Assembly (NCBI RefSeq): GCF_900078705.1
Contig: NZ_FKIF01000002.1
Coordinates: 186,001-250,000, forward strand
Source: Bordetella ansorpii
GTDB lineage: Bacteria; Pseudomonadota; Gammaproteobacteria; Burkholderiales; Burkholderiaceae_B
Direction of reading: 5' to 3'
DNA: 64,000 bases
Shown: in pieces, positions 1 through 64,000 of the stretch
How positions within the stretch are numbered: position 1 is the first letter of the stretch
Layout of the letters: each line of letters starts with the position of its first letter
The notes under the pieces: model-generated
What the model was told of the DNA's origin: nothing
The model's database searches: none
Seen by the model: only the letters and a program-made list of their open reading frames with translations
Program-made: the position numbers and the translations under genes

Positions 1-477
1 ATGACCGTCGGGACGCATGCTGCGCAGATTGAAGAACAGCTTGCGCTGCGCCTTGGTGGTGGCCACCTTGACCAGGCGCCAGTTGCGGATGACGTATTCG
101 TGGATCTCGGCCTTGATCCAGTGCACCGCGAACGACACCAGGCGCACGCCGCGCTCGGGGTCGAAACGCTTGACGGCCTTCATGAGGCCGACGTTGCCTT
201 CCTGGATGAGATCGGCGTGCGGCAGGCCATAGCCCAGGTACTGGCGCGCGACAGACACCACCAGGCGCAGGTGCGACAGCACCAGCTCGCGGGCGGCTTC
301 CAGGTCGTCGTGGTCGTGCAGACGGCGGGCGAGTTCGTGTTCGCGCTCGGGCGTCAGCACCGGCAGGCGGTTGACCGTGGAGATGTAGGCATCGATGGTG
401 CCGAGCGCGCCCGGATTGGCAATCGCCAACGCCAGGGCGTTGCCGGAGGGGGCCAACGAACTACTGGGTTGCTTCAT
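1..477 (-). CDS. rpoH: RNA polymerase sigma-32 factor RpoH, 5' part (gene runs off the window)
   Basis: Heat-shock sigma factor that directs RNA polymerase to chaperone and protease promoters. 159 codons are visible on the minus strand from an ATG at 477; the C-terminal half (regions 3-4) lies outside the window. Region 1.2/2.1 is recognisable ([13 protein letters not shown]), followed by region 2.2-2.4 with [19 protein letters not shown] and [20 protein letters not shown], then [13 protein letters not shown]. These are signatures of the RpoH subgroup rather than RpoD or RpoS. A GGAGG ribosome binding site lies about eight bases upstream of the ATG. A CIRCE operator sits 42 bases upstream of the start, so HrcA repression is probably added to the usual control of RpoH. 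Identity is very secure; only the 3' end is missing. Confidence 0.96.
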
Positions 478-518
478 GATTGCGGCCTCCAGAGGAAGGT
501 GGATACGGACAAGGGATG

Positions 519-545
519 TTAGCACTCTCGTTTGTCGAGTGCTAA
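519..545. promoter_or_regulatory. CIRCE operator (HrcA binding site) upstream of rpoH
   Basis: Perfect 9-bp inverted repeat TTAGCACTC-N9-GAGTGCTAA, matching the CIRCE consensus at every arm position and with the canonical 9-base spacer. CIRCE is the DNA target of the HrcA repressor, normally found in front of groESL or dnaK operons. Here it lies in the leader or promoter region of rpoH. HrcA/CIRCE control of rpoH has been proposed for betaproteobacteria, so this is a known but still notable arrangement. Confidence 0.95.
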
Positions 546-613
546 TTCGACCGTACAATCTGTAGGGAGTTCCGGAAAACGGCCTTGCGACCTCTGGATT
601 TATGCGTCCCCAT

Positions 614-1309
614 TTACCAGCCCTGCTGCTTCAGGCCCGCCTCGGTCGCGGCATCGGCGGGGCGGATGAACAGCGCGCCGCGCGGATCCAGATAGACCTC
701 GTAGCGCGCCCCGTCGAACATGGGCATGTAGGCCGCGCTGCCGAACTGCACGTCCACGAAGGGCAGCCAGTTGGGAAACGTGCGCTTGAGCTCGCCCAGG
801 TCGGGGGCGGGCCAGTCGTCCAGGCTATGGACCGAGCGCGGCGCGGAGCGTTCCTTGTTCGGGTCGCCGTAGCGGCCCGACAGGCGTTCCAGCCGGTAAA
901 GCGGCTCGGCGCCCGCCAGCATGGCGGGCAGGCGCCAGCGCACCACGCGGGCGTCGATCTGCCACTGGTCGCCATACAAGGTGTATTCGCTGGGCTCGCC
1001 CCCCTGGGGCTGCATGCTGACCAGGAAGGTCTGCTCGTTCTGCCGCACCATCTTCACCGCGGCGACCGGCTTGTCGGCCGTCAGGCGGTAGAACTGCACC
1101 AGGGATACGGCCAGCAGGCCAGACACGCAGGCCAGGGCCACGAGCAACAGGCCGAACAGCCGGCGCACCGGCCGCAGGCGGAAGACCTTGCGGCCCATGT
1201 CGTCACGCGGGCCGCCGCAGCCCAGCAGCATGCCCAGGCCGATGAGCAAGGCAAGGATGGCGCCCAGCGCGAACCAGGCAAAAGGGGCGAAATCGATCAC
1301 GGGGCGCAA
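614..1309 (-). CDS. conserved membrane protein of unknown function
   Basis: 231-residue protein with two predicted membrane segments near the N-terminus (about residues 7-29 and 47-70), separated by a short basic loop with a [12 protein letters not shown] stretch. The rest (about 160 residues) is polar and probably lies on one face of the membrane; it contains [10 protein letters not shown] and an [11 protein letters not shown] segment. There is no motif for transport, catalysis or binding that I can name. Similar proteins are sometimes labelled as efflux-pump related, but two membrane helices do not support a pump. It lies downstream of fghA on the same strand with a 73-base gap, so co-transcription is possible. 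No function is assigned. Confidence 0.75.
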
Positions 1310-1382
1310 GCTCCTTGTACCGCGGCAAGCCGGGTCCAGCCGCCACGGGCCTCAGTATAAGAAGAGGTCCGCCATGCGAACG

Positions 1383-2234
1383 TTATCCGAGACGCTCGGC
1401 GTGAAACCGGATGTGATCCTCGATGAAGGTCGAGATGAAGTAGTAGCCGTGATCGTAGCCCTCGTGGCGGCGCAGTGTCAGCGGCTGGCCGGCCTGCTGG
1501 CAGGCGGCCTCGAAAGCCTCGGGATGCAGTTGCTCGGCCAGGAAGTTGTCGGCCAGGCCCTGGTCGACCAGGATGCCCGCCGGGAAGGGCGCCTTCAGGC
1601 CCTTCATCAGTTCGGTGGCGTCGTACGCGGCCCATTGGGCCCGGTCTTCGCCGAGATATCCGCCGAACGCCTTGTGGCCCCAGGGACACTGCGAGGGGGC
1701 GGCGATGGGCGCGAAGGCCGACACCGAACGGAATTTTTCAGGGTTGCGCAGCGCCAGGACCAGCGCGCCGTGGCCGCCCATCGAGTGGCCGAAGAGGCCG
1801 GCGCGGGCCGGATCGCCAGGCAGCTCGCCGCAGGCGATGCCGTGCAATTCCTCGACCACGTAGCTGTACATCCGGTAATGGGTTTTCCAGGGTTCGGCGG
1901 TGGCGTCCAGGTAGAAGCCCGCTCCCGTGCCGAAGTCCCAGTCGGCGTCCTCCCCCGCCACGCCCGCGCCGCGCGGGCTGGTGTCGGGCGCCACCAGCAT
2001 CAGGCCGTGCCGCGCCGCGAAACGCTGCGCGCCCGCCTTGACCATGAAGGTTTCCTCGGTGCAGGTCAGGCCCGCAAGGAAAAACAAGACCGGCACGCGC
2101 CCGGCGTCGGCCTGCTCGGGCACGAACACCGAGAAGCGCATCGGCAGGCCGATCCGGGCCGATTGGTGGCGGTAATAGCGCTGCCAGCCGCCGAAGCAGC
2201 GATGTTGCGAAACCAGTTCCAGGGAGGTCGTCAT
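1383..2234 (-). CDS. fghA: S-formylglutathione hydrolase
   Basis: Serine hydrolase of the esterase D family that splits S-formylglutathione into glutathione and formate, the last step of glutathione-dependent formaldehyde detoxification in the cytoplasm. 283 residues, the usual length. The nucleophile elbow GHSMGG places the catalytic serine at residue 151; the acid is in DQGLADNF and the histidine in GYDHGYYF. The oxyanion segment FFLAGLTCTEETF and the substrate-pocket DTSPRG are also present. The partner enzyme, glutathione-dependent formaldehyde dehydrogenase, is not in this window, so the gene stands alone here. The ATG at 2234 gives the standard N-terminus. Confidence 0.95.
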   Translation of the reverse strand: MTTSLELVSQHRCFGGWQRYYRHQSARIGLPMRFSVFVPEQADAGRVPVLFFLAGLTCTEETFMVKAGAQRFAARHGLMLVAPDTSPRGAGVAGEDADWDFGTGAGFYLDATAEPWKTHYRMYSYVVEELHGIACGELPGDPARAGLFGHSMGGHGALVLALRNPEKFRSVSAFAPIAAPSQCPWGHKAFGGYLGEDRAQWAAYDATELMKGLKAPFPAGILVDQGLADNFLAEQLHPEAFEAACQQAGQPLTLRRHEGYDHGYYFISTFIEDHIRFHAERLG

Positions 2235-2422
2235 GTCGGTTCTGCCGGGTGGCGTCAGGGATCAACGTCCAGCGATGGGCTGGCCGTGCATCGTTCGGTC
2301 TTCATGCAAGGGCCCCGCCGTAGGTATATCTGCGGGGTACTGCATCCCAGCGCGGAATGTTAACCTGCCCCCATGCCCGCCGCGCCGCCCTGGCCACCGG
2401 CTGTCGCATGCTGCTACCGCGC

Positions 2423-2455
2423 TTGACCGTCGGCAACGACACTATTTAGATAGTG
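2423..2455 (+). promoter_or_regulatory. sigma-70-type promoter whose -10 box lies inside a palindrome
   Basis: TTGACC (2423-2428), a 17-base spacer and TTAGAT (2446-2451) form a good promoter in front of the RAYT-like gene. The -10 box sits in the palindrome CACTAT-TTAG-ATAGTG (2440-2455), a likely operator where a bound repressor would block polymerase. A short AT-rich run follows at 2470-2480. The rest of the 291-base gap between fghA and this gene (2235-2525) shows no gene. Confidence 0.5.
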
Positions 2456-2525
2456 CAAGTAGCCGGCAACCTATATATAGTCAACGAACAGCAACCGTTC
2501 TTGCGTTCATCGCAAGCCCAGAGCT

Positions 2526-3266
2526 ATGGCCCGTCTGCCTCGCCTGTACGCCCCCGGGCTGCCCCAACTGGTGCAGGCCAATTTCGTTCAGCCGCTTGCC
2601 GCGCCGTCCCAACCTGCGCCGCAGGACATCCTGAATCAGCTGGCCACATGGCTGGGTGATTCCGCCCAGCGCCACCGCGTGGCGGTGCATGGCTGGGTGC
2701 TGGCCACCGACCGTATCCTGCTGCTGGCCACTCCCGCTGACGAAGACGGCCTGCCCAGGCTGATGCAGACCCTGGGCCGCAACCTGGCCGCCCGCCTGCG
2801 CGGCGGCCGTGTGTTCGCCGGCCGCTACCGATCGGCCCTGCTCGAGCCGGGCGCCTGGGTGCTCAAGGCCCTGATCTGGCTCGAGACCTACCCCGTGCGC
2901 AGCGGCAATGCCACCGAACCCGACGGCTGGCCCTGGTCCTCCGCGGGCAGCCACACCGGCAACACCCGCGCCCAACCGGCCCAATGGCAATCCGACCACG
3001 CCGACTACTGGGCGTGTGGCAACACGCCGTTCGACCGCCAGGCCAACTACCGCCGCCGGCTGCACGATGGCCTGTCGCGCGACGAATCCTTGCGTATCGA
3101 ACAGGCCGTGTCCGGCCAGTGGGCGCTCGGCGGCCCCACGTTCATCTCGGGCCTGGCCCACACCGCCAGCCGCCGCGTCGCGCCGGGCCAGCGTGGACGC
3201 CCGCGCAAGAAGCCCGCTTCGCCCGTGGCCGCCACGCCCCCCGCGGACCCCACCCAGACCCCTTGA
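2526..3266 (+). CDS. RAYT-like (Y1 transposase family) protein lacking the HUH motif
   Basis: 246 residues with the layout of REP-associated tyrosine transposases: the opening MARLPRLYAPGLPQLVQANF, the core strand RVAVHGWVLATDRILLLATP, the GRYRSALLEPGAWVLKALIWLETYPVRSG block and the PDGWPWSS motif. Active family members carry a metal-binding HxH in the MPNHVHLL segment; here the equivalent is ATDRILLL, with both histidines gone. The protein is therefore probably unable to cut DNA in the usual way, although its DNA-binding fold may survive. The C-terminal tail is basic (RRVAPGQRGRPRKK), which fits nucleic-acid binding. It is a single intact gene with its own promoter, located just upstream of gltB and among short TGCGTCCC repeats. 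I read it as a domesticated relative rather than a mobile element. Confidence 0.75.
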   Translation: MARLPRLYAPGLPQLVQANFVQPLAAPSQPAPQDILNQLATWLGDSAQRHRVAVHGWVLATDRILLLATPADEDGLPRLMQTLGRNLAARLRGGRVFAGRYRSALLEPGAWVLKALIWLETYPVRSGNATEPDGWPWSSAGSHTGNTRAQPAQWQSDHADYWACGNTPFDRQANYRRRLHDGLSRDESLRIEQAVSGQWALGGPTFISGLAHTASRRVAPGQRGRPRKKPASPVAATPPADPTQTP

Positions 3267-3323
3267 CGCCTTGGCGCAACGCCAGACGCCGGCAGGTTCC
3301 GGCGCATGCCCGTGCCCGCTGAA

Positions 3324-3488
3324 AATAAAGGGACGCATCAAGGCGGCCTGCCATCGGCATGGGTTGAACCGGCGGGCCAGTGGAAACGCGGTCTGATGGC
3401 GGCCTCGCAAATACGTCCCCAATATATCTCAGAGTGAAAACGTAGGGTTTTATTTGGGGACGCACCCCTATTGTTCTTATTGCGTCCC
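3324..3488. repeat. cluster of four short TGCGTCCC-type repeats between the RAYT-like gene and gltB
   Basis: Four copies of a GGGACGCA / TGCGTCCC core set in AT-rich flanks lie in the 290-base gap before gltB: 3330-3338 (forward, preceded by AAATAAA), 3411-3420 (reverse, variant ACGTCCCC), 3456-3464 (forward, preceded by TTTTATTT) and 3481-3488 (reverse). The second and third form an inverted pair that could fold into a hairpin. A fifth copy lies at 603-611 near rpoH. Paired inverted copies near a RAYT gene are what REP-type elements look like. Confidence 0.5.
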
Positions 3489-3556
3489 TCCCCACTCCGC
3501 AGTATTGTCGCCTCCTGCACTGCAACAATTCGACGCAGACCCCTGCGGAGCGCGCC

Positions 3557-8296
<4,740 letters not shown>

Positions 8297-8307
8297 GGAC
8301 GAAGAAC

Positions 8308-9774
8308 ATGGGAAAGATCACTGGCTTCATGGAATACGAACGCCTGCAGGAGGCCGCCGAGGCCCCGCAGAAGCGTCTGAAGCACTGGCGCGAGTTCGTG
8401 CTGCACCTGAGCGACGACCAGGCCAAGCAGCAGGCCGCGCGCTGCATGGACTGCGGCATCCCGTTCTGCAACAACGGCTGCCCGGTCAACAACATTATCC
8501 CCGACTGGAATGACCTGGTGTTCAAGCAGGACTGGCGCCGCGCGCTGGACGTCCTGCACTCCACCAACAACTTCCCCGAGTTCACGGGCCGCATCTGCCC
8601 GGCGCCGTGCGAAGCCGCCTGTACCCTCAACATCAACAGCGATGCGGTGGGCATCAAGTCGATCGAGCACGCCATCATCGACAAGGGCTGGTCCGAAGGC
8701 TGGGTGGTGCCGCAACTGCCCGCCCGCAAGACGGGCAAGAAGGTCGCCGTGGTGGGCTCCGGCCCCGCCGGCCTGGCCTGCGCCCAGCAGTTGGCGCGCG
8801 CCGGCCACGCGGTCACGCTGTTCGAGAAAAGCGACCGCATCGGCGGCCTGCTGCGCTACGGCATCCCCGACTTCAAGCTGGAAAAGTCGCAGATCGACCG
8901 CCGCATCTCGCAGATGGAGGCCGAGGGCGTCGAGTTCGCGCCATCCACCTACATCGGCCGTCCCACGGACGACGCCGCGGACGGCCTGACCGTGCGCACC
9001 CCGGAATCGCTGAAGGCCGAGTTCGACGCCATCGTCATGACCGGCGGCTCGGAAACCCCGCGCGACCTGCCGGTTCCCGGCCGCGAGCTGGACGGCGTGG
9101 CTTTCGCCATGGACTTCCTGCGTCCGCAGAACAAGGCCGTGGCGGGCGACCGCCTGAAGGACCAGCTCAGCGCCCGCGGCAAGCACGTCGTGGTCATCGG
9201 CGGCGGCGACACCGGCTCCGACTGCGTGGGCACCAGCAACCGCCACGGCGCGGCCTCGGTCACCCAGTTCGAACTGATGCCCCAACCGCCGGAAAGCGAG
9301 AACAAGCCCATGGTGTGGCCGTACTGGCCGCTGAAGATGCGCACCTCTTCGTCGCACGACGAAGGCTGCGAGCGCGACTGGTCCATCACCACCAAGGCGC
9401 TGGTCGGCACCGACGGCAAGGTGCAGAAGCTGATCGGCGCACGCGTCGAATGGGTCAAGGACGACGCCACTGGCCAGATGAAGATGCACGAGGTCGAGGG
9501 CTCGGAATTCGAGATCAAGGCCGACCTGGTGCTGCTGGCCATGGGCTTCGTCTCGCCCACCGCGACCGTGCTGGACGCCTTTGGCGTGGATCGCGACGCT
9601 CGCGGCAACGTGCGCGCGAACACCGACGACTACCGCACCAGCGTGGACAAGATCTTCGCCGCCGGCGACATGCGCCGGGGTCAGTCGCTGGTGGTCTGGG
9701 CCATCCGCGAAGGACGCCAGTGCGCCCGTTCGGTGGATGAATTCCTGATGGGCGCCAGCGAACTGCCGCGCTGA
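8308..9774 (+). CDS. gltD: glutamate synthase (NADPH) small subunit
   Basis: Beta subunit of GOGAT, which takes electrons from NADPH and passes them to GltB through FAD and iron-sulfur clusters. 488 residues from the ATG at 8308; an upstream in-frame start (8260) would overlap the end of gltB and add non-conserved residues, so it was rejected. Order of features: N-terminal 4Fe-4S cysteines in [19 protein letters not shown] and [16 protein letters not shown]-binding [26 protein letters not shown]-binding [15 protein letters not shown], and the C-terminal FAD segment [19 protein letters not shown] strong intrinsic terminator follows directly. Confidence 0.97.
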
Positions 9775-9789
9775 GCCTCGGCAGGATTC

Positions 9790-9824
9790 AAAGGGCGCGC
9801 CAACCGGCGCGCCCTTTGCTTTTC
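9790..9824. terminator. intrinsic terminator after gltBD
   Basis: Perfect 12-bp stem AAAGGGCGCGCC / GGCGCGCCCTTT with an AACC loop, followed by GCTTTTC. The A-run before the stem makes it usable from the other strand too, where it overlaps the end of the convergent PfpI-family gene. Confidence 0.9.
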
Positions 9825-10380
9825 ATCCGCCCAGGGCGGCAATGACCGCCGCATTGAAGGCGGGGATGTCGTCGGGCATGCGGCTGGTGATCAGATTGCC
9901 GTCCACGACCACGGCCTCATCCACCACGGTCGCACCGGCATTCTCCATGTCCTTGCGCACCGAGTACCAGCCGGTGGCACGGCGTCCACGCAGCAGATCC
10001 GCCTCGATCAGCAGCCAGGGCGCATGGCAGATGGCCGCCACCGGCTTGCCCTGCCGGGCGAACGCCGCGATGAGGGCAATCGCCTTGGGCTGCATGCGCA
10101 TCTTGTCCGGATTGACCAGGCCGCCCGGCAGGACGATGGCATCGAACCCCTCCGCGTCGACCTCGTCCAGCGCCAGGTCGGGCGTGATGGATTTCTTCGA
10201 CTCGGGCGACTTGGTGGTGACGGGATCGTAGACCACGCCAACGATGGGGCGGGTGTCGACGGACGCCAGCACCACCTGCGCGCCGGCATCGAGCAGCGCC
10301 TGGCGCGGCGCGAACAGTTCCACTTCCTCGTAGCCGTCGGTGGCGATCATCAGAACGCGGGTGTTGGTGAGCTTGGTCAT
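9823..10380 (-). CDS. DJ-1/PfpI family protein (class I glutamine amidotransferase-like)
   Basis: 185-residue member of the DJ-1/ThiJ/PfpI superfamily, whose members act as protein or nucleotide deglycases, glyoxalase III enzymes or stress chaperones. The nucleophile elbow AAICHAPWLL places the reactive cysteine at residue 118, next to the conserved His119. Glu residues in DGYEEVEL near the N-terminus supply the acid that tunes this cysteine. VLPGGLVNPDKMR is the usual loop after the third strand, and ATGWYSVRKDMENAGA matches the PfpI/YhbO subgroup. Cytoplasmic, no signal peptide. It is divergent from the SDR gene at 10668. The exact substrate cannot be told from sequence. Confidence 0.88.
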   Translation of the reverse strand: MTKLTNTRVLMIATDGYEEVELFAPRQALLDAGAQVVLASVDTRPIVGVVYDPVTTKSPESKKSITPDLALDEVDAEGFDAIVLPGGLVNPDKMRMQPKAIALIAAFARQGKPVAAICHAPWLLIEADLLRGRRATGWYSVRKDMENAGATVVDEAVVVDGNLITSRMPDDIPAFNAAVIAALGG

Positions 10381-10490
10381 GGCGGACTCCTTGCGTAGGG
10401 GGTAAGGGGATGGCCGCTTCGGCAGCGGGCCAGACGAACTCTACGGACGCGGCCGGCTTCTGTGCAGCACCGAAGGAAGCAAATCAATAA

Positions 10491-10571
10491 CAACCAGAAG
10501 TTGCTTATCTCGTTCCCTCGCCGCACCCGGCCCAGGCCATTGCGGCAGGGCACACAAACAACTTCCAGTTG
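10491..10571. promoter_or_regulatory. pair of similar dyad sites between the PfpI-family gene and the SDR gene
   Basis: CAACCAGAAGTTG (10491-10503) and CAACTTCCAGTTG (10559-10571) are related dyads; the second has perfect CAACT/AGTTG arms, the first CAAC/GTTG. They lie 68 bases apart centre to centre in the 287-base divergent gap (10381-10667). This looks like an operator pair for one regulator serving both genes. No clear -35/-10 pair was found nearby. Confidence 0.35.
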
Positions 10572-10667
10572 GTACTGATATCACCCCTTGCTTACTACCG
10601 AGCGTGCTTTCCCCTCCCTACAGTGGAGCCCGTCGACTCCCCGACGCCCCCTTCAAGGAGAACCACG

Positions 10668-11459
10668 ATGTCCCTCGATCCCGTCCACACCCCCCATTTC
10701 GACAAGAACCTGCAAGGCCGCGTCGCGGTCGTCACCGGCGCGTCCAGCGGCATGGGCCGGGCCACGGCGCTGCTGCTGGCCGCCCGCGGCGCCAAGGTCG
10801 CCCTGCTGGCGCGCCGGCAGGCGCAACTGGAGGACGTCGCCGCCGAGATCCGCCGCGCAGGTGGCGACGCCCTGGTGATCGCCTCGGACGTCACGGACCA
10901 GGCCTCCATGCAGGCGGCCGCCGCCACCGTCCGCGACACATACGGCGATGCCGACCTGCTGTTCAACAACGCCGGCCTGATGCTGCCGGGCGCCATCGGC
11001 CAACAGCCCCAGCGAGAATGGGAATCGCAGATCGACCTGAACGTGACCGGCGCGATGCGCGTCATCCAGGCGTTCATCCCGCAACTGGAAGCCGCCGCCG
11101 CGCAGGGCCGGACCGTTGACCTCGTCAACACGTCGTCGATCGCCAGCCAGTACGTGTACGGCTACTTTGCGGTCTACTCGGCCACCAAGGCGTTCGTCAG
11201 CCACCTGGTGCGCCACCTGCGCCTGGAGCTGGGCCCCAGGAACATCCGGGTGTCGGTCGTCGAACCGGGCATCACGGAGACGGAACTGCAAGGCCACTTC
11301 ACTTTCCAGGGCGCCATCGACTGGATCGCGAACGCCGCGGCATCCATCGAATTCCTGAAGGCCGAGGACATCGCGGCAACCGTGGGATTCATCGTGTCGC
11401 AGCCGAAGCACGTGAACCTGCAGCAGGTCGTCATCATGCCGACCAAGGAAGGCATCTGA
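10668..11459 (+). CDS. SDR family NAD(P)-dependent oxidoreductase
   Basis: Classical short-chain dehydrogenase of 263 residues, cytoplasmic. Rossmann cofactor motif VAVVTGASSGMGRA, NNAG motif in LLFNNAGLMLPG, catalytic serine in NTSSIASQ and catalytic YxxxK in YSATKAFVSHL. The RRQ after the second strand (ALLARRQAQ) suggests NADP(H). The start at 10668 is chosen because AAGGAG precedes it; the open frame extends upstream to 10569 without conservation. The substrate is unknown. The gene is convergent with the LysR gene at 11473, with only 13 bases between their stops. Confidence 0.9.
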   Translation: MSLDPVHTPHFDKNLQGRVAVVTGASSGMGRATALLLAARGAKVALLARRQAQLEDVAAEIRRAGGDALVIASDVTDQASMQAAAATVRDTYGDADLLFNNAGLMLPGAIGQQPQREWESQIDLNVTGAMRVIQAFIPQLEAAAAQGRTVDLVNTSSIASQYVYGYFAVYSATKAFVSHLVRHLRLELGPRNIRVSVVEPGITETELQGHFTFQGAIDWIANAAASIEFLKAEDIAATVGFIVSQPKHVNLQQVVIMPTKEGI

Positions 11460-11472
11460 CCCGGTCCACCGT

Positions 11473-12474
11473 TCAACCGCCTGGCTGCTGCGCGCCCCTG
11501 GACCGGGCGCGCAATTCCGTCACCGGCACATGGAAGGCCTGGGTGGCATGCAAGCGGTGCGCCACGAAATCGATGAAGCGCCGCACCCGCGAGGGCATGT
11601 CGCTTCTTTGCGCGTAGAACAGGTGCAGTCCCATGCGGTCGCTGGTGTGCCGCACCAGCAGCGGCACCAGGGCCCCCGACCGGATGGGCTCAGTGGCGTT
11701 GATGCTGTCGATCTGGCCGATGCCCAGGCCGTTGATGACCGCGTGCATCTCCGCCTCGGGATCGCTGCAGCACACCTTGTAGTTCAGGGTCCGGTAGACG
11801 GTTTCACCCTGTACCTGGAACTCCCAGGGCATCGGCCGGGGCGCGCCGGGCTGCCGGTATCCCACGCAACGGTGATTGGCGAGATCGTCGATGCCGTCCG
11901 GCACCCCGTGTTGCGCTAGGTATTCCGGCGTCGCGCAGACGATGAGCTGGATCGGGAAGAGCCGCCGCGAAACGACCTGGGCCGTCGGCGGGTTGCCCGC
12001 CTTGAAACCGAGGTCGATGCGCTCGCCCACCGTGTCGGTCGCGCGGTCTTCCAGCACCAGGTCGAAGGCCACGGCGGCATGCGCCCGGCCGAATTCCGCC
12101 AGCAGCGGCATGAGGACCTTGCGGCCTACCGCCCCGCCGGCGCTGATGCGGATCAGGCCCTCGTCCTCCCGGGCGGCGCTCTTGACCTGATTGAGCGCAT
12201 CGGCCACGCCCTCCAGGCTTTGGCGCACCGAGCCGAACAGGCGCTGGCCCTCTTCGGTCAACGCGCTTTTACGCGTGGTGCGATGGAACAGCCGCACGCC
12301 CAGGTGGTGTTCGAGCTGTCGGATGTTCTTGCTGACGGCTTGAGGGGTCGTGCCCTGGGCCTGGGCGGCCTTGTTGAAGCTGCCGAGTTCGGCGGCCCTG
12401 ATGAAGGTGGAGAGTGCGCGAAGTTCGTCCAAGGTCGCTCGGAATAGGTCACCTGCGTTGATAATGACGTCCAT
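11473..12474 (-). CDS. LysR family transcriptional regulator
   Basis: 333 residues from the ATG at 12474. The N-terminal winged helix-turn-helix reads AELGSFNKAAQAQGTTPQAVSKNIRQLE, followed by HHLGVRLFHRTTRKSALTEEG; the substrate-binding domain covers about residues 105-310 (ISAGGAVGRKVLMPLL, DLGFKAGNPP, LGIGQIDS). The open frame runs further upstream (12576), but those residues are not LysR-like; a TTG nearer the conserved LDELRALSTF is another possible start. It is divergent from the Bug gene at 12571, the common layout for a LysR protein and its target. The effector is unknown. Confidence 0.88.
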   Translation of the reverse strand: MDVIINAGDLFRATLDELRALSTFIRAAELGSFNKAAQAQGTTPQAVSKNIRQLEHHLGVRLFHRTTRKSALTEEGQRLFGSVRQSLEGVADALNQVKSAAREDEGLIRISAGGAVGRKVLMPLLAEFGRAHAAVAFDLVLEDRATDTVGERIDLGFKAGNPPTAQVVSRRLFPIQLIVCATPEYLAQHGVPDGIDDLANHRCVGYRQPGAPRPMPWEFQVQGETVYRTLNYKVCCSDPEAEMHAVINGLGIGQIDSINATEPIRSGALVPLLVRHTSDRMGLHLFYAQRSDMPSRVRRFIDFVAHRLHATQAFHVPVTELRARSRGAQQPGG

Positions 12475-12570
12475 GCCGCCTGCCTGCGCGGATTTTACCG
12501 GCCCGACGGTCTGTCGGCGCACGGCGGACCGCGGCGGACCGCATCCAAGACCAACCAAAGGAGACCCTGA

Positions 12571-13554
12571 ATGCACGCGCCTCGCTTCATCCTGGCCGGC
12601 CTACTGGCCGCCACCTCGCTGCTGGCTGCCGCCGCCCACGGCCAGCCCGCAGGCAATTGGCCCGCCAAGCCCATCACCATGATCGTGCCCTACGCCCCCG
12701 GGGGCTTTGCCGACACGCGGGTGCGCCTGCTGGCGCGCAAGCTGGGCGATTCGCTGGGCCAGCCCATCGTCATCGAGAACAAGGCCGGCGCGGGCGGCGT
12801 GATCGGCACCAACCTGATCGCCAAGGCCGCGCCCGACGGCTACACCATCGGCACGGGCAACCTGGCGCCCATGGCCGTCAACCCCACGCTGATGCGCGAC
12901 ATGCCGTACGACCCGCGCAAGGATCTGGCCCCCATCATCCTGATCGAGACCAGCCCGCTGGTGCTCAGCGTGAACAACACGCTGAAGGTCAACAACCTGC
13001 GGGAACTGATCGCGCTGGCCAAGAAGGAGCCAGGCAAGCTCAACTTCGGCTCGTCCGGCGTGGGCGGCGCCCACCACCTGTCGGGCGAGATGTTCCGGGA
13101 GCAGGCCGGCATCGACATCGTCCACGTCCCCTACAAAGGGGGCAACCTGGCCGCCACCGACCTGATGGGCGGGCACCTGACCATGATGTTCGAGATGGGC
13201 TACTCGGCGCTGCCCGCCATCCAGGGCAAGAAGATCCACCCCATCGCCGTGACGTCCGCCAAGCGCCTGGACGTGCTGCCCGACCTGCCGACCATGGCCG
13301 AATCCGGCCTGCCGGGCTTCGAGTCGTACAACTGGCAGGGCATCGTGGCCCCGGCCGGGACGCCCGCGCCCATCATTGCCAGGCTGAATGCCGAGTTCAA
13401 CCGCATCCTGCAGGAACCCGACGTGAAGAAGGCGATTGCCGATACCGGCAGCCAGGCCGGTGGAGGGACCCCCGAAGCATTCGGGACCTTCATCGCCGCG
13501 GAAACCGAGAAATGGGCCAAGGTCATCCGCGCCGGCAATATCACCCTGCAATAA
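12571..13554 (+). CDS. Bug family tripartite tricarboxylate transporter substrate-binding protein
   Basis: Periplasmic solute-binding protein of the TctC/Bug family, very abundant in Bordetella relatives. 327 residues with a cleavable signal peptide (cut near AAHGQPAG, about residue 24). Family marks: WPAKPITMIVPYAPGGFADT, ENKAGAGGVIGT, KAAPDGYTIGTGN, FGSSGVGGAHHLSGEMF, VPYKGGNLAATDLMGGH and the C-terminal VAPAGTPAPII. AAAGGAG precedes the ATG. No tctA/tctB membrane subunits are next to it, so it is an orphan receptor, as most of the family are. It may feed a shared TctAB pair or act as a sensor with the neighbouring LysR regulator. The ligand is unknown. Confidence 0.92.
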   Translation: MHAPRFILAGLLAATSLLAAAAHGQPAGNWPAKPITMIVPYAPGGFADTRVRLLARKLGDSLGQPIVIENKAGAGGVIGTNLIAKAAPDGYTIGTGNLAPMAVNPTLMRDMPYDPRKDLAPIILIETSPLVLSVNNTLKVNNLRELIALAKKEPGKLNFGSSGVGGAHHLSGEMFREQAGIDIVHVPYKGGNLAATDLMGGHLTMMFEMGYSALPAIQGKKIHPIAVTSAKRLDVLPDLPTMAESGLPGFESYNWQGIVAPAGTPAPIIARLNAEFNRILQEPDVKKAIADTGSQAGGGTPEAFGTFIAAETEKWAKVIRAGNITLQ

Positions 13555-13575
13555 ATAAGGCGTCCGGGCGCTGCG

Positions 13576-13598
13576 GGGGCCGGCCACCGGCCCCTTTT
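13576..13598 (+). terminator. intrinsic terminator after the Bug gene
   Basis: GGGGCCGG / CCGGCCCC stem of eight pairs with a CCA loop, followed by TTTT. It lies 21 bases after the stop codon and separates the Bug gene from the mla cluster. Confidence 0.85.
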
Positions 13599-13728
13599 AA
13601 ACCCGTCTTAAAGCGCGTGTCCTACGCTTTGGAGGCCGATGGGCGCCACGCTGCCGCAATCCTGGCCGTACGCAATTTGTCACTGTTCCATTACCGCGGC
13701 TTTCCCCAGAGCTTCCTGGGCGACCAGC

Positions 13729-13734
13729 TACAAT
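13729..13734 (+). promoter_or_regulatory. -10 box of a probable mla promoter
   Basis: TACAAT at 13729-13734 predicts transcription starting near 13741. This disfavours translation of mlaF from the in-frame ATG at 13740 and supports the ATG at 13794. No good -35 hexamer is visible. Confidence 0.4.
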
Positions 13735-13793
13735 GGTAAATGCTGTCGCCGGGCACGCGCCGTGCGTGCGCCCCGCAGAACCCACATTACCTT

Positions 13794-14621
13794 ATGCCCC
13801 CTTCCAATCGCTCGGAACTCGTCCTGTCCCTGAAAAACGTGGACCTGGGATACGGAGATTTCACTGTGCTCCGCGGCATCGGCATGGACATCCATGCCGG
13901 TCAGGTCGTGGCCATCATGGGCGGGTCGGGCTCGGGCAAGACCACGCTGCTGCGCGCCGCCACGGGCCAGATCGCCGCCCAGGCCGGCTCCGTGCAGGTG
14001 TTCGGCCAGGAACTGGCCGGCCTGCCGGCCTCGGGCCTGCAGGCGCTGCGCAAGCGCATGGGCGTGCTGTTCCAGCAGGGCGCGCTGTTCACCGACCTCG
14101 ATGTCTTCGAGAACGTCGCCTTTCCGCTGCGTGAGCATACCCGCCTGGACGAGCGCGAGATCCTGGAACGCGCGCTGGACAAGCTGGACGCCGTGGGCCT
14201 GCGCGCCGCGGCCCACCTGAAGGTTTCCGAGATTTCCGGCGGCATGGCGCGGCGCGTGGCGCTGGCCCGCGCCGTGGTGCTCGAACCCGAGCTCATCCTG
14301 TACGACGAGCCCTTCGCCGGCCTGGATCCGATCTCGCTGGGCATCACCGCCCGGCTGATCCGCGACCTGTCCGACCGGCTGGGCTGCGCCTCGGTGCTGA
14401 TCACCCACGACATCCACGAGTCCTTCGCCATTGCCGACCAGGTCTACCTGGTCGGACAGGGCCACCTGGCCGCCTCGGGATCGCCGCAGACGCTGGCCGA
14501 ATCGCAAGACCCCTACGTGCGCCAGTTCCTGGACGGCGCCCCCGACGGTCCCGTCGCGTTCCAGTATCCGGACACGCCCGCCTTCCAGACATGGCTGGCC
14601 AAGCAGCCGGGGCACAAATAA
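13794..14621 (+). CDS. mlaF: phospholipid-transport ABC ATPase MlaF
   Basis: Cytoplasmic ATPase of the Mla system, which moves phospholipids between outer and inner membranes and keeps outer-membrane lipid asymmetry. 275 residues from the ATG at 13794. Walker [10 protein letters not shown] at residues 43-51, Q-loop in [26 protein letters not shown] (split across the conserved Mla insertion), signature [17 protein letters not shown], Walker [14 protein letters not shown] and the H-loop in ITHDIHE. The QGALF and SGGMARR motifs are typical of MlaF rather than of exporters. An in-frame ATG at 13740 would add 18 unconserved residues. It overlaps mlaE by one base (TAATG). Confidence 0.94.
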
Positions 14622-15400
14622 TGAGCAATCCCATCACCGCCGTCGGCAGTTGGACCCGCGAGCGTGTCAGCGGCGTCGGTTTCTTCGCCCGTTTCCTGGG
14701 CGCCCTGGTGGCGCGCAGCGGCATCGCGCTGCGCCGCCCCCGCCTGGTGTCGCAGCAGGTACATTTCATCGGCAACTATTCTCTGCTGATCATCGCGGTG
14801 TCCGGCATGTTCGTCGGCTTCGTGCTGGGCCTGCAGGGGTACTACACCCTGAACCGGTACGGCTCCGAAGAGGCGCTGGGCCTGCTGGTGGCCCTGTCGC
14901 TGGTGCGTGAACTGGGGCCGGTGGTGACCGCGCTGCTGTTCGCGGGCCGCGCCGGTACCTCGCTGACGGCCGAGATCGGCCTGATGAAGGCCGGCGAACA
15001 GATTTCCGCCATGGAGGTCATGGCCGTCGACCCCGTGCGGCGCGTGCTGGTGCCGCGCTTCTGGGGCGGCATCATCGCCATGCCGGTGCTGGCGGCGGTG
15101 TTTTCCATGGTGGGCATCCTGGGCGGCTGGCTGGTCGGCGTGGTGCTGATCGGCGTCGATTCGGGCGCCTTCTGGTCGCAGATGCAAAACGGCGTCGACG
15201 TCTGGAAGGACGTGGCCAACGGCGTCGTCAAGAGCCTGGTGTTCGGCGTCACGGTCACCCTGATCGCCCTGTACGAGGGCTGGCAGGCCCGCCCCACGCC
15301 CGAGGGCGTGGCGCGCGCCACCACCCGTACCGTGGTGGCGGGCTCGCTGGCCGTGCTGGGCCTCGATTTCCTGCTTACCGCCCTGATGTTTGGCAATTGA
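14621..15400 (+). CDS. mlaE: phospholipid-transport permease MlaE
   Basis: Integral membrane permease of the Mla complex (MlaE/TTG2B family), 259 residues with about five hydrophobic segments. Conserved regions include the amphipathic start, [54 protein letters not shown] and the [25 protein letters not shown] coupling region. The ATG at 14621 shares its A with the mlaF stop codon, so translation is coupled. An in-frame start at 14591 lies inside mlaF and was rejected. Confidence 0.95.
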
Positions 15401-15419
15401 ACTTACGGATTCCTCGATC

Positions 15420-15929
15420 ATGTCCCGTGCAAGAACCGATTTCTGGGTAGGATTGTTCGTGCTGCTGGGCGCGGCCGCGCTGGTCTTCCTGGCCCTGCGC
15501 GCCGGCAATCTCAGCACCTTCTCGTTCACCCCCAGCTACCATCTGACCGCCAATTTCGACAACATCGGCGGCCTGAAGGTGCGCGCGCCCGTCAAGAGCG
15601 CGGGCGTGGTGGTGGGCCGCGTGGCCAGCATCCGCTTCGACAACCAGACCTTCCAGGCCGTGGTCACGCTGGACATGGACACGGGCTTCGAATTCCCCAC
15701 GGACTCGTCCGCGTCGATCCTCACGTCGGGCCTGCTGGGCGAGCAATACCTGGGCATCGTCCCCGGCGCCGAGGAAGAGAATTTTGCGGATGGCGGCAAA
15801 ATCCGCTATACACAAAGCGCCGTCGTCCTGGAACAGTTGATCAGCAAGTTCCTGTACGGCACCGCCGAAAAGCAAGGCTCCTCCACCGAAGGCGGTTCCG
15901 CGCCCGCTCCGGCCGCACCGCGGAACTGA
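15420..15929 (+). CDS. mlaD: MCE-domain lipid-binding protein MlaD
   Basis: Inner-membrane anchored protein with one MCE domain that forms a hexameric ring between the permease and the periplasmic carrier MlaC. 169 residues: N-terminal membrane helix (about residues 8-28, VGLFVLLGAAALVFLALRAG), then MCE domain with FDNIGGLKVRAPVKSAGVVVGRV and ILTSGLLGEQYLGIVPG. The proline/alanine tail is short. The start at 15420 follows the mlaE stop by 19 bases; an in-frame ATG at 15390 lies within mlaE and is unlikely. Confidence 0.94.
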   Translation: MSRARTDFWVGLFVLLGAAALVFLALRAGNLSTFSFTPSYHLTANFDNIGGLKVRAPVKSAGVVVGRVASIRFDNQTFQAVVTLDMDTGFEFPTDSSASILTSGLLGEQYLGIVPGAEEENFADGGKIRYTQSAVVLEQLISKFLYGTAEKQGSSTEGGSAPAPAAPRN

Positions 15930-15984
15930 CGAGTACGGCAGCGCCCGCCGCCGCAACCGCGGGCCATCGACCTCCAAGAACACC

Positions 15985-16767
15985 ATGAACATAACCGTCA
16001 ATCCCCGCTTCGCCGCCGCCGCCCTGGCTACCGCCATGCTGGCAGGCTGCGCCACTGTCCAGAATCCGAGCCCGAGCGATCCTTGGGAAGGCTTCAACCG
16101 CGGCGTGTACAAGTTCAACGACACGGTCGACCGTGGCCTGTTCAAGCCGGTCGCGCAAGCCTACGACTACGTCATGCCCGATCCGGTGCAGAACTGCGTG
16201 CACAACATGTTCAGCAACCTGGGCGACGTCTGGGGCGCGGCCAACAGCATGCTGCAGGGCCGCGGCCACGACGCCGTCAACACGTTCGGCCGCTTCCTGT
16301 TCAACACCACCATGGGCCTGGGCGGCTGCATCGACGTCGCCACCATGAACGGCGCGAACAAGATCCCCAACGACTTCGGCACGACGCTGGGCGTGTGGGG
16401 CCTCGGGCAGGGCCCGTACGTGGTGCTGCCGCTGCTGGGCCCCAGCACGGTACGCGACACCGCCGGCCGCTTCGGCGACTGGGCCGGCAACGTGGTGTCG
16501 GTACGCGAGATCGACAACGTCCGGCTGCGCAATTCGCTGTGGGGCCTGGAAGTGATCGATACGCGCGCCAGCCTGCTGGACGCCACCGATACCGTCGACC
16601 GCGTGGCGCTGGACCCCTACAGCTTCGTGCGCGATGCCTATCTGCAGCGCCGCGCGGCAATGGTTCGTGGAGGCCAGCCGGGCAGCGAGGCCAACCTGCC
16701 CGACTACAGCCTCGACGAAGAAGCCGACGCGCCCGCCGCCGCCCCGGTGCCCGCGCCTGCCAAGTAA
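15985..16767 (+). CDS. mlaA: outer-membrane lipoprotein MlaA (VacJ)
   Basis: Lipoprotein that removes misplaced phospholipids from the outer leaflet and hands them to MlaC. 260 residues; signal peptide with the lipobox LAGC, so Cys22 is lipidated after cleavage. Family motifs: DPWEGFNRGVYKFNDTVDR, RFLFNTTMGLGGCIDVAT, FGTTLGVWGLGQGPYVVLPLLGPS (as two adjoining motifs) and RDTAGRFGD. The C-terminal tail is Ala/Pro-rich. In E. coli this gene is away from the mla operon; inside the cluster, as here, is the betaproteobacterial order. Confidence 0.95.
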   Translation: MNITVNPRFAAAALATAMLAGCATVQNPSPSDPWEGFNRGVYKFNDTVDRGLFKPVAQAYDYVMPDPVQNCVHNMFSNLGDVWGAANSMLQGRGHDAVNTFGRFLFNTTMGLGGCIDVATMNGANKIPNDFGTTLGVWGLGQGPYVVLPLLGPSTVRDTAGRFGDWAGNVVSVREIDNVRLRNSLWGLEVIDTRASLLDATDTVDRVALDPYSFVRDAYLQRRAAMVRGGQPGSEANLPDYSLDEEADAPAAAPVPAPAK

Positions 16768-16803
16768 CACCGGGCGGTTCGCCGCCCGCAACCAGGAGTC
16801 TTC

Positions 16804-17442
16804 ATGTCGTATTTCGTTTCCCGCCTGATGCAACGCCTGTTCCTGGCCTGCAGCCTGATGGCCGCTGCCGCCGCCGTGCAAGCCCAGGGCGCCAAGCCGA
16901 ACCCGAACGGTCCTCCCGACCAGTTCGTGTTGGCCGCCGCCAATGAAACACTGGCCGTGCTGCGCGCCGACGACACCATCAAGTCCGGCGACCTGAACCG
17001 CATCAACCAGGTGGTCGACCAGCACATCCTGCCGTACGTGGACTTCACCAAGACCACCCGCCTGGCCGCCGGCCGCTATTGGCGCCAGGCCACGCCGCAG
17101 CAACGCACCGCGTTGGCCGAAGCCTTCCGCGGCACGCTGATCCGCACCTACAGCGGCGCGCTGGCCAAGGCCGACAGCTCCACCGCCGTGAAGCTGCTGC
17201 CGTTCCGCGGCGACGCCAAGGCCGACGACGTGGTGGTGCGCTCGACCATCACCCAGTCCAACAACACCCCCGTGCAGGTCGATTACCGGCTGGGCAAGGA
17301 AGGCGGCAAGGGCTGGCGTATCTATGACCTGAACGTCGAAGGCATCTGGCTGATCGAGAACTACCGCAACCAGTTCGCCCAGCAGATCAACCAGAACGGC
17401 ATCGACGGCCTGATCGCCGCGCTGAACCAGCGCAATCAGTAA
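16804..17442 (+). CDS. mlaC: periplasmic phospholipid carrier MlaC
   Basis: Soluble periplasmic shuttle between MlaA at the outer membrane and MlaFED at the inner membrane. 212 residues with a signal peptide (cut near AAVQAQG, about residue 27). Conserved MlaC/Ttg2D segments: ILPYVDFTKTTRLAAGRYWRQATPQQR, FRGTLIRTYSGAL, VDYRLGKEGGKGWRIYDLNVEGIWLIENYRNQF (read as adjoining motifs) and the C-terminal GIDGLIAAL. It is the last mla gene seen; no STAS-domain mlaB follows. Confidence 0.94.
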   Translation: MSYFVSRLMQRLFLACSLMAAAAAVQAQGAKPNPNGPPDQFVLAAANETLAVLRADDTIKSGDLNRINQVVDQHILPYVDFTKTTRLAAGRYWRQATPQQRTALAEAFRGTLIRTYSGALAKADSSTAVKLLPFRGDAKADDVVVRSTITQSNNTPVQVDYRLGKEGGKGWRIYDLNVEGIWLIENYRNQFAQQINQNGIDGLIAALNQRNQ

Positions 17443-17490
17443 CGACTCGCGCACGGGCGCGACGGCGGTGGCGTAAGGGCCTGCCGCCCC

Positions 17491-17545
17491 AAGGCAAAAA
17501 GCGCCCCCTCGGGGGGCAGCAAGCCGAAGGTGCAGCGTGGGGGCC
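17491..17545. repeat. REP-like GC-rich repeat with a strong hairpin
   Basis: A segment with GCCCCC-TCG-GGGGGC, preceded by CAAAAA and followed by a CAGC...GTGGGGGCC tail. It has the look of dispersed intergenic repeats common in Burkholderiales genomes. Read from the minus strand the hairpin is followed by a T-run, so it could terminate antisense transcription. It fills the gap where mlaB would be expected. Confidence 0.5.
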
Positions 17546-17563
17546 TTGCCTTGCGACGCCTTA

Positions 17564-17569
17564 TATAAT
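17564..17569 (+). promoter_or_regulatory. -10 box upstream of the YadG-type ABC gene
   Basis: Consensus TATAAT at 17564-17569, 60 bases before the start codon. The -35 region is weak. It suggests that the ABC exporter-ibaG-murA-his part of the array has its own promoter in addition to read-through from mla. Confidence 0.45.
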
Positions 17570-17628
17570 GGTCGGCCCGTTCGGCCTGCCCTCTGGCAGG
17601 CCGCCCTCTCCGGGCCACCTCCCGCCTT

Positions 17629-18438
17629 ATGTCCGCCGTCAGCCTCGAACACGTCTCCAAGATCTACGCCGCGCGCCAGCCCGGGTGGAAAAAACTGCTG
17701 GGCCGCCCCCCCGCGGGCAAGGACTTCCAAGCCCTGAACGACGTCAGCCTGCAGGTCGGGCACGGCGAGTTCTTCGGCCTGCTCGGCCCCAACGGCGCGG
17801 GCAAGACCACCATGATCTCCATCCTGGCCGGCCTGGCGCATGCCACGCAAGGCAAGGCCAGCGTCTGCGGCTACGACGTCATCGCCGACTACAAGTCGGC
17901 GCGCCGCTCGCTGGGCGTGGTGCCGCAGGAATTGGTATACGACCCCTTTTTCACCGTGCGTGAAACGCTGCGCATCCAGTCCGGCTATTTCGGCCTGCGC
18001 CGCAATGACGACTGGATCGACGAAATCCTGCATAACCTGGGCCTGGCGGACAAGGCCGACACCAACATGCGCGCCCTGTCCGGCGGCATGAAGCGGCGCG
18101 TGCTGGTGGCGCAGGCCCTGGTGCACCGTCCTCCGGTCATCGTGCTGGACGAGCCCACCGCCGGGGTCGACGTCGACCTGCGCCGCACGCTGTGGGAGTT
18201 CATCTCGCGCCTGAACCGCGCCGGCCACACCATCATGCTGACCACGCACTACCTCGAAGAAGCCGAGGCGCTGTGCAACCGCATCGCCATGCTCAAGGGC
18301 GGCCGCATCGTCGCCCTGGACACCACGCAGGCCCTGCTGGCCCGCGTGGGCGGGGTCGACCTGGAAGACGCGTTCGTGCGCATCATGCACCAGGACGATC
18401 CGGTCACGGCCCTGAAAACCGAAGGACTCACGACGTGA
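17629..18438 (+). CDS. ABC transporter ATP-binding protein (YadG type)
   Basis: ATPase of an ABC-2 exporter, 269 residues. Walker A GPNGAGKTT at residues 53-61, Q-loop in VVPQELVYDPFFTV, signature ALSGGMKRRVLVAQAL, Walker B VIVLDEPTAGVD and H-loop in TTHYLEEAE. An insertion after residue 14 (ARQPGWKKLLGRPPAGKDFQAL) is usual in the YadG/YhiH-like group. Its stop codon overlaps the GTG start of the permease gene. The substrate is not known; the steady association with mla and murA suggests an envelope component. Confidence 0.9.
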   Translation: MSAVSLEHVSKIYAARQPGWKKLLGRPPAGKDFQALNDVSLQVGHGEFFGLLGPNGAGKTTMISILAGLAHATQGKASVCGYDVIADYKSARRSLGVVPQELVYDPFFTVRETLRIQSGYFGLRRNDDWIDEILHNLGLADKADTNMRALSGGMKRRVLVAQALVHRPPVIVLDEPTAGVDVDLRRTLWEFISRLNRAGHTIMLTTHYLEEAEALCNRIAMLKGGRIVALDTTQALLARVGGVDLEDAFVRIMHQDDPVTALKTEGLTT

Positions 18439-19235
18439 CCGTTCCGTCCCAACCCCTGGTCCAGCCCAAGCTGGACGCCGGCTCGGGCTTCCCGACCCTG
18501 CTGCGCAAGGAATTGCTGCGTTTCTGGAAGGTCAGCTTCCAGACCATCCTGGCGCCCGTCATCACCGCGCTGCTGTACCTGCTGGTGTTCGCCCACGTGC
18601 TCGAAGACCGCGTGGTGGTCTACGGCACCGTGCCGTACACGGCCTTCCTCATCCCCGGGCTGATGATGATGAGCATGCTCCAGAACGCCTTCGCCAACCC
18701 GTCCTCGTCGCTCATCCAGAGCCGCATCACCGGCAACCTGGTGTTCGTGCTGCTGCCGCCGCTGTCGCACCGCGAGATCTTCGCGGCCTACATGCTGGCC
18801 GCCGTGGCGCGCGGCCTGGCGGTCGGCCTGTGCGTGTGGCTGGTGGCGCTGTGCTTCGTGCGCCTGGTGCCGGCACACCCGTTGTGGGTATTGGCGTTCG
18901 CGGTGATGGCCTGCGGCATCATGGGCGTGCTGGGCCTGGTGGCGGGCCTGTGGTCCGAGAAATTCGACCAGTTGGCCGCCTTCCAGAACTTCCTGATCAT
19001 GCCGGCCACCTTCCTTTCCGGCGTGTTCTACTCCATCCATACGCTGCCGCCTTTCTGGCAGGCCGTGTCGCACTGGAATCCCATCTTCTACACCATCGAC
19101 GGCTTCCGCTACGGCTTCTTCTCCGTCTCCGACGTCTCGCCCTGGCACAGCCTGGCGGTCGTGGCGGCGGTGTTCGCGGCGCTGTCGCTGTACGCGCTGC
19201 GCCTGTTGGCCAGCGGCTACAAACTCAGGAATTGA
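18435..19235 (+). CDS. ABC-2 type transporter permease (YadH type)
   Basis: Membrane partner of the preceding ATPase, 266 residues with six predicted membrane helices. ABC-2 family marks are the N-terminal ELLRFWKVSFQTILAPVIT, the PGLMMMSMLQNAFAN stretch, and MPATFLSGVFYSIHTLPPFWQ with HWNPIFYTIDGFRYGFF. It starts with GTG at 18435 in a GTGA overlap with the upstream stop, implying coupled translation. ibaG follows after four bases. Confidence 0.9.
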   Translation: MTVPSQPLVQPKLDAGSGFPTLLRKELLRFWKVSFQTILAPVITALLYLLVFAHVLEDRVVVYGTVPYTAFLIPGLMMMSMLQNAFANPSSSLIQSRITGNLVFVLLPPLSHREIFAAYMLAAVARGLAVGLCVWLVALCFVRLVPAHPLWVLAFAVMACGIMGVLGLVAGLWSEKFDQLAAFQNFLIMPATFLSGVFYSIHTLPPFWQAVSHWNPIFYTIDGFRYGFFSVSDVSPWHSLAVVAAVFAALSLYALRLLASGYKLRN

Positions 19236-19239
19236 TCGC

Positions 19240-19485
19240 ATGCTTCCCACCCCGCAACAGGTGCGCGACTACATCGCCCAGGGCCTGCCCTGTGAGCATC
19301 TCGACGTGCAGGGCGACGGCCAGCATTTCGATGCGGTGATCGTCAGCGCGTCCTTCGAAGGCAAGCGCCTGATCGCGCGCCACCAACTGGTCTATGCGGC
19401 GCTGGGCGACCGCATGAAGGCCGAGATCCACGCGCTGTCGATGCGCACCCTTACCCCCGGCGAATACGCCAAGGCAGGCGCCTGA
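19240..19485 (+). CDS. ibaG: BolA family protein IbaG
   Basis: Small BolA-family protein (81 residues) that pairs with monothiol glutaredoxin in iron-sulfur trafficking and acid stress. Contains the helix-turn region [21 protein letters not shown] followed by [11 protein letters not shown], with the conserved His residues that ligate the shared cluster. The position directly before murA is the same as in E. coli (ibaG-murA). Its stop overlaps the murA ATG by one base. Confidence 0.93.
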
Positions 19486-20753
19486 TGGACAAGCTACGCA
19501 TCACCGGCGGCAATCCGCTGAACGGCGAGATCGCCATCTCCGGCGCCAAGAACGCGGCGCTGCCGATCCTGTGCGCGGGCCTGCTGACGGCCGACGCGGT
19601 GCAACTGCACAACGTGCCGCGCCTGAACGACATCCACACCACCCTGAAACTGTTGCGCCTGATGGGCGTGCGCGCCGAACGCGACGACAACGGCGGCGCG
19701 GTGGTGCAGGCCGACAAGGTCGACAAGGTCGAAGCGCCCTATGAACTGGTCAAGACCATGCGCGCCTCGGTACTGGTGCTGGGGCCGCTGCTGGCGCGCT
19801 TCGGCGAGGCCCGCGTCAGCCTGCCGGGCGGTTGCGGCATAGGCCAGCGTCCGGTCGACCAGCACATCAAGGGCATGGCGGCGCTGGGCGCCGACATCAG
19901 CATCGAGCACGGTTTCGTCGTGGCGCGCGCCAAGCGCCTGAAGGGCGCCTCGATCCGGACCGACATGGTCACCGTCACCGGCACCGAGAACCTGCTGATG
20001 GCCGCCGTGCTGGCCGAAGGCCGCACCGTGCTCGAGAACGCCGCGCGCGAACCCGAGGTCGTCGACCTGGCCGAGCTGCTGATCAAGATGGGCGCCCGGA
20101 TCCAAGGCCACGGCACCGACCGCATCGTGATCGACGGCGTCGACCGCCTGCACGGCGCCGAGCACAGCGTCATTCCCGACCGCATCGAGGCCGGCACCTT
20201 CCTGTGCGCGGTGGGCGCCACCGGCGGCGACATCATGCTGCGCAACGTCGCCCCCGGCACCATGGGCGCCACGCTGGACAAGCTGGCCGAGGCCGGTGTG
20301 CGGCTGGAAATCGGCGACGGCTGGATCCGCGGCAAGATGACGGGCCGCCCGCGCGCCGTGGGCTTCCGCACCCACGAGTACCCCGGTTTCGCCACCGACA
20401 TGCAGGCGCAGCTGATGGCGCTGGACACGGTTGCCGAAGGCACCGCGGTCATCGTCGAGAACATCTTCGAGAACCGCTTCATGCACGTGCAGGAACTGGC
20501 CCGCATGGGCGCGGACATCGACATCGACGGCCACACCGCCGTGGTGCGCGGCGTCAAGCGCCTGTCGGGTGCGTCCGTCATGGCCACGGACCTGCGCGCA
20601 TCGGCCAGCCTGGTCATCGCCGGCCTGGCCGCCGAGGGCGACACCGTGGTCGACCGGGTCTACCACCTGGATCGCGGCTACGACCGCATGGAAGTCAAAC
20701 TGCGCGCCCTGGGCGCGACGATCGAACGCCTGGACGGGAAGGAACAGAAATGA
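19485..20753 (+). CDS. murA: UDP-N-acetylglucosamine 1-carboxyvinyltransferase MurA
   Basis: First committed step of peptidoglycan synthesis: transfers enolpyruvate from PEP to UDP-GlcNAc. 422 residues, cytoplasmic. The active-site loop [16 protein letters not shown] carries the catalytic cysteine at residue 117, the residue alkylated by fosfomycin. Other marks: [10 protein letters not shown] near the N-terminus, [26 protein letters not shown] and the C-terminal [16 protein letters not shown]. It overlaps hisG by ATGA, joining cell wall and histidine genes in one transcript. Confidence 0.97.
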
Positions 20754-21490
20754 GCACGCAGGGCCGCCCCGAGGGCGAATTCCCCCAAGAGGGGACGGCG
20801 CACAGCGCCAAGGGGGCGAATAGCGTGGCCGGCTCGCCCCTGACCCTGGCGCTGTCCAAGGGCCGCATTTTCGAGGAAACCCTGCCGCTGCTGGCCGAAG
20901 CCGGCATCGAGGTGCCCGAGAACCCCGAAAGCTCGCGCAAGCTGATCCTGCCCACCAGCGATCCCGGCTTGCGACTGATCATCGTGCGCGCCACCGACGT
21001 GCCGACGTACGTGCAGTATGGCGCTGCCGACCTCGGCATCGCCGGCAGGGACGTGCTGATCGAGCACGCCGACCAGCAGCCCGGCCGCCTTTACCAGCCG
21101 ATCGACCTGGACATCGCCCGCTGCCGCCTGTGCGTGGCCGTGCGCAACGGTTTCGATTACCAGGCCGCCGTGCGGCAGGGCGCCCGCCTGCGCGTGGCGA
21201 CCAAATACGTGCGCGCGGCGCGCGAGCACTTCGCCAGCAAGGGCGTATACGCCGACATCATCAAGCTGTATGGCTCGATGGAACTGGCGCCGCTGGTCGG
21301 CCTGGCCGACTGCATCGTCGACCTGGTCTCCACCGGCGGCACGCTGCGCGCCAACGACCTGGTGGCCGTGGAAGACATCATGCCGATCTCGTCGCGCCTG
21401 ATCGTCAACCAGGCTTCGCTCAAGACGCGCGGCGAGCGGCTGCAACCGTTGCTGGACGCCTTCGAACGGGCCTGCGCACGCAGCGCCTGA
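20750..21490 (+). CDS. hisG: ATP phosphoribosyltransferase catalytic subunit (short form)
   Basis: First enzyme of histidine synthesis: joins ATP and PRPP. The core ([18 protein letters not shown] to the end, with [40 protein letters not shown] as adjoining motifs) is the short HisG form, which needs the regulatory subunit HisZ; hisZ is not in the window. From the ATG at 20750 the protein has 246 residues, with about 25 non-conserved N-terminal residues ([15 protein letters not shown]...) encoded by a GC-rich repeat. A GTG at 20825, with AAGGGGG just upstream, would give a protein of more usual length and may be the true start. Confidence 0.93.
20761..20820. repeat. GC-rich repeat inserted at the 5' end of hisG
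   Basis: The first 17 bases, GGGCCGCCCCGAGGGCG, match GGGCCGCCCCAAGGGCG at 60421-60437 (before prfC) with one mismatch. The segment continues through AATTCCCCCAAGAGGGG and GCGCCAAGGGGGCG. It keeps the hisG reading frame open and supplies a purine-rich stretch ahead of the alternative GTG start. Confidence 0.45.
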
Positions 21491-21576
21491 AATCCTTCGG
21501 GGCCGGGCGAGGGGCCCCGACAGGCGTGCATCGCGGGATAGGGGGCCGGGCACTGGCCTCACCCTACGTATTTCCG

Positions 21577-21618
21577 GCAGTCGCAGTATCCGCAATCGCA
21601 GTATCCGCAGTCGTATCC
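21577..21618. repeat. short tandem repeat (15-bp unit, about 2.8 copies)
   Basis: GCAGTCGCAGTATCC, GCAATCGCAGTATCC and a shortened GCAGTCGTATCC stand head to tail in the hisG-hisD gap. A CCCCGGA/TCCGGGG hairpin follows at about 21628-21644, just before the hisD start, and a TCGGGGCC/GGCCCCGA hairpin precedes at about 21497-21520. Their roles are unknown. Confidence 0.6.
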
Positions 21619-21667
21619 ATACCTAGCCCCCGGATGGTCCGGGGCCTGTTTGCATTACCATGACGCC

Positions 21668-22972
21668 ATGGCTTTGATCAATCGTCTCGACTCCCGCGAC
21701 CCTGGGTTCGCTTCCGCACTGTCCAAGCTGCTGGCCTTCGAAGCCGGCGAGGACGAGTCCATCGACCGTGCCGCCGCCGGCATCCTGGCCGACGTGCGCA
21801 CGCGCGGCGACGCCGCGCTGCTGGAGTACACCCATCGATTCGACCGCGTGCCGGCCGAATCGGTCCAAGCCCTGGAAATCCCCAAATCCGAGTGGCAAGC
21901 GGCCCTGGCCTCGCTGCCCGCGGCCCAGCGCAATGCGCTGGAAGCCGCCGCCGACCGCGTGCGCGCCTACCACGAGCGCCAGCGCGGCGAGACCTGGACC
22001 TACACCGAAGCCGACGGCACCCTGCTGGGCCAGCAGATCACCCCCCTCGACCGCGTGGGCCTGTACGTGCCCGGCGGCAAGGCGGCGTATCCCTCCTCGG
22101 TATTGATGAATGCCATTCCCGCCAAGGTCGCCGGCGTACCCGAAGTGATCATGGTCACGCCCACGCCCGACGGCGTGCGCAACCCCATCGTGCTGGCCGC
22201 GGCCGCCATCAGCGGCGTCGACCGGGCCTTCGCCATCGGCGGCGCGCAGGCCGTCGGCGCGTTGGCCTACGGCACCGCCACCGTGCCTTCCGTGGACAAG
22301 ATCGTCGGCCCGGGCAACGCCTACGTCGCTGCCGCCAAGCGCCGCGTGTTCGGCGTGGTCGGCATCGACATGATCGCCGGCCCCAGCGAAATCCTGGTCA
22401 TCTGCGACGGCAAGACGCCCGCCGATTGGATCGCCATGGACCTGTTCTCGCAGGCCGAGCACGACGAGTTGGCCCAGTCCATCCTGCTGTGCCCCGACGC
22501 CGCCTTCATCGAAGAGGTCGAGGCCGCCATCGCCCGCCTGTTGCCCACCCTGCCGCGCGTGGACATCCTGCGCGCCAGCCTGGCCAACCGCGGCGCGCTC
22601 ATCCTGGTGCGCGACCTGGAAGAAGCCTGTGCCATCGCCAACGACATCGCGCCCGAGCACCTGGAAATCTCCACCGAGCAGCCCGAAGTCTGGACGGCCA
22701 GGATCCGCCACGCCGGCGCCATCTTCATGGGCCGCTACAGCTCCGAGTCGCTGGGCGACTACTGCGCCGGCCCCAACCACGTCCTGCCCACGTCCCGTAC
22801 CGCGCGCTTCTCGTCGCCGCTGGGCGTGTACGATTTCCAGAAGCGTTCCAGCCTGATCCAGGTGTCGCACCAGGGCGCGCAGACGCTGGGCAGGATCGCG
22901 GCCGAACTCGCGCTGGGCGAAGGCCTGCAGGCGCACGCCGCCAGCGCGCAATACCGGCTCGACAAGGCATGA
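21668..22972 (+). CDS. hisD: histidinol dehydrogenase
   Basis: Zinc enzyme for the last two oxidations of histidine synthesis, histidinol to histidine with two NAD. 434 residues from the ATG at 21668; a TTG at 21650 is in frame but adds nothing conserved. Signature regions: [65 protein letters not shown] (zinc ligands Gln/His), EHLEI and the C-terminal [15 protein letters not shown]. It overlaps hisC by ATGA. Confidence 0.97.
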
Positions 22973-24066
22973 CCTCCGATCCGGTTTCCGGGCGTATCGC
23001 CGACACGATACGCGCCGGCATCCGCGCCCAGCAGGCCTATCCGGTCCCCCACGCCACGGGCTTCATCAAGCTCGACGCGATGGAGTCGCCCTATGCGCTG
23101 CCCGCGGCCGTGCGCGCCGAAGTGGCCGCCGCCGTCGCCGCCGCGCCGCTGAACCGCTATCCCGAAGGCGACCTGTCCGCGCTGGCGCAACAGGTGCGCC
23201 AGGCCTTCGGCGTGCCCGAAGCAGCCGGCCTGCTGTTCGGCAATGGCTCCGACGAACTGATCCATCTGGTCATCCAGGCGTGCTGCGAACCCGGCGACGT
23301 CGTGCTGTCGCCCTGGCCCTCGTTCGTGTATTTCGACATCGCGGCGCGCCTGTCGCATGCCCGTTTCGTCGGCGTGCCGCTGACGGCCGACTTGCGGCTC
23401 GATCTGCCCGCCATGCTGGCCGCCATCGCCGAACATCGCCCCAAGGTGGTGTTCCTGGCATTGCCCAACAACCCCACCGGCGGCCTGTGGCGCGCATCCG
23501 ACGTGCAGGCCATCCTGGATGCCGCGCCCGGCCTGGTGGTGCTGGACGAGGCCTACCAACCGTTCGCCGGCAGCACCTGGATGCCGCGCGCCGCCGAACT
23601 GCCCAACGCCGTCGTGCTGCGCACGGTCTCCAAGATCGGCCTTGCGGGACTGCGTTTCGGTTACCTGGCCGGCCATCCCGCCTGGACCACCCAGATCGAC
23701 AAGGTGCGCCCGCCCTACAACCTGGGCGTGCTGGTGCAGGCCGCGTTGCGCGCCGTGCTGCCGCACAAGGCGCTGCTGGACGAGCAGGCCGCCCGCCTGC
23801 GCGCCGACCGCCAGCCCCTGGCCAACGCCCTGGCCGAGCTGCCCGGCGTACAGGTGTACGACAGCGCCGCAAACTTCCTTCTTGCGCGCTTTTCCGGCAA
23901 GAAAGACGCAAACGCCGTGCATCTCGAACTGAAAACGCGCAATATACTGGTAAAGAACTTCTCGTCGGCCCATCCGCTGCTCAACGGATGCCTGCGCATC
24001 TCGGTAGGCGCTCCCGACGAGAACGCGGCCTTGCTGGCCGCCCTGCAAGACATCCTGAGTCCCTGA
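22969..24066 (+). CDS. hisC: histidinol-phosphate aminotransferase
   Basis: PLP enzyme that transfers an amino group from glutamate to imidazole-acetol phosphate. 365 residues starting at an ATG that overlaps the hisD stop. Class I/II aminotransferase marks: [53 protein letters not shown], the aspartate of [10 protein letters not shown], the PLP-binding lysine in [18 protein letters not shown], and the C-terminal substrate arginine in [11 protein letters not shown]. hisB starts one base after the stop. Confidence 0.96.
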
Positions 24067-24067
24067 C

Positions 24068-24655
24068 ATGCGCACCGCAGAAATCACCCGCAATACCAAC
24101 GAGACCCGCATCCGCGTCGCGATCGACCTGGACGGCACGGGCAAGCAGAGCATCGCCACCGGCGTGCCCTTCCTGGACCACATGCTCGACCAGATCGCGC
24201 GCCATGGCCTCATCGACATGGACATCCAGTGCGAGGGCGACCTGCACATCGACGACCACCACACCGTCGAGGACGTCGGCATCACGCTGGGCATGGCCAT
24301 CGCCCAGGCCATCGGCGACAAGAAGGGCCTGCGCCGCTACGGCCACGCCTACGTGCCGCTGGACGAAGCCCTGTCGCGCGTGGTCATCGACTTCTCCGGC
24401 CGTCCCGGCCTGGAATATCACATCGACTTCACGCGCGCGCGCATCGGCAACTTCGACGTCGACCTCACGCGTGAATTCTTCCAGGGCCTGGTCAACCATG
24501 CCCTGATGACGCTGCACATCGACAACCTGCGCGGCTTCAACGCGCACCATCAGTGCGAAACCGTCTTCAAGGCCTTCGGCCGCGCGCTGCGGATGGCCGC
24601 CGAGGTCGACCCGCGCATGGCCGGCGTCGTGCCGTCCACCAAGGGCGTGCTGTAA
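24068..24655 (+). CDS. hisB: imidazoleglycerol-phosphate dehydratase
   Basis: Manganese enzyme for the sixth step of histidine synthesis. 195 residues, so it is the single-function form without the phosphatase domain found in E. coli HisB. Metal-binding motifs [14 protein letters not shown] (as [17 protein letters not shown]) and the second, [19 protein letters not shown], are both intact; [13 protein letters not shown] and [15 protein letters not shown] are also typical. A separate histidinol-phosphatase must be encoded elsewhere. hisH begins 47 bases later. Confidence 0.97.
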
Positions 24656-24702
24656 GCGCGCCGCGCGGCTCCCTTCTTCCACCTACGTACGCACTCGAAC
24701 CC

Positions 24703-25377
24703 GTGAGCACTATCGCCATCGTCGACTATGGAATGGGCAACTTCCATTCCGTCGCGCGCGCCCTGAAATTCGCCGCCCCCGACGCCGACATCCGCATCTG
24801 CAACCAGGCCAGCGACATCGACGCGGCCGACCGTGTCGTCTTTCCCGGCCAGGGCGCCATGCCCGACTGCATGCGCACGCTGAACCAGTCCGGCCTGCGC
24901 GAGGCGGTACTGCGCGCCGCGCGCAACAAGCCCCTGCTGGGCGTGTGCGTGGGCGAACAGATGCTGTTCGACCTGAGCGAGGAAGGCGACACGCCTTGCC
25001 TGTCGGTGTTTCCCGGCTCGGTGCGCCGCTTCGCGGGCGAACAATTCGCGGCGCCGGTCTGCGGCGAAGGCGAGGGCGCCGTGCCCGCCGACATGCAAGA
25101 GCGCCTGAAAGTGCCTCACATGGGCTGGAACCAAGTCCGCCAGACGCGCTCTCATGCCCTGTGGTCCGGCATTCCCGACCACACGCACTTCTACTTCGTC
25201 CACAGCTATTACGCGGCCCCGGCCGATCCGGCACTGACCGTGGGCGAAAGCGACTATGGCCTTGCCTTTACCTGCGCCGTGGCCGCCGCTAACATTTTCG
25301 CGGTGCAGTTCCACCCCGAGAAGAGCGCCGAGCACGGTTTGCGGCTGTATCGCAATTTTGTAGACTGGAATCCCTGA
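24703..25377 (+). CDS. hisH: imidazole glycerol phosphate synthase glutaminase subunit
   Basis: Glutaminase that feeds ammonia to HisF. 224 residues from a GTG at 24703 ([13 protein letters not shown]); no ATG lies near this conserved start. Catalytic cysteine 82 in [12 protein letters not shown], and His/Glu of the triad in [10 protein letters not shown]. The usual GVCLGMQ is slightly changed to GVCVGEQ. Residues about 105-130 ([20 protein letters not shown]) are longer than in E. coli. It pairs with hisF downstream. Confidence 0.96.
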
Positions 25378-25457
25378 ACCGGCCCGGACGCCGGCCTCGC
25401 AAAGCCCCGGTCAGGACCTCTCAACCGCTTTTCAAGCTCGCACATACAATCACGACC

Positions 25458-26198
25458 ATGCTGCTGATCCCCGCCATCGATCTCAAAGACGGGCGCTGCG
25501 TGCGCCTCCGCCAGGGCGACCTGGACGATGCTACGGTGTTCTCCGAAGACCCCGCCGCCATGGCCAGACTATGGCTCGAAAGCGGTGCCCGGCGCCTGCA
25601 TCTGGTGGACCTGAACGGCGCCGTCGCCGGCAAGCCTGCCAACGAGGCGCCCATCAAGGCCATCCTCGAAGCCATCGACGGTGAAATCCCCGTCCAGATC
25701 GGCGGCGGCATCCGCGACCTCGACACCATCGAGCGCTACCTCGACGCCGGCATCTCGTACGTCATCATCGGCACCGCCGCGGTCAAGAATCCCGGCTTCC
25801 TGCACGACGCCTGCGGCGCGTTCCCGGGCAACATCATCGTCGGCCTGGATGCGCGCGACGGCAAGATCGCCACCGACGGCTGGAGCAAGCTCACCCGCCA
25901 CGACGTGCTCGACCTGGCCAAGAAGTTCGAGGACTACGGCTGTGAAGCCATCATCTACACCGACATCGGCCGTGACGGCATGCTGTCGGGCGTCAACGTC
26001 GAGGCCACGGTCCGCCTGGCCCAGCACGTCCGCATCCCCGTGTACGCATCGGGCGGCATCGCCGGCATCCAGGACATCGAGGCGCTGTGCGCGGTCGAGT
26101 CCGAAGGTGTCGAAGGCGCCATCCTGGGCCGCAGCATCTACGAAGGCACGCTCGACTTCCAGGCCGCGCAGGCCCGGGCCGACGAACTCACGCAATGA
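25458..26198 (+). CDS. hisA: ProFAR isomerase HisA
   Basis: (beta/alpha)8-barrel isomerase for the fourth step of histidine synthesis. 246 residues. Catalytic aspartates in [14 protein letters not shown] (first) and in [14 protein letters not shown] (second), with phosphate-binding [11 protein letters not shown] and [15 protein letters not shown]. It starts 80 bases after hisH and ends in an ATGA overlap with hisF. Confidence 0.97.
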
Positions 26199-26992
26199 GC
26201 ACCGCCAACGCGCTGACGCGCCGCATCATTCCTTGCCTGGACGTCACCGCGGGACGCGTGGTCAAGGGCGTCAACTTCGTCAACCTGCTGGACGCGGGCG
26301 ATCCGGTCGAGATCGCCCGGCGCTACGACGAGCAGGGCGCCGATGAACTGACGTTCCTGGACATCACCGCCACCAGCGACGGCCGCGACCTGATCCTGCC
26401 CATCATCGAGCAGGTCGCGTCGCAGGTCTTCATTCCGCTGACGGTGGGCGGCGGCGTGCGCCAGGTATCCGACGTGCAGCGCCTGCTCAATGCCGGCGCC
26501 GACAAGATCAGCATCAACAGCGCCGCCGTGGCCAACCCCGAACTGGTGCGCGCCGCGGCCGATTACCACGGTTCGCAATGCATCGTGGTGGCCATCGACG
26601 CCCGCCAGGTGCCCGGCGCCGAGGGCGAACCGCCCCGCTGGGAAGTCTTCACGCACGGCGGCCGCAAGGCCACCGGCCTGGACGCCGTGGCCTGGGCGCG
26701 CCGCATGGCCGCCTATGGCGCCGGCGAAATCCTGCTGACCAGCATGGATCGCGACGGCACCAAGTCCGGCTTCGACCTGGCGCTCACCCGCGCGGTGTCC
26801 GACGCCGTGCCGGTCCCCGTCATCGCCTCTGGCGGCGTGGGCAACCTCGAACACCTGGCCGCCGGCGTCACCACCGGCCGCGCCAGCGCGGTGCTGGCCG
26901 CCAGCATCTTCCACTTCGGCCAGCACACCGTGGGCGAGTGCAAGCGGTTCATGGCCGAACGCGGCATCACTGTCCGACTGGATCAACAATGA
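26195..26992 (+). CDS. hisF: imidazole glycerol phosphate synthase cyclase subunit
   Basis: (beta/alpha)8-barrel cyclase that, with HisH, forms imidazole glycerol phosphate and AICAR. 265 residues. Catalytic aspartates in [19 protein letters not shown] and in [17 protein letters not shown]; phosphate sites [12 protein letters not shown] and [13 protein letters not shown]. The start is the ATG overlapping the hisA stop; a longer open frame upstream lies inside hisA. It overlaps hisI the same way. Confidence 0.97.
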
Positions 26993-27399
26993 GCATCGCC
27001 ACCGACCCCTCGTGGATGTCCGAAGTCGTCTTCGACGACAAGGGCCTGATTCCCGCCATCGCCCAGGACGCCGACAACGGCCAGATCCTGATGGTGGCCT
27101 GGATGAATCGCGAATCCCTGGCGGAAACCGCCGCCACCGGACGCGCCGTGTACTGGTCGCGTTCGCGCAACCGCCTGTGGCGCAAGGGCGAAGAGTCCGG
27201 CCACATGCAGCACGTGCACGAACTGCGCCTGGACTGCGACGGCGACGTGGTGCTGCTGAAGGTCCACCAGGACGGCGGCATCGCCTGCCACACCGGCCGC
27301 GCCAGCTGCTTCTACCGCCGCCTGGAAGGCACGGCCGACCAGGCCGAATGGAGCACCGTCGATCCCGTCCTGAAAGACCCCGAGCTCATCTACAAATGA
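26989..27399 (+). CDS. hisI: phosphoribosyl-AMP cyclohydrolase
   Basis: Zinc hydrolase that opens the adenine ring of PR-AMP, the third step. 136 residues, separate from HisE as in most betaproteobacteria. Motifs: [32 protein letters not shown], the metal-binding DCDGD and zinc cysteines in [14 protein letters not shown]. Start and stop overlap the neighbours by ATGA. Confidence 0.96.
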
Positions 27400-27743
27400 C
27401 CGACGCCCTGAATTCCGCCGACATCCTGGCGCGCCTGGCCGAAACCGTCGCCTCGCGCCATCCCGACCGCGGCGGCGATCCGGCCACGTCCTACGTGGCC
27501 AAGCTGCTGAAAAAAGGGCCCGACTCGTTCCTGAAGAAGATCGGAGAAGAAGCGACCGAACTGGTCATGGCCGCCAAGGACGGCGTGCCCGACCGTATCA
27601 TTAACGAGACAGCCGACCTCTGGTTTCACAGCGTGGTCATGCTCGCTTACTACAATCTGAGCCCCGAGGACGTACTGGCCGAATTGGCCCGCCGCGAAGG
27701 CCTTTCGGGCCTGGAAGAAAAAGCGCGGCGTCCGGCCGACTGA
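27396..27743 (+). CDS. hisE: phosphoribosyl-ATP pyrophosphatase
   Basis: All-alpha MazG-like pyrophosphatase for the second step of histidine synthesis. 115 residues. Metal-binding glutamates in [17 protein letters not shown], followed by [18 protein letters not shown]. The ATG overlaps the hisI stop. It ends the his genes; hinT begins 11 bases later on the same strand. Confidence 0.95.
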
Positions 27744-27754
27744 ACGGTCACTTG

Positions 27755-28123
27755 ATGAGCGACACCTGTATTTTCTGCAAGATCGTGCGTGGCGAGATCC
27801 CGGCGAAACGTGTCTACGAAGACGACGATTTCGTCGCCTTCCACGACATTTCCCCCGCGGCGCCCGTGCACTTGCTGTTGATTCCGCGCCGCCACCGGGT
27901 TTCCCTGCAGGACGCCGGCCCCGACGACGCCGGCTGGTTGGGTAAAATGGTCGCATTGGCCCCCCGGCTGGCAGCTGAGAACGGCTGCAGGCCCGGCCCA
28001 GAAGGCGGGTTCCGGCTGGTGGCCAATTCCGGCGTGGACGGAGGCCAGGAAGTCCCCCATCTGCATTTCCACATCATCGGTGGTCCGCGGCCCTGGCACG
28101 GGCGTGTGGCCGTCAACGCCTAA
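27755..28123 (+). CDS. hinT: HIT family purine-nucleoside phosphoramidase HinT
   Basis: Small histidine-triad hydrolase acting on nucleoside phosphoramidates and aminoacyl-AMP. 122 residues from the ATG at 27755 (a TTG three bases earlier is also in frame). The histidine triad is [29 protein letters not shown] is the usual N-terminus with two cysteines for a possible zinc site. It links the his genes to tatABC. Confidence 0.93.
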
Positions 28124-28139
28124 TTCACGGAGAACTTCC

Positions 28140-28370
28140 ATGGGCAGCTTTAGCATCTGGCATTGGTTGATCGTTCTGGTCATCGTCGCGCTCGTTTTCG
28201 GCACGAAGAAACTGCGCAACATCGGTGGCGACCTGGGCGGCGCCGTCAAGGGCTTCAAGGACGGCATGAAGGAAGCCTCCAGCGAACCCACGGCGCAAGA
28301 GAAGGTCGCCCAGAACCGCGTTGCCGATGACACCATCGACGTCGACGCCCGCGAAAAGACGCGTTCCTGA
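28140..28370 (+). CDS. tatA: Sec-independent translocase subunit TatA
   Basis: Pore-forming subunit of the twin-arginine translocase. 76 residues: one N-terminal membrane helix ([15 protein letters not shown]), the hinge [14 protein letters not shown], an amphipathic helix ([12 protein letters not shown]) and an acidic tail. An ACGGAGA ribosome site precedes the ATG at 28140. It is followed by tatB. Confidence 0.95.
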
Positions 28371-28446
28371 TCCCAGCGGCCCGTCTTCCTGACGGCCGGG
28401 CGTCCGAGCCTGGCCGTTCCCGTTTTCTTTTTCAATCGGCTGCCGC

Positions 28447-29115
28447 ATGTTTGATGTGAGCTTCACCGAGCTGCTGATCATCGGCGTGGTCGCGCTGGTG
28501 GTGATCGGCCCCGAGCGCCTGCCCAAGGTGGCGCGCACTGTCGGCCACCTGCTGGGCCGCGCGCAGCGCTACGTCAACGACGTCAAGTCCGACATCCAGC
28601 GCGAAATCGAACTCGACGAGCTGCGCAAGTTCAAGGAGAACATGGACGCGGCCGCCAGCGACATGCAGAACACGCTGCGCGACACCGAGAATTCGCTGCG
28701 CAGCGCCGAGCAAAGCATCCGCGCCGACCTCGGCACCACCTCGCAAGAGGTCAAGGAAGCCGCGGCCGCCACCCTCCAGGAAGCCAAGGCCTCGGTCTCC
28801 AGCGCCGCCCAGGAAGTGAAGGAAGCGCTCGACTCCGACAAGCCGGCCAACGAGCCGGCCACCGAACCTGCGCCGTCCCCCTCTGGCGCCGCCGCGCCGG
28901 CGGCCGAAGCCGTCATCACGGCCGCCGCGCCAGGGTCCACGCCGGCTGCCACGCCCGTGCAGACGGCAGCGGCCGCCTCCGTGGCGGCGCCAGTCCCGGC
29001 GCCCGTTGCCCCGGCCCCCATCGCGCCGCATGACGGCCAGGCCGTCCGCCCCCCCCCGACGCCCGCCCCCGAGCCGGCCCCCAAGAATCCACCGCCTACC
29101 GGTACCCCCACGTGA
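28447..29115 (+). CDS. tatB: Sec-independent translocase subunit TatB
   Basis: Works with TatC in recognising twin-arginine signals. 222 residues: membrane helix ELLIIGVVALVVIGPERLP with the conserved Glu8 and Gly-Pro hinge, a long amphipathic/coiled-coil stretch (about residues 25-130), then a long Ala/Pro-rich tail of about 90 residues that looks disordered. The tail is low-complexity and longer than in E. coli. It overlaps tatC by GTGA. Confidence 0.94.
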   Translation: MFDVSFTELLIIGVVALVVIGPERLPKVARTVGHLLGRAQRYVNDVKSDIQREIELDELRKFKENMDAAASDMQNTLRDTENSLRSAEQSIRADLGTTSQEVKEAAAATLQEAKASVSSAAQEVKEALDSDKPANEPATEPAPSPSGAAAPAAEAVITAAAPGSTPAATPVQTAAAASVAAPVPAPVAPAPIAPHDGQAVRPPPTPAPEPAPKNPPPTGTPT

Positions 29116-29912
29116 GCCAGCACGCCCCCAACGCAGACCAAGAGCAGCCCGAGGAAAGCTTCATTTCCCATCTGGTCGAGCTGCGCACACGGCTGATCCG
29201 CGCAGGCGGTAGCGTGCTCGCGGTGTTCATCGTGCTGTTCCTGTACCCCGGCGCCTCGGCCATCTACGACGTGCTGGCCCAGCCCATGCTGGCGTCGCTG
29301 CCGCAAGGCACCACCATGATCGCCACGGGCGTCATCACGCCGTTCATGGTGCCGATAAAGGTCACGATGATGGCGGCCTTCGTCATCGCGCTGCCGATCG
29401 TGCTGTACCAAGCCTGGGCCTTCGTCGCCCCCGGCCTGTATCGCCACGAGAAACAGCTGGCCCTGCCGCTGATCGTCTCCAGCACGCTGCTGTTCATTCT
29501 GGGGATGATGTTCTGCTATTTCTTCGTGTTCCGCACGGTGTTTCACTTCATCGCGACCTTCGCGCCGAAGTCGATCACGCCCGCGCCGGACATCGAGGCC
29601 TATCTCAGCTTCGTCATGACCATGTTCATGGCGTTCGGCATCACCTTCGAGGTGCCGGTGGCCGTCGTGCTGCTGGTCAAGATGGGCATCGTCGAACTGA
29701 AGAAGCTGCGCACCATGCGCGGCTACGTGGTGGTCGGCGCCTTCATCATCGCCGCCGTGGTCACGCCGCCCGACGTGGTCAGCCAGTTCATGCTGGCCGT
29801 GCCGCTGTGCATCCTGTTCGAGGTGGGGTTGTTATGCGCCCGACTGGTCACGCCACGAGAATCGGAGGGCGAGGAGAAGGACGGCAGCAACGCGATCAGC
29901 GAACGCAACTGA
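29112..29912 (+). CDS. tatC: Sec-independent translocase subunit TatC
   Basis: Polytopic receptor for twin-arginine signal peptides. 266 residues with six membrane helices. Family marks: SFISHLVELRTRLIRAG, PFMVPIKVTMMAAFVIALP, YQAWAFVAPGLYRHEK and FGITFEVPVAVVLLV. It starts with GTG at 29112 overlapping the tatB stop. A likely client, the Rieske protein PetA, is encoded 3 kb downstream. Confidence 0.96.
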   Translation: MSQHAPNADQEQPEESFISHLVELRTRLIRAGGSVLAVFIVLFLYPGASAIYDVLAQPMLASLPQGTTMIATGVITPFMVPIKVTMMAAFVIALPIVLYQAWAFVAPGLYRHEKQLALPLIVSSTLLFILGMMFCYFFVFRTVFHFIATFAPKSITPAPDIEAYLSFVMTMFMAFGITFEVPVAVVLLVKMGIVELKKLRTMRGYVVVGAFIIAAVVTPPDVVSQFMLAVPLCILFEVGLLCARLVTPRESEGEEKDGSNAISERN

Positions 29913-29924
29913 TCTTGCCTTGCT

Positions 29925-29964
29925 CAGACGACGATGGCGGCCATATGGCCGCCATCGTCGTCTG
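29925..29964. terminator. 40-bp perfect palindrome after tatC, possible terminator
   Basis: Two perfect 20-base arms meet without a spacer at CCAT|ATGG; each arm reads CAGACGACGATGGCGGCCAT. As RNA it would form a very stable hairpin 12 bases after the tatC stop. There is no T-run on either side, so factor-independent termination is uncertain. It may instead protect the 3' end or extrude as a cruciform. Confidence 0.5.
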
Positions 29965-30065
29965 GAGGACCTCAAGAAGAACGCCGCCACGGGCCAGCGC
30001 GTCCTATGTAAATCTGGGACTTATTCACCCTTGTCGCCCCTTACCTGCAACCGTACATTGCATGG

Positions 30066-30466
30066 ATGTCGCTCGCCTACCGCCTGCGCGCCCAGATGCG
30101 ATGGCGCGGAATCAAAAGCCAGACCCAGCTGGCACGCATCTCCGGCGTGGGCCAACCCACGATCCATCGCATTCTCAAGTGCGACGACAGCTACATGCCA
30201 GCGCGCATCACCATCCAGCGCCTGGCCAAAGCCCTGGAAATCACGCCGGCCTGGCTCGAAGGCAACATCGGTCTCGGCCCGCCGCACACGTCGCGCCCGC
30301 CCACGGACGGCTACGACGACGAGATCAAGGTATTGATGGCGCGCCTGCCCACGGACGCGCGCAAGAAGATCGTCGCGGTGGTGCGCTTGATCGCCCAGGA
30401 ACAGGCCCCGCGTGGCCAACCCCCCGGCCCGGCGCCGGAAAGCGCGCCAGGCGCTTCCCAGGCCCC

Positions 30467-30470
<4 letters not shown>
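30066..30470 (+). CDS. XRE-type helix-turn-helix protein
   Basis: 134 residues with an N-terminal lambda-repressor-like HTH (about residues 3-62): RLRAQMRWRGIKSQTQLARISGVGQPTIHRIL, then RITIQRLAKALEITPAWLEG. The C-terminal part is short, with KVLMARLPTDARKKIVAVVRLIAQ and a Pro/Ala tail, and has no peptidase or dimerisation domain I can name. It resembles the DNA-binding half of phage repressors, but no phage genes surround it. It is convergent with the HtrA-type protease gene, overlapping it by four bases. Confidence 0.8.
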
Positions 30471-31642
<1,172 letters not shown>

Positions 31643-31660
31643 GATCCCCACAGGAACGAC

Positions 31661-32437
31661 ATGACGACTACGATCGAGACCCGCGAACTGGCCGCCTGGC
31701 TGGACGGCACGCTGCAGGCGGCGCGCTTCAAAGACTACTGCCCCAACGGCCTGCAGGTCGAGGGCCGCGAATGCATAGGCCACATTATCACCGGCGTCAC
31801 GGCCTCCGAGGCGCTGTTACGCGCCGCGATCGAACGCAATGCCGACGCGGTGCTGGTGCACCACGGGTGGTTCTGGAAGAACGAAGACCCTCGCGTGCGC
31901 GGTCCGCGCCGTACCCGCCTGGCCCTGACGCTGGCGCACGGCCTGAACCTGCTCGCCTACCACCTGCCGCTGGACGCCCACCCGCAACTGGGCAACAACG
32001 CCCAGTTGGCGCGCGTGCTGGGCCTGGAACCCGAACTGGCCAGCGACCAACCCATTACCTGTGGCCACGACGGCCTGATCTGGCTGGGCCGCGCGCCCGG
32101 GCTGAGCACGCTGGGCGAGCTGTCCGCCCGCGTGGCCGAACGCCTGAACCGCGCCCCCCTGACCGTGGGCGACGCGCAACAGCCATTGGGCCGCATTGCG
32201 TGGTGCACCGGCGGCGCGCAAGGCATGATGGCGGACGCCGTCGATGCAGGCGCTACCGTCTACATCACCGGCGAAGCCTCGGAACCCACCGTGCACCTGG
32301 CGCGCGAGACCGGCACCGGCTTCATCGGGGCGGGCCACCACGCCACGGAACGCTATGGCGTGCAGGCCCTCGGGGAAGCCGTCGCGCGGCAGTTCGGCAT
32401 CCGCGTCGAATTCGTCGATATCGACAATCCCGTCTGA
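31661..32437 (+). CDS. Nif3-like dinuclear metal centre protein (YbgI type)
   Basis: 258-residue member of the NIF3/YbgI/GTP cyclohydrolase I type 2-like family, which forms hexameric rings with a two-metal site. Metal ligands are visible in VLVHHGWFW, YHLPLDAH and GHHATERYGV. KDYCPNGLQVEG is the usual N-terminal motif. The biochemical role of the family is unsettled. It is divergent from the protease gene by only 18 bases, so their promoters must overlap each other's coding starts. Confidence 0.93.
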   Translation: MTTTIETRELAAWLDGTLQAARFKDYCPNGLQVEGRECIGHIITGVTASEALLRAAIERNADAVLVHHGWFWKNEDPRVRGPRRTRLALTLAHGLNLLAYHLPLDAHPQLGNNAQLARVLGLEPELASDQPITCGHDGLIWLGRAPGLSTLGELSARVAERLNRAPLTVGDAQQPLGRIAWCTGGAQGMMADAVDAGATVYITGEASEPTVHLARETGTGFIGAGHHATERYGVQALGEAVARQFGIRVEFVDIDNPV

Positions 32438-32461
32438 CGCGGCCGCCGGCCGCACCAGCCT

Positions 32462-32914
32462 TTATTTCCTGAGCAGATCGCGGATCTCGCGCAGCAGCGC
32501 GACGTCCTCGGGCGGCGGCACGGGCTTGGCGGGGGCCGGCGCTTCTTCGTGGCGGCGGCGCGCGGCGTTGATGCCGCGGACCATCAGGAAGATCACGAAG
32601 GCCAGCAGGATGAAGTTGATGAGGATGGTGAGGAAATTACCCCACGCCAGCACGGTGGCGCCCGCCTTGGTCAGGTCGGCGTAGGTCTGCGGGCCGGTAT
32701 AGCCCGCCGGCTGGGACAGCACCAGGAACTTGTTCGTGAAGTCGACGGAGCCGCCGACCAAAAAGTTCACCAGCGGCATGATGATGTCTTTCACCATCGA
32801 GTCGACGATCTTGCTGAACGCCGCGCCGATGATCACGCCGACCGCGAGGTCGACAACACTGCCCTTGACGGCGAATTCGCGGAATTCGTGGAAAAACCCT
32901 TTGGACGAACTCAT
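32462..32914 (-). CDS. mscL: large-conductance mechanosensitive channel
   Basis: Pentameric inner-membrane channel that opens on osmotic downshock. 150 residues, two membrane helices: [45 protein letters not shown] (N-terminal helix and first TM, given here by landmarks) and [20 protein letters not shown]. The gate glycines and the C-terminal charged cluster (RRRHEE) are present. The start at 32914 follows an AGGAG; the longer open frame to 33115 overlaps the petA promoter and was rejected. Divergent from petA. Confidence 0.96.
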
Positions 32915-33134
32915 GCCTGCTCCTAGAGATGACGTGCCTGGAAATGGTACTTCCGGGTTGGCCCAGCAAAGCCCGTGCCTGCCGCGTGAGCGCTTGCCGC
33001 CGCATTGTGCTGGATACTGACCCCCCAAAACATATAATATGCGGTTGCTATGGTGTAACACGTGCCAGTACCTAAGTTTGCTGCAAGCCTGATCCAAGTA
33101 GAAGAACAGGCGCATCCACGAGGAAGGGAAGACA

Positions 33135-33776
33135 ATGAGTCAGGACACGTTGGTGCACGATGACAACGGCGCAGTGGATCCCACGCTGCCGCCCGACCCA
33201 TCGCGTCGCTTTTGGGTAACAACCGCCTGTGCGGCCGGCGGCGCCGCCGGCGTCGCCGTCGCCATACCGTTCGTCAGCACATTCGCTCCGTCCGAGCGGG
33301 CGCGCGCGGCGGGCGCTCCGGTGGAGGTCGATATCGCGGATCTGGCGCCCGGCCAGATGCGCACGGTCGAATGGCGCGGCAAACCGGTGTGGATCATCCG
33401 CCGCACCGAAGACCAGATCAAGGGTCTCGCGTCGCAGGACAGCCTGCTGGCCGATCCCAATTCGGATCGTCCGGGTTTCACCCCCGAATACGCCAAGAAC
33501 GAAACCCGCTCGCGCAAGCCCGAGCTGTTCGTCTGCGTGGGCATCTGCACCCACCTCGGCTGTTCGCCCACTCCCCACTTCGAAACCGGCGGCGGCGCCG
33601 GCATGCCCAGCAGTTGGGAAGGCGGGTTCCTCTGCCCCTGCCATGGTTCGACCTTCGACCTGGCCGGGCGCGTCTATCGCAACAAGCCAGCTCCAGACAA
33701 TCTGGAAGTTCCCCCTTATCAGTACATGAGCGACACCCGCATCATCGTTGGCGTGGACGAAGAGAACAAGGCGTAG
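33135..33776 (+). CDS. petA: ubiquinol-cytochrome c reductase iron-sulfur (Rieske) subunit
   Basis: Rieske subunit of the cytochrome bc1 complex. 213 residues. The N-terminus carries a twin-arginine motif, PSRRFWVTT, followed by a membrane anchor (about residues 30-50), so it is a Tat substrate that stays anchored. The 2Fe-2S ligands are in CTHLGC and CPCHGS with the disulfide cysteines. GGAAGGGAAG precedes the ATG. First gene of petABC. Confidence 0.97.
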
Positions 33777-33847
33777 CGCACGGCGCCGTCCCCATCGTCC
33801 CCCCCAACGAAAGCATCGCAGTACGCCACGTATAAAAAGGAGCCGTC

Positions 33848-35236
33848 ATGGCTGGCGATAAGATTGTCGAGACAACAGGTTTGCTGGGTTGGATGGACCG
33901 GCGCTTTCCGGTCACCGCCACCTGGAAGGCGCATCTTTCCGAGTACTACGCGCCCAAGAATTTCAACTTCTGGTACTTCTTCGGATCGCTGGCGCTGCTG
34001 GTGCTGGTCATCCAGATCCTCACCGGCATCTTCCTGGTGATGCACTACAAGCCGGACGCGGCACGCGCATTCGAGTCCGTCGAGTACATCATGCGCGAAG
34101 TGCCGTGGGGCTGGCTGGTGCGCTACATGCACTCCACCGGCGCCTCCATGTTCTTCGTGGTGGTCTACCTGCACATGCTGCGCGGCCTGTTCTATGGCTC
34201 CTACCGCAAGCCGCGCGAACTGGTCTGGATCTTCGGCGTGGCGATCTTCCTGTGCCTGATGGGCGAAGCGTTCTTCGGCTACCTGCTGCCCTGGGGCCAG
34301 ATGTCCTACTGGGGCGCGCAGGTCATCGTTAACCTGTTCTCGGCCATCCCCTTCATCGGGCCCGAGCTGTCCATCTGGATCCGCGGCGACTACGTGGTGT
34401 CCGACGCCACGCTCAACCGTTTCTTCTCGTTCCACGTCATCGCCATTCCGCTGGTGCTGGTGGGCCTGGTGGCGGCCCACCTGGTGGCGCTGCACGAAGT
34501 CGGTTCCAACAATCCCGACGGCGTCGAGATCAAGGACGGGCCGAAGGACAAGTACGGCCGCCCGGCCGACGGCATCCCGTTCCACCCGTTCTACACGGTG
34601 CATGACATCATGGGCGTGGCGGGCTTCCTGATCATCTTCGCCGCCATCGTGTTCTTCGCTCCCGAGATGGGCGGGTACTTCCTCGAGTTCAACAACTTCA
34701 TCCCCGCCGACGCGCTGAAGACCCCGCCGCACATCGCGCCGGTCTGGTACTTCACGCCGTTCTACTCGATGCTGCGCGCCACCACCGACGAGTTCACGTG
34801 GGTGCTGGCGGGCGCCGCGGTGCTGGCCGCCGTGGCGCTGTTCGTGCGCGGCGGACTGAAAGGGCTCTGGCGCGTCGCGATCCCGGCCGTCCTGATCGTG
34901 GTCGCGGTCCTGCTGCGCGTCATCGACGCCAAGTTCTGGGGCGTGGTGGCCATGGGTGGCGCGGTCGTGATCCTGTTCTTCCTGCCGTGGCTGGATCACT
35001 CGCCGGTCAAGTCGATCCGCTACCGCCCCACGTGGCACAAGTGCTTCTACGGGGTGTTCATCGTCAACTTCCTGATCATGGGATACCTGGGCACGCAGCC
35101 GCCCAGCGACGCGTTCAACCTGATGTCGCAAGCCGGCACGCTGATCTACCTGGGCTTCTTCCTGCTGATGCCCGTGTGGAGCCGCATGGGCACCTTCAAG
35201 CCCGTGCCCGCGCGCGTCACCTTCCACGCCCACTGA
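33848..35236 (+). CDS. petB: cytochrome b of the bc1 complex
   Basis: Core electron-transfer subunit with two b hemes and the Qo/Qi quinone sites. 462 residues, eight or nine membrane helices. Heme-ligand His pairs lie in helices B and D (HSTGASMFFVVVYLHMLRG and FHVIAIPLVLVGLVAAHLVALHE, by landmarks); the Qo motif PEW is seen here as APEMGG-type variation near VFFAPEMG. An AAAAAGGAG site precedes the ATG. It is followed by petC after 23 bases. Confidence 0.96.
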   Translation: MAGDKIVETTGLLGWMDRRFPVTATWKAHLSEYYAPKNFNFWYFFGSLALLVLVIQILTGIFLVMHYKPDAARAFESVEYIMREVPWGWLVRYMHSTGASMFFVVVYLHMLRGLFYGSYRKPRELVWIFGVAIFLCLMGEAFFGYLLPWGQMSYWGAQVIVNLFSAIPFIGPELSIWIRGDYVVSDATLNRFFSFHVIAIPLVLVGLVAAHLVALHEVGSNNPDGVEIKDGPKDKYGRPADGIPFHPFYTVHDIMGVAGFLIIFAAIVFFAPEMGGYFLEFNNFIPADALKTPPHIAPVWYFTPFYSMLRATTDEFTWVLAGAAVLAAVALFVRGGLKGLWRVAIPAVLIVVAVLLRVIDAKFWGVVAMGGAVVILFFLPWLDHSPVKSIRYRPTWHKCFYGVFIVNFLIMGYLGTQPPSDAFNLMSQAGTLIYLGFFLLMPVWSRMGTFKPVPARVTFHAH

Positions 35237-35259
35237 GCCCACGACAGGACGAAACGACC

Positions 35260-36108
35260 ATGATCAAGAAGCTGATCGGTGCCGTCGCGTTGATGCTGAC
35301 GTGCACCGCCCCCTACGCCGCCCAAAGCGGCTATCACCTGGAGAAGGCGCCGGATCGCATCAACGACCTGGCCGCCCTGCAGAACGGCGCCAAGCTGTTC
35401 GTCAACTACTGCCTGAACTGCCATAGCGCGAACTCCATGCGCTACAACAAGCTGACGGAAATCGGACTGACCGACGAACAGATCAAGGCCAACCTGCTGT
35501 TCACCGGCGATAAGGTCGGCGACCTGATGCACATCGCCATGACGCCGGCGGACGCCAAGCGCTGGTTCGGCACCACGCCGCCCGACCTGTCCGTCATCGC
35601 CCGCGCCAAGTCGATCAACGCCGGCCCCACGGGCGCCGACTACATCTATACCTACTTGCGCACCTTCTACCGGGACAGCAGCAAGGCCAGCGGCTGGAAC
35701 AACCTGGTCTTCCCCAACGTGGGCATGCCACACGTGCTGTGGGAGCGCCAGGGCCCGCGCGAACTGACCACCGTGGCCATGCACGAGACCGAGGGCAAGG
35801 ACGGCGCCCACGCCTGGGAACGCGTCACCACCGTGTACGATGCGCAGGGCTTCGCCACCGCCAAGGCCGAGCCCGTGGCCGATTTCCACGGCCATGCCAG
35901 CGTCGAGACCCGTTTCAAGTCCCTCAACCCAGCCCAGGCGGCCGCCTACGACCGGGACATGGCGGACCTGACCGGTTTCATGTCCTGGATGGCCGAACCG
36001 GCCCAACGGCAGCGCCGCGAACTGGGGGTCTGGGTGCTGCTTTTCCTGGGCGTTTTCTTCGTGATCGCGTGGCGTTTGAACGCGTCCTACTGGAAACACG
36101 TACGCTAA
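35260..36108 (+). CDS. petC: cytochrome c1
   Basis: Membrane-anchored c-type cytochrome that passes electrons from the Rieske protein to soluble cytochrome c. 282 residues: signal peptide (cut after about residue 21, APYAAQSG), heme-binding CLNCH in FVNYCLNCHSANSMRYNKL, axial methionine region in the VGMPHVLWERQG segment, and a C-terminal membrane anchor (WVLLFLGVFFVIAWRL). The start at 35260 has AGGACG upstream. Last gene of petABC. Confidence 0.96.
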   Translation: MIKKLIGAVALMLTCTAPYAAQSGYHLEKAPDRINDLAALQNGAKLFVNYCLNCHSANSMRYNKLTEIGLTDEQIKANLLFTGDKVGDLMHIAMTPADAKRWFGTTPPDLSVIARAKSINAGPTGADYIYTYLRTFYRDSSKASGWNNLVFPNVGMPHVLWERQGPRELTTVAMHETEGKDGAHAWERVTTVYDAQGFATAKAEPVADFHGHASVETRFKSLNPAQAAAYDRDMADLTGFMSWMAEPAQRQRRELGVWVLLFLGVFFVIAWRLNASYWKHVR

Positions 36109-36209
36109 ATCTGCTAAAACATCCGGTTTGGCACAATTCGGCGCCGCCCCGCCGGGGCTCGCGCCGCCGGATCGACTGGGGAAAACCCTTCTCCAAGCCT
36201 GGAATTCCG

Positions 36210-36250
36210 GGCCAGCGACCGCTAGACTAGGCCGCTGGCCTTTCGCTTTT
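36210..36250 (+). terminator. hairpin with T-rich tail between petC and sspA
   Basis: GGCCAGCG / CGCTGGCC, eight perfect pairs around a 15-base loop, followed by TTTCGCTTTT. It lies about 100 bases after petC and 20 bases before sspA, so it could end the pet transcript or act as an attenuator for sspAB. Confidence 0.6.
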
Positions 36251-36269
36251 CATACAAGGACTTACCACC

Positions 36270-36881
36270 ATGATGGTGCTCTACTCCGGGACCACGTGCC
36301 CCTTTTCGCAACGCTGCCGCTTCGTGCTTTTCGAAAAGGGCATGGATTTCGAGATCCGGGACATCGACCTGTACAACAAGCCCGAGGACATCTCGGTCAT
36401 GAACCCGTACGGCCAGGTGCCCATCCTGGTCGAGCGCGATCTGGTCCTGTACGAGTCGAACATCATCAACGAGTATATCGACGAGCGCTTCCCGCACCCG
36501 CAACTGATGCCGGCCGATCCGGTCATGCGCGCGCGCACCCGCCTGTTCCTGTACAACTTCGAGAAAGAGCTGTTCGTCCACGTCTCGGCGCTGGAAGACC
36601 GCTCGGCCAAGCCCGACGACAAGAAGATGGTCGTCGCCCGCCAGAACATCCGCGACCGCCTGGCCCAGCTCGCCCCCATGCTGCTGAAGAACAAGTACAT
36701 GCTGGGCGAAGAGTTCTCGATGCTGGACGTGGCCGTGGCGCCGCTGCTGTGGCGCCTGGACCACTACGGCATCGAACTGCCGAAGAACGCCGCCCCCATC
36801 CAGAAGTACGCCGAGCGCATCTTCTCGCGTCCGGCCTACATCGAAGCGCTGACCCCGTCCGAAAAGGTCATGCGTCGCTGA
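36270..36881 (+). CDS. sspA: stringent starvation protein A
   Basis: RNA polymerase-associated protein with a glutathione-transferase fold, involved in starvation and acid-stress gene control. 203 residues: thioredoxin-like domain (MVLYSGTTCPFSQRCRFVLFEKGMDFE by landmarks; NPYGQVPILVERDLVLYESNIINEYI) and an all-helical domain ending FSRPAYIEALTPSEK. It is followed by sspB after one base, the standard pair. Confidence 0.95.
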   Translation: MMVLYSGTTCPFSQRCRFVLFEKGMDFEIRDIDLYNKPEDISVMNPYGQVPILVERDLVLYESNIINEYIDERFPHPQLMPADPVMRARTRLFLYNFEKELFVHVSALEDRSAKPDDKKMVVARQNIRDRLAQLAPMLLKNKYMLGEEFSMLDVAVAPLLWRLDHYGIELPKNAAPIQKYAERIFSRPAYIEALTPSEKVMRR

Positions 36882-36882
36882 T

Positions 36883-37371
36883 ATGGGCGAAACGTCGACC
36901 AAACCCTACCTGATCCGGGCGTTGCACGAATGGTGCACCGACAACGGCTACACCCCGTACCTCACCGTCCAGGTCGATGCGCATACGCTGGTTCCGCTGG
37001 CGCACGTGCGCGACGGCCAGATCACACTGAACGTGGGCACGCTGGCCACGAACAAGCTGGTGCTGGGCAACGAGTTCATCGAGTTCCAGGCCCGCTTCAG
37101 CGGCGTCACGGAAAACGTGCTGGTGCCGGTCTCGAACGTCAGCGCGATCTATGCGCGCGAGACGGGCGCCGGCATGGGCTTCGAGGTGCAGCCGTACGAG
37201 CCGTCCGAGGCAGCGGCCGGGGAAGAAGACACGGGGGCGGCGTCGGCATCCGCCTCGGCAGCCCTGTCGTCGGTGCCGCAGTCCGACGCGACGGCCGTGC
37301 AGGCTTCCGATGACGATACGCCCGACGGCGACGAGCCCAACAAGCGCCCGCGCCTGACGATCGTGAAGTGA
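36883..37371 (+). CDS. sspB: ClpXP specificity-enhancing factor SspB
   Basis: Adaptor that binds ssrA-tagged proteins and delivers them to ClpXP. 162 residues: a folded substrate-binding domain (about 1-105: KPYLIRALHEWCTDNGYTPYL, LNVGTLATNKLVLGNEFIEF), a flexible acidic/Ala-Ser linker, and the C-terminal ClpX-binding tail RPRLTIVK. It is paired with sspA. A weak GCCGCCGCA/TGCGGTGGC hairpin follows at about 37387-37408. Confidence 0.94.
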   Translation: MGETSTKPYLIRALHEWCTDNGYTPYLTVQVDAHTLVPLAHVRDGQITLNVGTLATNKLVLGNEFIEFQARFSGVTENVLVPVSNVSAIYARETGAGMGFEVQPYEPSEAAAGEEDTGAASASASAALSSVPQSDATAVQASDDDTPDGDEPNKRPRLTIVK

Positions 37372-37394
37372 CCGCTGGATGACACCGCCGCCGC

Positions 37395-37424
37395 ATGACT
37401 GCGGTGGCGTGTTTCCCATACAAT
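37395..37424 (+). promoter_or_regulatory. probable promoter of tRNA-Thr
   Basis: ATGACT (37395-37400), an 18-base spacer and TACAAT (37419-37424) lie 38 bases before the tRNA. The -10 is strong, the -35 only fair. Confidence 0.45.
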
Positions 37425-37461
37425 GCAGTCCCCTCGCCGCGTGCAATGCGTGGCGGGTAGT

Positions 37462-37537
37462 GCCGGTGTAGCTCAGTTGGTAGAGCAGCTCACTTGTAAT
37501 GAGAAGGTCGAGGGTTCGATTCCTTTCACCGGCACCA
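37462..37537 (+). tRNA. tRNA-Thr (anticodon TGT)
   Basis: 76 bases with encoded CCA. Acceptor stem GCCGGTG/CACCGGC, D arm GCTCAGTTGGTAGAGC, anticodon loop CTTGTAA with TGT, T arm with GGTTCGATTCC. Its 3' end borders the region of broken genes, which marks it as the likely integration site of a past element; no duplicate of the tRNA 3' end was seen. Confidence 0.97.
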
Positions 37538-37571
37538 CTTTAGTGTCCACTGAAGTCCAGGACAGCACATC

Positions 37572-37606
37572 AAACCCGCACCAGCTATGGCTATGCGGGT
37601 TTTTTA
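37572..37606 (+). terminator. intrinsic terminator after tRNA-Thr
   Basis: AAACCCGCA / TGCGGGTTT stem of nine pairs with a 13-base loop, running into TTTTTTAT. Confidence 0.85.
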
Positions 37607-37650
37607 TCGTCCAACAGAGTCTCAGACAGTCTATTCCCAGATACCGACAC

Positions 37651-37963
37651 CTAGTGTCCCGTCTGTCTAATGTAGTCATGCGTACGCCGCTCGATTTGCC
37701 CAGGCCGCAACGCCAGCATGGGTTGAGTGCGATCCAGCGCCTGGATCTGCGTCTTCTCATCGACCGAGAGCACGACCGCGTTGTCCGGCGGGTTCATGTA
37801 CAGACCCACGACATCGACCACCTTCTCGGCAAAGTCAGGGTCGTTGCTGATCTTGAAGTTTTGCAGCCGATGCGGCTTCAGGTCGGCTGCCTGCCAGACC
37901 TGCCGCACCTGGTGGATGGTGGTGCCGGCGTACCGGGCCATGAGCCGCAGGCTCCAATGGGCA
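37651..37963 (-). mobile_element. IS630-family transposase fragment
   Basis: Minus-strand remnant of about 100 residues: HWSLRLMARYAGTTIHQVRQVW, then KPHRLQNFKISNDPDF, VVDVVGLYMNPPDNAVVLSVDEKTQIQALDR and THDY. This is the middle of an IS630 transposase, with the DEK motif of the DDE core. Both the N-terminal HTH and the C-terminal half with the remaining acidic residue are missing; after THDY the frame stops within a few codons. It abuts the Sir2-family fragment at about 37959, suggesting insertion or deletion joining the two. Confidence 0.75.
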
Positions 37964-38375
37964 TCGCCTGGCCTTGTACCGCAACACCGAACCGCATGAC
38001 GGCTTCGGCATCCTGCGGCGCTGGATCGAAGCCAGCCCATTGGGCGGGGCAGTCTTCACCAGCAACGTCGATGGGCACTTCCAAAAGGCCGGCTTCGACG
38101 AGGGACTGCTGCTGGAATGCCACGGCTCAATCCATCATCTGCAATGCCAGGCGCGATGCCCCTCCGGCATCTGGTCGGCACAGACCGTCCAGCCCGATGT
38201 GGACCTCGACCACTGCTTGCTGCGCGGCCTGCCACCCAGTTGTCCGCACTGCGGCGGGCTTGCCCGGCCAAGCATCCTGATGTTCGATGCATGGATTGAC
38301 CCGACTGCCTCCCTCAAGAATCCGGCAATAAAAAGCAGACTTTGCCCCGAAGCGTTTGACATCAGCATTGCCTAA
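37959..38375 (+). pseudogene. Sir2-family (NAD-dependent deacylase) gene fragment
   Basis: In-frame codons from about 37959 read GHRLALYRNTEPHDGFGILRRW, then VFTSNVDGHFQKAGFDE, ECHGSIHHLQC, the cysteine pair in LPPSCPHCGGLARPSILMF. These match the NVD and zinc-binding parts of Sir2-family proteins. The N-terminal NAD-binding GAGxS region is absent (replaced by the IS630 fragment) and the sequence leaves the family after ILMFDAW. No start codon with a ribosome site is seen. Judged a dead gene. Confidence 0.7.
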
Positions 38376-38377
38376 AC

Positions 38378-38394
38378 GTAAACAAAGTGTTTAC
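38378..38394. promoter_or_regulatory. operator-like palindrome before the HigB-type toxin gene
   Basis: GTAAACA-AAG-TGTTTAC, a perfect 7-bp dyad eight bases before the ATG at 38403. Position and form fit the autoregulatory operator of a higBA module, although the antitoxin that would bind it is not present here. Confidence 0.6.
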
Positions 38395-38402
38395 AACAGA
38401 CC

Positions 38403-38879
38403 ATGATCTTGTCATTCCAGCACCGGGGACTGAAACGGTTCTTCGACACAGGTAGCGTGGCGGGCAGCCCACCCCATCATGCCGACAAGCTGCGGGAACT
38501 ACTGACCGCGCTGAATGCCGCCAATACCCCTGCCGACTTGGCCCGCCCGAGCTGGCGCTATCACATGCTGACTGGCAAGCAGAAGGGCTTTGCGTCACTG
38601 ACGGTCAACGGCAATTGGCACCTCATCTTCCGCTGGCAGGGACAGGACCTGTGCGATACCGTCGCCGCCATCCCCACCATCGCCCGCATCCCCGGCTTGT
38701 GCCGGCCAGCCGCACGGGCACGATTCGAACGAGGTGCGCGCTCGCCCCGTGCAGACCGAATCCGATGCGAACGTCCGGTCGGGCACGCCATGATGCCTTG
38801 GGCCATTCGCCCATTCAGCACGCGGGGAAGGCGTCCAGCAGGCGCTCGACCATGGCCTTGTCGGCATCGCGCCGGCTGA
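38403..38879 (+). CDS. HigB-like toxin (RelE/ParE superfamily) with replaced C-terminus, no antitoxin
   Basis: Residues 1-87 match HigB mRNA endonucleases: MILSFQHRGLKRFFDTGSVAG, ADKLRELLTALNAA, PSWRYHMLTGKQKGFASLTVNGNW (by landmarks) and HLIFRWQGQDLCD. HigB normally ends a few residues later in a DVDYxDYH-type motif; here the frame switches to unrelated, Arg/Pro-rich sequence after about base 38661 and stays open to 38879, overlapping the LysR gene's end. The expected higA downstream is missing. The toxin is probably inactive or was freed from its antitoxin by the rearrangement that removed its last residues. Confidence 0.65.
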   Translation: MILSFQHRGLKRFFDTGSVAGSPPHHADKLRELLTALNAANTPADLARPSWRYHMLTGKQKGFASLTVNGNWHLIFRWQGQDLCDTVAAIPTIARIPGLCRPAARARFERGARSPRADRIRCERPVGHAMMPWAIRPFSTRGRRPAGARPWPCRHRAG

Positions 38880-39690
38880 CGCCATAGGATTCGGACCGGG
38901 CGGACCCTCCCGCCAACGGCCGGAATACGGCCCCGCCCAGCGCCGAGCGTTCCAGCGCCTTGGGCACCAGGGCCACGCCCAGCCCCTGGGACACCAACGA
39001 CACCACGGCCAGCCAGTGCCGAACCTCGTGCCGCACGTCCGGCCGGAACCCCGCTTCGGCACAGATCGACAGGACCCTGTCGTGATAATCCGGCGACACG
39101 CTGTGTGCGAACAGCACCAGCGGTTCAGAGGCGAGGTCGGCGGGTTTCACCGAGCGCCTGCCCGCCAGGCGATGCTTTTCGGGCAGGCAACACACGAACG
39201 GTTCGGACAGCAACAGCCGGCTTTCCAGTCCGTCCGGCAGGCGGCTGGTGTGCACGAATCCCACGTCCAGGCGATCCTGCATCAGTTCGGTGATCTGCTC
39301 ACCGGAATTCAGTTCCGTCAGCGTGATCCGCACCCCCGGATAACGCGCCTGGAAGCTGCGCAGCGCCTGGGGCAGGCCCCGGTACAGCATTGCCCCCACG
39401 AAGCCGATGCGCAGTCGCCCGGCCAGTCCCGCCGCCGCATCTCGCGCCCCCAGCGCCGCCTCTTCGGCCTGCGCCAGAATCTTGCGTGCGGAGGCCCGCA
39501 GTGCGCGGCCCGCGGCCGTCAGCCGCACTTCCTTGTTGTTGCGCTCGAACAGCCGCGCGCCGACGCTGTCTTCCAACTGCTTGATGGCCACCGACAGCGG
39601 CGGCTGCGAGATCGACAGACGAGCCGCGGCCCGGCCGAAGTGCAGCTCTTCGGCCAGCGCGGAAAAGTAGCGCAGGTGGCGCAGTTCCAT
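38815..39690 (-). CDS. LysR family transcriptional regulator
   Basis: 291 residues from the ATG at 39690 (MELRHLRYFSALAEELHFGR), the usual LysR N-terminus; upstream in-frame residues to 39795 are not conserved. HTH: HFGRAAARLSISQPPLSVAIKQLE, then LFERNNKEVRLTAAG. Effector domain about residues 92-290 with LRIGFVGAML and QGLGVALVPKALE, of the BenM/CatM-like group that senses aromatic or dicarboxylic compounds. It is divergent from the acyl-CoA dehydrogenase operon, its probable target. Confidence 0.92.
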   Translation of the reverse strand: MELRHLRYFSALAEELHFGRAAARLSISQPPLSVAIKQLEDSVGARLFERNNKEVRLTAAGRALRASARKILAQAEEAALGARDAAAGLAGRLRIGFVGAMLYRGLPQALRSFQARYPGVRITLTELNSGEQITELMQDRLDVGFVHTSRLPDGLESRLLLSEPFVCCLPEKHRLAGRRSVKPADLASEPLVLFAHSVSPDYHDRVLSICAEAGFRPDVRHEVRHWLAVVSLVSQGLGVALVPKALERSALGGAVFRPLAGGSARSESYGVSRRDADKAMVERLLDAFPAC

Positions 39691-39821
39691 CGGCAGGACT
39701 CCAGGAGAGTGGCGCGACGCATGGCGAAAGCGCCCGCGGCGGGCCGGTGCGGAACGCCATGAAATCGGGCCTGGCCGGCCCCAACGATTCGCCAAACAGA
39801 TCGTACAAAACTAAATCAATA

Positions 39822-39851
39822 TTGGATACCTATCATCCGCATCCCTAGAAT
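39822..39851 (+). promoter_or_regulatory. probable promoter and LysR site of the acyl-CoA dehydrogenase operon
   Basis: TTGGAT (39822-39827), 18 bases, TAGAAT (39846-39851). The -35 is weak, as expected for an activator-dependent promoter. A GGAT-N7-ATCC dyad overlaps it, compatible with a LysR-type site. Confidence 0.4.
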
Positions 39852-39891
39852 GACCGGAAAAAGCAGTCATAAGCCATAAGGAGACCACGGC

Positions 39892-41586
39892 ATGTCCGAC
39901 ACCGCCCCGCACCCCGTGCCCGATCGCCGCGGCGAGAACTTCTACACCACCGACCGCGAACTGCGGCAACTGCTGCCGCTGTACCTGCCGGCCGACCTGC
40001 TGGCGCACATGACGCCGCACCTGGCCCGGCTGGGCGAGCTGGCGGGCGGGCACCTGGACAAACTGGCCAGCACGGCCGACCACCATCCGCCCACGCTGCA
40101 GTACCGGTCGCGCAGCGGCCTGGACGAGCAGCGCGTACTGAAGCATCCCGCGTACGTCGAGATGGAGCGGCTGGCCTTCAGCGAGTTCGGCCTGGGCGCG
40201 ATGTCGCATCGCGAAGAAACGCTGGGCTGGCGCGGCAAGATGCCGCCCGCCGTGAAGTACGCGCTGACGTTCCTGTTCGTGCAGTCGGAATTCGGCCTGT
40301 GCTGCCCGGTGTCGATGACGGATTCGCTGACGCGCACGCTGCGCAAGTTCGGCGACCCCGAACTGGTCAAGCGCTATCTGCCGCGCCTGACCTCGCTGGA
40401 TTTCGACGAACTGGCCCAGGGCGCCATGTTCATGACCGAGCAGGGCGCGGGGTCGGACATCGCCACCACGGCCACCGAAGCGCGCCGCGATGCGGACGGC
40501 AACTGGCGGCTGTACGGAGACAAGTGGTTCTGCTCGAATCCCGACGCCGAGTTCGCGATGGTGCTGGCCCGTCCCGACGATGCGCCGGCGGGCATGAAAG
40601 GCATCTCGCTGTTCCTGCTGCCGCGCCATCTGGATGACGGCAGCGTCAACGCCTATCGCATCATCCGCCTGAAGGACAAACTGGGCACGCGCTCGATGGC
40701 CAGCGGCGAGATCCGCCTGGAAGGCGCGGTGGCCTATCTGGTGGGCGAACCGGGCCGGGGCTTCGTGCAGATGGCCGACATGGTCAACAACTCGCGCCTG
40801 TCGAACGGCGTGCGCGCGGCGGGCCTGATGCGGCGCGCCGTCGCCGAAGCGGAATTCGTGGCGCGCGAGCGCCGCGCCTTCGGCAAGCCGCTGCAAGATA
40901 TGCCGCTGATGCGCCGCCAGTTGGACAAGCTGCGCGTGCCCGCCGAGCAGGCGCGCACGATGGTGTTCCAGACGGCGCAGGCGCTGGCGCGCTCGGACGC
41001 CGGCGAACCCGACGCGTATGCGCTGCTGCGCATCCTGACGCCGCTGATCAAGTTCCGCGCCTGCCGCGATGCGCGCAAGGTGACGGGCGACGCGATGGAA
41101 GTGCGCGGCGGCTGCGGCTACATCGAGGAATGGAGCGATCCGCGCCTGCTGCGCGACGCGCATCTGGGCTCGATCTGGGAAGGCACCAGCAACATCGTGG
41201 CGCTGGACGTGATCCGCGCGATCAAGCGCGAAGGCTCGCTGCCGGTGCTGCGCGCGCATCTGGCCGGGCTGCTCGATGACGCCGATCTGGCGCCAGCGTT
41301 CACGCAGGCGCTGCGCGGCGCACTGGATGGCGCCAGCGCCCTGGCCGAGACGGCGGCGCGTGAAGGCGGCGATGCACTGGCCCGCCAGGCCGCATCGGCG
41401 CTTTATCACTGCACCAGCAGCATCGCGATGGCGTGGGAGGCCTCGCGCACCGGCTCGGCCGACCGGCTGCGCTGGGCACAGCTGACGCTGTGCCATCGCG
41501 TGCTGCCGCGCGATCCGTTGCAGCCGGACGATCTGCCCGAAGCCTGGACGAGCGGCACGCCGCAATCCGCGCAGAGCCTCGCCTGA
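39892..41586 (+). CDS. acyl-CoA dehydrogenase family protein
   Basis: FAD enzyme of 564 residues, longer than classical acyl-CoA dehydrogenases (about 380) and closer to the AidB-like long group. Recognisable segments: FMTEQGAGSDIATTATEARR (flavin/substrate contact), LYGDKWFCSNPDAEFAMVLAR, FLLPRHLDDGS, RLKDKLGTRSMASGEI, RRAFGKPLQDMPLMRRQL and the C-terminal GGCGYIEEWSDPRLLRDAH plus WEGTSNIVALDVIRA. An extra helical domain follows residue 440. It is the first gene of a three-gene set with a Bug protein and a CoA-transferase, suggesting breakdown of an imported acid activated to a CoA ester. The substrate is unknown. Confidence 0.88.
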   Translation: MSDTAPHPVPDRRGENFYTTDRELRQLLPLYLPADLLAHMTPHLARLGELAGGHLDKLASTADHHPPTLQYRSRSGLDEQRVLKHPAYVEMERLAFSEFGLGAMSHREETLGWRGKMPPAVKYALTFLFVQSEFGLCCPVSMTDSLTRTLRKFGDPELVKRYLPRLTSLDFDELAQGAMFMTEQGAGSDIATTATEARRDADGNWRLYGDKWFCSNPDAEFAMVLARPDDAPAGMKGISLFLLPRHLDDGSVNAYRIIRLKDKLGTRSMASGEIRLEGAVAYLVGEPGRGFVQMADMVNNSRLSNGVRAAGLMRRAVAEAEFVARERRAFGKPLQDMPLMRRQLDKLRVPAEQARTMVFQTAQALARSDAGEPDAYALLRILTPLIKFRACRDARKVTGDAMEVRGGCGYIEEWSDPRLLRDAHLGSIWEGTSNIVALDVIRAIKREGSLPVLRAHLAGLLDDADLAPAFTQALRGALDGASALAETAAREGGDALARQAASALYHCTSSIAMAWEASRTGSADRLRWAQLTLCHRVLPRDPLQPDDLPEAWTSGTPQSAQSLA

Positions 41587-41725
41587 CATCCGCATGGCGA
41601 TGCCGGCGCCTGCAGAGCCGCCGGCATCGCCGTGAACCACCGTTTTACCCACCACCAGAACAGCATCGCGACGCGCCGGCCCATCGGCCCGCGCGGCCTG
41701 CGACATGCACAAAGGAGACAACCCC

Positions 41726-42709
41726 ATGCACAAGCGAATCTTCCTGTCCGCGCTGGCCGCGGCCCTCGTATCCGCCGCGGCGGCGCCGCTGGCGCAGGCC
41801 GCCGAAGCGTTTCCGTCCAAGCCGCTGATGCTGGTGGTTCCCTACCCGCCCGGCGGCCCCACCGATGCGATGGCCCGCACGCTGGCGGCCGAGATCTCGA
41901 ATTTCATCAGCCAGCCCATGATCGTGGAGAACCGCGCGGGCGCCAATGGCAACATCGGCGCCGAGTACGTGGCGCGCGCCACGCCCGACGGCTATACGCT
42001 GATGTTCGGCACCTCCGGCCCGCTTGCCATCAACAGCAGCCTGTACAGCAACCTGAACTACGACCCGGTCAAGAGCTACACCCCGGTGGTGAACGTGGGC
42101 TACCTGCCCAACATCCTGCTGGTGAACCCCAGCGTGCCGGCCAAGACGGTGCCCGGACTCGTGGCCTACTCGAAATCGCATCCGGGCAAGCTGACGTTCG
42201 CCTCTTCGGGCAGCGGCGCGTCGTCGCACCTGGCGGGCGTGATGTTCAACGGCATCGCGGGCACGGACATCCTGCACGTACCGTACAAGGGCACGGGGCC
42301 CGCCCTGACCGACCTGCTGGGCGGCCACGTCACCATGAGCTTCACCGACGTGCTGACGGCCAAGCCCTATGTGGAGAACGGCAGGCTGCGCGCGCTGGGC
42401 GTGACCACCGCCAAACGATCGCAGGCGCTGCCCGACGTGCCCACGGTGGCCGAACAGGGCTATGCCGGCTACGACGTCAGCGTGTTCTTCGGCATCGTGG
42501 CCCCGGCCGGTACGCCCGACGACCGCGTGCAGGTGCTGAACAAGGCCTTCGTGCAGGCCCTGAACTCCGACAAAGTGAAAGCGCTGTTCGCCGCGCAAGG
42601 CCTGGAATCCGCCGCGGACCACAGCCCGCAGGCGCTGGGCAGGTTCATCGCGCAGGAGAAGGCCAAGTGGAAAACGGTGGTCGAGAAGTCGGGCGCGCAA
42701 GTCAACTGA
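41726..42709 (+). CDS. Bug family tripartite tricarboxylate transporter substrate-binding protein
   Basis: Periplasmic binding protein, 327 residues from the ATG at 41726, which has AAAGGAG in place; the in-frame ATG at 41705 has none. Signal peptide cut near AQAAEAFPSKP (about residue 26). Bug marks: LMLVVPYPPGGPTDAMART, ENRAGANGNIGAEYVARA, VPYKGTGPALTDLLGGHVTM and VAPAGTPDDRV. Its place between the acyl-CoA dehydrogenase and CoA-transferase genes implies that it binds the acid used by this pathway. Confidence 0.92.
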   Translation: MHKRIFLSALAAALVSAAAAPLAQAAEAFPSKPLMLVVPYPPGGPTDAMARTLAAEISNFISQPMIVENRAGANGNIGAEYVARATPDGYTLMFGTSGPLAINSSLYSNLNYDPVKSYTPVVNVGYLPNILLVNPSVPAKTVPGLVAYSKSHPGKLTFASSGSGASSHLAGVMFNGIAGTDILHVPYKGTGPALTDLLGGHVTMSFTDVLTAKPYVENGRLRALGVTTAKRSQALPDVPTVAEQGYAGYDVSVFFGIVAPAGTPDDRVQVLNKAFVQALNSDKVKALFAAQGLESAADHSPQALGRFIAQEKAKWKTVVEKSGAQVN

Positions 42710-42719
42710 GGAACACGGC

Positions 42720-43862
42720 ATGAGCAGTGCAATCAACATGGGCTCGCTGGCCGGGCTGCGCGTGCTGGACCTGTCGCGCATCCTGGGCGGCCCTTATTGC
42801 GGGCAGATCCTGGGCGATCACGGCGCCGACGTGCTGAAGGTCGAACCGCCGCAGGGCGACGACACCCGCACGTGGGGGCCGCCGTTTCGCGACGGGGTGG
42901 CATCCTACTACTTCGGTTTGAACCGCAACAAGCGCGTGCAGCACCTGGACCTGACGACCGGGCCCGACCGCGAGCGCCTGCTCGAACTGATCGGCCAGGC
43001 CGACGTGCTGCTGGAGAACTTCAAGATCGGCACCATGGAACGCTGGGGCCTGGGCTACGAGACGCTGTCGCAGCGCTTTCCACGCCTGATCTGGTGCCGT
43101 GTGTCGGGCTTCGGCGCCGATGGCCCCCTGGGCGCGCTGCCGGGCTACGACGCGGCCATCCAGGCGATGAGCGGCCTCATGAGCGTCAACGGCGAAGCCG
43201 GTGGAGAGCCCCTGCGCGTGGGGCTGCCGGTGGTGGACATGGTGACGGGGCTGAACGCCGTGATCGGCATCCTGCTGGCCTTGAATGAACGGCAACGCAG
43301 CGGACAGGGGCAGTTCGTCGAGGCCGCGCTGTACGACAGCGGCCTGTCGCTGCTGCATCCGCATGCGGCCAACTGGTTCATGGACGGACGCGAGCCTGCG
43401 CGCACGGGCAATGCGCATCCCAACATTTATCCGTACGACACGTTCCGCACGGGCACCGAGCCGCTGTTCCTGGCGGTGGGCAACGACCGCCAGTTCGCCA
43501 GCCTGTGCGGCGTGCTGGGCCAGCCGGCGCTGGCGCGGGACGAGCGCTTCATCAGCGCGGGCGGGCGGTCGACGAACCGGACCGCGCTGAAGGCCGCGCT
43601 GGAAGCCGCGCTGGCGGACTTCGAGGCCGAGAGCCTGGTGCGGCAGTTGATGGCCGCCAACGTGCCGGCCGCGCCTGTCCTGCCCGTGGACGCCGCGCTG
43701 AACCATCCCCACACGGCGCACCGCGAGATGGTGGTCGAGATGGGCGAGCACTATCGCGGCCTGGCATCGCCCGTGAAACTGGGCCGCACGCCGGCCACCT
43801 ACCGGCACGCCCCGCTGACGCCAGGCCAGGATTTCGATCCGCTGCCCGAGGAATCCGTGTGA
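42720..43862 (+). CDS. CaiB/BaiF family (class III) CoA-transferase
   Basis: 380 residues. Class III CoA-transferases swap CoA between a donor thioester and a free acid through an aspartyl-CoA intermediate. The catalytic aspartate is residue 144 in LPGYDAAIQAMSGLM; other marks are RVLDLSRILGGPYCGQILGDHGADVLKVEPP (by landmarks), LNRNKRVQHLDL and VSGFGADGPLG. It starts 10 bases after the Bug gene and likely activates the imported substrate for the dehydrogenase. Confidence 0.92.
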   Translation: MSSAINMGSLAGLRVLDLSRILGGPYCGQILGDHGADVLKVEPPQGDDTRTWGPPFRDGVASYYFGLNRNKRVQHLDLTTGPDRERLLELIGQADVLLENFKIGTMERWGLGYETLSQRFPRLIWCRVSGFGADGPLGALPGYDAAIQAMSGLMSVNGEAGGEPLRVGLPVVDMVTGLNAVIGILLALNERQRSGQGQFVEAALYDSGLSLLHPHAANWFMDGREPARTGNAHPNIYPYDTFRTGTEPLFLAVGNDRQFASLCGVLGQPALARDERFISAGGRSTNRTALKAALEAALADFEAESLVRQLMAANVPAAPVLPVDAALNHPHTAHREMVVEMGEHYRGLASPVKLGRTPATYRHAPLTPGQDFDPLPEESV

Positions 43863-43933
43863 CGCGAAGACAACAAAGCGACTTCGGGAAGTTCTGAAAT
43901 CCGGACGCGCATGCACACCTTCGTTTTTTCGTG

Positions 43934-43939
43934 CATAAT
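43934..43939 (+). promoter_or_regulatory. -10 box of tRNA-Asn
   Basis: CATAAT 14 bases before the tRNA, in an AT-rich stretch after TTTTTTCG. No good -35 was seen. Confidence 0.4.
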
Positions 43940-43953
43940 CGCGGTCCTCTTGA

Positions 43954-44029
43954 TCCCTGATAGCTCAGTCGGTAGAGCGACGGACTGTTAATCCGCAGGT
44001 CACTGGTTCGAATCCAGTTCGGGGAGCCA
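43954..44029 (+). tRNA. tRNA-Asn (anticodon GTT)
   Basis: 76 bases with encoded CCA. Acceptor stem TCCCTGA/TCGGGGA with one T-G pair, D arm GCTCAGTCGGTAGAGC, anticodon loop CTGTTAA, T arm CTGGTTCGAATCCAG. Confidence 0.97.
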
Positions 44030-44201
44030 AAGCATTCAGCAAGAACGACGGCCTTCTGGTGGCGACACCATTTGGCCGTTTTTCTTTTGCCCGCCGCGGC
44101 GGCTCGCGGCAGGGGAACGTCCCCGGCATCCGGCACTCCAATAGGCATCTACAATAGTAGGCCGCCCAAGCGGCGCCGCCGTTCTGCCAGGAATGCCCAT
44201 C

Positions 44202-44594
44202 ATGCCGCCTGTCGACACCGCCTCGTACGAAAACGCTTATTCCGAGCGCCGTTTCTGGCGCAAGCTGGGCGGCCAGGCCTCTGCCGCCGGACGCCAGGCG
44301 CTGGAGAAGGCGCTGTGGCTGTACTACGCCGCGCAAAGCCCGGACACGCCCAAATGGGCGCGCCGCACCATCTACGGCGCCCTGGGCTATTTCGTGCTGC
44401 CGCTGGATGCCATTCCCGATTTCGCGCCGCTGGTGGGCTATACGGACGACCTGACCGTGATGGCCGCGGCGCTCACCGCCGTGGCCTTCGCCATCGACGA
44501 CAAGGTCAAGCAACGCGCCAACGACACGCTGGCGCGCTGGATGGGCGGCAAGCCTCTCCCCGAGGGCGCTGTCCATAAAGATGCCGCCATCTGA
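44202..44594 (+). CDS. DUF1232 (YkvA-like) membrane-associated protein
   Basis: 130 residues from the ATG at 44202, which is nine bases after an AGGA; the in-frame ATG at 44193 touches that AGGA and is less likely. The DUF1232 core is WARRTIYGALGYFVLPLDAIPDFAPLVGYTDDLTVMAAAL (by landmarks: LPLDAIPD, GYTDD). A hydrophobic helix pair surrounds it. The function of the family is unknown. It overlaps the next gene (start 44581). Confidence 0.88.
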   Translation: MPPVDTASYENAYSERRFWRKLGGQASAAGRQALEKALWLYYAAQSPDTPKWARRTIYGALGYFVLPLDAIPDFAPLVGYTDDLTVMAAALTAVAFAIDDKVKQRANDTLARWMGGKPLPEGAVHKDAAI

Positions 44595-46026
44595 CGCAGT
44601 CCGGCCAGCAGAAGTCCTGGCTGACGAAGCCCGACAGGAAGAAGGCACCGCCTCGCACTGGCTGGCCGAGGCCGTCCGGCTGCGCGAGGCGCACTGGGGC
44701 CCGCTGGAAGATGCCGACGCCGTGCGACAGGCCCGCCTGGCGGGTGGCACGCTGACCTCCCGCATCCTGCTGCGCGCGCGCCTGCTGGCGCGCCGCGAAG
44801 GCCTGGACGCGCTGGTGGGCCGCTGGCGCCAGGGCGCGGCCCTCACCTTCATCCTGCTGGTGCTGGCCACCCTGCTGGCCGGCGCCGGCGCCGCGCTGGG
44901 CGCCCTGGGTGACGGTAGCCGTCCCGTCAACGTGCTGTGGGCCGCCGGCGCGCTGCTGGGCCTGCATGCGCTGATGTTCGTGCTGTGGGCAAGCACTTTC
45001 GCGATCCGCCGGAGCGGCGCCACCGGCTTGGGCCGGCTGTGGCTGTGGACAACCCGAAAGCTGGCGCGCGGCCCCGACTCCGCACTGGTGCCGCAGGCGC
45101 TGTTGAACCTGCTGGCCCGCGCGGGCGCGCTGCGCTGGCTGTTCGGCGCGGTCAGCCACCTGCTGTGGCTGGCGGCGCTGTGCGCCGCGCTGGCCGTGCT
45201 GCTGGCCATGCTGTCCACCGCCAGCTACCGCTTCGTCTGGGCCACCACGCTGCTGCAGCCCGAGGCCTTCGTGGGCCTGGTGGCCGGGCTGGGATGGCTG
45301 CCGGCCCAGTTCGGCTTTGCCGCGCCAGATCCGGCCGTGGTGCGGGCCAGCGATGGCATGCAGGCCCTGCCCGCCGGCGCGCAGGCGCAATGGGCCGTGT
45401 GGCTGCTGGGCCAGGTGGTGTGCTACGGCATCGTGCCGCGCCTGCTGGCGGGCCTGGGCTGCGTCATCATGGCCGCCCGCGCGCTGCGCCGCCTGCGCAT
45501 CGACACCCAACTGCCGGGCTACACGGCCCTGCGGGACCGCCTGCGGCCGCCCACCGAATCCATCGGCCTGGATCGACCCTCCGGGCCGTTGCGCACGCCG
45601 GCCGTGGTCGCCGCGCAGGCCTTGCCCGATCTGTCCGGCCAGGCGGTGCTGGCCGGCGTCGAACTGCCGCCCGGCTCGCCATGGCCGCCGGCCGCGCTGC
45701 CCGCGCAGGCCCACGACGCCGGCATCCTGGACACGCGCGAGCAGCGCAACGCCCTGCTGGACACGCTGGCGCGCACGGCCGCGCCCCGCCTGCTGCTGGC
45801 CTGCGATGCGCACCAGACCCCCGACCGGGGCACGCTGGCGCTGATCGCGGACCTGTCCGGCAAGGCCGCTCGGACGCGCGTCTGGCTGTCGGCCGGCTTC
45901 AATGAAAACGCGGGCATGGACCGCTCGGCCACCTGGCGCGCTCGCCTCCAGGAAGCAGGATTGCCGCCCGATGCCATCGTGGCCGACGCCGACGCCCCGC
46001 TGACCTGGCTGGAGACCACCCACTGA
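44581..46026 (+). CDS. DUF2868 domain membrane protein
   Basis: 481 residues. A soluble N-terminal part (about 1-80) contains WLAEAVRLREAHWGPLED and the helix ILLRARLLARREGLDALVGRW; four or five membrane helices follow (about residues 83-107, 116-141, 184-211, 270-310). The C-terminal soluble domain (about 340-481) has TPAVVAAQALPDLSG, GILDTREQRNALLDTLA and LIADLSGKAARTRVWLSAG. It matches the DUF2868 family as I know it. This family is normally followed directly by a DUF3482 GTPase gene; here that gene is 5 kb away at 51035. Probably a membrane partner of the GTPase; the function is unknown. Confidence 0.82.
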   Translation: MPPSDAVRPAEVLADEARQEEGTASHWLAEAVRLREAHWGPLEDADAVRQARLAGGTLTSRILLRARLLARREGLDALVGRWRQGAALTFILLVLATLLAGAGAALGALGDGSRPVNVLWAAGALLGLHALMFVLWASTFAIRRSGATGLGRLWLWTTRKLARGPDSALVPQALLNLLARAGALRWLFGAVSHLLWLAALCAALAVLLAMLSTASYRFVWATTLLQPEAFVGLVAGLGWLPAQFGFAAPDPAVVRASDGMQALPAGAQAQWAVWLLGQVVCYGIVPRLLAGLGCVIMAARALRRLRIDTQLPGYTALRDRLRPPTESIGLDRPSGPLRTPAVVAAQALPDLSGQAVLAGVELPPGSPWPPAALPAQAHDAGILDTREQRNALLDTLARTAAPRLLLACDAHQTPDRGTLALIADLSGKAARTRVWLSAGFNENAGMDRSATWRARLQEAGLPPDAIVADADAPLTWLETTH

Positions 46027-46111
46027 CGGCGGCGTGGACGCGCGGGGCATGGCCCCCCTGGCCAGGACTGGCGTGCGTCGCGCCGGCATGGCACTGAAGC
46101 CCGCTACGGAG

Positions 46112-46900
46112 TCAGAGTCCCGGGTAGCGCCCCGGCGTCGTGCCGAAGGTACGCCGGAACAATGCGATGAACGCGCTGACGCTCTCGTAGCCCAGGTCCA
46201 GCGCCACGGCGGTCACGGCGTTGCCCGCCGCCAGCAGCTCCAGGGCGCGCAGCAGGCGCACGCGCTGGCGCCATGCCGTAAAACTGAATCCGGTCTCGCT
46301 GACGAACCGCCGCATCAGGGTGCGCGGGGCCAGGCCGGCCCATTGCGCCCAATCCCCCAGCGGGCGCGCGTCATCGGGAGCATCGCACAAGGCTTGCGCG
46401 ATCCGCCGCAGGCGGGCATCGCGCGGCATGGGCAGGCCCAGCGCCTCATGCGGCAAGGTGCGGATCTCGTCGAGCACCACACCCCCCAGCCGGTGCTGCG
46501 CCGCATCCAGTGCATCGCTGCCCGCGGGCCAGGCCGCCACGCGGACGACGGCTTCGCGCAACAGGCCCGAAACCGCGAGAATGCAGGGCGCCTGGGGCAG
46601 GCCGCCGCACGCGTGCGGCGCCACATAGACGCTCCACCCCGCGAACGGCCCGTGCGAACGCAGGCCGTGGGCCACGTCCGGCGGAATCCATACGGCATGC
46701 GTGGCCGGCACGACCCACTGGCCATCGCCCGCCGCCACCGACAGCAGACCGCGTGTCGCGCCCAGCAACTGGCCCCGTGCGTGATGGTGAGAGGCAGTAA
46801 TGCGCGGCACGCCTTCCTGCCAAAGCGCGGCCACGATGAAGGGGCCACCGGTGGCTGAAGCCTGCCCGGACGTGATGGCGGGAACCTGCATGAATGGCAT
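46112..46900 (-). CDS. AraC family transcriptional regulator
   Basis: 262 residues: an N-terminal cupin-like sensing domain (about 1-100; HHHARGQLLGATRGLLSV, VVPATHAVWIPPDVAHGL) and a C-terminal double HTH (about 165-262; PLGDWAQWAGLAPRTLMRRFVSETGFSF, ALDLGYESVSAFIALFRRTFGTTPGRY by landmarks). The cupin plus AraC build is typical of regulators of efflux or metabolic genes. It is divergent from the small gene at 46989. Start at 46900; a second ATG nine bases in is possible. Confidence 0.9.
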   Translation of the reverse strand: MPFMQVPAITSGQASATGGPFIVAALWQEGVPRITASHHHARGQLLGATRGLLSVAAGDGQWVVPATHAVWIPPDVAHGLRSHGPFAGWSVYVAPHACGGLPQAPCILAVSGLLREAVVRVAAWPAGSDALDAAQHRLGGVVLDEIRTLPHEALGLPMPRDARLRRIAQALCDAPDDARPLGDWAQWAGLAPRTLMRRFVSETGFSFTAWRQRVRLLRALELLAAGNAVTAVALDLGYESVSAFIALFRRTFGTTPGRYPGL

Positions 46901-46988
46901 ATTCGAGCTATTGAATGGCCTTTATAGCGCAGCCAGGCCAAACGGATCCGCCTAAAGTGGCAGTCATCACTTATCCACAGGCCCCCTC

Positions 46989-47255
46989 ATGCGCGCCGAA
47001 GACCTCCTCCCCGATCACGCCAACCACGTCGAACGCGACGGCGTCGCCATCCGCAAGGGCAGCGTCGGCGCGTTTCTCATCAACGCTCGCGCCTGGAGCG
47101 ATCCCGGCACGAGCGCCACCGATCGCAAGGCAGCGCAACGCGATATCCTGGAAGCGCTGCCCGCATTACGCGCGCTGGGCCTGTTCGACGTCCTGTCCAT
47201 TGCCGACCCCGCCCTGCGCCGCCTGGTCGACGAGCAAGAAAAACAACAGTCCTGA
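46989..47255 (+). CDS. small conserved protein of unknown function
   Basis: 88 residues, no signal peptide or membrane helix. Recognisable order: MRAEDLLPDHANHVERDGVAIRKGS, VGAFLINARAWSD, then a helical ALPALRALGLFDVLSI end. I recognise the style (DGVxxRKGSVxAFLxNA) from other proteobacterial small proteins but know no function. It lies between the divergent AraC gene and fnr, and its 3' end is 19 bases from the FNR box of fnr. Confidence 0.7.
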   Translation: MRAEDLLPDHANHVERDGVAIRKGSVGAFLINARAWSDPGTSATDRKAAQRDILEALPALRALGLFDVLSIADPALRRLVDEQEKQQS

Positions 47256-47273
47256 GGACGAAATCGCCAAACC

Positions 47274-47315
47274 TTGCTCTGGATCAAATACCCCTACTAT
47301 AAATAGGGGTATGAT
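47274..47315 (+). promoter_or_regulatory. FNR-dependent promoter of fnr with an extra inverted repeat
   Basis: TTGCT-CTGG-ATCAA (47274-47287) matches the FNR/ANR box TTGAT-N4-ATCAA at nine of ten arm positions. Its centre is 41.5 bases before a predicted start at about 47322, fed by the -10 TATGAT (47310-47315): a class II FNR site, so FNR would control itself. Between them, ATACCCCTA-N7-TAGGGGTAT (47288-47312) is a perfect 9-bp inverted repeat overlapping the -10, probably for a second regulator. Confidence 0.75.
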
Positions 47316-47349
47316 GGTGACGACTCAGCGCCCGACACAGGCTTTCGCC

Positions 47350-48084
47350 ATGCTTCCCCTGACCCTCTCCTCTTGCCCTGGCGCCGCCCCGCGGTCGGCC
47401 GATCCCGTTGCGTGCTCGAACTGCGCGCTGCGCGACGTCTGCATGCCCGATGACCTGACGCCGGCGGACTTCGAGCGCCTGGACGCGCTGGTCTGCGCCT
47501 CGCGCAAGGTCTCGCGCGGCGAGACGCTGTACCGCCAGGGCGATGCCTTCCGCAACCTGTACGCGATCAAGGCCGGCGCCTTCAAGACGGTGGTCACGCT
47601 GCGCGACGGCCGCGAACAGATCACGGGCTTTCACATCGCGGGCGAGCCGCTGGGCCTGGACGGCATCCACGCCAGCGAGCACACCGCCGACGCCGTGGCG
47701 CTGGAAGACGGCATGCTGTGCATCATCCCCTACGGCCGCCTGGAACGCCTGTGCGGCGAGATGCGCGCCATGCAGCGCCACCTGCATCGCCTGATGAGCG
47801 GCGAAATCGTGCGCGCCTCGCAACTGATGGCCTTGCTGGGCAGCATGCGAGCCGAGGAACGCGTATCGGCCTTCCTGCTCAACCTCTCGCAACGGCTGCG
47901 CGCGGTGCGCCATGCCGACATGGAATTCAAGCTGCGCATGTCGCGCGAAGAGATCGGCAGCTACCTCGGCATGAAGCTGGAAACCGTCAGCCGCATGCTG
48001 TCGCGCTTCCAGGACGAGAAGCTGATCGAGGTGCGCGGCAAGCTGATCCGCATCCTCGACGCGGACCGGCTGCAGCGCGTCTGA
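47350..48084 (+). CDS. fnr: FNR/ANR-type oxygen-sensing regulator
   Basis: CRP/FNR family activator that senses oxygen through a 4Fe-4S cluster. 244 residues from the ATG at 47350 (MLPLTLSSCP), chosen because the predicted transcript starts near 47322, after the earlier in-frame ATGs (47311, 47314). Cluster cysteines 22, 25 and 31 in VACSNCALRDVC and 124 in DGMLCIIPYG align with FNR C20/C23/C29/C122. The cyclic-nucleotide-like barrel and the HTH IGSYLGMKLETVSRMLSRFQ, with the Glu/Ser/Arg recognition residues for TTGAT, are intact. It is convergent with hemF. Confidence 0.95.
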   Translation: MLPLTLSSCPGAAPRSADPVACSNCALRDVCMPDDLTPADFERLDALVCASRKVSRGETLYRQGDAFRNLYAIKAGAFKTVVTLRDGREQITGFHIAGEPLGLDGIHASEHTADAVALEDGMLCIIPYGRLERLCGEMRAMQRHLHRLMSGEIVRASQLMALLGSMRAEERVSAFLLNLSQRLRAVRHADMEFKLRMSREEIGSYLGMKLETVSRMLSRFQDEKLIEVRGKLIRILDADRLQRV

Positions 48085-48253
48085 GCGCGTGGCGCCGCAT
48101 CGACGAAACGGGTCAGGTCCCGGCGCCGCAAGCGGTGTGCGCCAGAGCACGGAGAAGCCGCGGCGCTGCTGGCCTTCCCGTTATCCAGGCAGGCCCGGGA
48201 CACGGTGAAGAAGACCGGACTGGGCCCGATCTCCCCGCCCGGAACCCGCGCGC

Positions 48254-49255
48254 TCAGCGCCCGCCTACCAGCCAGTCGCGCCGCACCAGGAAGTCGGCGT
48301 ACAGGCGCGCCTCGGCCGAGTCCGGCTCGGGCTGCCAGGCATAGCGCCACGTGGCGGAGGGCGGCATCGACATCAGGATCGACTCGGTGCGCCCGCCGCT
48401 TTGCAGGCCGAACAGCGTGCCGCGGTCCAGCACCAGGTTGAACTCGACGTACCGGCCACGCCGGTAGGCCTGGAAGTCGCGTTCGCGCTGGCCATACGGC
48501 GTGTCGCGGCGCAGTTTGGCAATGGGCAGGTACGCTCCCAGGAATGCATCGCCCACGCTGCGCACCATGGCGAAGTCGTCGTCGAAACCCAGTTCGCAGA
48601 AGTCGTCGAAGAAGATGCCGCCGACGCCGCGCGGTTCGCCACGATGCGGAAGATAGAAATAGTCGTCGCACCACAGCTTGAAGCTGCGGTAGAGATCCGC
48701 GCCGTACGGCAGCAAGGCATCGCGGCAGGCGCGGTGGAAATGCCGCGCATCGTCCTCGAAGCCATAGTGCGGCGTCAGGTCCATGCCGCCGCCGAACCAC
48801 CACACCGCAGGATGGCCCTTGGCTTGCGCGCAGAACAGCCGCACGTTCATGTGCACCGTCGGGCAGTATGGATTGCGCGGATGCAGCACCAGCGACACGC
48901 CCATGGCCTCGAAGGCGCGGCCGGCCAGGTGCGAACGGCCCGCGCTGGCCGAGGGCGGCAGCGCATCGCCATGCACGTGCGAAAAATTCACGCCGCCGCG
49001 CTCGAAGAACTGGCCGTCCTCGATCACGCACGAGCGGCCCTGGCCACGCAGGGCCTCGCCCGCCGGACGCGCCCATTCGTCGACCTCGAAACGCTCGCCG
49101 TCGAATTCGGAAAGCGCGGCGACGATGCGTTGCTGCAGGTCGACCAGATAGCCGCGCACGGCCAGCACGTCGATCGTCTCGTTCGCGGTGCTGTCGAAGG
49201 GAGTGATGCGCCGGCTCGCCGCGTGGTAAGCCTGTTCAGGTAGTGGGAATGCCAT
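48254..49255 (-). CDS. hemF: oxygen-dependent coproporphyrinogen III oxidase
   Basis: Heme pathway enzyme that decarboxylates coproporphyrinogen III using molecular oxygen. 333 residues. Signature regions: [60 protein letters not shown] (by landmarks), [20 protein letters not shown] and [35 protein letters not shown] (by landmarks). Its start overlaps the desaturase 3' end by 20 bases, so it is the last gene of an ompW-desaturase-hemF operon under a predicted FNR site. Confidence 0.96.
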
Positions 49256-50303
49256 GGAAGTCGGTCCATTGATGAGTACGAAGGTCGTACAGCTTGCAGC
49301 GCCGGGCGGTGTCCAGGTACCAGCGCAGCGAGAAGGGCTGGATGACGATGCGGTCCGGCAGCATGTGCTCCAGCGTGCGCTGTGCCGTGCCCAGGCGGTA
49401 CAGCGGAATGCTCATGTCCACGTGATGCGCGGTGTGCTCCATGATGTGATGCAGCATGGCGCCGAACCGCCAAGGGAAAGTCAGGTGCACGGTGGTGGAG
49501 ACGAAGGGCTGCGCCTGGCCCCACGCCGTGCGGTCGTCGTACCAGCCCACGCGCACGTGCGTATGATGGGCGTACAGCACGAACCCCACCAACGAGCACC
49601 ACACGCAGAACGGCAGCGCCACGGCCAGGGCCAGCATCAACGGCACGGACTGGTCCGTCGCCACCGCCACCCAGCACACCAGGCCGATCACGACCGCGCC
49701 GAACGCCGCGACCAGCAGGCAATCGCGCAGGAACACCGGACGCCGCGTGGGCATCGACGCCCGGCTGGGAAAGAACAGCCGCCGCCACCAGATCTCGATG
49801 CCGTAATACAGCCCCGGCGCCCAACCGCTGCGATAGATGCGTTCCATCCATCGGCGCGGCCGCGACAGCGCGTCGAACTCGGCCTGCGTCAGCGGCGCCC
49901 AGACGAAGTCGAAGCCCTTCAGGTTGGTATAGCCGTGGTGCACCACGTTGTGCCCCACTTCCCACAGGCTGTAGGGCGTGAGCGACGGCAGGAAGGCGAT
50001 ACGGCCCACCCACCGGTTCAGGCGGCGCGACGGCGTCAGGCTCTGATGGCAGGCATCATGGGCAATGATGAAGAGGCGGCCGATGACCAGGCCCGCGGCA
50101 ACCCCGCAGAGAAGTTTCACCATCACGCTGCCGGCCAGCACCACGCCGGCCAGCGCGGCCGCCAGCATCGCGTAGTCGAGCATCAGCAACAGCACCGGAT
50201 ATGCGTAGGAGCGCGTCACCAGTGGCGCCAGCCGGTCGCGCAGCACCTTTCGATGCGGCAACGGGGCGTCCGGCGGAATCGGATCGCAGGAATGCTTCAT
50301 CAC
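49236..50303 (-). CDS. fatty acid desaturase (membrane di-iron type)
   Basis: Oxygen-requiring integral membrane desaturase or hydroxylase, 355 residues with about four membrane helices. The three histidine boxes are HDACHQ (near residue 82), HNVVHH (near 118) and HTAHH (near 291), plus an extra HHTH. The build is like the DesA group that makes unsaturated membrane lipids aerobically. It starts nine bases after ompW and overlaps hemF, so all three are probably co-transcribed. Exact position specificity cannot be told. Confidence 0.88.
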
Positions 50304-50312
50304 GAATCGACC

Positions 50313-50924
50313 TCAGAAGCGCCGGCCGATGCCCACGCCGACCAGCCACGGGTCGATCTTCAGCGTGCCGAGCGACGCGCCGGCCAGCGAGGCGTCGGTA
50401 CGGATCCACAGCTTCTTCACGTCCACGTTCATGAACCAGTCGTCGTCCAGGCCGATGTCCATACCGAGCTGCAGCGCGGGACCGAAGCTGTCGCGGTCGA
50501 TGCGCACGCGCTGCCCTCCCGCGGACAGGCTGTTGTCATAGAAACGCGTGTAGTTGATGCCCGCGCCCACGTACGGACGGAACTGGCCGTCCGGATTGAA
50601 GTGATATTGCAGCGTCAGCGTGGGCGGAAGCAGGCTGACCTTGCCCAGGCTGCCCGCGTTGGAGGTCACGCGGTGGCGCGTGACGCCCAGGATCAGTTCC
50701 GCGCCGATGTGGTCCGTGAACATGTAGGTCAGGTCCAGTTCGGGCACGGTCGACTGCTTGACACCCACGTCCAGCGCCGACAAGGTATTGTTGGTCGACG
50801 CGTCCGGCGCGATGTGCAGGGCACGCAGACGGACCAGGACGTCGCCTTCGGCGGCCAGGGTATTGCCGCCGGCCAAAGCCAACAGGGCGGCGACGCAGGC
50901 TATTCTGATGCTCTTCATGTTCAT
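50313..50924 (-). CDS. ompW: OmpW family outer membrane protein
   Basis: Eight-strand beta-barrel of 203 residues with a signal peptide (cut near NTLAAEGDV, about residue 25). OmpW marks: GDVLVRLRALHIAPD, LDLTYMFTDHIGAELILG, PTLTLQYHFNPDGQFRPYVGAGINYTRFY (by landmarks), GMDIGLDDDWFMNVDVKK and a terminal GRRF. OmpW is FNR-regulated in E. coli, and an FNR-like site is visible here too. Start: ATG at 50924; a second ATG two codons later is possible. Confidence 0.93.
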   Translation of the reverse strand: MNMKSIRIACVAALLALAGGNTLAAEGDVLVRLRALHIAPDASTNNTLSALDVGVKQSTVPELDLTYMFTDHIGAELILGVTRHRVTSNAGSLGKVSLLPPTLTLQYHFNPDGQFRPYVGAGINYTRFYDNSLSAGGQRVRIDRDSFGPALQLGMDIGLDDDWFMNVDVKKLWIRTDASLAGASLGTLKIDPWLVGVGIGRRF

Positions 50925-50951
50925 GATTACGCTCTCGTTGAGGATGCAGCC

Positions 50952-50993
50952 ATCATTCCACCGGCGCCCATGCGGCGCCTTGCGGCAGATCAA
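50952..50993 (-). promoter_or_regulatory. predicted FNR-dependent promoter of ompW-desaturase-hemF
   Basis: TTGCG-GCAG-ATCAA (50980-50993, as read on the plus strand) matches the FNR box at eight of ten arm positions. On the minus strand its centre is 41.5 bases from position 50945, and AATGAT lies at the matching -10 (50957-50952). This is the class II layout seen at fnr, with a somewhat weaker box. Confidence 0.6.
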
Positions 50994-51034
50994 GTTTTCC
51001 GCGCGCGGCCGGCGCGCGCGCCCGGACGTCCGCC

Positions 51035-52432
51035 ATGGCTGAGGCGCAGTTGAAGATCGCGGTGGTGGGCCACACCAACACCGGCAAGACCTCGCTGCTG
51101 CGCACGCTGACGCGCGATCCCGCGTTCGGGCAGGTGGCCGATGCGCCGGGCACCACGCGCCACGTCGAGGGGGTGCGTCTGGCCGCGGGCGAGGACGCCA
51201 CGGTCGAGTGGTACGACACCCCGGGCATGGAAGACAGCATCGCGCTGCTGGAGTACCTGGAGCGCCTGGACGAGCCGGGCCAGCGGCGGGACGGCCCGGC
51301 CCGCGTGCACCGTTTCCTGGATTCTCCCGAAGCAAAAGGCCGCTTCGAGCAGGAGGCGCGCGTGCTGGCCAAGCTGCTGGACTGCGACGCGGCGCTGTAC
51401 GTCATCGACGCGCGCGATCCTGTGCTGGGCAAGCATCGCGACGAACTGGCGCTGCTGGCCGCCTGCGGCAGGCCGCTGCTGCCGGTGCTGAACTTCGTGC
51501 AGGCGCCCGCGCACCGCGCCCAGGGCTGGCGCGACGCCATGTCGCGCCTGGGCCTGCATGCCGTGCTGGAGTTCGACACGGTGGCGCCGCCCCTGGACGG
51601 CGAAGCGCGCCTGTATGGACGCCTGGCCATGCTGCTGCACCAGCATGCGGACCTGCTCGAGCGCATCGCCAAGACCCTGTCGCAACAGCGCCAGCAGCGC
51701 CGCATGGATGCCTGCCGCGTATCGGCCGACCTGCTGATCGATGCCGCCGCCTTGCGGCTGACGGTCGCCGGTGAACCCGATGCCGTGGCCGCAGCCACGG
51801 ACACCTTGCGCGAGCAGGTGCGCCTGCGCGAACAGGCCGCTTCGCAGGCGCTGCTGGCCCTGTACAACTTCCGTCCCGGCGACTACGCCGCCGACACGCT
51901 GCCGCTATCCGGCGAACGCTGGCGCATGGACCTGTTCCATCCCCAGGCCCTGAAGGACATGGGCGTGCGGCTGGGCGTGGGCGCCGCCGCGGGCGCCATG
52001 GCCGGCGCGGCGGTGGACCTGGCGGTGGGGGGACTGAGCCTGGGCGCGGGCATGCTGCTGGGCGCGGCCGCCGGCGGCGTGTGGCAAGGCGTAGGCCAGC
52101 TCGGCCAGCGCATGGCCGGCCGGCTGCGCGGCCATCGTGAACTCAGCGTCGACGACGCCGTGCTGCGCCTGCTGGCGCTTCGGCAGCGGCAGCTCATCCA
52201 GGCGCTGGAACGCCGTGGCCATGCGGCGCGCGAACCGGTGCGCCTGGACCAGCCCGCCGACGAAGCGTGGCGCCGCGCGGCCTTGCCCGACGCCATCGCG
52301 GAGGCACGCAGCCGGCCCGCGTGGTCCGCGCTGAATGAGCATCACGAAGACGACGAGCGCCGCAAGCTGAAGCTGGCCGAACTCGCCCGGCACATGGCGC
52401 GGGACATGGAGCAGGCCGCGCCAACCGAGTGA
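51035..52432 (+). CDS. DUF3482 domain GTPase
   Basis: 465 residues. N-terminal GTPase domain: G1 GHTNTGKTS (residues 12-20), G2 threonine in APGTTRHVE, G3 DTPG (61-64), LYVIDARDP; at the G4 position, where NKxD is normal, the sequence is LNFV (152-155), so nucleotide specificity may be unusual. The C-terminal DUF3482 part has helices (about 200-275) and a glycine-rich hydrophobic stretch (about 311-360: GVGAAAGAMAGAA, GGLSLGAGMLLGAAAGG) that could insert into membranes. Homologues normally follow a DUF2868 gene; here they are separated. No partner function is known. Confidence 0.85.
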   Translation: MAEAQLKIAVVGHTNTGKTSLLRTLTRDPAFGQVADAPGTTRHVEGVRLAAGEDATVEWYDTPGMEDSIALLEYLERLDEPGQRRDGPARVHRFLDSPEAKGRFEQEARVLAKLLDCDAALYVIDARDPVLGKHRDELALLAACGRPLLPVLNFVQAPAHRAQGWRDAMSRLGLHAVLEFDTVAPPLDGEARLYGRLAMLLHQHADLLERIAKTLSQQRQQRRMDACRVSADLLIDAAALRLTVAGEPDAVAAATDTLREQVRLREQAASQALLALYNFRPGDYAADTLPLSGERWRMDLFHPQALKDMGVRLGVGAAAGAMAGAAVDLAVGGLSLGAGMLLGAAAGGVWQGVGQLGQRMAGRLRGHRELSVDDAVLRLLALRQRQLIQALERRGHAAREPVRLDQPADEAWRRAALPDAIAEARSRPAWSALNEHHEDDERRKLKLAELARHMARDMEQAAPTE

Positions 52433-52615
52433 TAACCCCAATCCAAATTGATTGATGCTTAAACGTAAGATGCGACGTACACCGGAGCGGCCTGCCAGGC
52501 CGGGCCTCCGGATTTGCTGGATGAGCCAAGCCCCGTCCTGATGAACGCGATCGGGGAAACGGGGCCCTGTCAGTTCTGACGCGCCATCGCGCGCACCGTA
52601 CGGAGCACTAGGGCT

Positions 52616-54217
52616 ATGCGCATCACACCCGCAGTAAAGATCTCGGCATTGGCCCTGGCCTTCGCGGCCTCGGCATTCGCATCGGGCGTCGACGCCCGTA
52701 CGCTGCGCTGGGCCTATCAGGGCGACGCCACGTCGCTGGACCCGATGGCGCTGAACGAAACCTTCACGCTGGGCTTCCAGGGCAACATCTACGAAACGCT
52801 GGCCGGCTATGACGGCAACCTGAAACTGGTGCCCGTGCTGGCCGAAAGCTGGACTAACCCCGAGCCCACCAAGTGGATCTTCAAGCTGCGCCAGGGCGTC
52901 AAGTTCCATGACGGCTCTCCGTTCACCGCCGACGACGTCATCTTCTCGTGGAAGCGCAGCCTGACGCCGGGCTCGGACATGAAAGGCTACGGCGCCAAGG
53001 CCAAGGAAGTGCGCAAGATCGACGACTACACCGTCGAGGTCATCACGCCCACGCCCAATCCCATCCTGCCGCGCGAGTGGTCCTTCCTGTACATGATGAG
53101 CAAGTCGTGGGCCGAGAAGAACAACGCCACGGAAGCCACCAACGTCAAGGGCGGGCAGGGCAACTACGCCAACCTGCACGCCAACGGCACCGGCCCCTTC
53201 ATGCTGGTCGAGCGCCAGCCCGACGTGAAGACGGTGTTGAAGCGCTTCCCCGGCTACTGGGACAAGAAGGTCAAGACCAACGTCGACGAAGTCATCTTCC
53301 AGCCCATCGCGCAGGAAGCCACGCGCGTGGCCGCGCTGATCTCGGGCGAGATGGACATCGTGCAGCCGGTGCCCGTGCAGGACTGGCAGCGCCTGGAAGA
53401 CGCCCCCGGCGTGAAGCCGCTGACCGCCCCCGAGGCGCGCGCCATCTTCATCGGCATGGACCAGGCGCGCGACGAACTGCTGTACTCCGACGTGAAGGGC
53501 AAGAACCCCTTCAAGGATCCCAAGGTGCGCGAGGCCGTGGTGCTGGCGGTGGACACCGCCGCCATCAACGCCAAGATCATGCGCGGCGCGGCCAAGCCGC
53601 TGGGCTCGCTGGTGGCCACCTCCATCAACGGCTACGCCGATTCGTACGGCGCCCCGATCAAGCCCGATCCCGAACGCGCCAAGAAGCTGCTGGCCGAAGC
53701 CGGCTATCCCAAGGGCTTCACGGTGACGCTGGACTGCCCCAATGACCGCTACGTCAATGACGAGAAGGTCTGCCAGGCCGTGGCCGGCATGCTGGCGCGC
53801 GTGGGCATCAAGATCAACCTGCTGGCGCAGAGCAAGTCCAAGTACTTCGCCAAGGTGCTGCTGCAGGCCGGCAACGAGACCAGCATGTACATGCTGGGCT
53901 GGACGCCCAGTTCCACCGACGCCCACAACGTGCTGCTGAATCTGGCGGCCTGCCGCGACTCGAAGACCGCCAGCGGCCAGTTCAACCTGGGCGGCTACTG
54001 CAACAAGGAAGTCGACGCGCTGACCGCCAAGGTCGGCACCGAGACCGACCAGGCCAAGCGCAACGAGATGATCAAGCAGGCCTTCGAGATCGTGCGCAAG
54101 GACTTCGGCTATCTGCCGCTGCACCAGCAGCCCATGTCGTGGGGCGTGAAGGACAACATCCAGGTCATCCAGCGCGCCGACGACGTGCTCGACCTGCGCA
54201 ACGTCGTGATGCCCTGA
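52616..54217 (+). CDS. peptide/nickel-type ABC transporter substrate-binding protein
   Basis: Periplasmic binding protein of the SBP_bac_5 (DppA/OppA) family, 533 residues with a signal peptide (cut near SGVDARTLRW, about residue 27). Marks: LRWAYQGDATSLDPMALNE, KWIFKLRQGVKFHDGSPFTADDVIFSWKR (by landmarks), GTGPFMLVER, LKRFPGYWD and the C-terminal LPLHQQPMSWGVKD. The 183-base leader (52433-52615) holds two GC-rich hairpins, CCGGAG.../...CTCCGG and CCCCG.../...CGGGG. Membrane and ATPase genes follow. Peptide or another small ligand; not resolvable. Confidence 0.93.
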   Translation: MRITPAVKISALALAFAASAFASGVDARTLRWAYQGDATSLDPMALNETFTLGFQGNIYETLAGYDGNLKLVPVLAESWTNPEPTKWIFKLRQGVKFHDGSPFTADDVIFSWKRSLTPGSDMKGYGAKAKEVRKIDDYTVEVITPTPNPILPREWSFLYMMSKSWAEKNNATEATNVKGGQGNYANLHANGTGPFMLVERQPDVKTVLKRFPGYWDKKVKTNVDEVIFQPIAQEATRVAALISGEMDIVQPVPVQDWQRLEDAPGVKPLTAPEARAIFIGMDQARDELLYSDVKGKNPFKDPKVREAVVLAVDTAAINAKIMRGAAKPLGSLVATSINGYADSYGAPIKPDPERAKKLLAEAGYPKGFTVTLDCPNDRYVNDEKVCQAVAGMLARVGIKINLLAQSKSKYFAKVLLQAGNETSMYMLGWTPSSTDAHNVLLNLAACRDSKTASGQFNLGGYCNKEVDALTAKVGTETDQAKRNEMIKQAFEIVRKDFGYLPLHQQPMSWGVKDNIQVIQRADDVLDLRNVVMP

Positions 54218-54311
54218 CGCCGCGTTCGCGCGCAGCGGCCGGCGCGCCGCCGCGCGCGGGTGACTTCTTCAACCCGCGCCCTGCGGCGCACGGCCCCGAG
54301 GCCCTCCGCAC

Positions 54312-55283
54312 ATGCTTTCCTTCATCGCGCGACGACTGCTGCAGTCGCTGATCGTCATGCTGGTGGTCGCGCTGATCGCCTTCTCGATGTTCCGCTACGT
54401 GGGCGATCCCATCGCCGGCATGGTGGGCCAGGACACCACGCAAGCCCAGCGCGCCCAGCTGCGCGCCGACCTGGGGCTGAACGATCCCTTTCCCGTGCAG
54501 TTCGCCCGCTTCGTGGGCGACGCGCTCGAAGGCGACTTCGGCATCTCGTATCGCCAGCGACGGCCCGTGAGCGAACTGATCGAAGAACGCCTGCCCGCCA
54601 CGCTGGAACTGTCCTTCGTCTCGGCCCTGATGGCGCTGGCCTTCGGCATTCCCATGGGCATCTACACCGCGTTGCGCCGCCGCGGCGTGTTGGCCAAGAC
54701 CTTCATGGCGCTATCGCTGGCGGGCATTTCCCTGCCCACCTTCCTGATCGGCATCCTGCTGATCCTGGTGTTCGGCGTGCAACTGCGCTGGCTGCCCAGC
54801 TTCGGGCGCGGCGAGGTGATCGCGATTGGCGGATGGACCACGGGCCTGCTGACACCATCCGGCCTGGCCGCGCTGGTCATGCCGGCCATCACGCTGGCGC
54901 TGTTCCAGATGACGCTGATCATGCGGCTGGTGCGCGCCGAGATGCTGGAAGTGCTGCGCACCGACTTCATCAAGTTCGCCCGCGCGCGCGGCCTGCCCGA
55001 GCGGCTGATCAATTTCCGCCACGCGCTGAAGAACACCATGGTGCCCGTCATCACCATCACCGGCCTGCAGCTGGGATCGATCATCGCTTTCTCCATCATC
55101 ACCGAGACCGTGTTCCAGTGGCCGGGCATGGGCCTGCTGTTCATCCAGGCCATCGGCGCCGTGGACATCCCGGTGATGGCCGCGTACCTCGTGCTGATCG
55201 CCTTGTTCTTCGTATTGATCAACCTGATCGTGGACCTGCTGTACTTTGCCGTCGACCCGCGACTGCGCGTGCAGAGCCGTTAA
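54312..55283 (+). CDS. peptide-type ABC transporter permease (DppB-like)
   Basis: 323 residues, six membrane helices. N-terminal MLSFIARRLLQSLIVMLVVALIAFSMFRYVGDP (by landmarks), DLGLNDPFPVQFARFV, and the EAA loop RARGLPERLINFRHALKNTMVPVIT. C-terminal NLIVDLLYFAVDPRLRV is usual for DppB-type subunits. It begins 94 bases after the binding-protein gene. Confidence 0.93.
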   Translation: MLSFIARRLLQSLIVMLVVALIAFSMFRYVGDPIAGMVGQDTTQAQRAQLRADLGLNDPFPVQFARFVGDALEGDFGISYRQRRPVSELIEERLPATLELSFVSALMALAFGIPMGIYTALRRRGVLAKTFMALSLAGISLPTFLIGILLILVFGVQLRWLPSFGRGEVIAIGGWTTGLLTPSGLAALVMPAITLALFQMTLIMRLVRAEMLEVLRTDFIKFARARGLPERLINFRHALKNTMVPVITITGLQLGSIIAFSIITETVFQWPGMGLLFIQAIGAVDIPVMAAYLVLIALFFVLINLIVDLLYFAVDPRLRVQSR

Positions 55284-55293
55284 AAGGACGCGC

Positions 55294-56214
55294 ATGAGCC
55301 TCACCCTGCTGTTTTCCCGCGCCGCCGACAGTGACCTCTGGTACAGCTTCCGGCGCTCGCCCGGCGCGATCGTGTCGGCCGTGGTCACTTTAGTGATCGT
55401 GGCCGGCGCCGTGCTGGCGCCCTTCGTGGCGCCGCACAATCCGTTCGACCTGGCCTCGCTGAGCATCATGGATGCGAATACCCCGCCCTCATGGAACGCC
55501 GAGGGCAACGCCGCCTTCCTGCTGGGCACCGACGACCAGGGCCGCGACGTGTTCTCGGCCATCCTGTACGGCGCGCGCGTCTCGCTGACGGTGGGCGTGG
55601 CCTCGGTGCTGTTCGCCATGGTGCTGGGCGTATCGCTGGGCCTGATCAGCGGCTATGCCGGCGGCCGCGTCGACAGCCTCATCATGCGTATCGCCGACGT
55701 GCAGCTGTCGTTCCCGGCCATCCTGATCGCGCTGCTGATCGACGGCGTGGCCCGCGGCCTGCTGCCGCGCGACATGCACGACCAATTGGCGATGTACGTG
55801 CTGATCTTCGCCATCGGCATCTCGGGCTGGGTGCAGTACGCGCGCACGGTTCGGGGCTCCACGCTGGTCGAGCGCAACAAGGAATACGTGCAGGCCGCCA
55901 GGCTGATCGGCATCGGCCCCTTCACCATCCTGCGCCGCCATATCCTGCCCAACGTGATGGGGCCGGTGCTGGTGATCGCCACCATCCACCTGGCCGTGGC
56001 CATCATCACCGAGGCCACGCTGTCGTTCCTGGGCGTCGGCGTGCCGCCCACCGCGCCCTCGCTGGGCACGCTGATCCGCATCGGCAACAGCTACCTGTTC
56101 TCGGGCATGTGGTGGATCTCGATCTTTCCCGGCGTGGCGCTGGTGGCCCTGGTGCTGTCGGTGAACCTGCTGGGCGACTGGCTGCGCGACGCGCTCAACC
56201 CCAAGCTGCGCTGA
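55294..56214 (+). CDS. peptide-type ABC transporter permease (DppC-like)
   Basis: 306 residues from the ATG at 55294; the in-frame ATG at 55246 lies within the previous gene. Six membrane helices after a short cytoplasmic start. Marks: HNPFDLASLSIMDANTPPSWN, FLLGTDDQGRDVFSAILYGARVSL (by landmarks), the EAA loop ARLIGIGPFTILRRHILPNV and SFLGVGVPPTAPSLGTLI. Starts 10 bases after dppB-like. Confidence 0.93.
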   Translation: MSLTLLFSRAADSDLWYSFRRSPGAIVSAVVTLVIVAGAVLAPFVAPHNPFDLASLSIMDANTPPSWNAEGNAAFLLGTDDQGRDVFSAILYGARVSLTVGVASVLFAMVLGVSLGLISGYAGGRVDSLIMRIADVQLSFPAILIALLIDGVARGLLPRDMHDQLAMYVLIFAIGISGWVQYARTVRGSTLVERNKEYVQAARLIGIGPFTILRRHILPNVMGPVLVIATIHLAVAIITEATLSFLGVGVPPTAPSLGTLIRIGNSYLFSGMWWISIFPGVALVALVLSVNLLGDWLRDALNPKLR

Positions 56215-56224
56215 GGACGACGCC

Positions 56225-57982
56225 ATGGCCTTGCTAGACATCGACGCCATCCGCATCGAGTTCCCCAGCCGCCGCGGCAATCACGTCGCGGTGGACGGCA
56301 TCTCGCTATCGCTGGAACCCGGCGAAATCCTCGGCGTGGTGGGAGAGTCCGGCGCGGGCAAATCCACCATCGGCAACGCCGTCATCGGCCTGCTGGAGGC
56401 GCCCGGCAAGCTGACCGACGGCCAGGTGCGCCTGGAAGGCCAGCGCATCGACGCGTTGCCGCCGCACGAACAGCGCAAGGTGCGTGGCCGCCGTATCGGC
56501 ATGATCTTCCAGGATCCGCTGACCTCGCTCGACCCCTTGCAGACCGTGGAAAGCCAACTGGTCGAGACCATGCAGGTGCACCTGGGCGTGTCGCCGGCCG
56601 ATGGCCGCCGCCGCGCCGTCGCGCTGTTGCAGCAGGTAGGCATCGACAATCCCGAGCTGCGCGTGAAACAGTACCCGCACCAGTTCTCGGGCGGCATGCG
56701 GCAGCGCGTGGTGATCGCGCTGGCGCTGTGCTGCGAGCCCGAAGTCATCATCGCCGACGAGCCCACCACCGCGCTGGATGTTTCCATCCAGGCACAGATC
56801 CTCGACCTGCTGCGCAAACTATGCAAAGAGAAGCAGGTGGGCATGATCATCATCACGCACGACATGGGCGTGATCGCGGACGTGACCGACCGCGTCGCGG
56901 TGCTGTACCGCGGCCGCCTGGTCGAACAGGGGCCCACTGCCAAAATCCTCGGCGATCCCGACCACCCCTACACGCGCAGCCTGATCTCGGCCGTGCCCCG
57001 GCCCGACGTGAAACTGCGGCGCTTTCCGCTGGTGACCTACATCGAGGACGTGCGCACGCCCGCCGCCCCGCTGGACATCGCCACGCACTGGCTGGGCCAG
57101 AAGCGGGATTTCGGCGCCTCGCAGGGCGGCGTACCGCTGGTGCGGGCGCAAGGCCTGGGCATGCGCTTCGTGCTGCGCAACGCGTTTCTCAAGCGCAACC
57201 GCCGCACGCTCGATGCCGTCAAGCAGGTGGACCTGTCCATCGCCGAGGGCGAGGTGTTCGGCCTGGTGGGCGAATCGGGGTCGGGCAAGTCGACGGTGGC
57301 GCGGCTGATCTCGGGCCTGTACACCCCCAGCAGCGGCTCGGTCACTTTCGCCGGCACCAACCTGACGGCGCTACGCGGCGAGAAGGCCCTGAATCCATTC
57401 CGCCGCCAGATCCAGATGGTGTTCCAGGATCCGTATTCCTCGGTGAACCCGCGCATGCGGGTGCTGGACATCGTGGCCGAGCCCATCCGCTTCCACAAAC
57501 TGGCCGACAGCGAAGCCCAGGCACGCCGCATCGTGGCCGACCTGCTGGACGTGGTCGGCCTGGGCGCACAGGCCGCGCAGCGCTATCCCCACGAGTTCTC
57601 CGGCGGCCAGCGCCAACGTATCTGCATCGCCCGCGCGCTGGCCACCCGGCCGCGCTTCCTGATCTGCGACGAACCCACCTCCGCGCTGGACGTCTCCATC
57701 CAGGCGCAGATCCTGAATCTGCTGAAAGACCTGCAGGAGCAACTGCGGCTGACCATGCTGTTCATCAGCCACGACCTGCCCGTGATCCGCCAGATGTGCG
57801 ACCGCGTCGGGGTGATGCGGCACGGACAGTTGCTGGAAGTGGCGGATACCGAGACGCTGTTCCGCACCCCGCGGCACGAATACTCGAAGCATCTGCTGGG
57901 TTTGATGCCGAAACTGCAGGTGATGTCGCGGCAGGGGTTGGAGATCGAGGCGGGTGGACAGGCGCAAGAAGTTGCCTTCTAG
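56225..57982 (+). CDS. ABC transporter ATPase with two fused nucleotide-binding domains (DppD-DppF-like)
   Basis: 585 residues holding both ATPases of the importer in one chain. First domain: Walker A GESGAGKSTIG (about 41-51), signature FSGGMRQRVVIALAL, Walker B VIIADEPTTALD. Second domain: Walker A GESGSGKSTVA (about residue 348), signature FSGGQRQRICIARAL, Walker B FLICDEPTSALD. Each has the oligopeptide-type C-terminal extension (DHPYTRSLISAVPRPD; HEYSKHLLGLMP). The fusion is known for YejF-like and glutathione-type importers. Last gene of the operon. Confidence 0.93.
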   Translation: MALLDIDAIRIEFPSRRGNHVAVDGISLSLEPGEILGVVGESGAGKSTIGNAVIGLLEAPGKLTDGQVRLEGQRIDALPPHEQRKVRGRRIGMIFQDPLTSLDPLQTVESQLVETMQVHLGVSPADGRRRAVALLQQVGIDNPELRVKQYPHQFSGGMRQRVVIALALCCEPEVIIADEPTTALDVSIQAQILDLLRKLCKEKQVGMIIITHDMGVIADVTDRVAVLYRGRLVEQGPTAKILGDPDHPYTRSLISAVPRPDVKLRRFPLVTYIEDVRTPAAPLDIATHWLGQKRDFGASQGGVPLVRAQGLGMRFVLRNAFLKRNRRTLDAVKQVDLSIAEGEVFGLVGESGSGKSTVARLISGLYTPSSGSVTFAGTNLTALRGEKALNPFRRQIQMVFQDPYSSVNPRMRVLDIVAEPIRFHKLADSEAQARRIVADLLDVVGLGAQAAQRYPHEFSGGQRQRICIARALATRPRFLICDEPTSALDVSIQAQILNLLKDLQEQLRLTMLFISHDLPVIRQMCDRVGVMRHGQLLEVADTETLFRTPRHEYSKHLLGLMPKLQVMSRQGLEIEAGGQAQEVAF

Positions 57983-58000
57983 CGACACCTGGTTGCACAC

Positions 58001-58125
58001 GTGACACCATTACGTCACTAAAGGATCAGCTACAATGCGCCGCGTGCTATCCCAATCAGCACGCCGCCACAGGCGCAATCTCGCCGCCTGTGCCGGGGCT
58101 CCCGCCGCCTCATAACCCCGGCGGG
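58001..58125 (+). promoter_or_regulatory. promoter and structured 5' leader of rhlE
   Basis: GTGAC-N8-GTCAC dyad at 58001-58018 and -10 TACAAT at 58031-58036 predict a leader of about 160 bases. It contains a perfect hairpin CACAGGCG/CGCCTGTG (58068-58092), followed by two stems that cannot form together: CCGGGG/CCCCGG (58093-58098 with 58116-58121) and CCCGCC/GGCGGG (58101-58106 with 58120-58125). Confidence 0.5.
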
Positions 58126-58204
58126 TCCAGCCCCCTTTCTCCTCACTTGCATGCCTGGATTGGTGTCGCTCCCCCTGAGCGACAGGCTTGCCGCTGGAGT
58201 TGTC

Positions 58205-59749
<1,545 letters not shown>

Positions 59750-59783
59750 ACTAGCCGATCCTCCACGCCACCCATCCTGGATC

Positions 59784-60413
59784 ATGCCGCTGTCGACCTG
59801 GTTGACCTTCTTCGTCGCTTCCTGGGCCATTTCCTTCTCGCCCGGCGCCGGGGCCATCTCGGCCATGTCGTCGGGACTGAAGTACGGCTTCGCGCGCGGC
59901 TACTGGAACACGGTCGGCCTGATCATGGGCATCCTGATCCAGTTCATGATCGTGGCGGTGGGACTGGGCGCGTTGCTGGCCACGTCCGAAACCGCCTTCG
60001 CGGTGGTGAAGTACCTGGGCGTGGCCTACCTGATCTACCTGGGCATCCGCCAGATCCGCACAGACGCCGCCCCCGTGGCGGTCGACGGCGGCGATCCCGG
60101 CCGGTCCTCGATCCGCGAGCTGATCGTGCGCGGCATGCTCATCAACATCACCAACCCCAAGGGCACGGTGTTCCTGATGGCCGTGGTGCCGCAGTTCGTC
60201 GATCCCGCGCTGTCGCTGACGCCGCAGTACCTGGCGATCGCCGGCACGCTGGCTTTCACCGACCTGGTGGCCATGGGCGTCTACACGCTGCTGGCCGCCA
60301 AGGTGCTGCGCCTGTTGCGCAGCGCCAGCCACATCCGCCTGATGAACCGGGTGTTCGGCTCGCTGTTCATCCTGGCCGGCGTCGTGCTGGCCACGTTCCG
60401 CCGCCATACGTGA
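59784..60413 (+). CDS. LysE/RhtB family amino-acid exporter
   Basis: 209 residues with six predicted membrane helices. Family marks: ISFSPGAGAISAMSSGLKYGFARGYWNTVGL (by landmarks), VKYLGVAYLIYLGIRQIR and FIRGMLINITNPKGTVFLMAVVPQFV-like (read here as VRGMLINITNPKGTVFLMA). Exports amino acids or homoserine-type compounds; the substrate is unknown. Starts 34 bases after rhlE. Confidence 0.92.
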   Translation: MPLSTWLTFFVASWAISFSPGAGAISAMSSGLKYGFARGYWNTVGLIMGILIQFMIVAVGLGALLATSETAFAVVKYLGVAYLIYLGIRQIRTDAAPVAVDGGDPGRSSIRELIVRGMLINITNPKGTVFLMAVVPQFVDPALSLTPQYLAIAGTLAFTDLVAMGVYTLLAAKVLRLLRSASHIRLMNRVFGSLFILAGVVLATFRRHT

Positions 60414-60473
60414 GCGCGCCGGGCCGCCCCAAGGGCGGACACCGCAAGGCGCCGCTTGTAACCCCCCCGCATC

Positions 60474-62081
60474 ATGACCATCACCCAAGAAGTCGCCCGG
60501 CGACGCACGTTCGCCATCATTTCCCACCCGGACGCGGGCAAGACCACGCTGACCGAGAAGCTGCTGCTGTTCGCAGGCGCCATCCAGATCGCCGGCAGCG
60601 TGAAGGCCCGCAAGGCCTCGCGCCACGCCTCGTCCGACTGGATGGAAATCGAAAAGCAGCGCGGCATCTCGGTGGCCTCGTCCGTGATGCAGATGGAATA
60701 CCGCGACTGCGTCATCAACCTGCTGGACACCCCGGGCCACCAGGACTTCTCCGAAGACACGTACCGCGTGCTGACCGCCGTGGACGCGGCGCTGATGGTG
60801 ATCGACGCCGCCAACGGCGTCGAACCGCAGACCATCCGCCTGCTGCAGGTCTGCCGCGCGCGCAACACGCCGATCATCACGTTCATCAACAAGATGGACC
60901 GTGAAGTCCGCGAGCCGCTGGAGCTGCTGTCCGAGATCGAATCGCACATCGGCATGGACGCGGTGCCGTTCTCGTGGCCGGTCGGGATGGGCAAGGCCTT
61001 CGGCGGCGTGTTCGACATCCGCCGCGACCGCATGCGCCTGTTCCGTCCGGGCCAGGAACGCCGGTCGGACGACGACGACATCATCGAAGGCCTGAAGAAC
61101 CCCGAGATCGCCCAGCGCTTCGGCGCCGCCTTCGAGCAGGCCAGCGGCGAGATCGACCTGATCACCGAGGCCTCGCCCGCCTTCGACCGCGATGCCTTCC
61201 TGGCGGGCAAGCAGACGCCGGTGTTCTTCGGCTCGGCCATCAACAACTTCGGCGTGCAGGAAGTGCTGGACGCCCTGGTCGAACAGGCCCCCCCGCCAGG
61301 CGCCCGCGTGGCCCTGGAGCGCACCGTGCAGCCCGAAGAGCCCAAATTCACGGGGGTGGTCTTCAAGGTGCAGGCCAACATGGACCCGGCGCACCGCGAC
61401 CGCGTGGCGTTCGTGCGCGTCAGCTCGGGCCGCTTCGAGCGCGGCATGCGCCTGAAGGTGGCGCGCAACAACAAGGAAATGCGGCCCAACAACGTGGTGT
61501 CGTTCCTGTCCCAGCGCCGCGAACTGCTGGACGAGGCCTATGCCGGGGACGTCATCGGCATCCCCAACCACGGCGTGCTGCAATTAGGGGACGTGTTGAC
61601 CGAAGGCGAGTCGCTGCGCTTTACCGGCCTGCCGTTCTTCGCCCCCGAACTCTTCCAGGCGGTCGAGGTCAAAGATCCTCTGCGCACCAAGCAATTGCGC
61701 ATCGGCCTCACGCAACTGGGCGAAGAGGGCGCCATCCAGGTGTTCCGCCCCGAGGCGGCCGGCGGCGCGCTGCTGCTGGGCGCGGTCGGCCAGCTGCAGT
61801 TCGAAGTGGTGGCCCACCGCTTGAAGGCGGAGTACGGCGTGGACGCCCGGATGATGCCCTCGCGCTATAACATGGCGCGCTGGATCACCTCGGACGACCC
61901 CAAGGCGTTGCGCAAGTTCATGGATGCCAATGCTGCCCATATCGCCTATGATGTCGTCGATGCGGTGGCCTTCCTGAGCGGTTCCGCGGCCCAGCTGCGG
62001 GTAGCCGAAGAGCTGTATCCAAACGTTAAATTTCACGCCATGCGCGAGCATGGCGGCAAGGTCTTCGCAGACAAGGTCTAG
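60474..62081 (+). CDS. prfC: peptide chain release factor 3
   Basis: Translational GTPase that recycles RF1/RF2 after termination. 535 residues. G1 SHPDAGKTT, G2 region RGISVASSVM, G3 DTPGHQDFSEDTYR, G4 NKMD, and the RF3-specific switch segment KARKASRHASSDWMEIEKQ. Domains II and III follow (VVFKVQANMDPAHRDRVAF; VGQLQFEVVAHRLKAEYGVD). GC-rich repeat DNA (60421-60437) lies just upstream of the start. Confidence 0.97.
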   Translation: MTITQEVARRRTFAIISHPDAGKTTLTEKLLLFAGAIQIAGSVKARKASRHASSDWMEIEKQRGISVASSVMQMEYRDCVINLLDTPGHQDFSEDTYRVLTAVDAALMVIDAANGVEPQTIRLLQVCRARNTPIITFINKMDREVREPLELLSEIESHIGMDAVPFSWPVGMGKAFGGVFDIRRDRMRLFRPGQERRSDDDDIIEGLKNPEIAQRFGAAFEQASGEIDLITEASPAFDRDAFLAGKQTPVFFGSAINNFGVQEVLDALVEQAPPPGARVALERTVQPEEPKFTGVVFKVQANMDPAHRDRVAFVRVSSGRFERGMRLKVARNNKEMRPNNVVSFLSQRRELLDEAYAGDVIGIPNHGVLQLGDVLTEGESLRFTGLPFFAPELFQAVEVKDPLRTKQLRIGLTQLGEEGAIQVFRPEAAGGALLLGAVGQLQFEVVAHRLKAEYGVDARMMPSRYNMARWITSDDPKALRKFMDANAAHIAYDVVDAVAFLSGSAAQLRVAEELYPNVKFHAMREHGGKVFADKV

Positions 62082-62110
62082 CCTGCCCAGGCAGGCGATA
62101 GAGGGTATCA

Positions 62111-62842
62111 ATGTCGTGGCGTGTATTGTTCGCGGTGCTTCTGCTGGCGGTCGGCGCGGCCGCCTTCGGAGGCATCCAACTGGGTGACTGGCTGGTGGCG
62201 CATGCTCCGCAGGCCACGCCCGCTCCCGGGCAGGAAGAAACCGAGGCCTCCCAGCAACCCGTGCTGGATGCCAATGGCCGTCCCTATGTGGCGCAGCCTC
62301 CGCAGCCGCGCGTGGATGGCTCCCTGGGCGTTCCCGACAAGCCCGCGGGCACCGAGTGGACCATTCCCACCGTGTCGCTGTTCGACACCGTCACCGATCC
62401 GTCGGTGCAGATCTCGCGCACCAACGTCTCCCAGGAAGAAGCCCGCCAACTGGCCGCCAACTCCGACGTGCCGCTGCCCACCGGCGGCTCCGACGTCACC
62501 ACGCTGGATCTTCAGTCGCTGGGTAACCAGGGCGCCGGCATACAGCCCACCGCGCAGCAACCGCAACAGGCGTCCGCCCCGATCCGGCCCGCGCCCGGCG
62601 TCTCCCTCGGCCAGCAGTCCATGGGCCAGGCCTCGCAGCCCATGGCCATGGGGCAACCGGCCCAGCCGGCCGTGCCGCAGAACAATCCGGGCAACTGGCA
62701 GGATTCCCTGCGCCGTGAACTGGCCCAATGTTCGAACCAGGGCTTCTTCGAGCGCCCCACCTGCTCCTGGAACGCCCGCAACAAGTATTGCGCGCCCAAT
62801 CGCGCATGGGGCGCCATTCCCGAGTGCCCGCAGCGGCCGTAG
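62111..62842 (+). CDS. secreted or anchored protein with conserved C-terminal cysteine motif, unknown function
   Basis: 243 residues. N-terminal hydrophobic segment (about 4-22, VLFAVLLLAVGAAAFGGIQL) is either a signal peptide without a clear cut site or an anchor. The middle is low-complexity, rich in Pro, Gln, Ala and Ser (about 30-200). The end is compact: QCSNQGFFERPTCSWNARN, then KYCAPNRAWGAIPECP, with four cysteines and two tryptophans that probably form two disulfides. Such C-terminal motifs recur in betaproteobacterial proteins of unknown role. It follows prfC by 29 bases and ends at a strong terminator. Confidence 0.75.
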   Translation: MSWRVLFAVLLLAVGAAAFGGIQLGDWLVAHAPQATPAPGQEETEASQQPVLDANGRPYVAQPPQPRVDGSLGVPDKPAGTEWTIPTVSLFDTVTDPSVQISRTNVSQEEARQLAANSDVPLPTGGSDVTTLDLQSLGNQGAGIQPTAQQPQQASAPIRPAPGVSLGQQSMGQASQPMAMGQPAQPAVPQNNPGNWQDSLRRELAQCSNQGFFERPTCSWNARNKYCAPNRAWGAIPECPQRP

Positions 62843-62888
62843 GCCGCCACACAGCCTGGCCCCCGCCTTTGCGCGGTCCGATTCAGAC

Positions 62889-62925
62889 AAAAAGGGCGTG
62901 GAGACATCTCTCCACGCCCTTTTTT
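62889..62925. terminator. strong intrinsic terminator between the Cys-rich protein gene and bfr
   Basis: Sixteen-pair perfect stem AAAAAGGGCGTGGAGA / TCTCCACGCCCTTTTT with a CATC loop and one further T. It can serve both convergent genes. Confidence 0.93.
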
Positions 62926-62966
62926 CCGGCCCCGCGCCCCATGCGAGGCGCCGGAAATGCAACGGC

Positions 62967-63443
62967 TCAGCTGGCCACTTCCATCTGGCTTTGCAGGTAG
63001 TTCTGCAGGCCGACCTGGTCGATCAGGCCGATCTGGGTTTCCAGATAGTCGATGTGCTCTTCGGTGTCGTCCAGGATGTCCTGGAACAGATCGCGCGAGA
63101 CGTAGTCACGCACCGATTCGCAGTAGGCGATGGCGTCTTTCACGGTGGCCTGGGCAGCCGTTTCCAGCTTCAGGTCACAGGCCAGCAGTTCCGGCACGTC
63201 CTCGCCGATCAGCAGCTTGTGCAGGTCTTGCAGGTTGGGCAGGCCGTCGAGCATGAAGATGCGTTCGATCAGGCGGTCGGCGTGCTTCATCTCGCCGATG
63301 GATTCTTCGTACTCATGCTTGCCGAGCTTGTTCAAGCCCCAGTGGTTCAGCATGCGCGCATGCAGGAAGTACTGGTTGATGGCAGTCAGTTCGTTGGTGA
63401 GCTGCTTGTTCAGGAACTGGATGACTGTCTTATCGCCTTTCAT
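62967..63443 (-). CDS. bfr: bacterioferritin
   Basis: Heme-containing iron-storage protein that forms a 24-mer. 158 residues. Ferroxidase ligands E18, E51, H54, E94 and the EEH at 128-130; the heme-axial methionine M52 is in [12 protein letters not shown]. Start: ATG at 63443 with AGGAG upstream. A possible Fur-like site lies about 150 bases upstream. No bacterioferritin-associated ferredoxin gene was found next to it. Confidence 0.96.
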
Positions 63444-63872
63444 GATGAACTCCTTGTATTCATGCGCATGCCCATGGACACGACGCCGACGTCATGCGAA
63501 TGGACGAAGGCTAACACTGCACAAAGGGCCGCGCCTACCCTTTGCCCGCATTTGGTAAACGGCTTTGCGAGTGCAATAAGGAAACGGGAACCGAATGAGA
63601 ATGAGTATGCGTGCGTGACAGCCCGCATCCGCGAGCACGGCTGCACGCGGGCTTGCGAGGCATGCGCGCCCTGGTTCTGCCAGGCATATCCGGTCATGTC
63701 GGCCCGGATATGCCGCGCTGGCCGTCCGATAAAGCGCGTGACATGACCGTGGCTGCGCTGTTGGCGTTCGGCAACAAAACAGGGGACGTGTCGGTCGCCC
63801 CCACGCCGGGGTGGCCGCAGGGCGGTCCGTCTGGACATCCGACGGCCCCGCGAGGCCGCCCGTCCCCGCGAC
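63444..63872. other. 429-base region without a gene, with overlapping inverted repeats
   Basis: No convincing reading frame on either strand. Contents: upstream region of bfr; hexamer-like AATGAG AATGAG TATG run at about 63594-63609, resembling part of a Fur site; GGCATATCCGG/CCGGATATGCC (63683-63693 with 63704-63714, perfect, 10-base loop); and CGGTCATGTC/GACATGACCG (63691-63700 with 63740-63749, perfect). The two repeat pairs share bases and cannot both fold. Confidence 0.5.
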
Positions 63873-64000
63873 TCAGGCCTGGCGCGTCGCCAGCCAGATG
63901 CCGAACGCGATCGGCACGATGCCCGCCATGTCCAGCCACGACACCGGCTCGCCCAGCACTGCCCAGCCGAACAGCAGGCCCAGCGGCGGCATCAGGAAAT
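63873..64000 (-). CDS. EamA/DMT family transporter, C-terminal end only
   Basis: The last 41 residues of a minus-strand gene that continues past the window: FLMPPLGLLFGWAVLGEPVS, then a final membrane helix WLDMAGIVPIAFGIWLATRQA. The LGEPV motif followed by a last helix with G(I/L)xL is the typical end of EamA-domain drug/metabolite transporters. Substrate unknown. Confidence 0.8.
   Translation of the reverse strand, partial: FLMPPLGLLFGWAVLGEPVSWLDMAGIVPIAFGIWLATRQA

Follow-up and report, generated by a model that had tools for sequence, protein, structure and literature searches.

As listed in Table 1, three genes follow each other on the minus strand of the window (the whole 64-kb stretch of Bordetella ansorpii DNA that was analysed): ompW, a gene for a membrane fatty-acid desaturase and a coproporphyrinogen III oxidase gene, called here hemF2. 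An earlier, sequence-only reading had named the products OmpW, desaturase and HemF, and Pfam returned the same identities (families OmpW, FA_desaturase and Coprogen_oxidas). The tight packing that it had described is confirmed by the coordinates: 9 bases separate ompW from the desaturase gene (12 if the ATG at 50300 is the desaturase start), and the desaturase and hemF2 reading frames overlap by 20 bases. The survey of relatives for co-occurrence, proposed at the time as a check, found the set in three Bordetella species, i.e. this one and two others in which the gene order and the promoter elements, box and -10, are retained along with the gap and the overlap. Neither the ompW-desaturase-hemF set nor an FNR-controlled desaturase in Burkholderiales was found described in the literature searched, which was that outside subscription papers and supplements.

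Table 1. Features of the ompW-desaturase-hemF2 locus and its surroundings (positions in the window)
Feature	Position	Strand	Basis or remark
FNR-type box of fnr itself, TTGCT-CTGG-ATCAA	47274..47287	+	sequence; TTGCG in the two other operon-bearing species
-10 of fnr, TATGAT	47310-47315	+	22 nt beyond the box of fnr
fnr-type oxygen-sensing regulator	47350..48084	+	CRP/FNR domains
hemF2, second oxygen-dependent coproporphyrinogen III oxidase (gene 3 of the set)	48254..49255	-	PF01218, 8.6e-125; NF003727 above cut-off
Membrane fatty-acid desaturase (gene 2 of the set)	49236..50303	-	PF00487, 9.5e-32; GTG start, ATG at 50300
ompW, outer-membrane beta-barrel (gene 1 of the set)	50313..50924	-	PF03922, 3e-48
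-10-like hexamer AATGAT	50952..50957	-	at exactly 22 nt from the box, as in class II promoters
FNR-type box	50980..50993	-	TTGAT-CTGC-CGCAA towards ompW; TTGCG-GCAG-ATCAA on +
Divergent GTPase with DUF3482, neighbour of ompW	51035..52432	+	PF11981, PF01926

The OmpW of the set matched PF03922 with 164.8 bits over residues 27-204, which is most of the chain; it is not a member of the equivalog NF008202 (124.9 bits against a cut-off of 287), and ompW gave a single match per genome in all three operon-bearing genomes. The histidine boxes of the desaturase (HDxCH, HNxVHH and HTAHH) were invariant in 13 aligned homologues, and its dN/dS among the three species was 0.12-0.21. The protein scored 70.8 bits against the DesA equivalog NF052548 (cut-off 500), and a search for a solved structure gave no sequence match up to an E-value of 1. 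The divergent GTPase is probably outside the system, since a class II start in its direction would leave almost no leader. A scan for sigma-70 promoters and terminators gave no terminator and a single promoter match, at 47323-47296 on the minus strand, with none at the operon box; as a class II promoter can do without a -35 element, we did not take this as evidence against one.

The box before ompW and the neighbouring regulator

The stretch before ompW has the layout of a class II promoter, in which an FNR-type palindrome, centred near -41.5, precedes a -10 by 22 nt. The sequence-only reading had placed TTGCG-GCAG-ATCAA at the class II position with AATGAT as the -10, and the spacing indeed came out at exactly 22 nt. 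The match is imperfect: the box has two mismatches, both in the same half-site, and AATGAT agrees with TATAAT at four positions out of six. Box and -10 are invariant in the three species; however, these are close and the ~70 bases from the box to the ATG are almost wholly conserved, so that the footprint alone discriminates little.

The site could be there by chance, in front of a constitutive operon, as one of the many TTGAT/ATCAA matches of a GC-rich genome. Sites with at most two mismatches to TTGAT-N4-ATCAA number 1612 in the genome (381 for the mirror control), and the window is itself enriched for such sites (23 where 7 are expected); by our arithmetic, a gap of this size would hold one with a chance of roughly 3%. 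A site of this class is thus weak evidence, and was dropped as evidence standing alone. The exact form TTGCG-N4-ATCAA (TTGCGNNNNATCAA), on the other hand, is rare, with 12 sites in the 6.2 Mb genome and one for the mirror control, which by the same arithmetic puts its chance occurrence in the operon gap at about 2e-4. A -10-like hexamer at a fixed position is found at 0.3% of window positions (intergenic DNA should be somewhat richer), and here it lies at the exact class II distance. With the invariance of both elements in the three species, these figures make a chance site very improbable. A hemN site is reported for Rhodobacter sphaeroides, where the sequence TTGCGcaggATCAA is covered by a ChIP-chip peak of FnrL and is listed as activating; the same source gives TTGCGcaggATCAA a low matrix score (262) and suggests that two such sites may have lower affinity (PMC2908626).

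A candidate for the activator is encoded next door. The start of the fnr-type gene is likely at 47350, as judged from its promoter, the open frame extending further upstream. The four cysteines of its product (CSNC-x5-C and the one in MLC) align with those of chain 9qlt_A, a solved FNR-type regulator, and its recognition helix LETVSR, against VETISR in 9qlt_A, is of the ExxSR form; three N-terminal cysteines, a central one and an ExxSR helix are what we take to be the marks of an oxygen-sensing FNR. Because the protein narrowly missed the cut-off of NCBIfam NF008365 (223.6 bits against 228), we call it FNR-type.

A genuine box might nevertheless be used by another protein of the CRP/FNR family, whose regulators, FNR and DNR types included, have common half-sites. 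It could be an NO-sensing regulator of the DNR type or the product of a second four-cysteine FNR-like gene of this genome (G000:C6:1077629-1078324, with CSDC-x5-C and a later cysteine). In the two other operon-bearing species, though, the search gave the window-type FNR and only remote matches (~23% identity) besides, and the unusual half-site of the operon box is also that of the congeneric hemN genes and, in two species, of fnr itself. We regard the use of the box by another regulator as improbable.

FNR-type promoters and coproporphyrinogen oxidases among relatives

Among 79 desaturase homologues from across the order, taken from the best 80 of at least 522 confirmed ones, 51 had an FNR box upstream, against a mean of 8.3 and a maximum of 22 for the permuted controls. 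Once near-duplicate upstream stretches were removed, which left 58 or 60 loci, 38 or 39 of them boxed, according to slightly different stretches, the -10 positions showed a sharp peak at 22 nt, shared by 19 of 39 boxed loci and by none for each of 19 permuted palindromes. Judged from these promoters, the desaturase appears to be under FNR control across a large part of the order. Control throughout the family was also considered and is unsupported, the 14 nearer, family homologues being at chance level (5 boxed; control mean 4.4, maximum 9).

For ompW and hemF, the order samples were the best matches of 399 genomes, and upstream stretches shorter than 150 bases were left out (which took ompW from 29 to 28). 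A box preceded 17 of the 28 ompW genes (control mean 2.2, maximum 7). The other ompW genes of the genus, 36-40% identical, had a site in all nine cases, one of them poor; a -10 at 22 nt was seen in none of seven after dereplication. In the genus, TTGCG-N4-ATCAA was present upstream of all eight hemN genes found, and all seven dereplicated ones had the -10 at exactly 22 nt.

The hemF gene of the window is a second copy, paralogous to another hemF elsewhere in the genome (G000:C10:14195-15139, 64% identical), which the sequence-only reading had overlooked, as it had the absence of hemN above cut-off and the association of the desaturase with FNR far beyond this genome. HemF2 matched PF01218 with 415.7 bits over residues 34-328, nearly its full length, and scored 425.4 against NF003727 (cut-off 297). 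It keeps 130 of the 132 columns that are near-invariant in 41 other HemF rows, departing at residues 108 and 163, where four yardstick HemF rows depart at 0-2 columns (three of 47 hemF rows, shorter than 250 residues, had been dropped). The other hemF genes gave no FNR box within 250 bases in 15 genus rows, some of which are fragments of a single gene that is split or truncated, nor in the 29 best matches of the order. The sole match for the non-operon hemF in the three hemF2 species, ~346 bases upstream (G068 and G156, with the same stretch in G000), was rejected because it lies inside an open frame resembling purD by eye.

HemN scored above cut-off in 8 of 15 genus genomes and in none of the three hemF2 species. 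On 13 complete genomes the exclusion has a Fisher p of 0.035; it rests on one related species group. HemF2 appears to fill the FNR-controlled slot of HemN. Alternatively, the operon could be FNR-controlled and hemF2 a redundant passenger, a matter of gene dosage in an acquired cluster: the genome has another HemF, and two complete genus genomes (G092 and G152) lack a full hemN and yet do not have hemF2. Purifying selection on hemF2 (dN/dS 0.11-0.13 among the three species) speaks against a passenger, as do its near-invariant columns, its retention in all three species and the presence of hemN in the same neighbourhood of related clusters. We consider the passenger explanation unlikely, though it deserves to be kept in mind.

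A probable low-oxygen operon of oxygen-using enzymes

From the above comparisons, FNR control of the operon promoter, predicted from sequence, is strongly supported. The class II FNR promoter put forward earlier draws its support from the congeneric hemN and order-wide desaturase promoters, set against permuted palindromes, all of them comparisons independent of the window's own sequence, and it also fits the same layout before fnr and the four-cysteine FNR-type protein encoded next door. Our main reading, to which we give a probability of about three in four, is that ompW, desaturase and hemF2 form a single operon, activated by FNR at falling oxygen, in which HemF2 holds the FNR-controlled place of HemN. 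When oxygen is scarce, the iron-sulphur cluster of FNR would stay intact; the protein would then bind the box before ompW, recruit polymerase from the class II position and probably also raise its own gene through the box of like layout. Induced OmpW would change the outer membrane, and the cell would receive more of two enzymes, the membrane desaturase and HemF2, that are short of their substrate oxygen. HemF2 would thereby sustain heme synthesis as oxygen runs short, from the FNR-controlled place that relatives give to the oxygen-free HemN; such a replacement would fit micro-aerobic rather than anaerobic life.

The usual textbook view has FNR turn cells over to anaerobic life. At this locus, oxygen-requiring enzymes appear to be raised by it, with, in one lineage, a second oxygen-using HemF where relatives use the oxygen-free HemN. 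With hemF2 it can be tested directly if low-oxygen isozymes owe their advantage to abundance or to oxygen affinity, and the frequency of a class II FNR-type promoter on the desaturase across the order would connect oxygen sensing with the fluidity of membranes in a large bacterial group.

That oxygen-using enzymes could be raised as oxygen falls was proposed in the sequence-only reading, and it has a documented precedent in the cyanobacterial ChlR operon chlAII(acsFII)-ho2-hemN-desF, with desF in Synechococcus 7002 and without it in Synechocystis 6803 (PMC4500134). As reported there, an activator that responds to low oxygen turns on, besides the low-oxygen fatty-acid desaturase isoform DesF, second isoforms of tetrapyrrole enzymes that consume oxygen. 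The Bordetella operon would work alike without being a member of that system: ChlR is of the MarR type whereas the neighbouring regulator here is of the CRP/FNR type, the heme step of the ChlR operon is the oxygen-free HemN and not a second HemF, OmpW is not part of it, and cyanobacteria make their own oxygen. Tentatively, and at somewhat less than even odds, we suggest that a Bordetella lineage lost HemN, gave its FNR-controlled slot to a second HemF, possibly of higher affinity, and joined this in one operon with a desaturase that is widely under FNR control in Burkholderiales. The result would be a proteobacterial equivalent of the micro-oxic isozyme operon known from cyanobacteria, and FNR would switch the cell to the exploitation of scarce oxygen, not to life without it.

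Nearer systems share parts of this arrangement. In Paraburkholderia and Trinickia, related desaturases adjoin ompW, hemN and cyoABCD, and those of this ompW-hemN-cyoABCD-desaturase cluster form the group closest to the Bordetella desaturase in the tree (support 93/83; 41 rows chosen by hand from the desaturase loci). The likeness lies in ompW and a coproporphyrinogen oxidase beside the desaturase; the cluster differs in having HemN instead of HemF and in that its transcription units are separate, cyoABCD standing between them. FNR-type boxes precede ompW, hemN and cyoA on the P. sprentiae WSM5005 plasmid (NZ_CP017565.2), where the cluster, unlike the Bordetella set, is beside nif genes, and the cluster of Trinickia symbiotica L070 includes an fnr-like gene. 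The Anr regulon of Pseudomonas, under an FNR homologue, is reported to comprise hemF, hemN and oprG (PMC6588701). We take oprG to be an OmpW-family gene, so that hemF and an ompW relative are both represented; there, however, the loci are separate, hemN is a target as well and the word desaturase is absent from the main text (PMC6588701). Fnr1 targets of Herbaspirillum seropedicae include ompW1 and fixNOP near fnr1, i.e. a betaproteobacterial ompW near fnr and under Fnr control, the main text making no mention of desaturase or hemF (PMC5934665).

A few minor observations were made. The first automated clustering of neighbours was swamped by shadow frames and discarded. For fabA, an alternative route to unsaturated fatty acids, none of the 15 genus genomes was over the cut-off; the weak matches may be FabZ. 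The three perfect FNR boxes of the genome precede frames that resemble, by eye, universal stress proteins and alcohol dehydrogenases. Finally, the fatty acid desaturase Bphy_7418 of Paraburkholderia phymatum appears with -4.87 among the tabulated values of a study of nifA-mutant nodules (PMC8305402).

The predicted operon and its promoter

The genes, their neighbours and the box are listed in the table. The sequence-only reading had described three packed genes, with a 9-base gap between ompW and the desaturase gene and a 20-base overlap between the latter and hemF (hereafter hemF2), behind a box with AATGAT as -10 at class II spacing. Both junctions are as claimed according to the window coordinates, and AATGAT lies exactly 22 nt beyond the box. 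The desaturase possesses the three histidine boxes and scores far under the DesA equivalog cut-off of NCBIfam. The product of the FNR-type gene (fnr) narrowly misses the NCBIfam Fnr cut-off (223.6 versus 228); its four cysteines and recognition helix line up with those of a solved FNR-type regulator (chain 9qlt_A).

Features of the operon, its neighbours and the other hemF copy (window coordinates, save the last line)
Feature	Position	Strand	Remarks
FNR-type box	50980-50993		TTGCG-GCAG-ATCAA on +; TTGAT-CTGC-CGCAA towards ompW
ompW	50313-50924	minus	family confirmed by Pfam and NCBIfam
Membrane fatty-acid desaturase	49236-50303, or start at ATG 50300	minus	family confirmed by Pfam and NCBIfam
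hemF (hemF2)	48254-49255	minus	family confirmed by Pfam and NCBIfam
GTPase with DUF3482			adjoins ompW, divergent
FNR-type gene (fnr)			adjoins hemF, convergent; four cysteines and recognition helix align with chain 9qlt_A
Other hemF	G000:C10:14195-15139		64% identical to hemF2

With up to two mismatches, TTGAT-N4-ATCAA occurs at 1612 places in the 6.2 Mb genome versus 381 for the mirror control; by that measure the operon box is not rare, and merely counting sites may give too high an estimate of FNR control here. The window is enriched in such sites (23 versus 7 expected). A sharper test used TTGCG-N4-ATCAA, a pattern derived from the hemN promoters of the genus and not from the window. It stands upstream of all eight genus hemN genes above cut-off, with a -10-like hexamer exactly 22 nt past the box in 7/7 dereplicated cases and at no other spacing within 10-35. 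The half-sites of the operon box are identical to those of the hemN boxes, one of which (TTGCGGCAAATCAA, in genome G113 of the genus) differs from it by a single base; relative to the gene, the hemN boxes have the opposite orientation. Genome-wide, the exact pattern has 12 occurrences and its mirror control one. At Rhodobacter sphaeroides hemN, TTGCGcaggATCAA lies within an FnrL ChIP-chip peak, is marked as activated and has a low matrix score; the authors remark that two such sites may have lower affinity (PMC2908626).

Boxes upstream of related genes

The desaturase sample consisted of 79 loci from the best 80 of at least 522 confirmed (the operon itself was left out), labelled in nearly every case as Burkholderiales or as one of its subgroups. 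Among these best matches, 51/79 had a box within 250 bases upstream, versus a mean of 8.3 and a maximum of 22 for 19 permuted palindromes; after dereplication the count was 38/58 (permuted mean 6.0, maximum 16). The -10 was exactly at 22 nt in 19 of the 39 dereplicated boxed loci from this same best 80 and at 21-23 nt in 25, whereas each permuted palindrome gave 0 at 22 nt and, at 21-23 nt, 0 (16 palindromes) or 1 (three). Counting against FNR control, boxes were at chance level for the 14 desaturase homologues of the family (5/14 versus a control mean of 4.4). FabA was over cut-off in none of the 15 genus genomes.

Among the best ompW matches of the order, 17/28 had a box (permuted mean 2.2, maximum 7), and 4 of the 14 dereplicated boxed loci had their -10 at 22 nt. 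The other ompW genes of the genus all had a site (9/9, one of them poor); counting against FNR control, none of the seven dereplicated ones had a -10 at 22 nt. For other hemF genes, no box was found within 250 bases in the 29 best order matches or the 15 genus rows.

Conservation and probable origin of the gene set

Two other Bordetella species (G068 and G156) share the operon's gene order, gap, overlap, box and -10; a record with the operon is named Bordetella genomosp. 13 and probably represents G156. The stretch from box to ompW is near-identical across the three species and that from box to GTPase is more variable. Taken alone, conservation among three such close species is modest evidence. 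The fnr gene is near the operon in all three, with a long open frame between it and hemF2 in G156. Among the 151 genomes of the family, 14 others have a desaturase homologue (52-60% identity); within 1.5 kb of these homologues, neither ompW nor hemF nor fnr was found. Within the genus, hemF2 and the desaturase are found in only 3/15 genomes.

In a 41-row desaturase tree, the window group joins Trinickia symbiotica and Paraburkholderia rows with good support (93/83, under the starred level). Five of the six cyo-linked rows fall with it; the sixth, Burkholderia sp. SRS-46, is elsewhere. The Trinickia order is cyo-like genes (named by eye), desaturase, hemN-like, fnr-like (44%) and ompW (59%). 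On the P. sprentiae plasmid NZ_CP017565.2 (L219 6986-15083), OmpW, hemN, cyoA-D, a fatty acid desaturase, two other genes, a truncated hemoglobin and nifHDK are annotated. FNR-type sites precede ompW, hemN and cyoA; that of cyoA is a perfect TTGATCGACATCAA. This plasmid is typed conjugative, and ompW, hemN, cyoABCD and the desaturase gene lie inside its nif region, a candidate micro-oxic island for nodules. Four more contigs have the cyo-desaturase layout: L064 carries a nearly full hemN, L118 and L121 carry pieces of hemN and ompW, and neither gene was seen on L128. The link of this desaturase to ompW, to a coproporphyrinogen oxidase and to boxes of FNR type therefore probably predates the Bordetella operon, whose distinctive traits are that it is a single compact operon and that HemF replaces HemN in it.

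In a 44-row hemF tree, the genus hemF genes form a single clade (12 rows, 100/99), and those of the operon a separate one (3 rows, 100/100) placed somewhere among other Burkholderiales. HemF2 retains 130 of 132 near-invariant HemF columns, and its dN/dS of 0.11-0.13 indicates purifying selection. HemN above the cut-off of 325 was found in 8/15 genus genomes and in none of the three hemF2 species, where the sole match, partial and of about 109 bits, was taken as HemW. For this exclusion, Fisher p was 0.035 over 13 complete genomes, but the three hemF2 species are relatives. Two complete genomes (G092 and G152) have neither a full hemN nor hemF2. All that was found of hemN in G092 is a C-terminal piece of 98 residues (L215, G092:C1:1264000-1268500), so the gene may have been lost repeatedly.

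Predicted response to oxygen and the fnr promoter

Most likely, a drop in oxygen would lead FNR to activate the operon as well as the fnr gene; the outer membrane would be altered by OmpW, and the extra desaturase and second HemF would sustain oxygen-dependent lipid and heme steps at low oxygen. The pairings of FNR with ompW and of Anr with hemF are already published; PMC5934665, PMC2908626 and PMC5398030 place ompW-type genes of other bacteria under FNR, as does PMC6588701 for oprG. The closest precedent in logic is the cyanobacterial ChlR operon chlAII-ho2-hemN-desF (PMC4500134), in which desF loss is conditionally lethal under micro-oxic conditions; its reviewers discuss both dosage and affinity readings of the low-oxygen isoforms. 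In the literature searched, available in part, no description was found of class II promoters of FNR type in front of this family of desaturases throughout Burkholderiales, or of an FNR-driven second HemF in a HemN-less lineage.

The window fnr is preceded by TTGCT-CTGG-ATCAA with TATGAT 22 nt beyond, which implies probable autoregulation and a start codon downstream of the automatic call, likely at 47350. In G068 and G156 the fnr box is TTGCG-N4-ATCAA. A perfect 9-base inverted repeat (ATACCCCTA...TAGGGGTAT, 47288-47312) stands between the fnr box and TATGAT, overlapping the latter; it is retained in G068 and has one change in G156. Its TACCCCT arms are similar to NarL heptamers. Elsewhere in the genome (L212, G000:C6:1076500-1082500) lies another FNR-like gene, which has four cysteine positions and of which no counterpart was found in G068 or G156. 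By eye, the frames beside it appear to encode universal stress proteins, an alcohol dehydrogenase, a small heat-shock protein and a PHB-type reductase, and the locus looks like a low-oxygen survival cluster.
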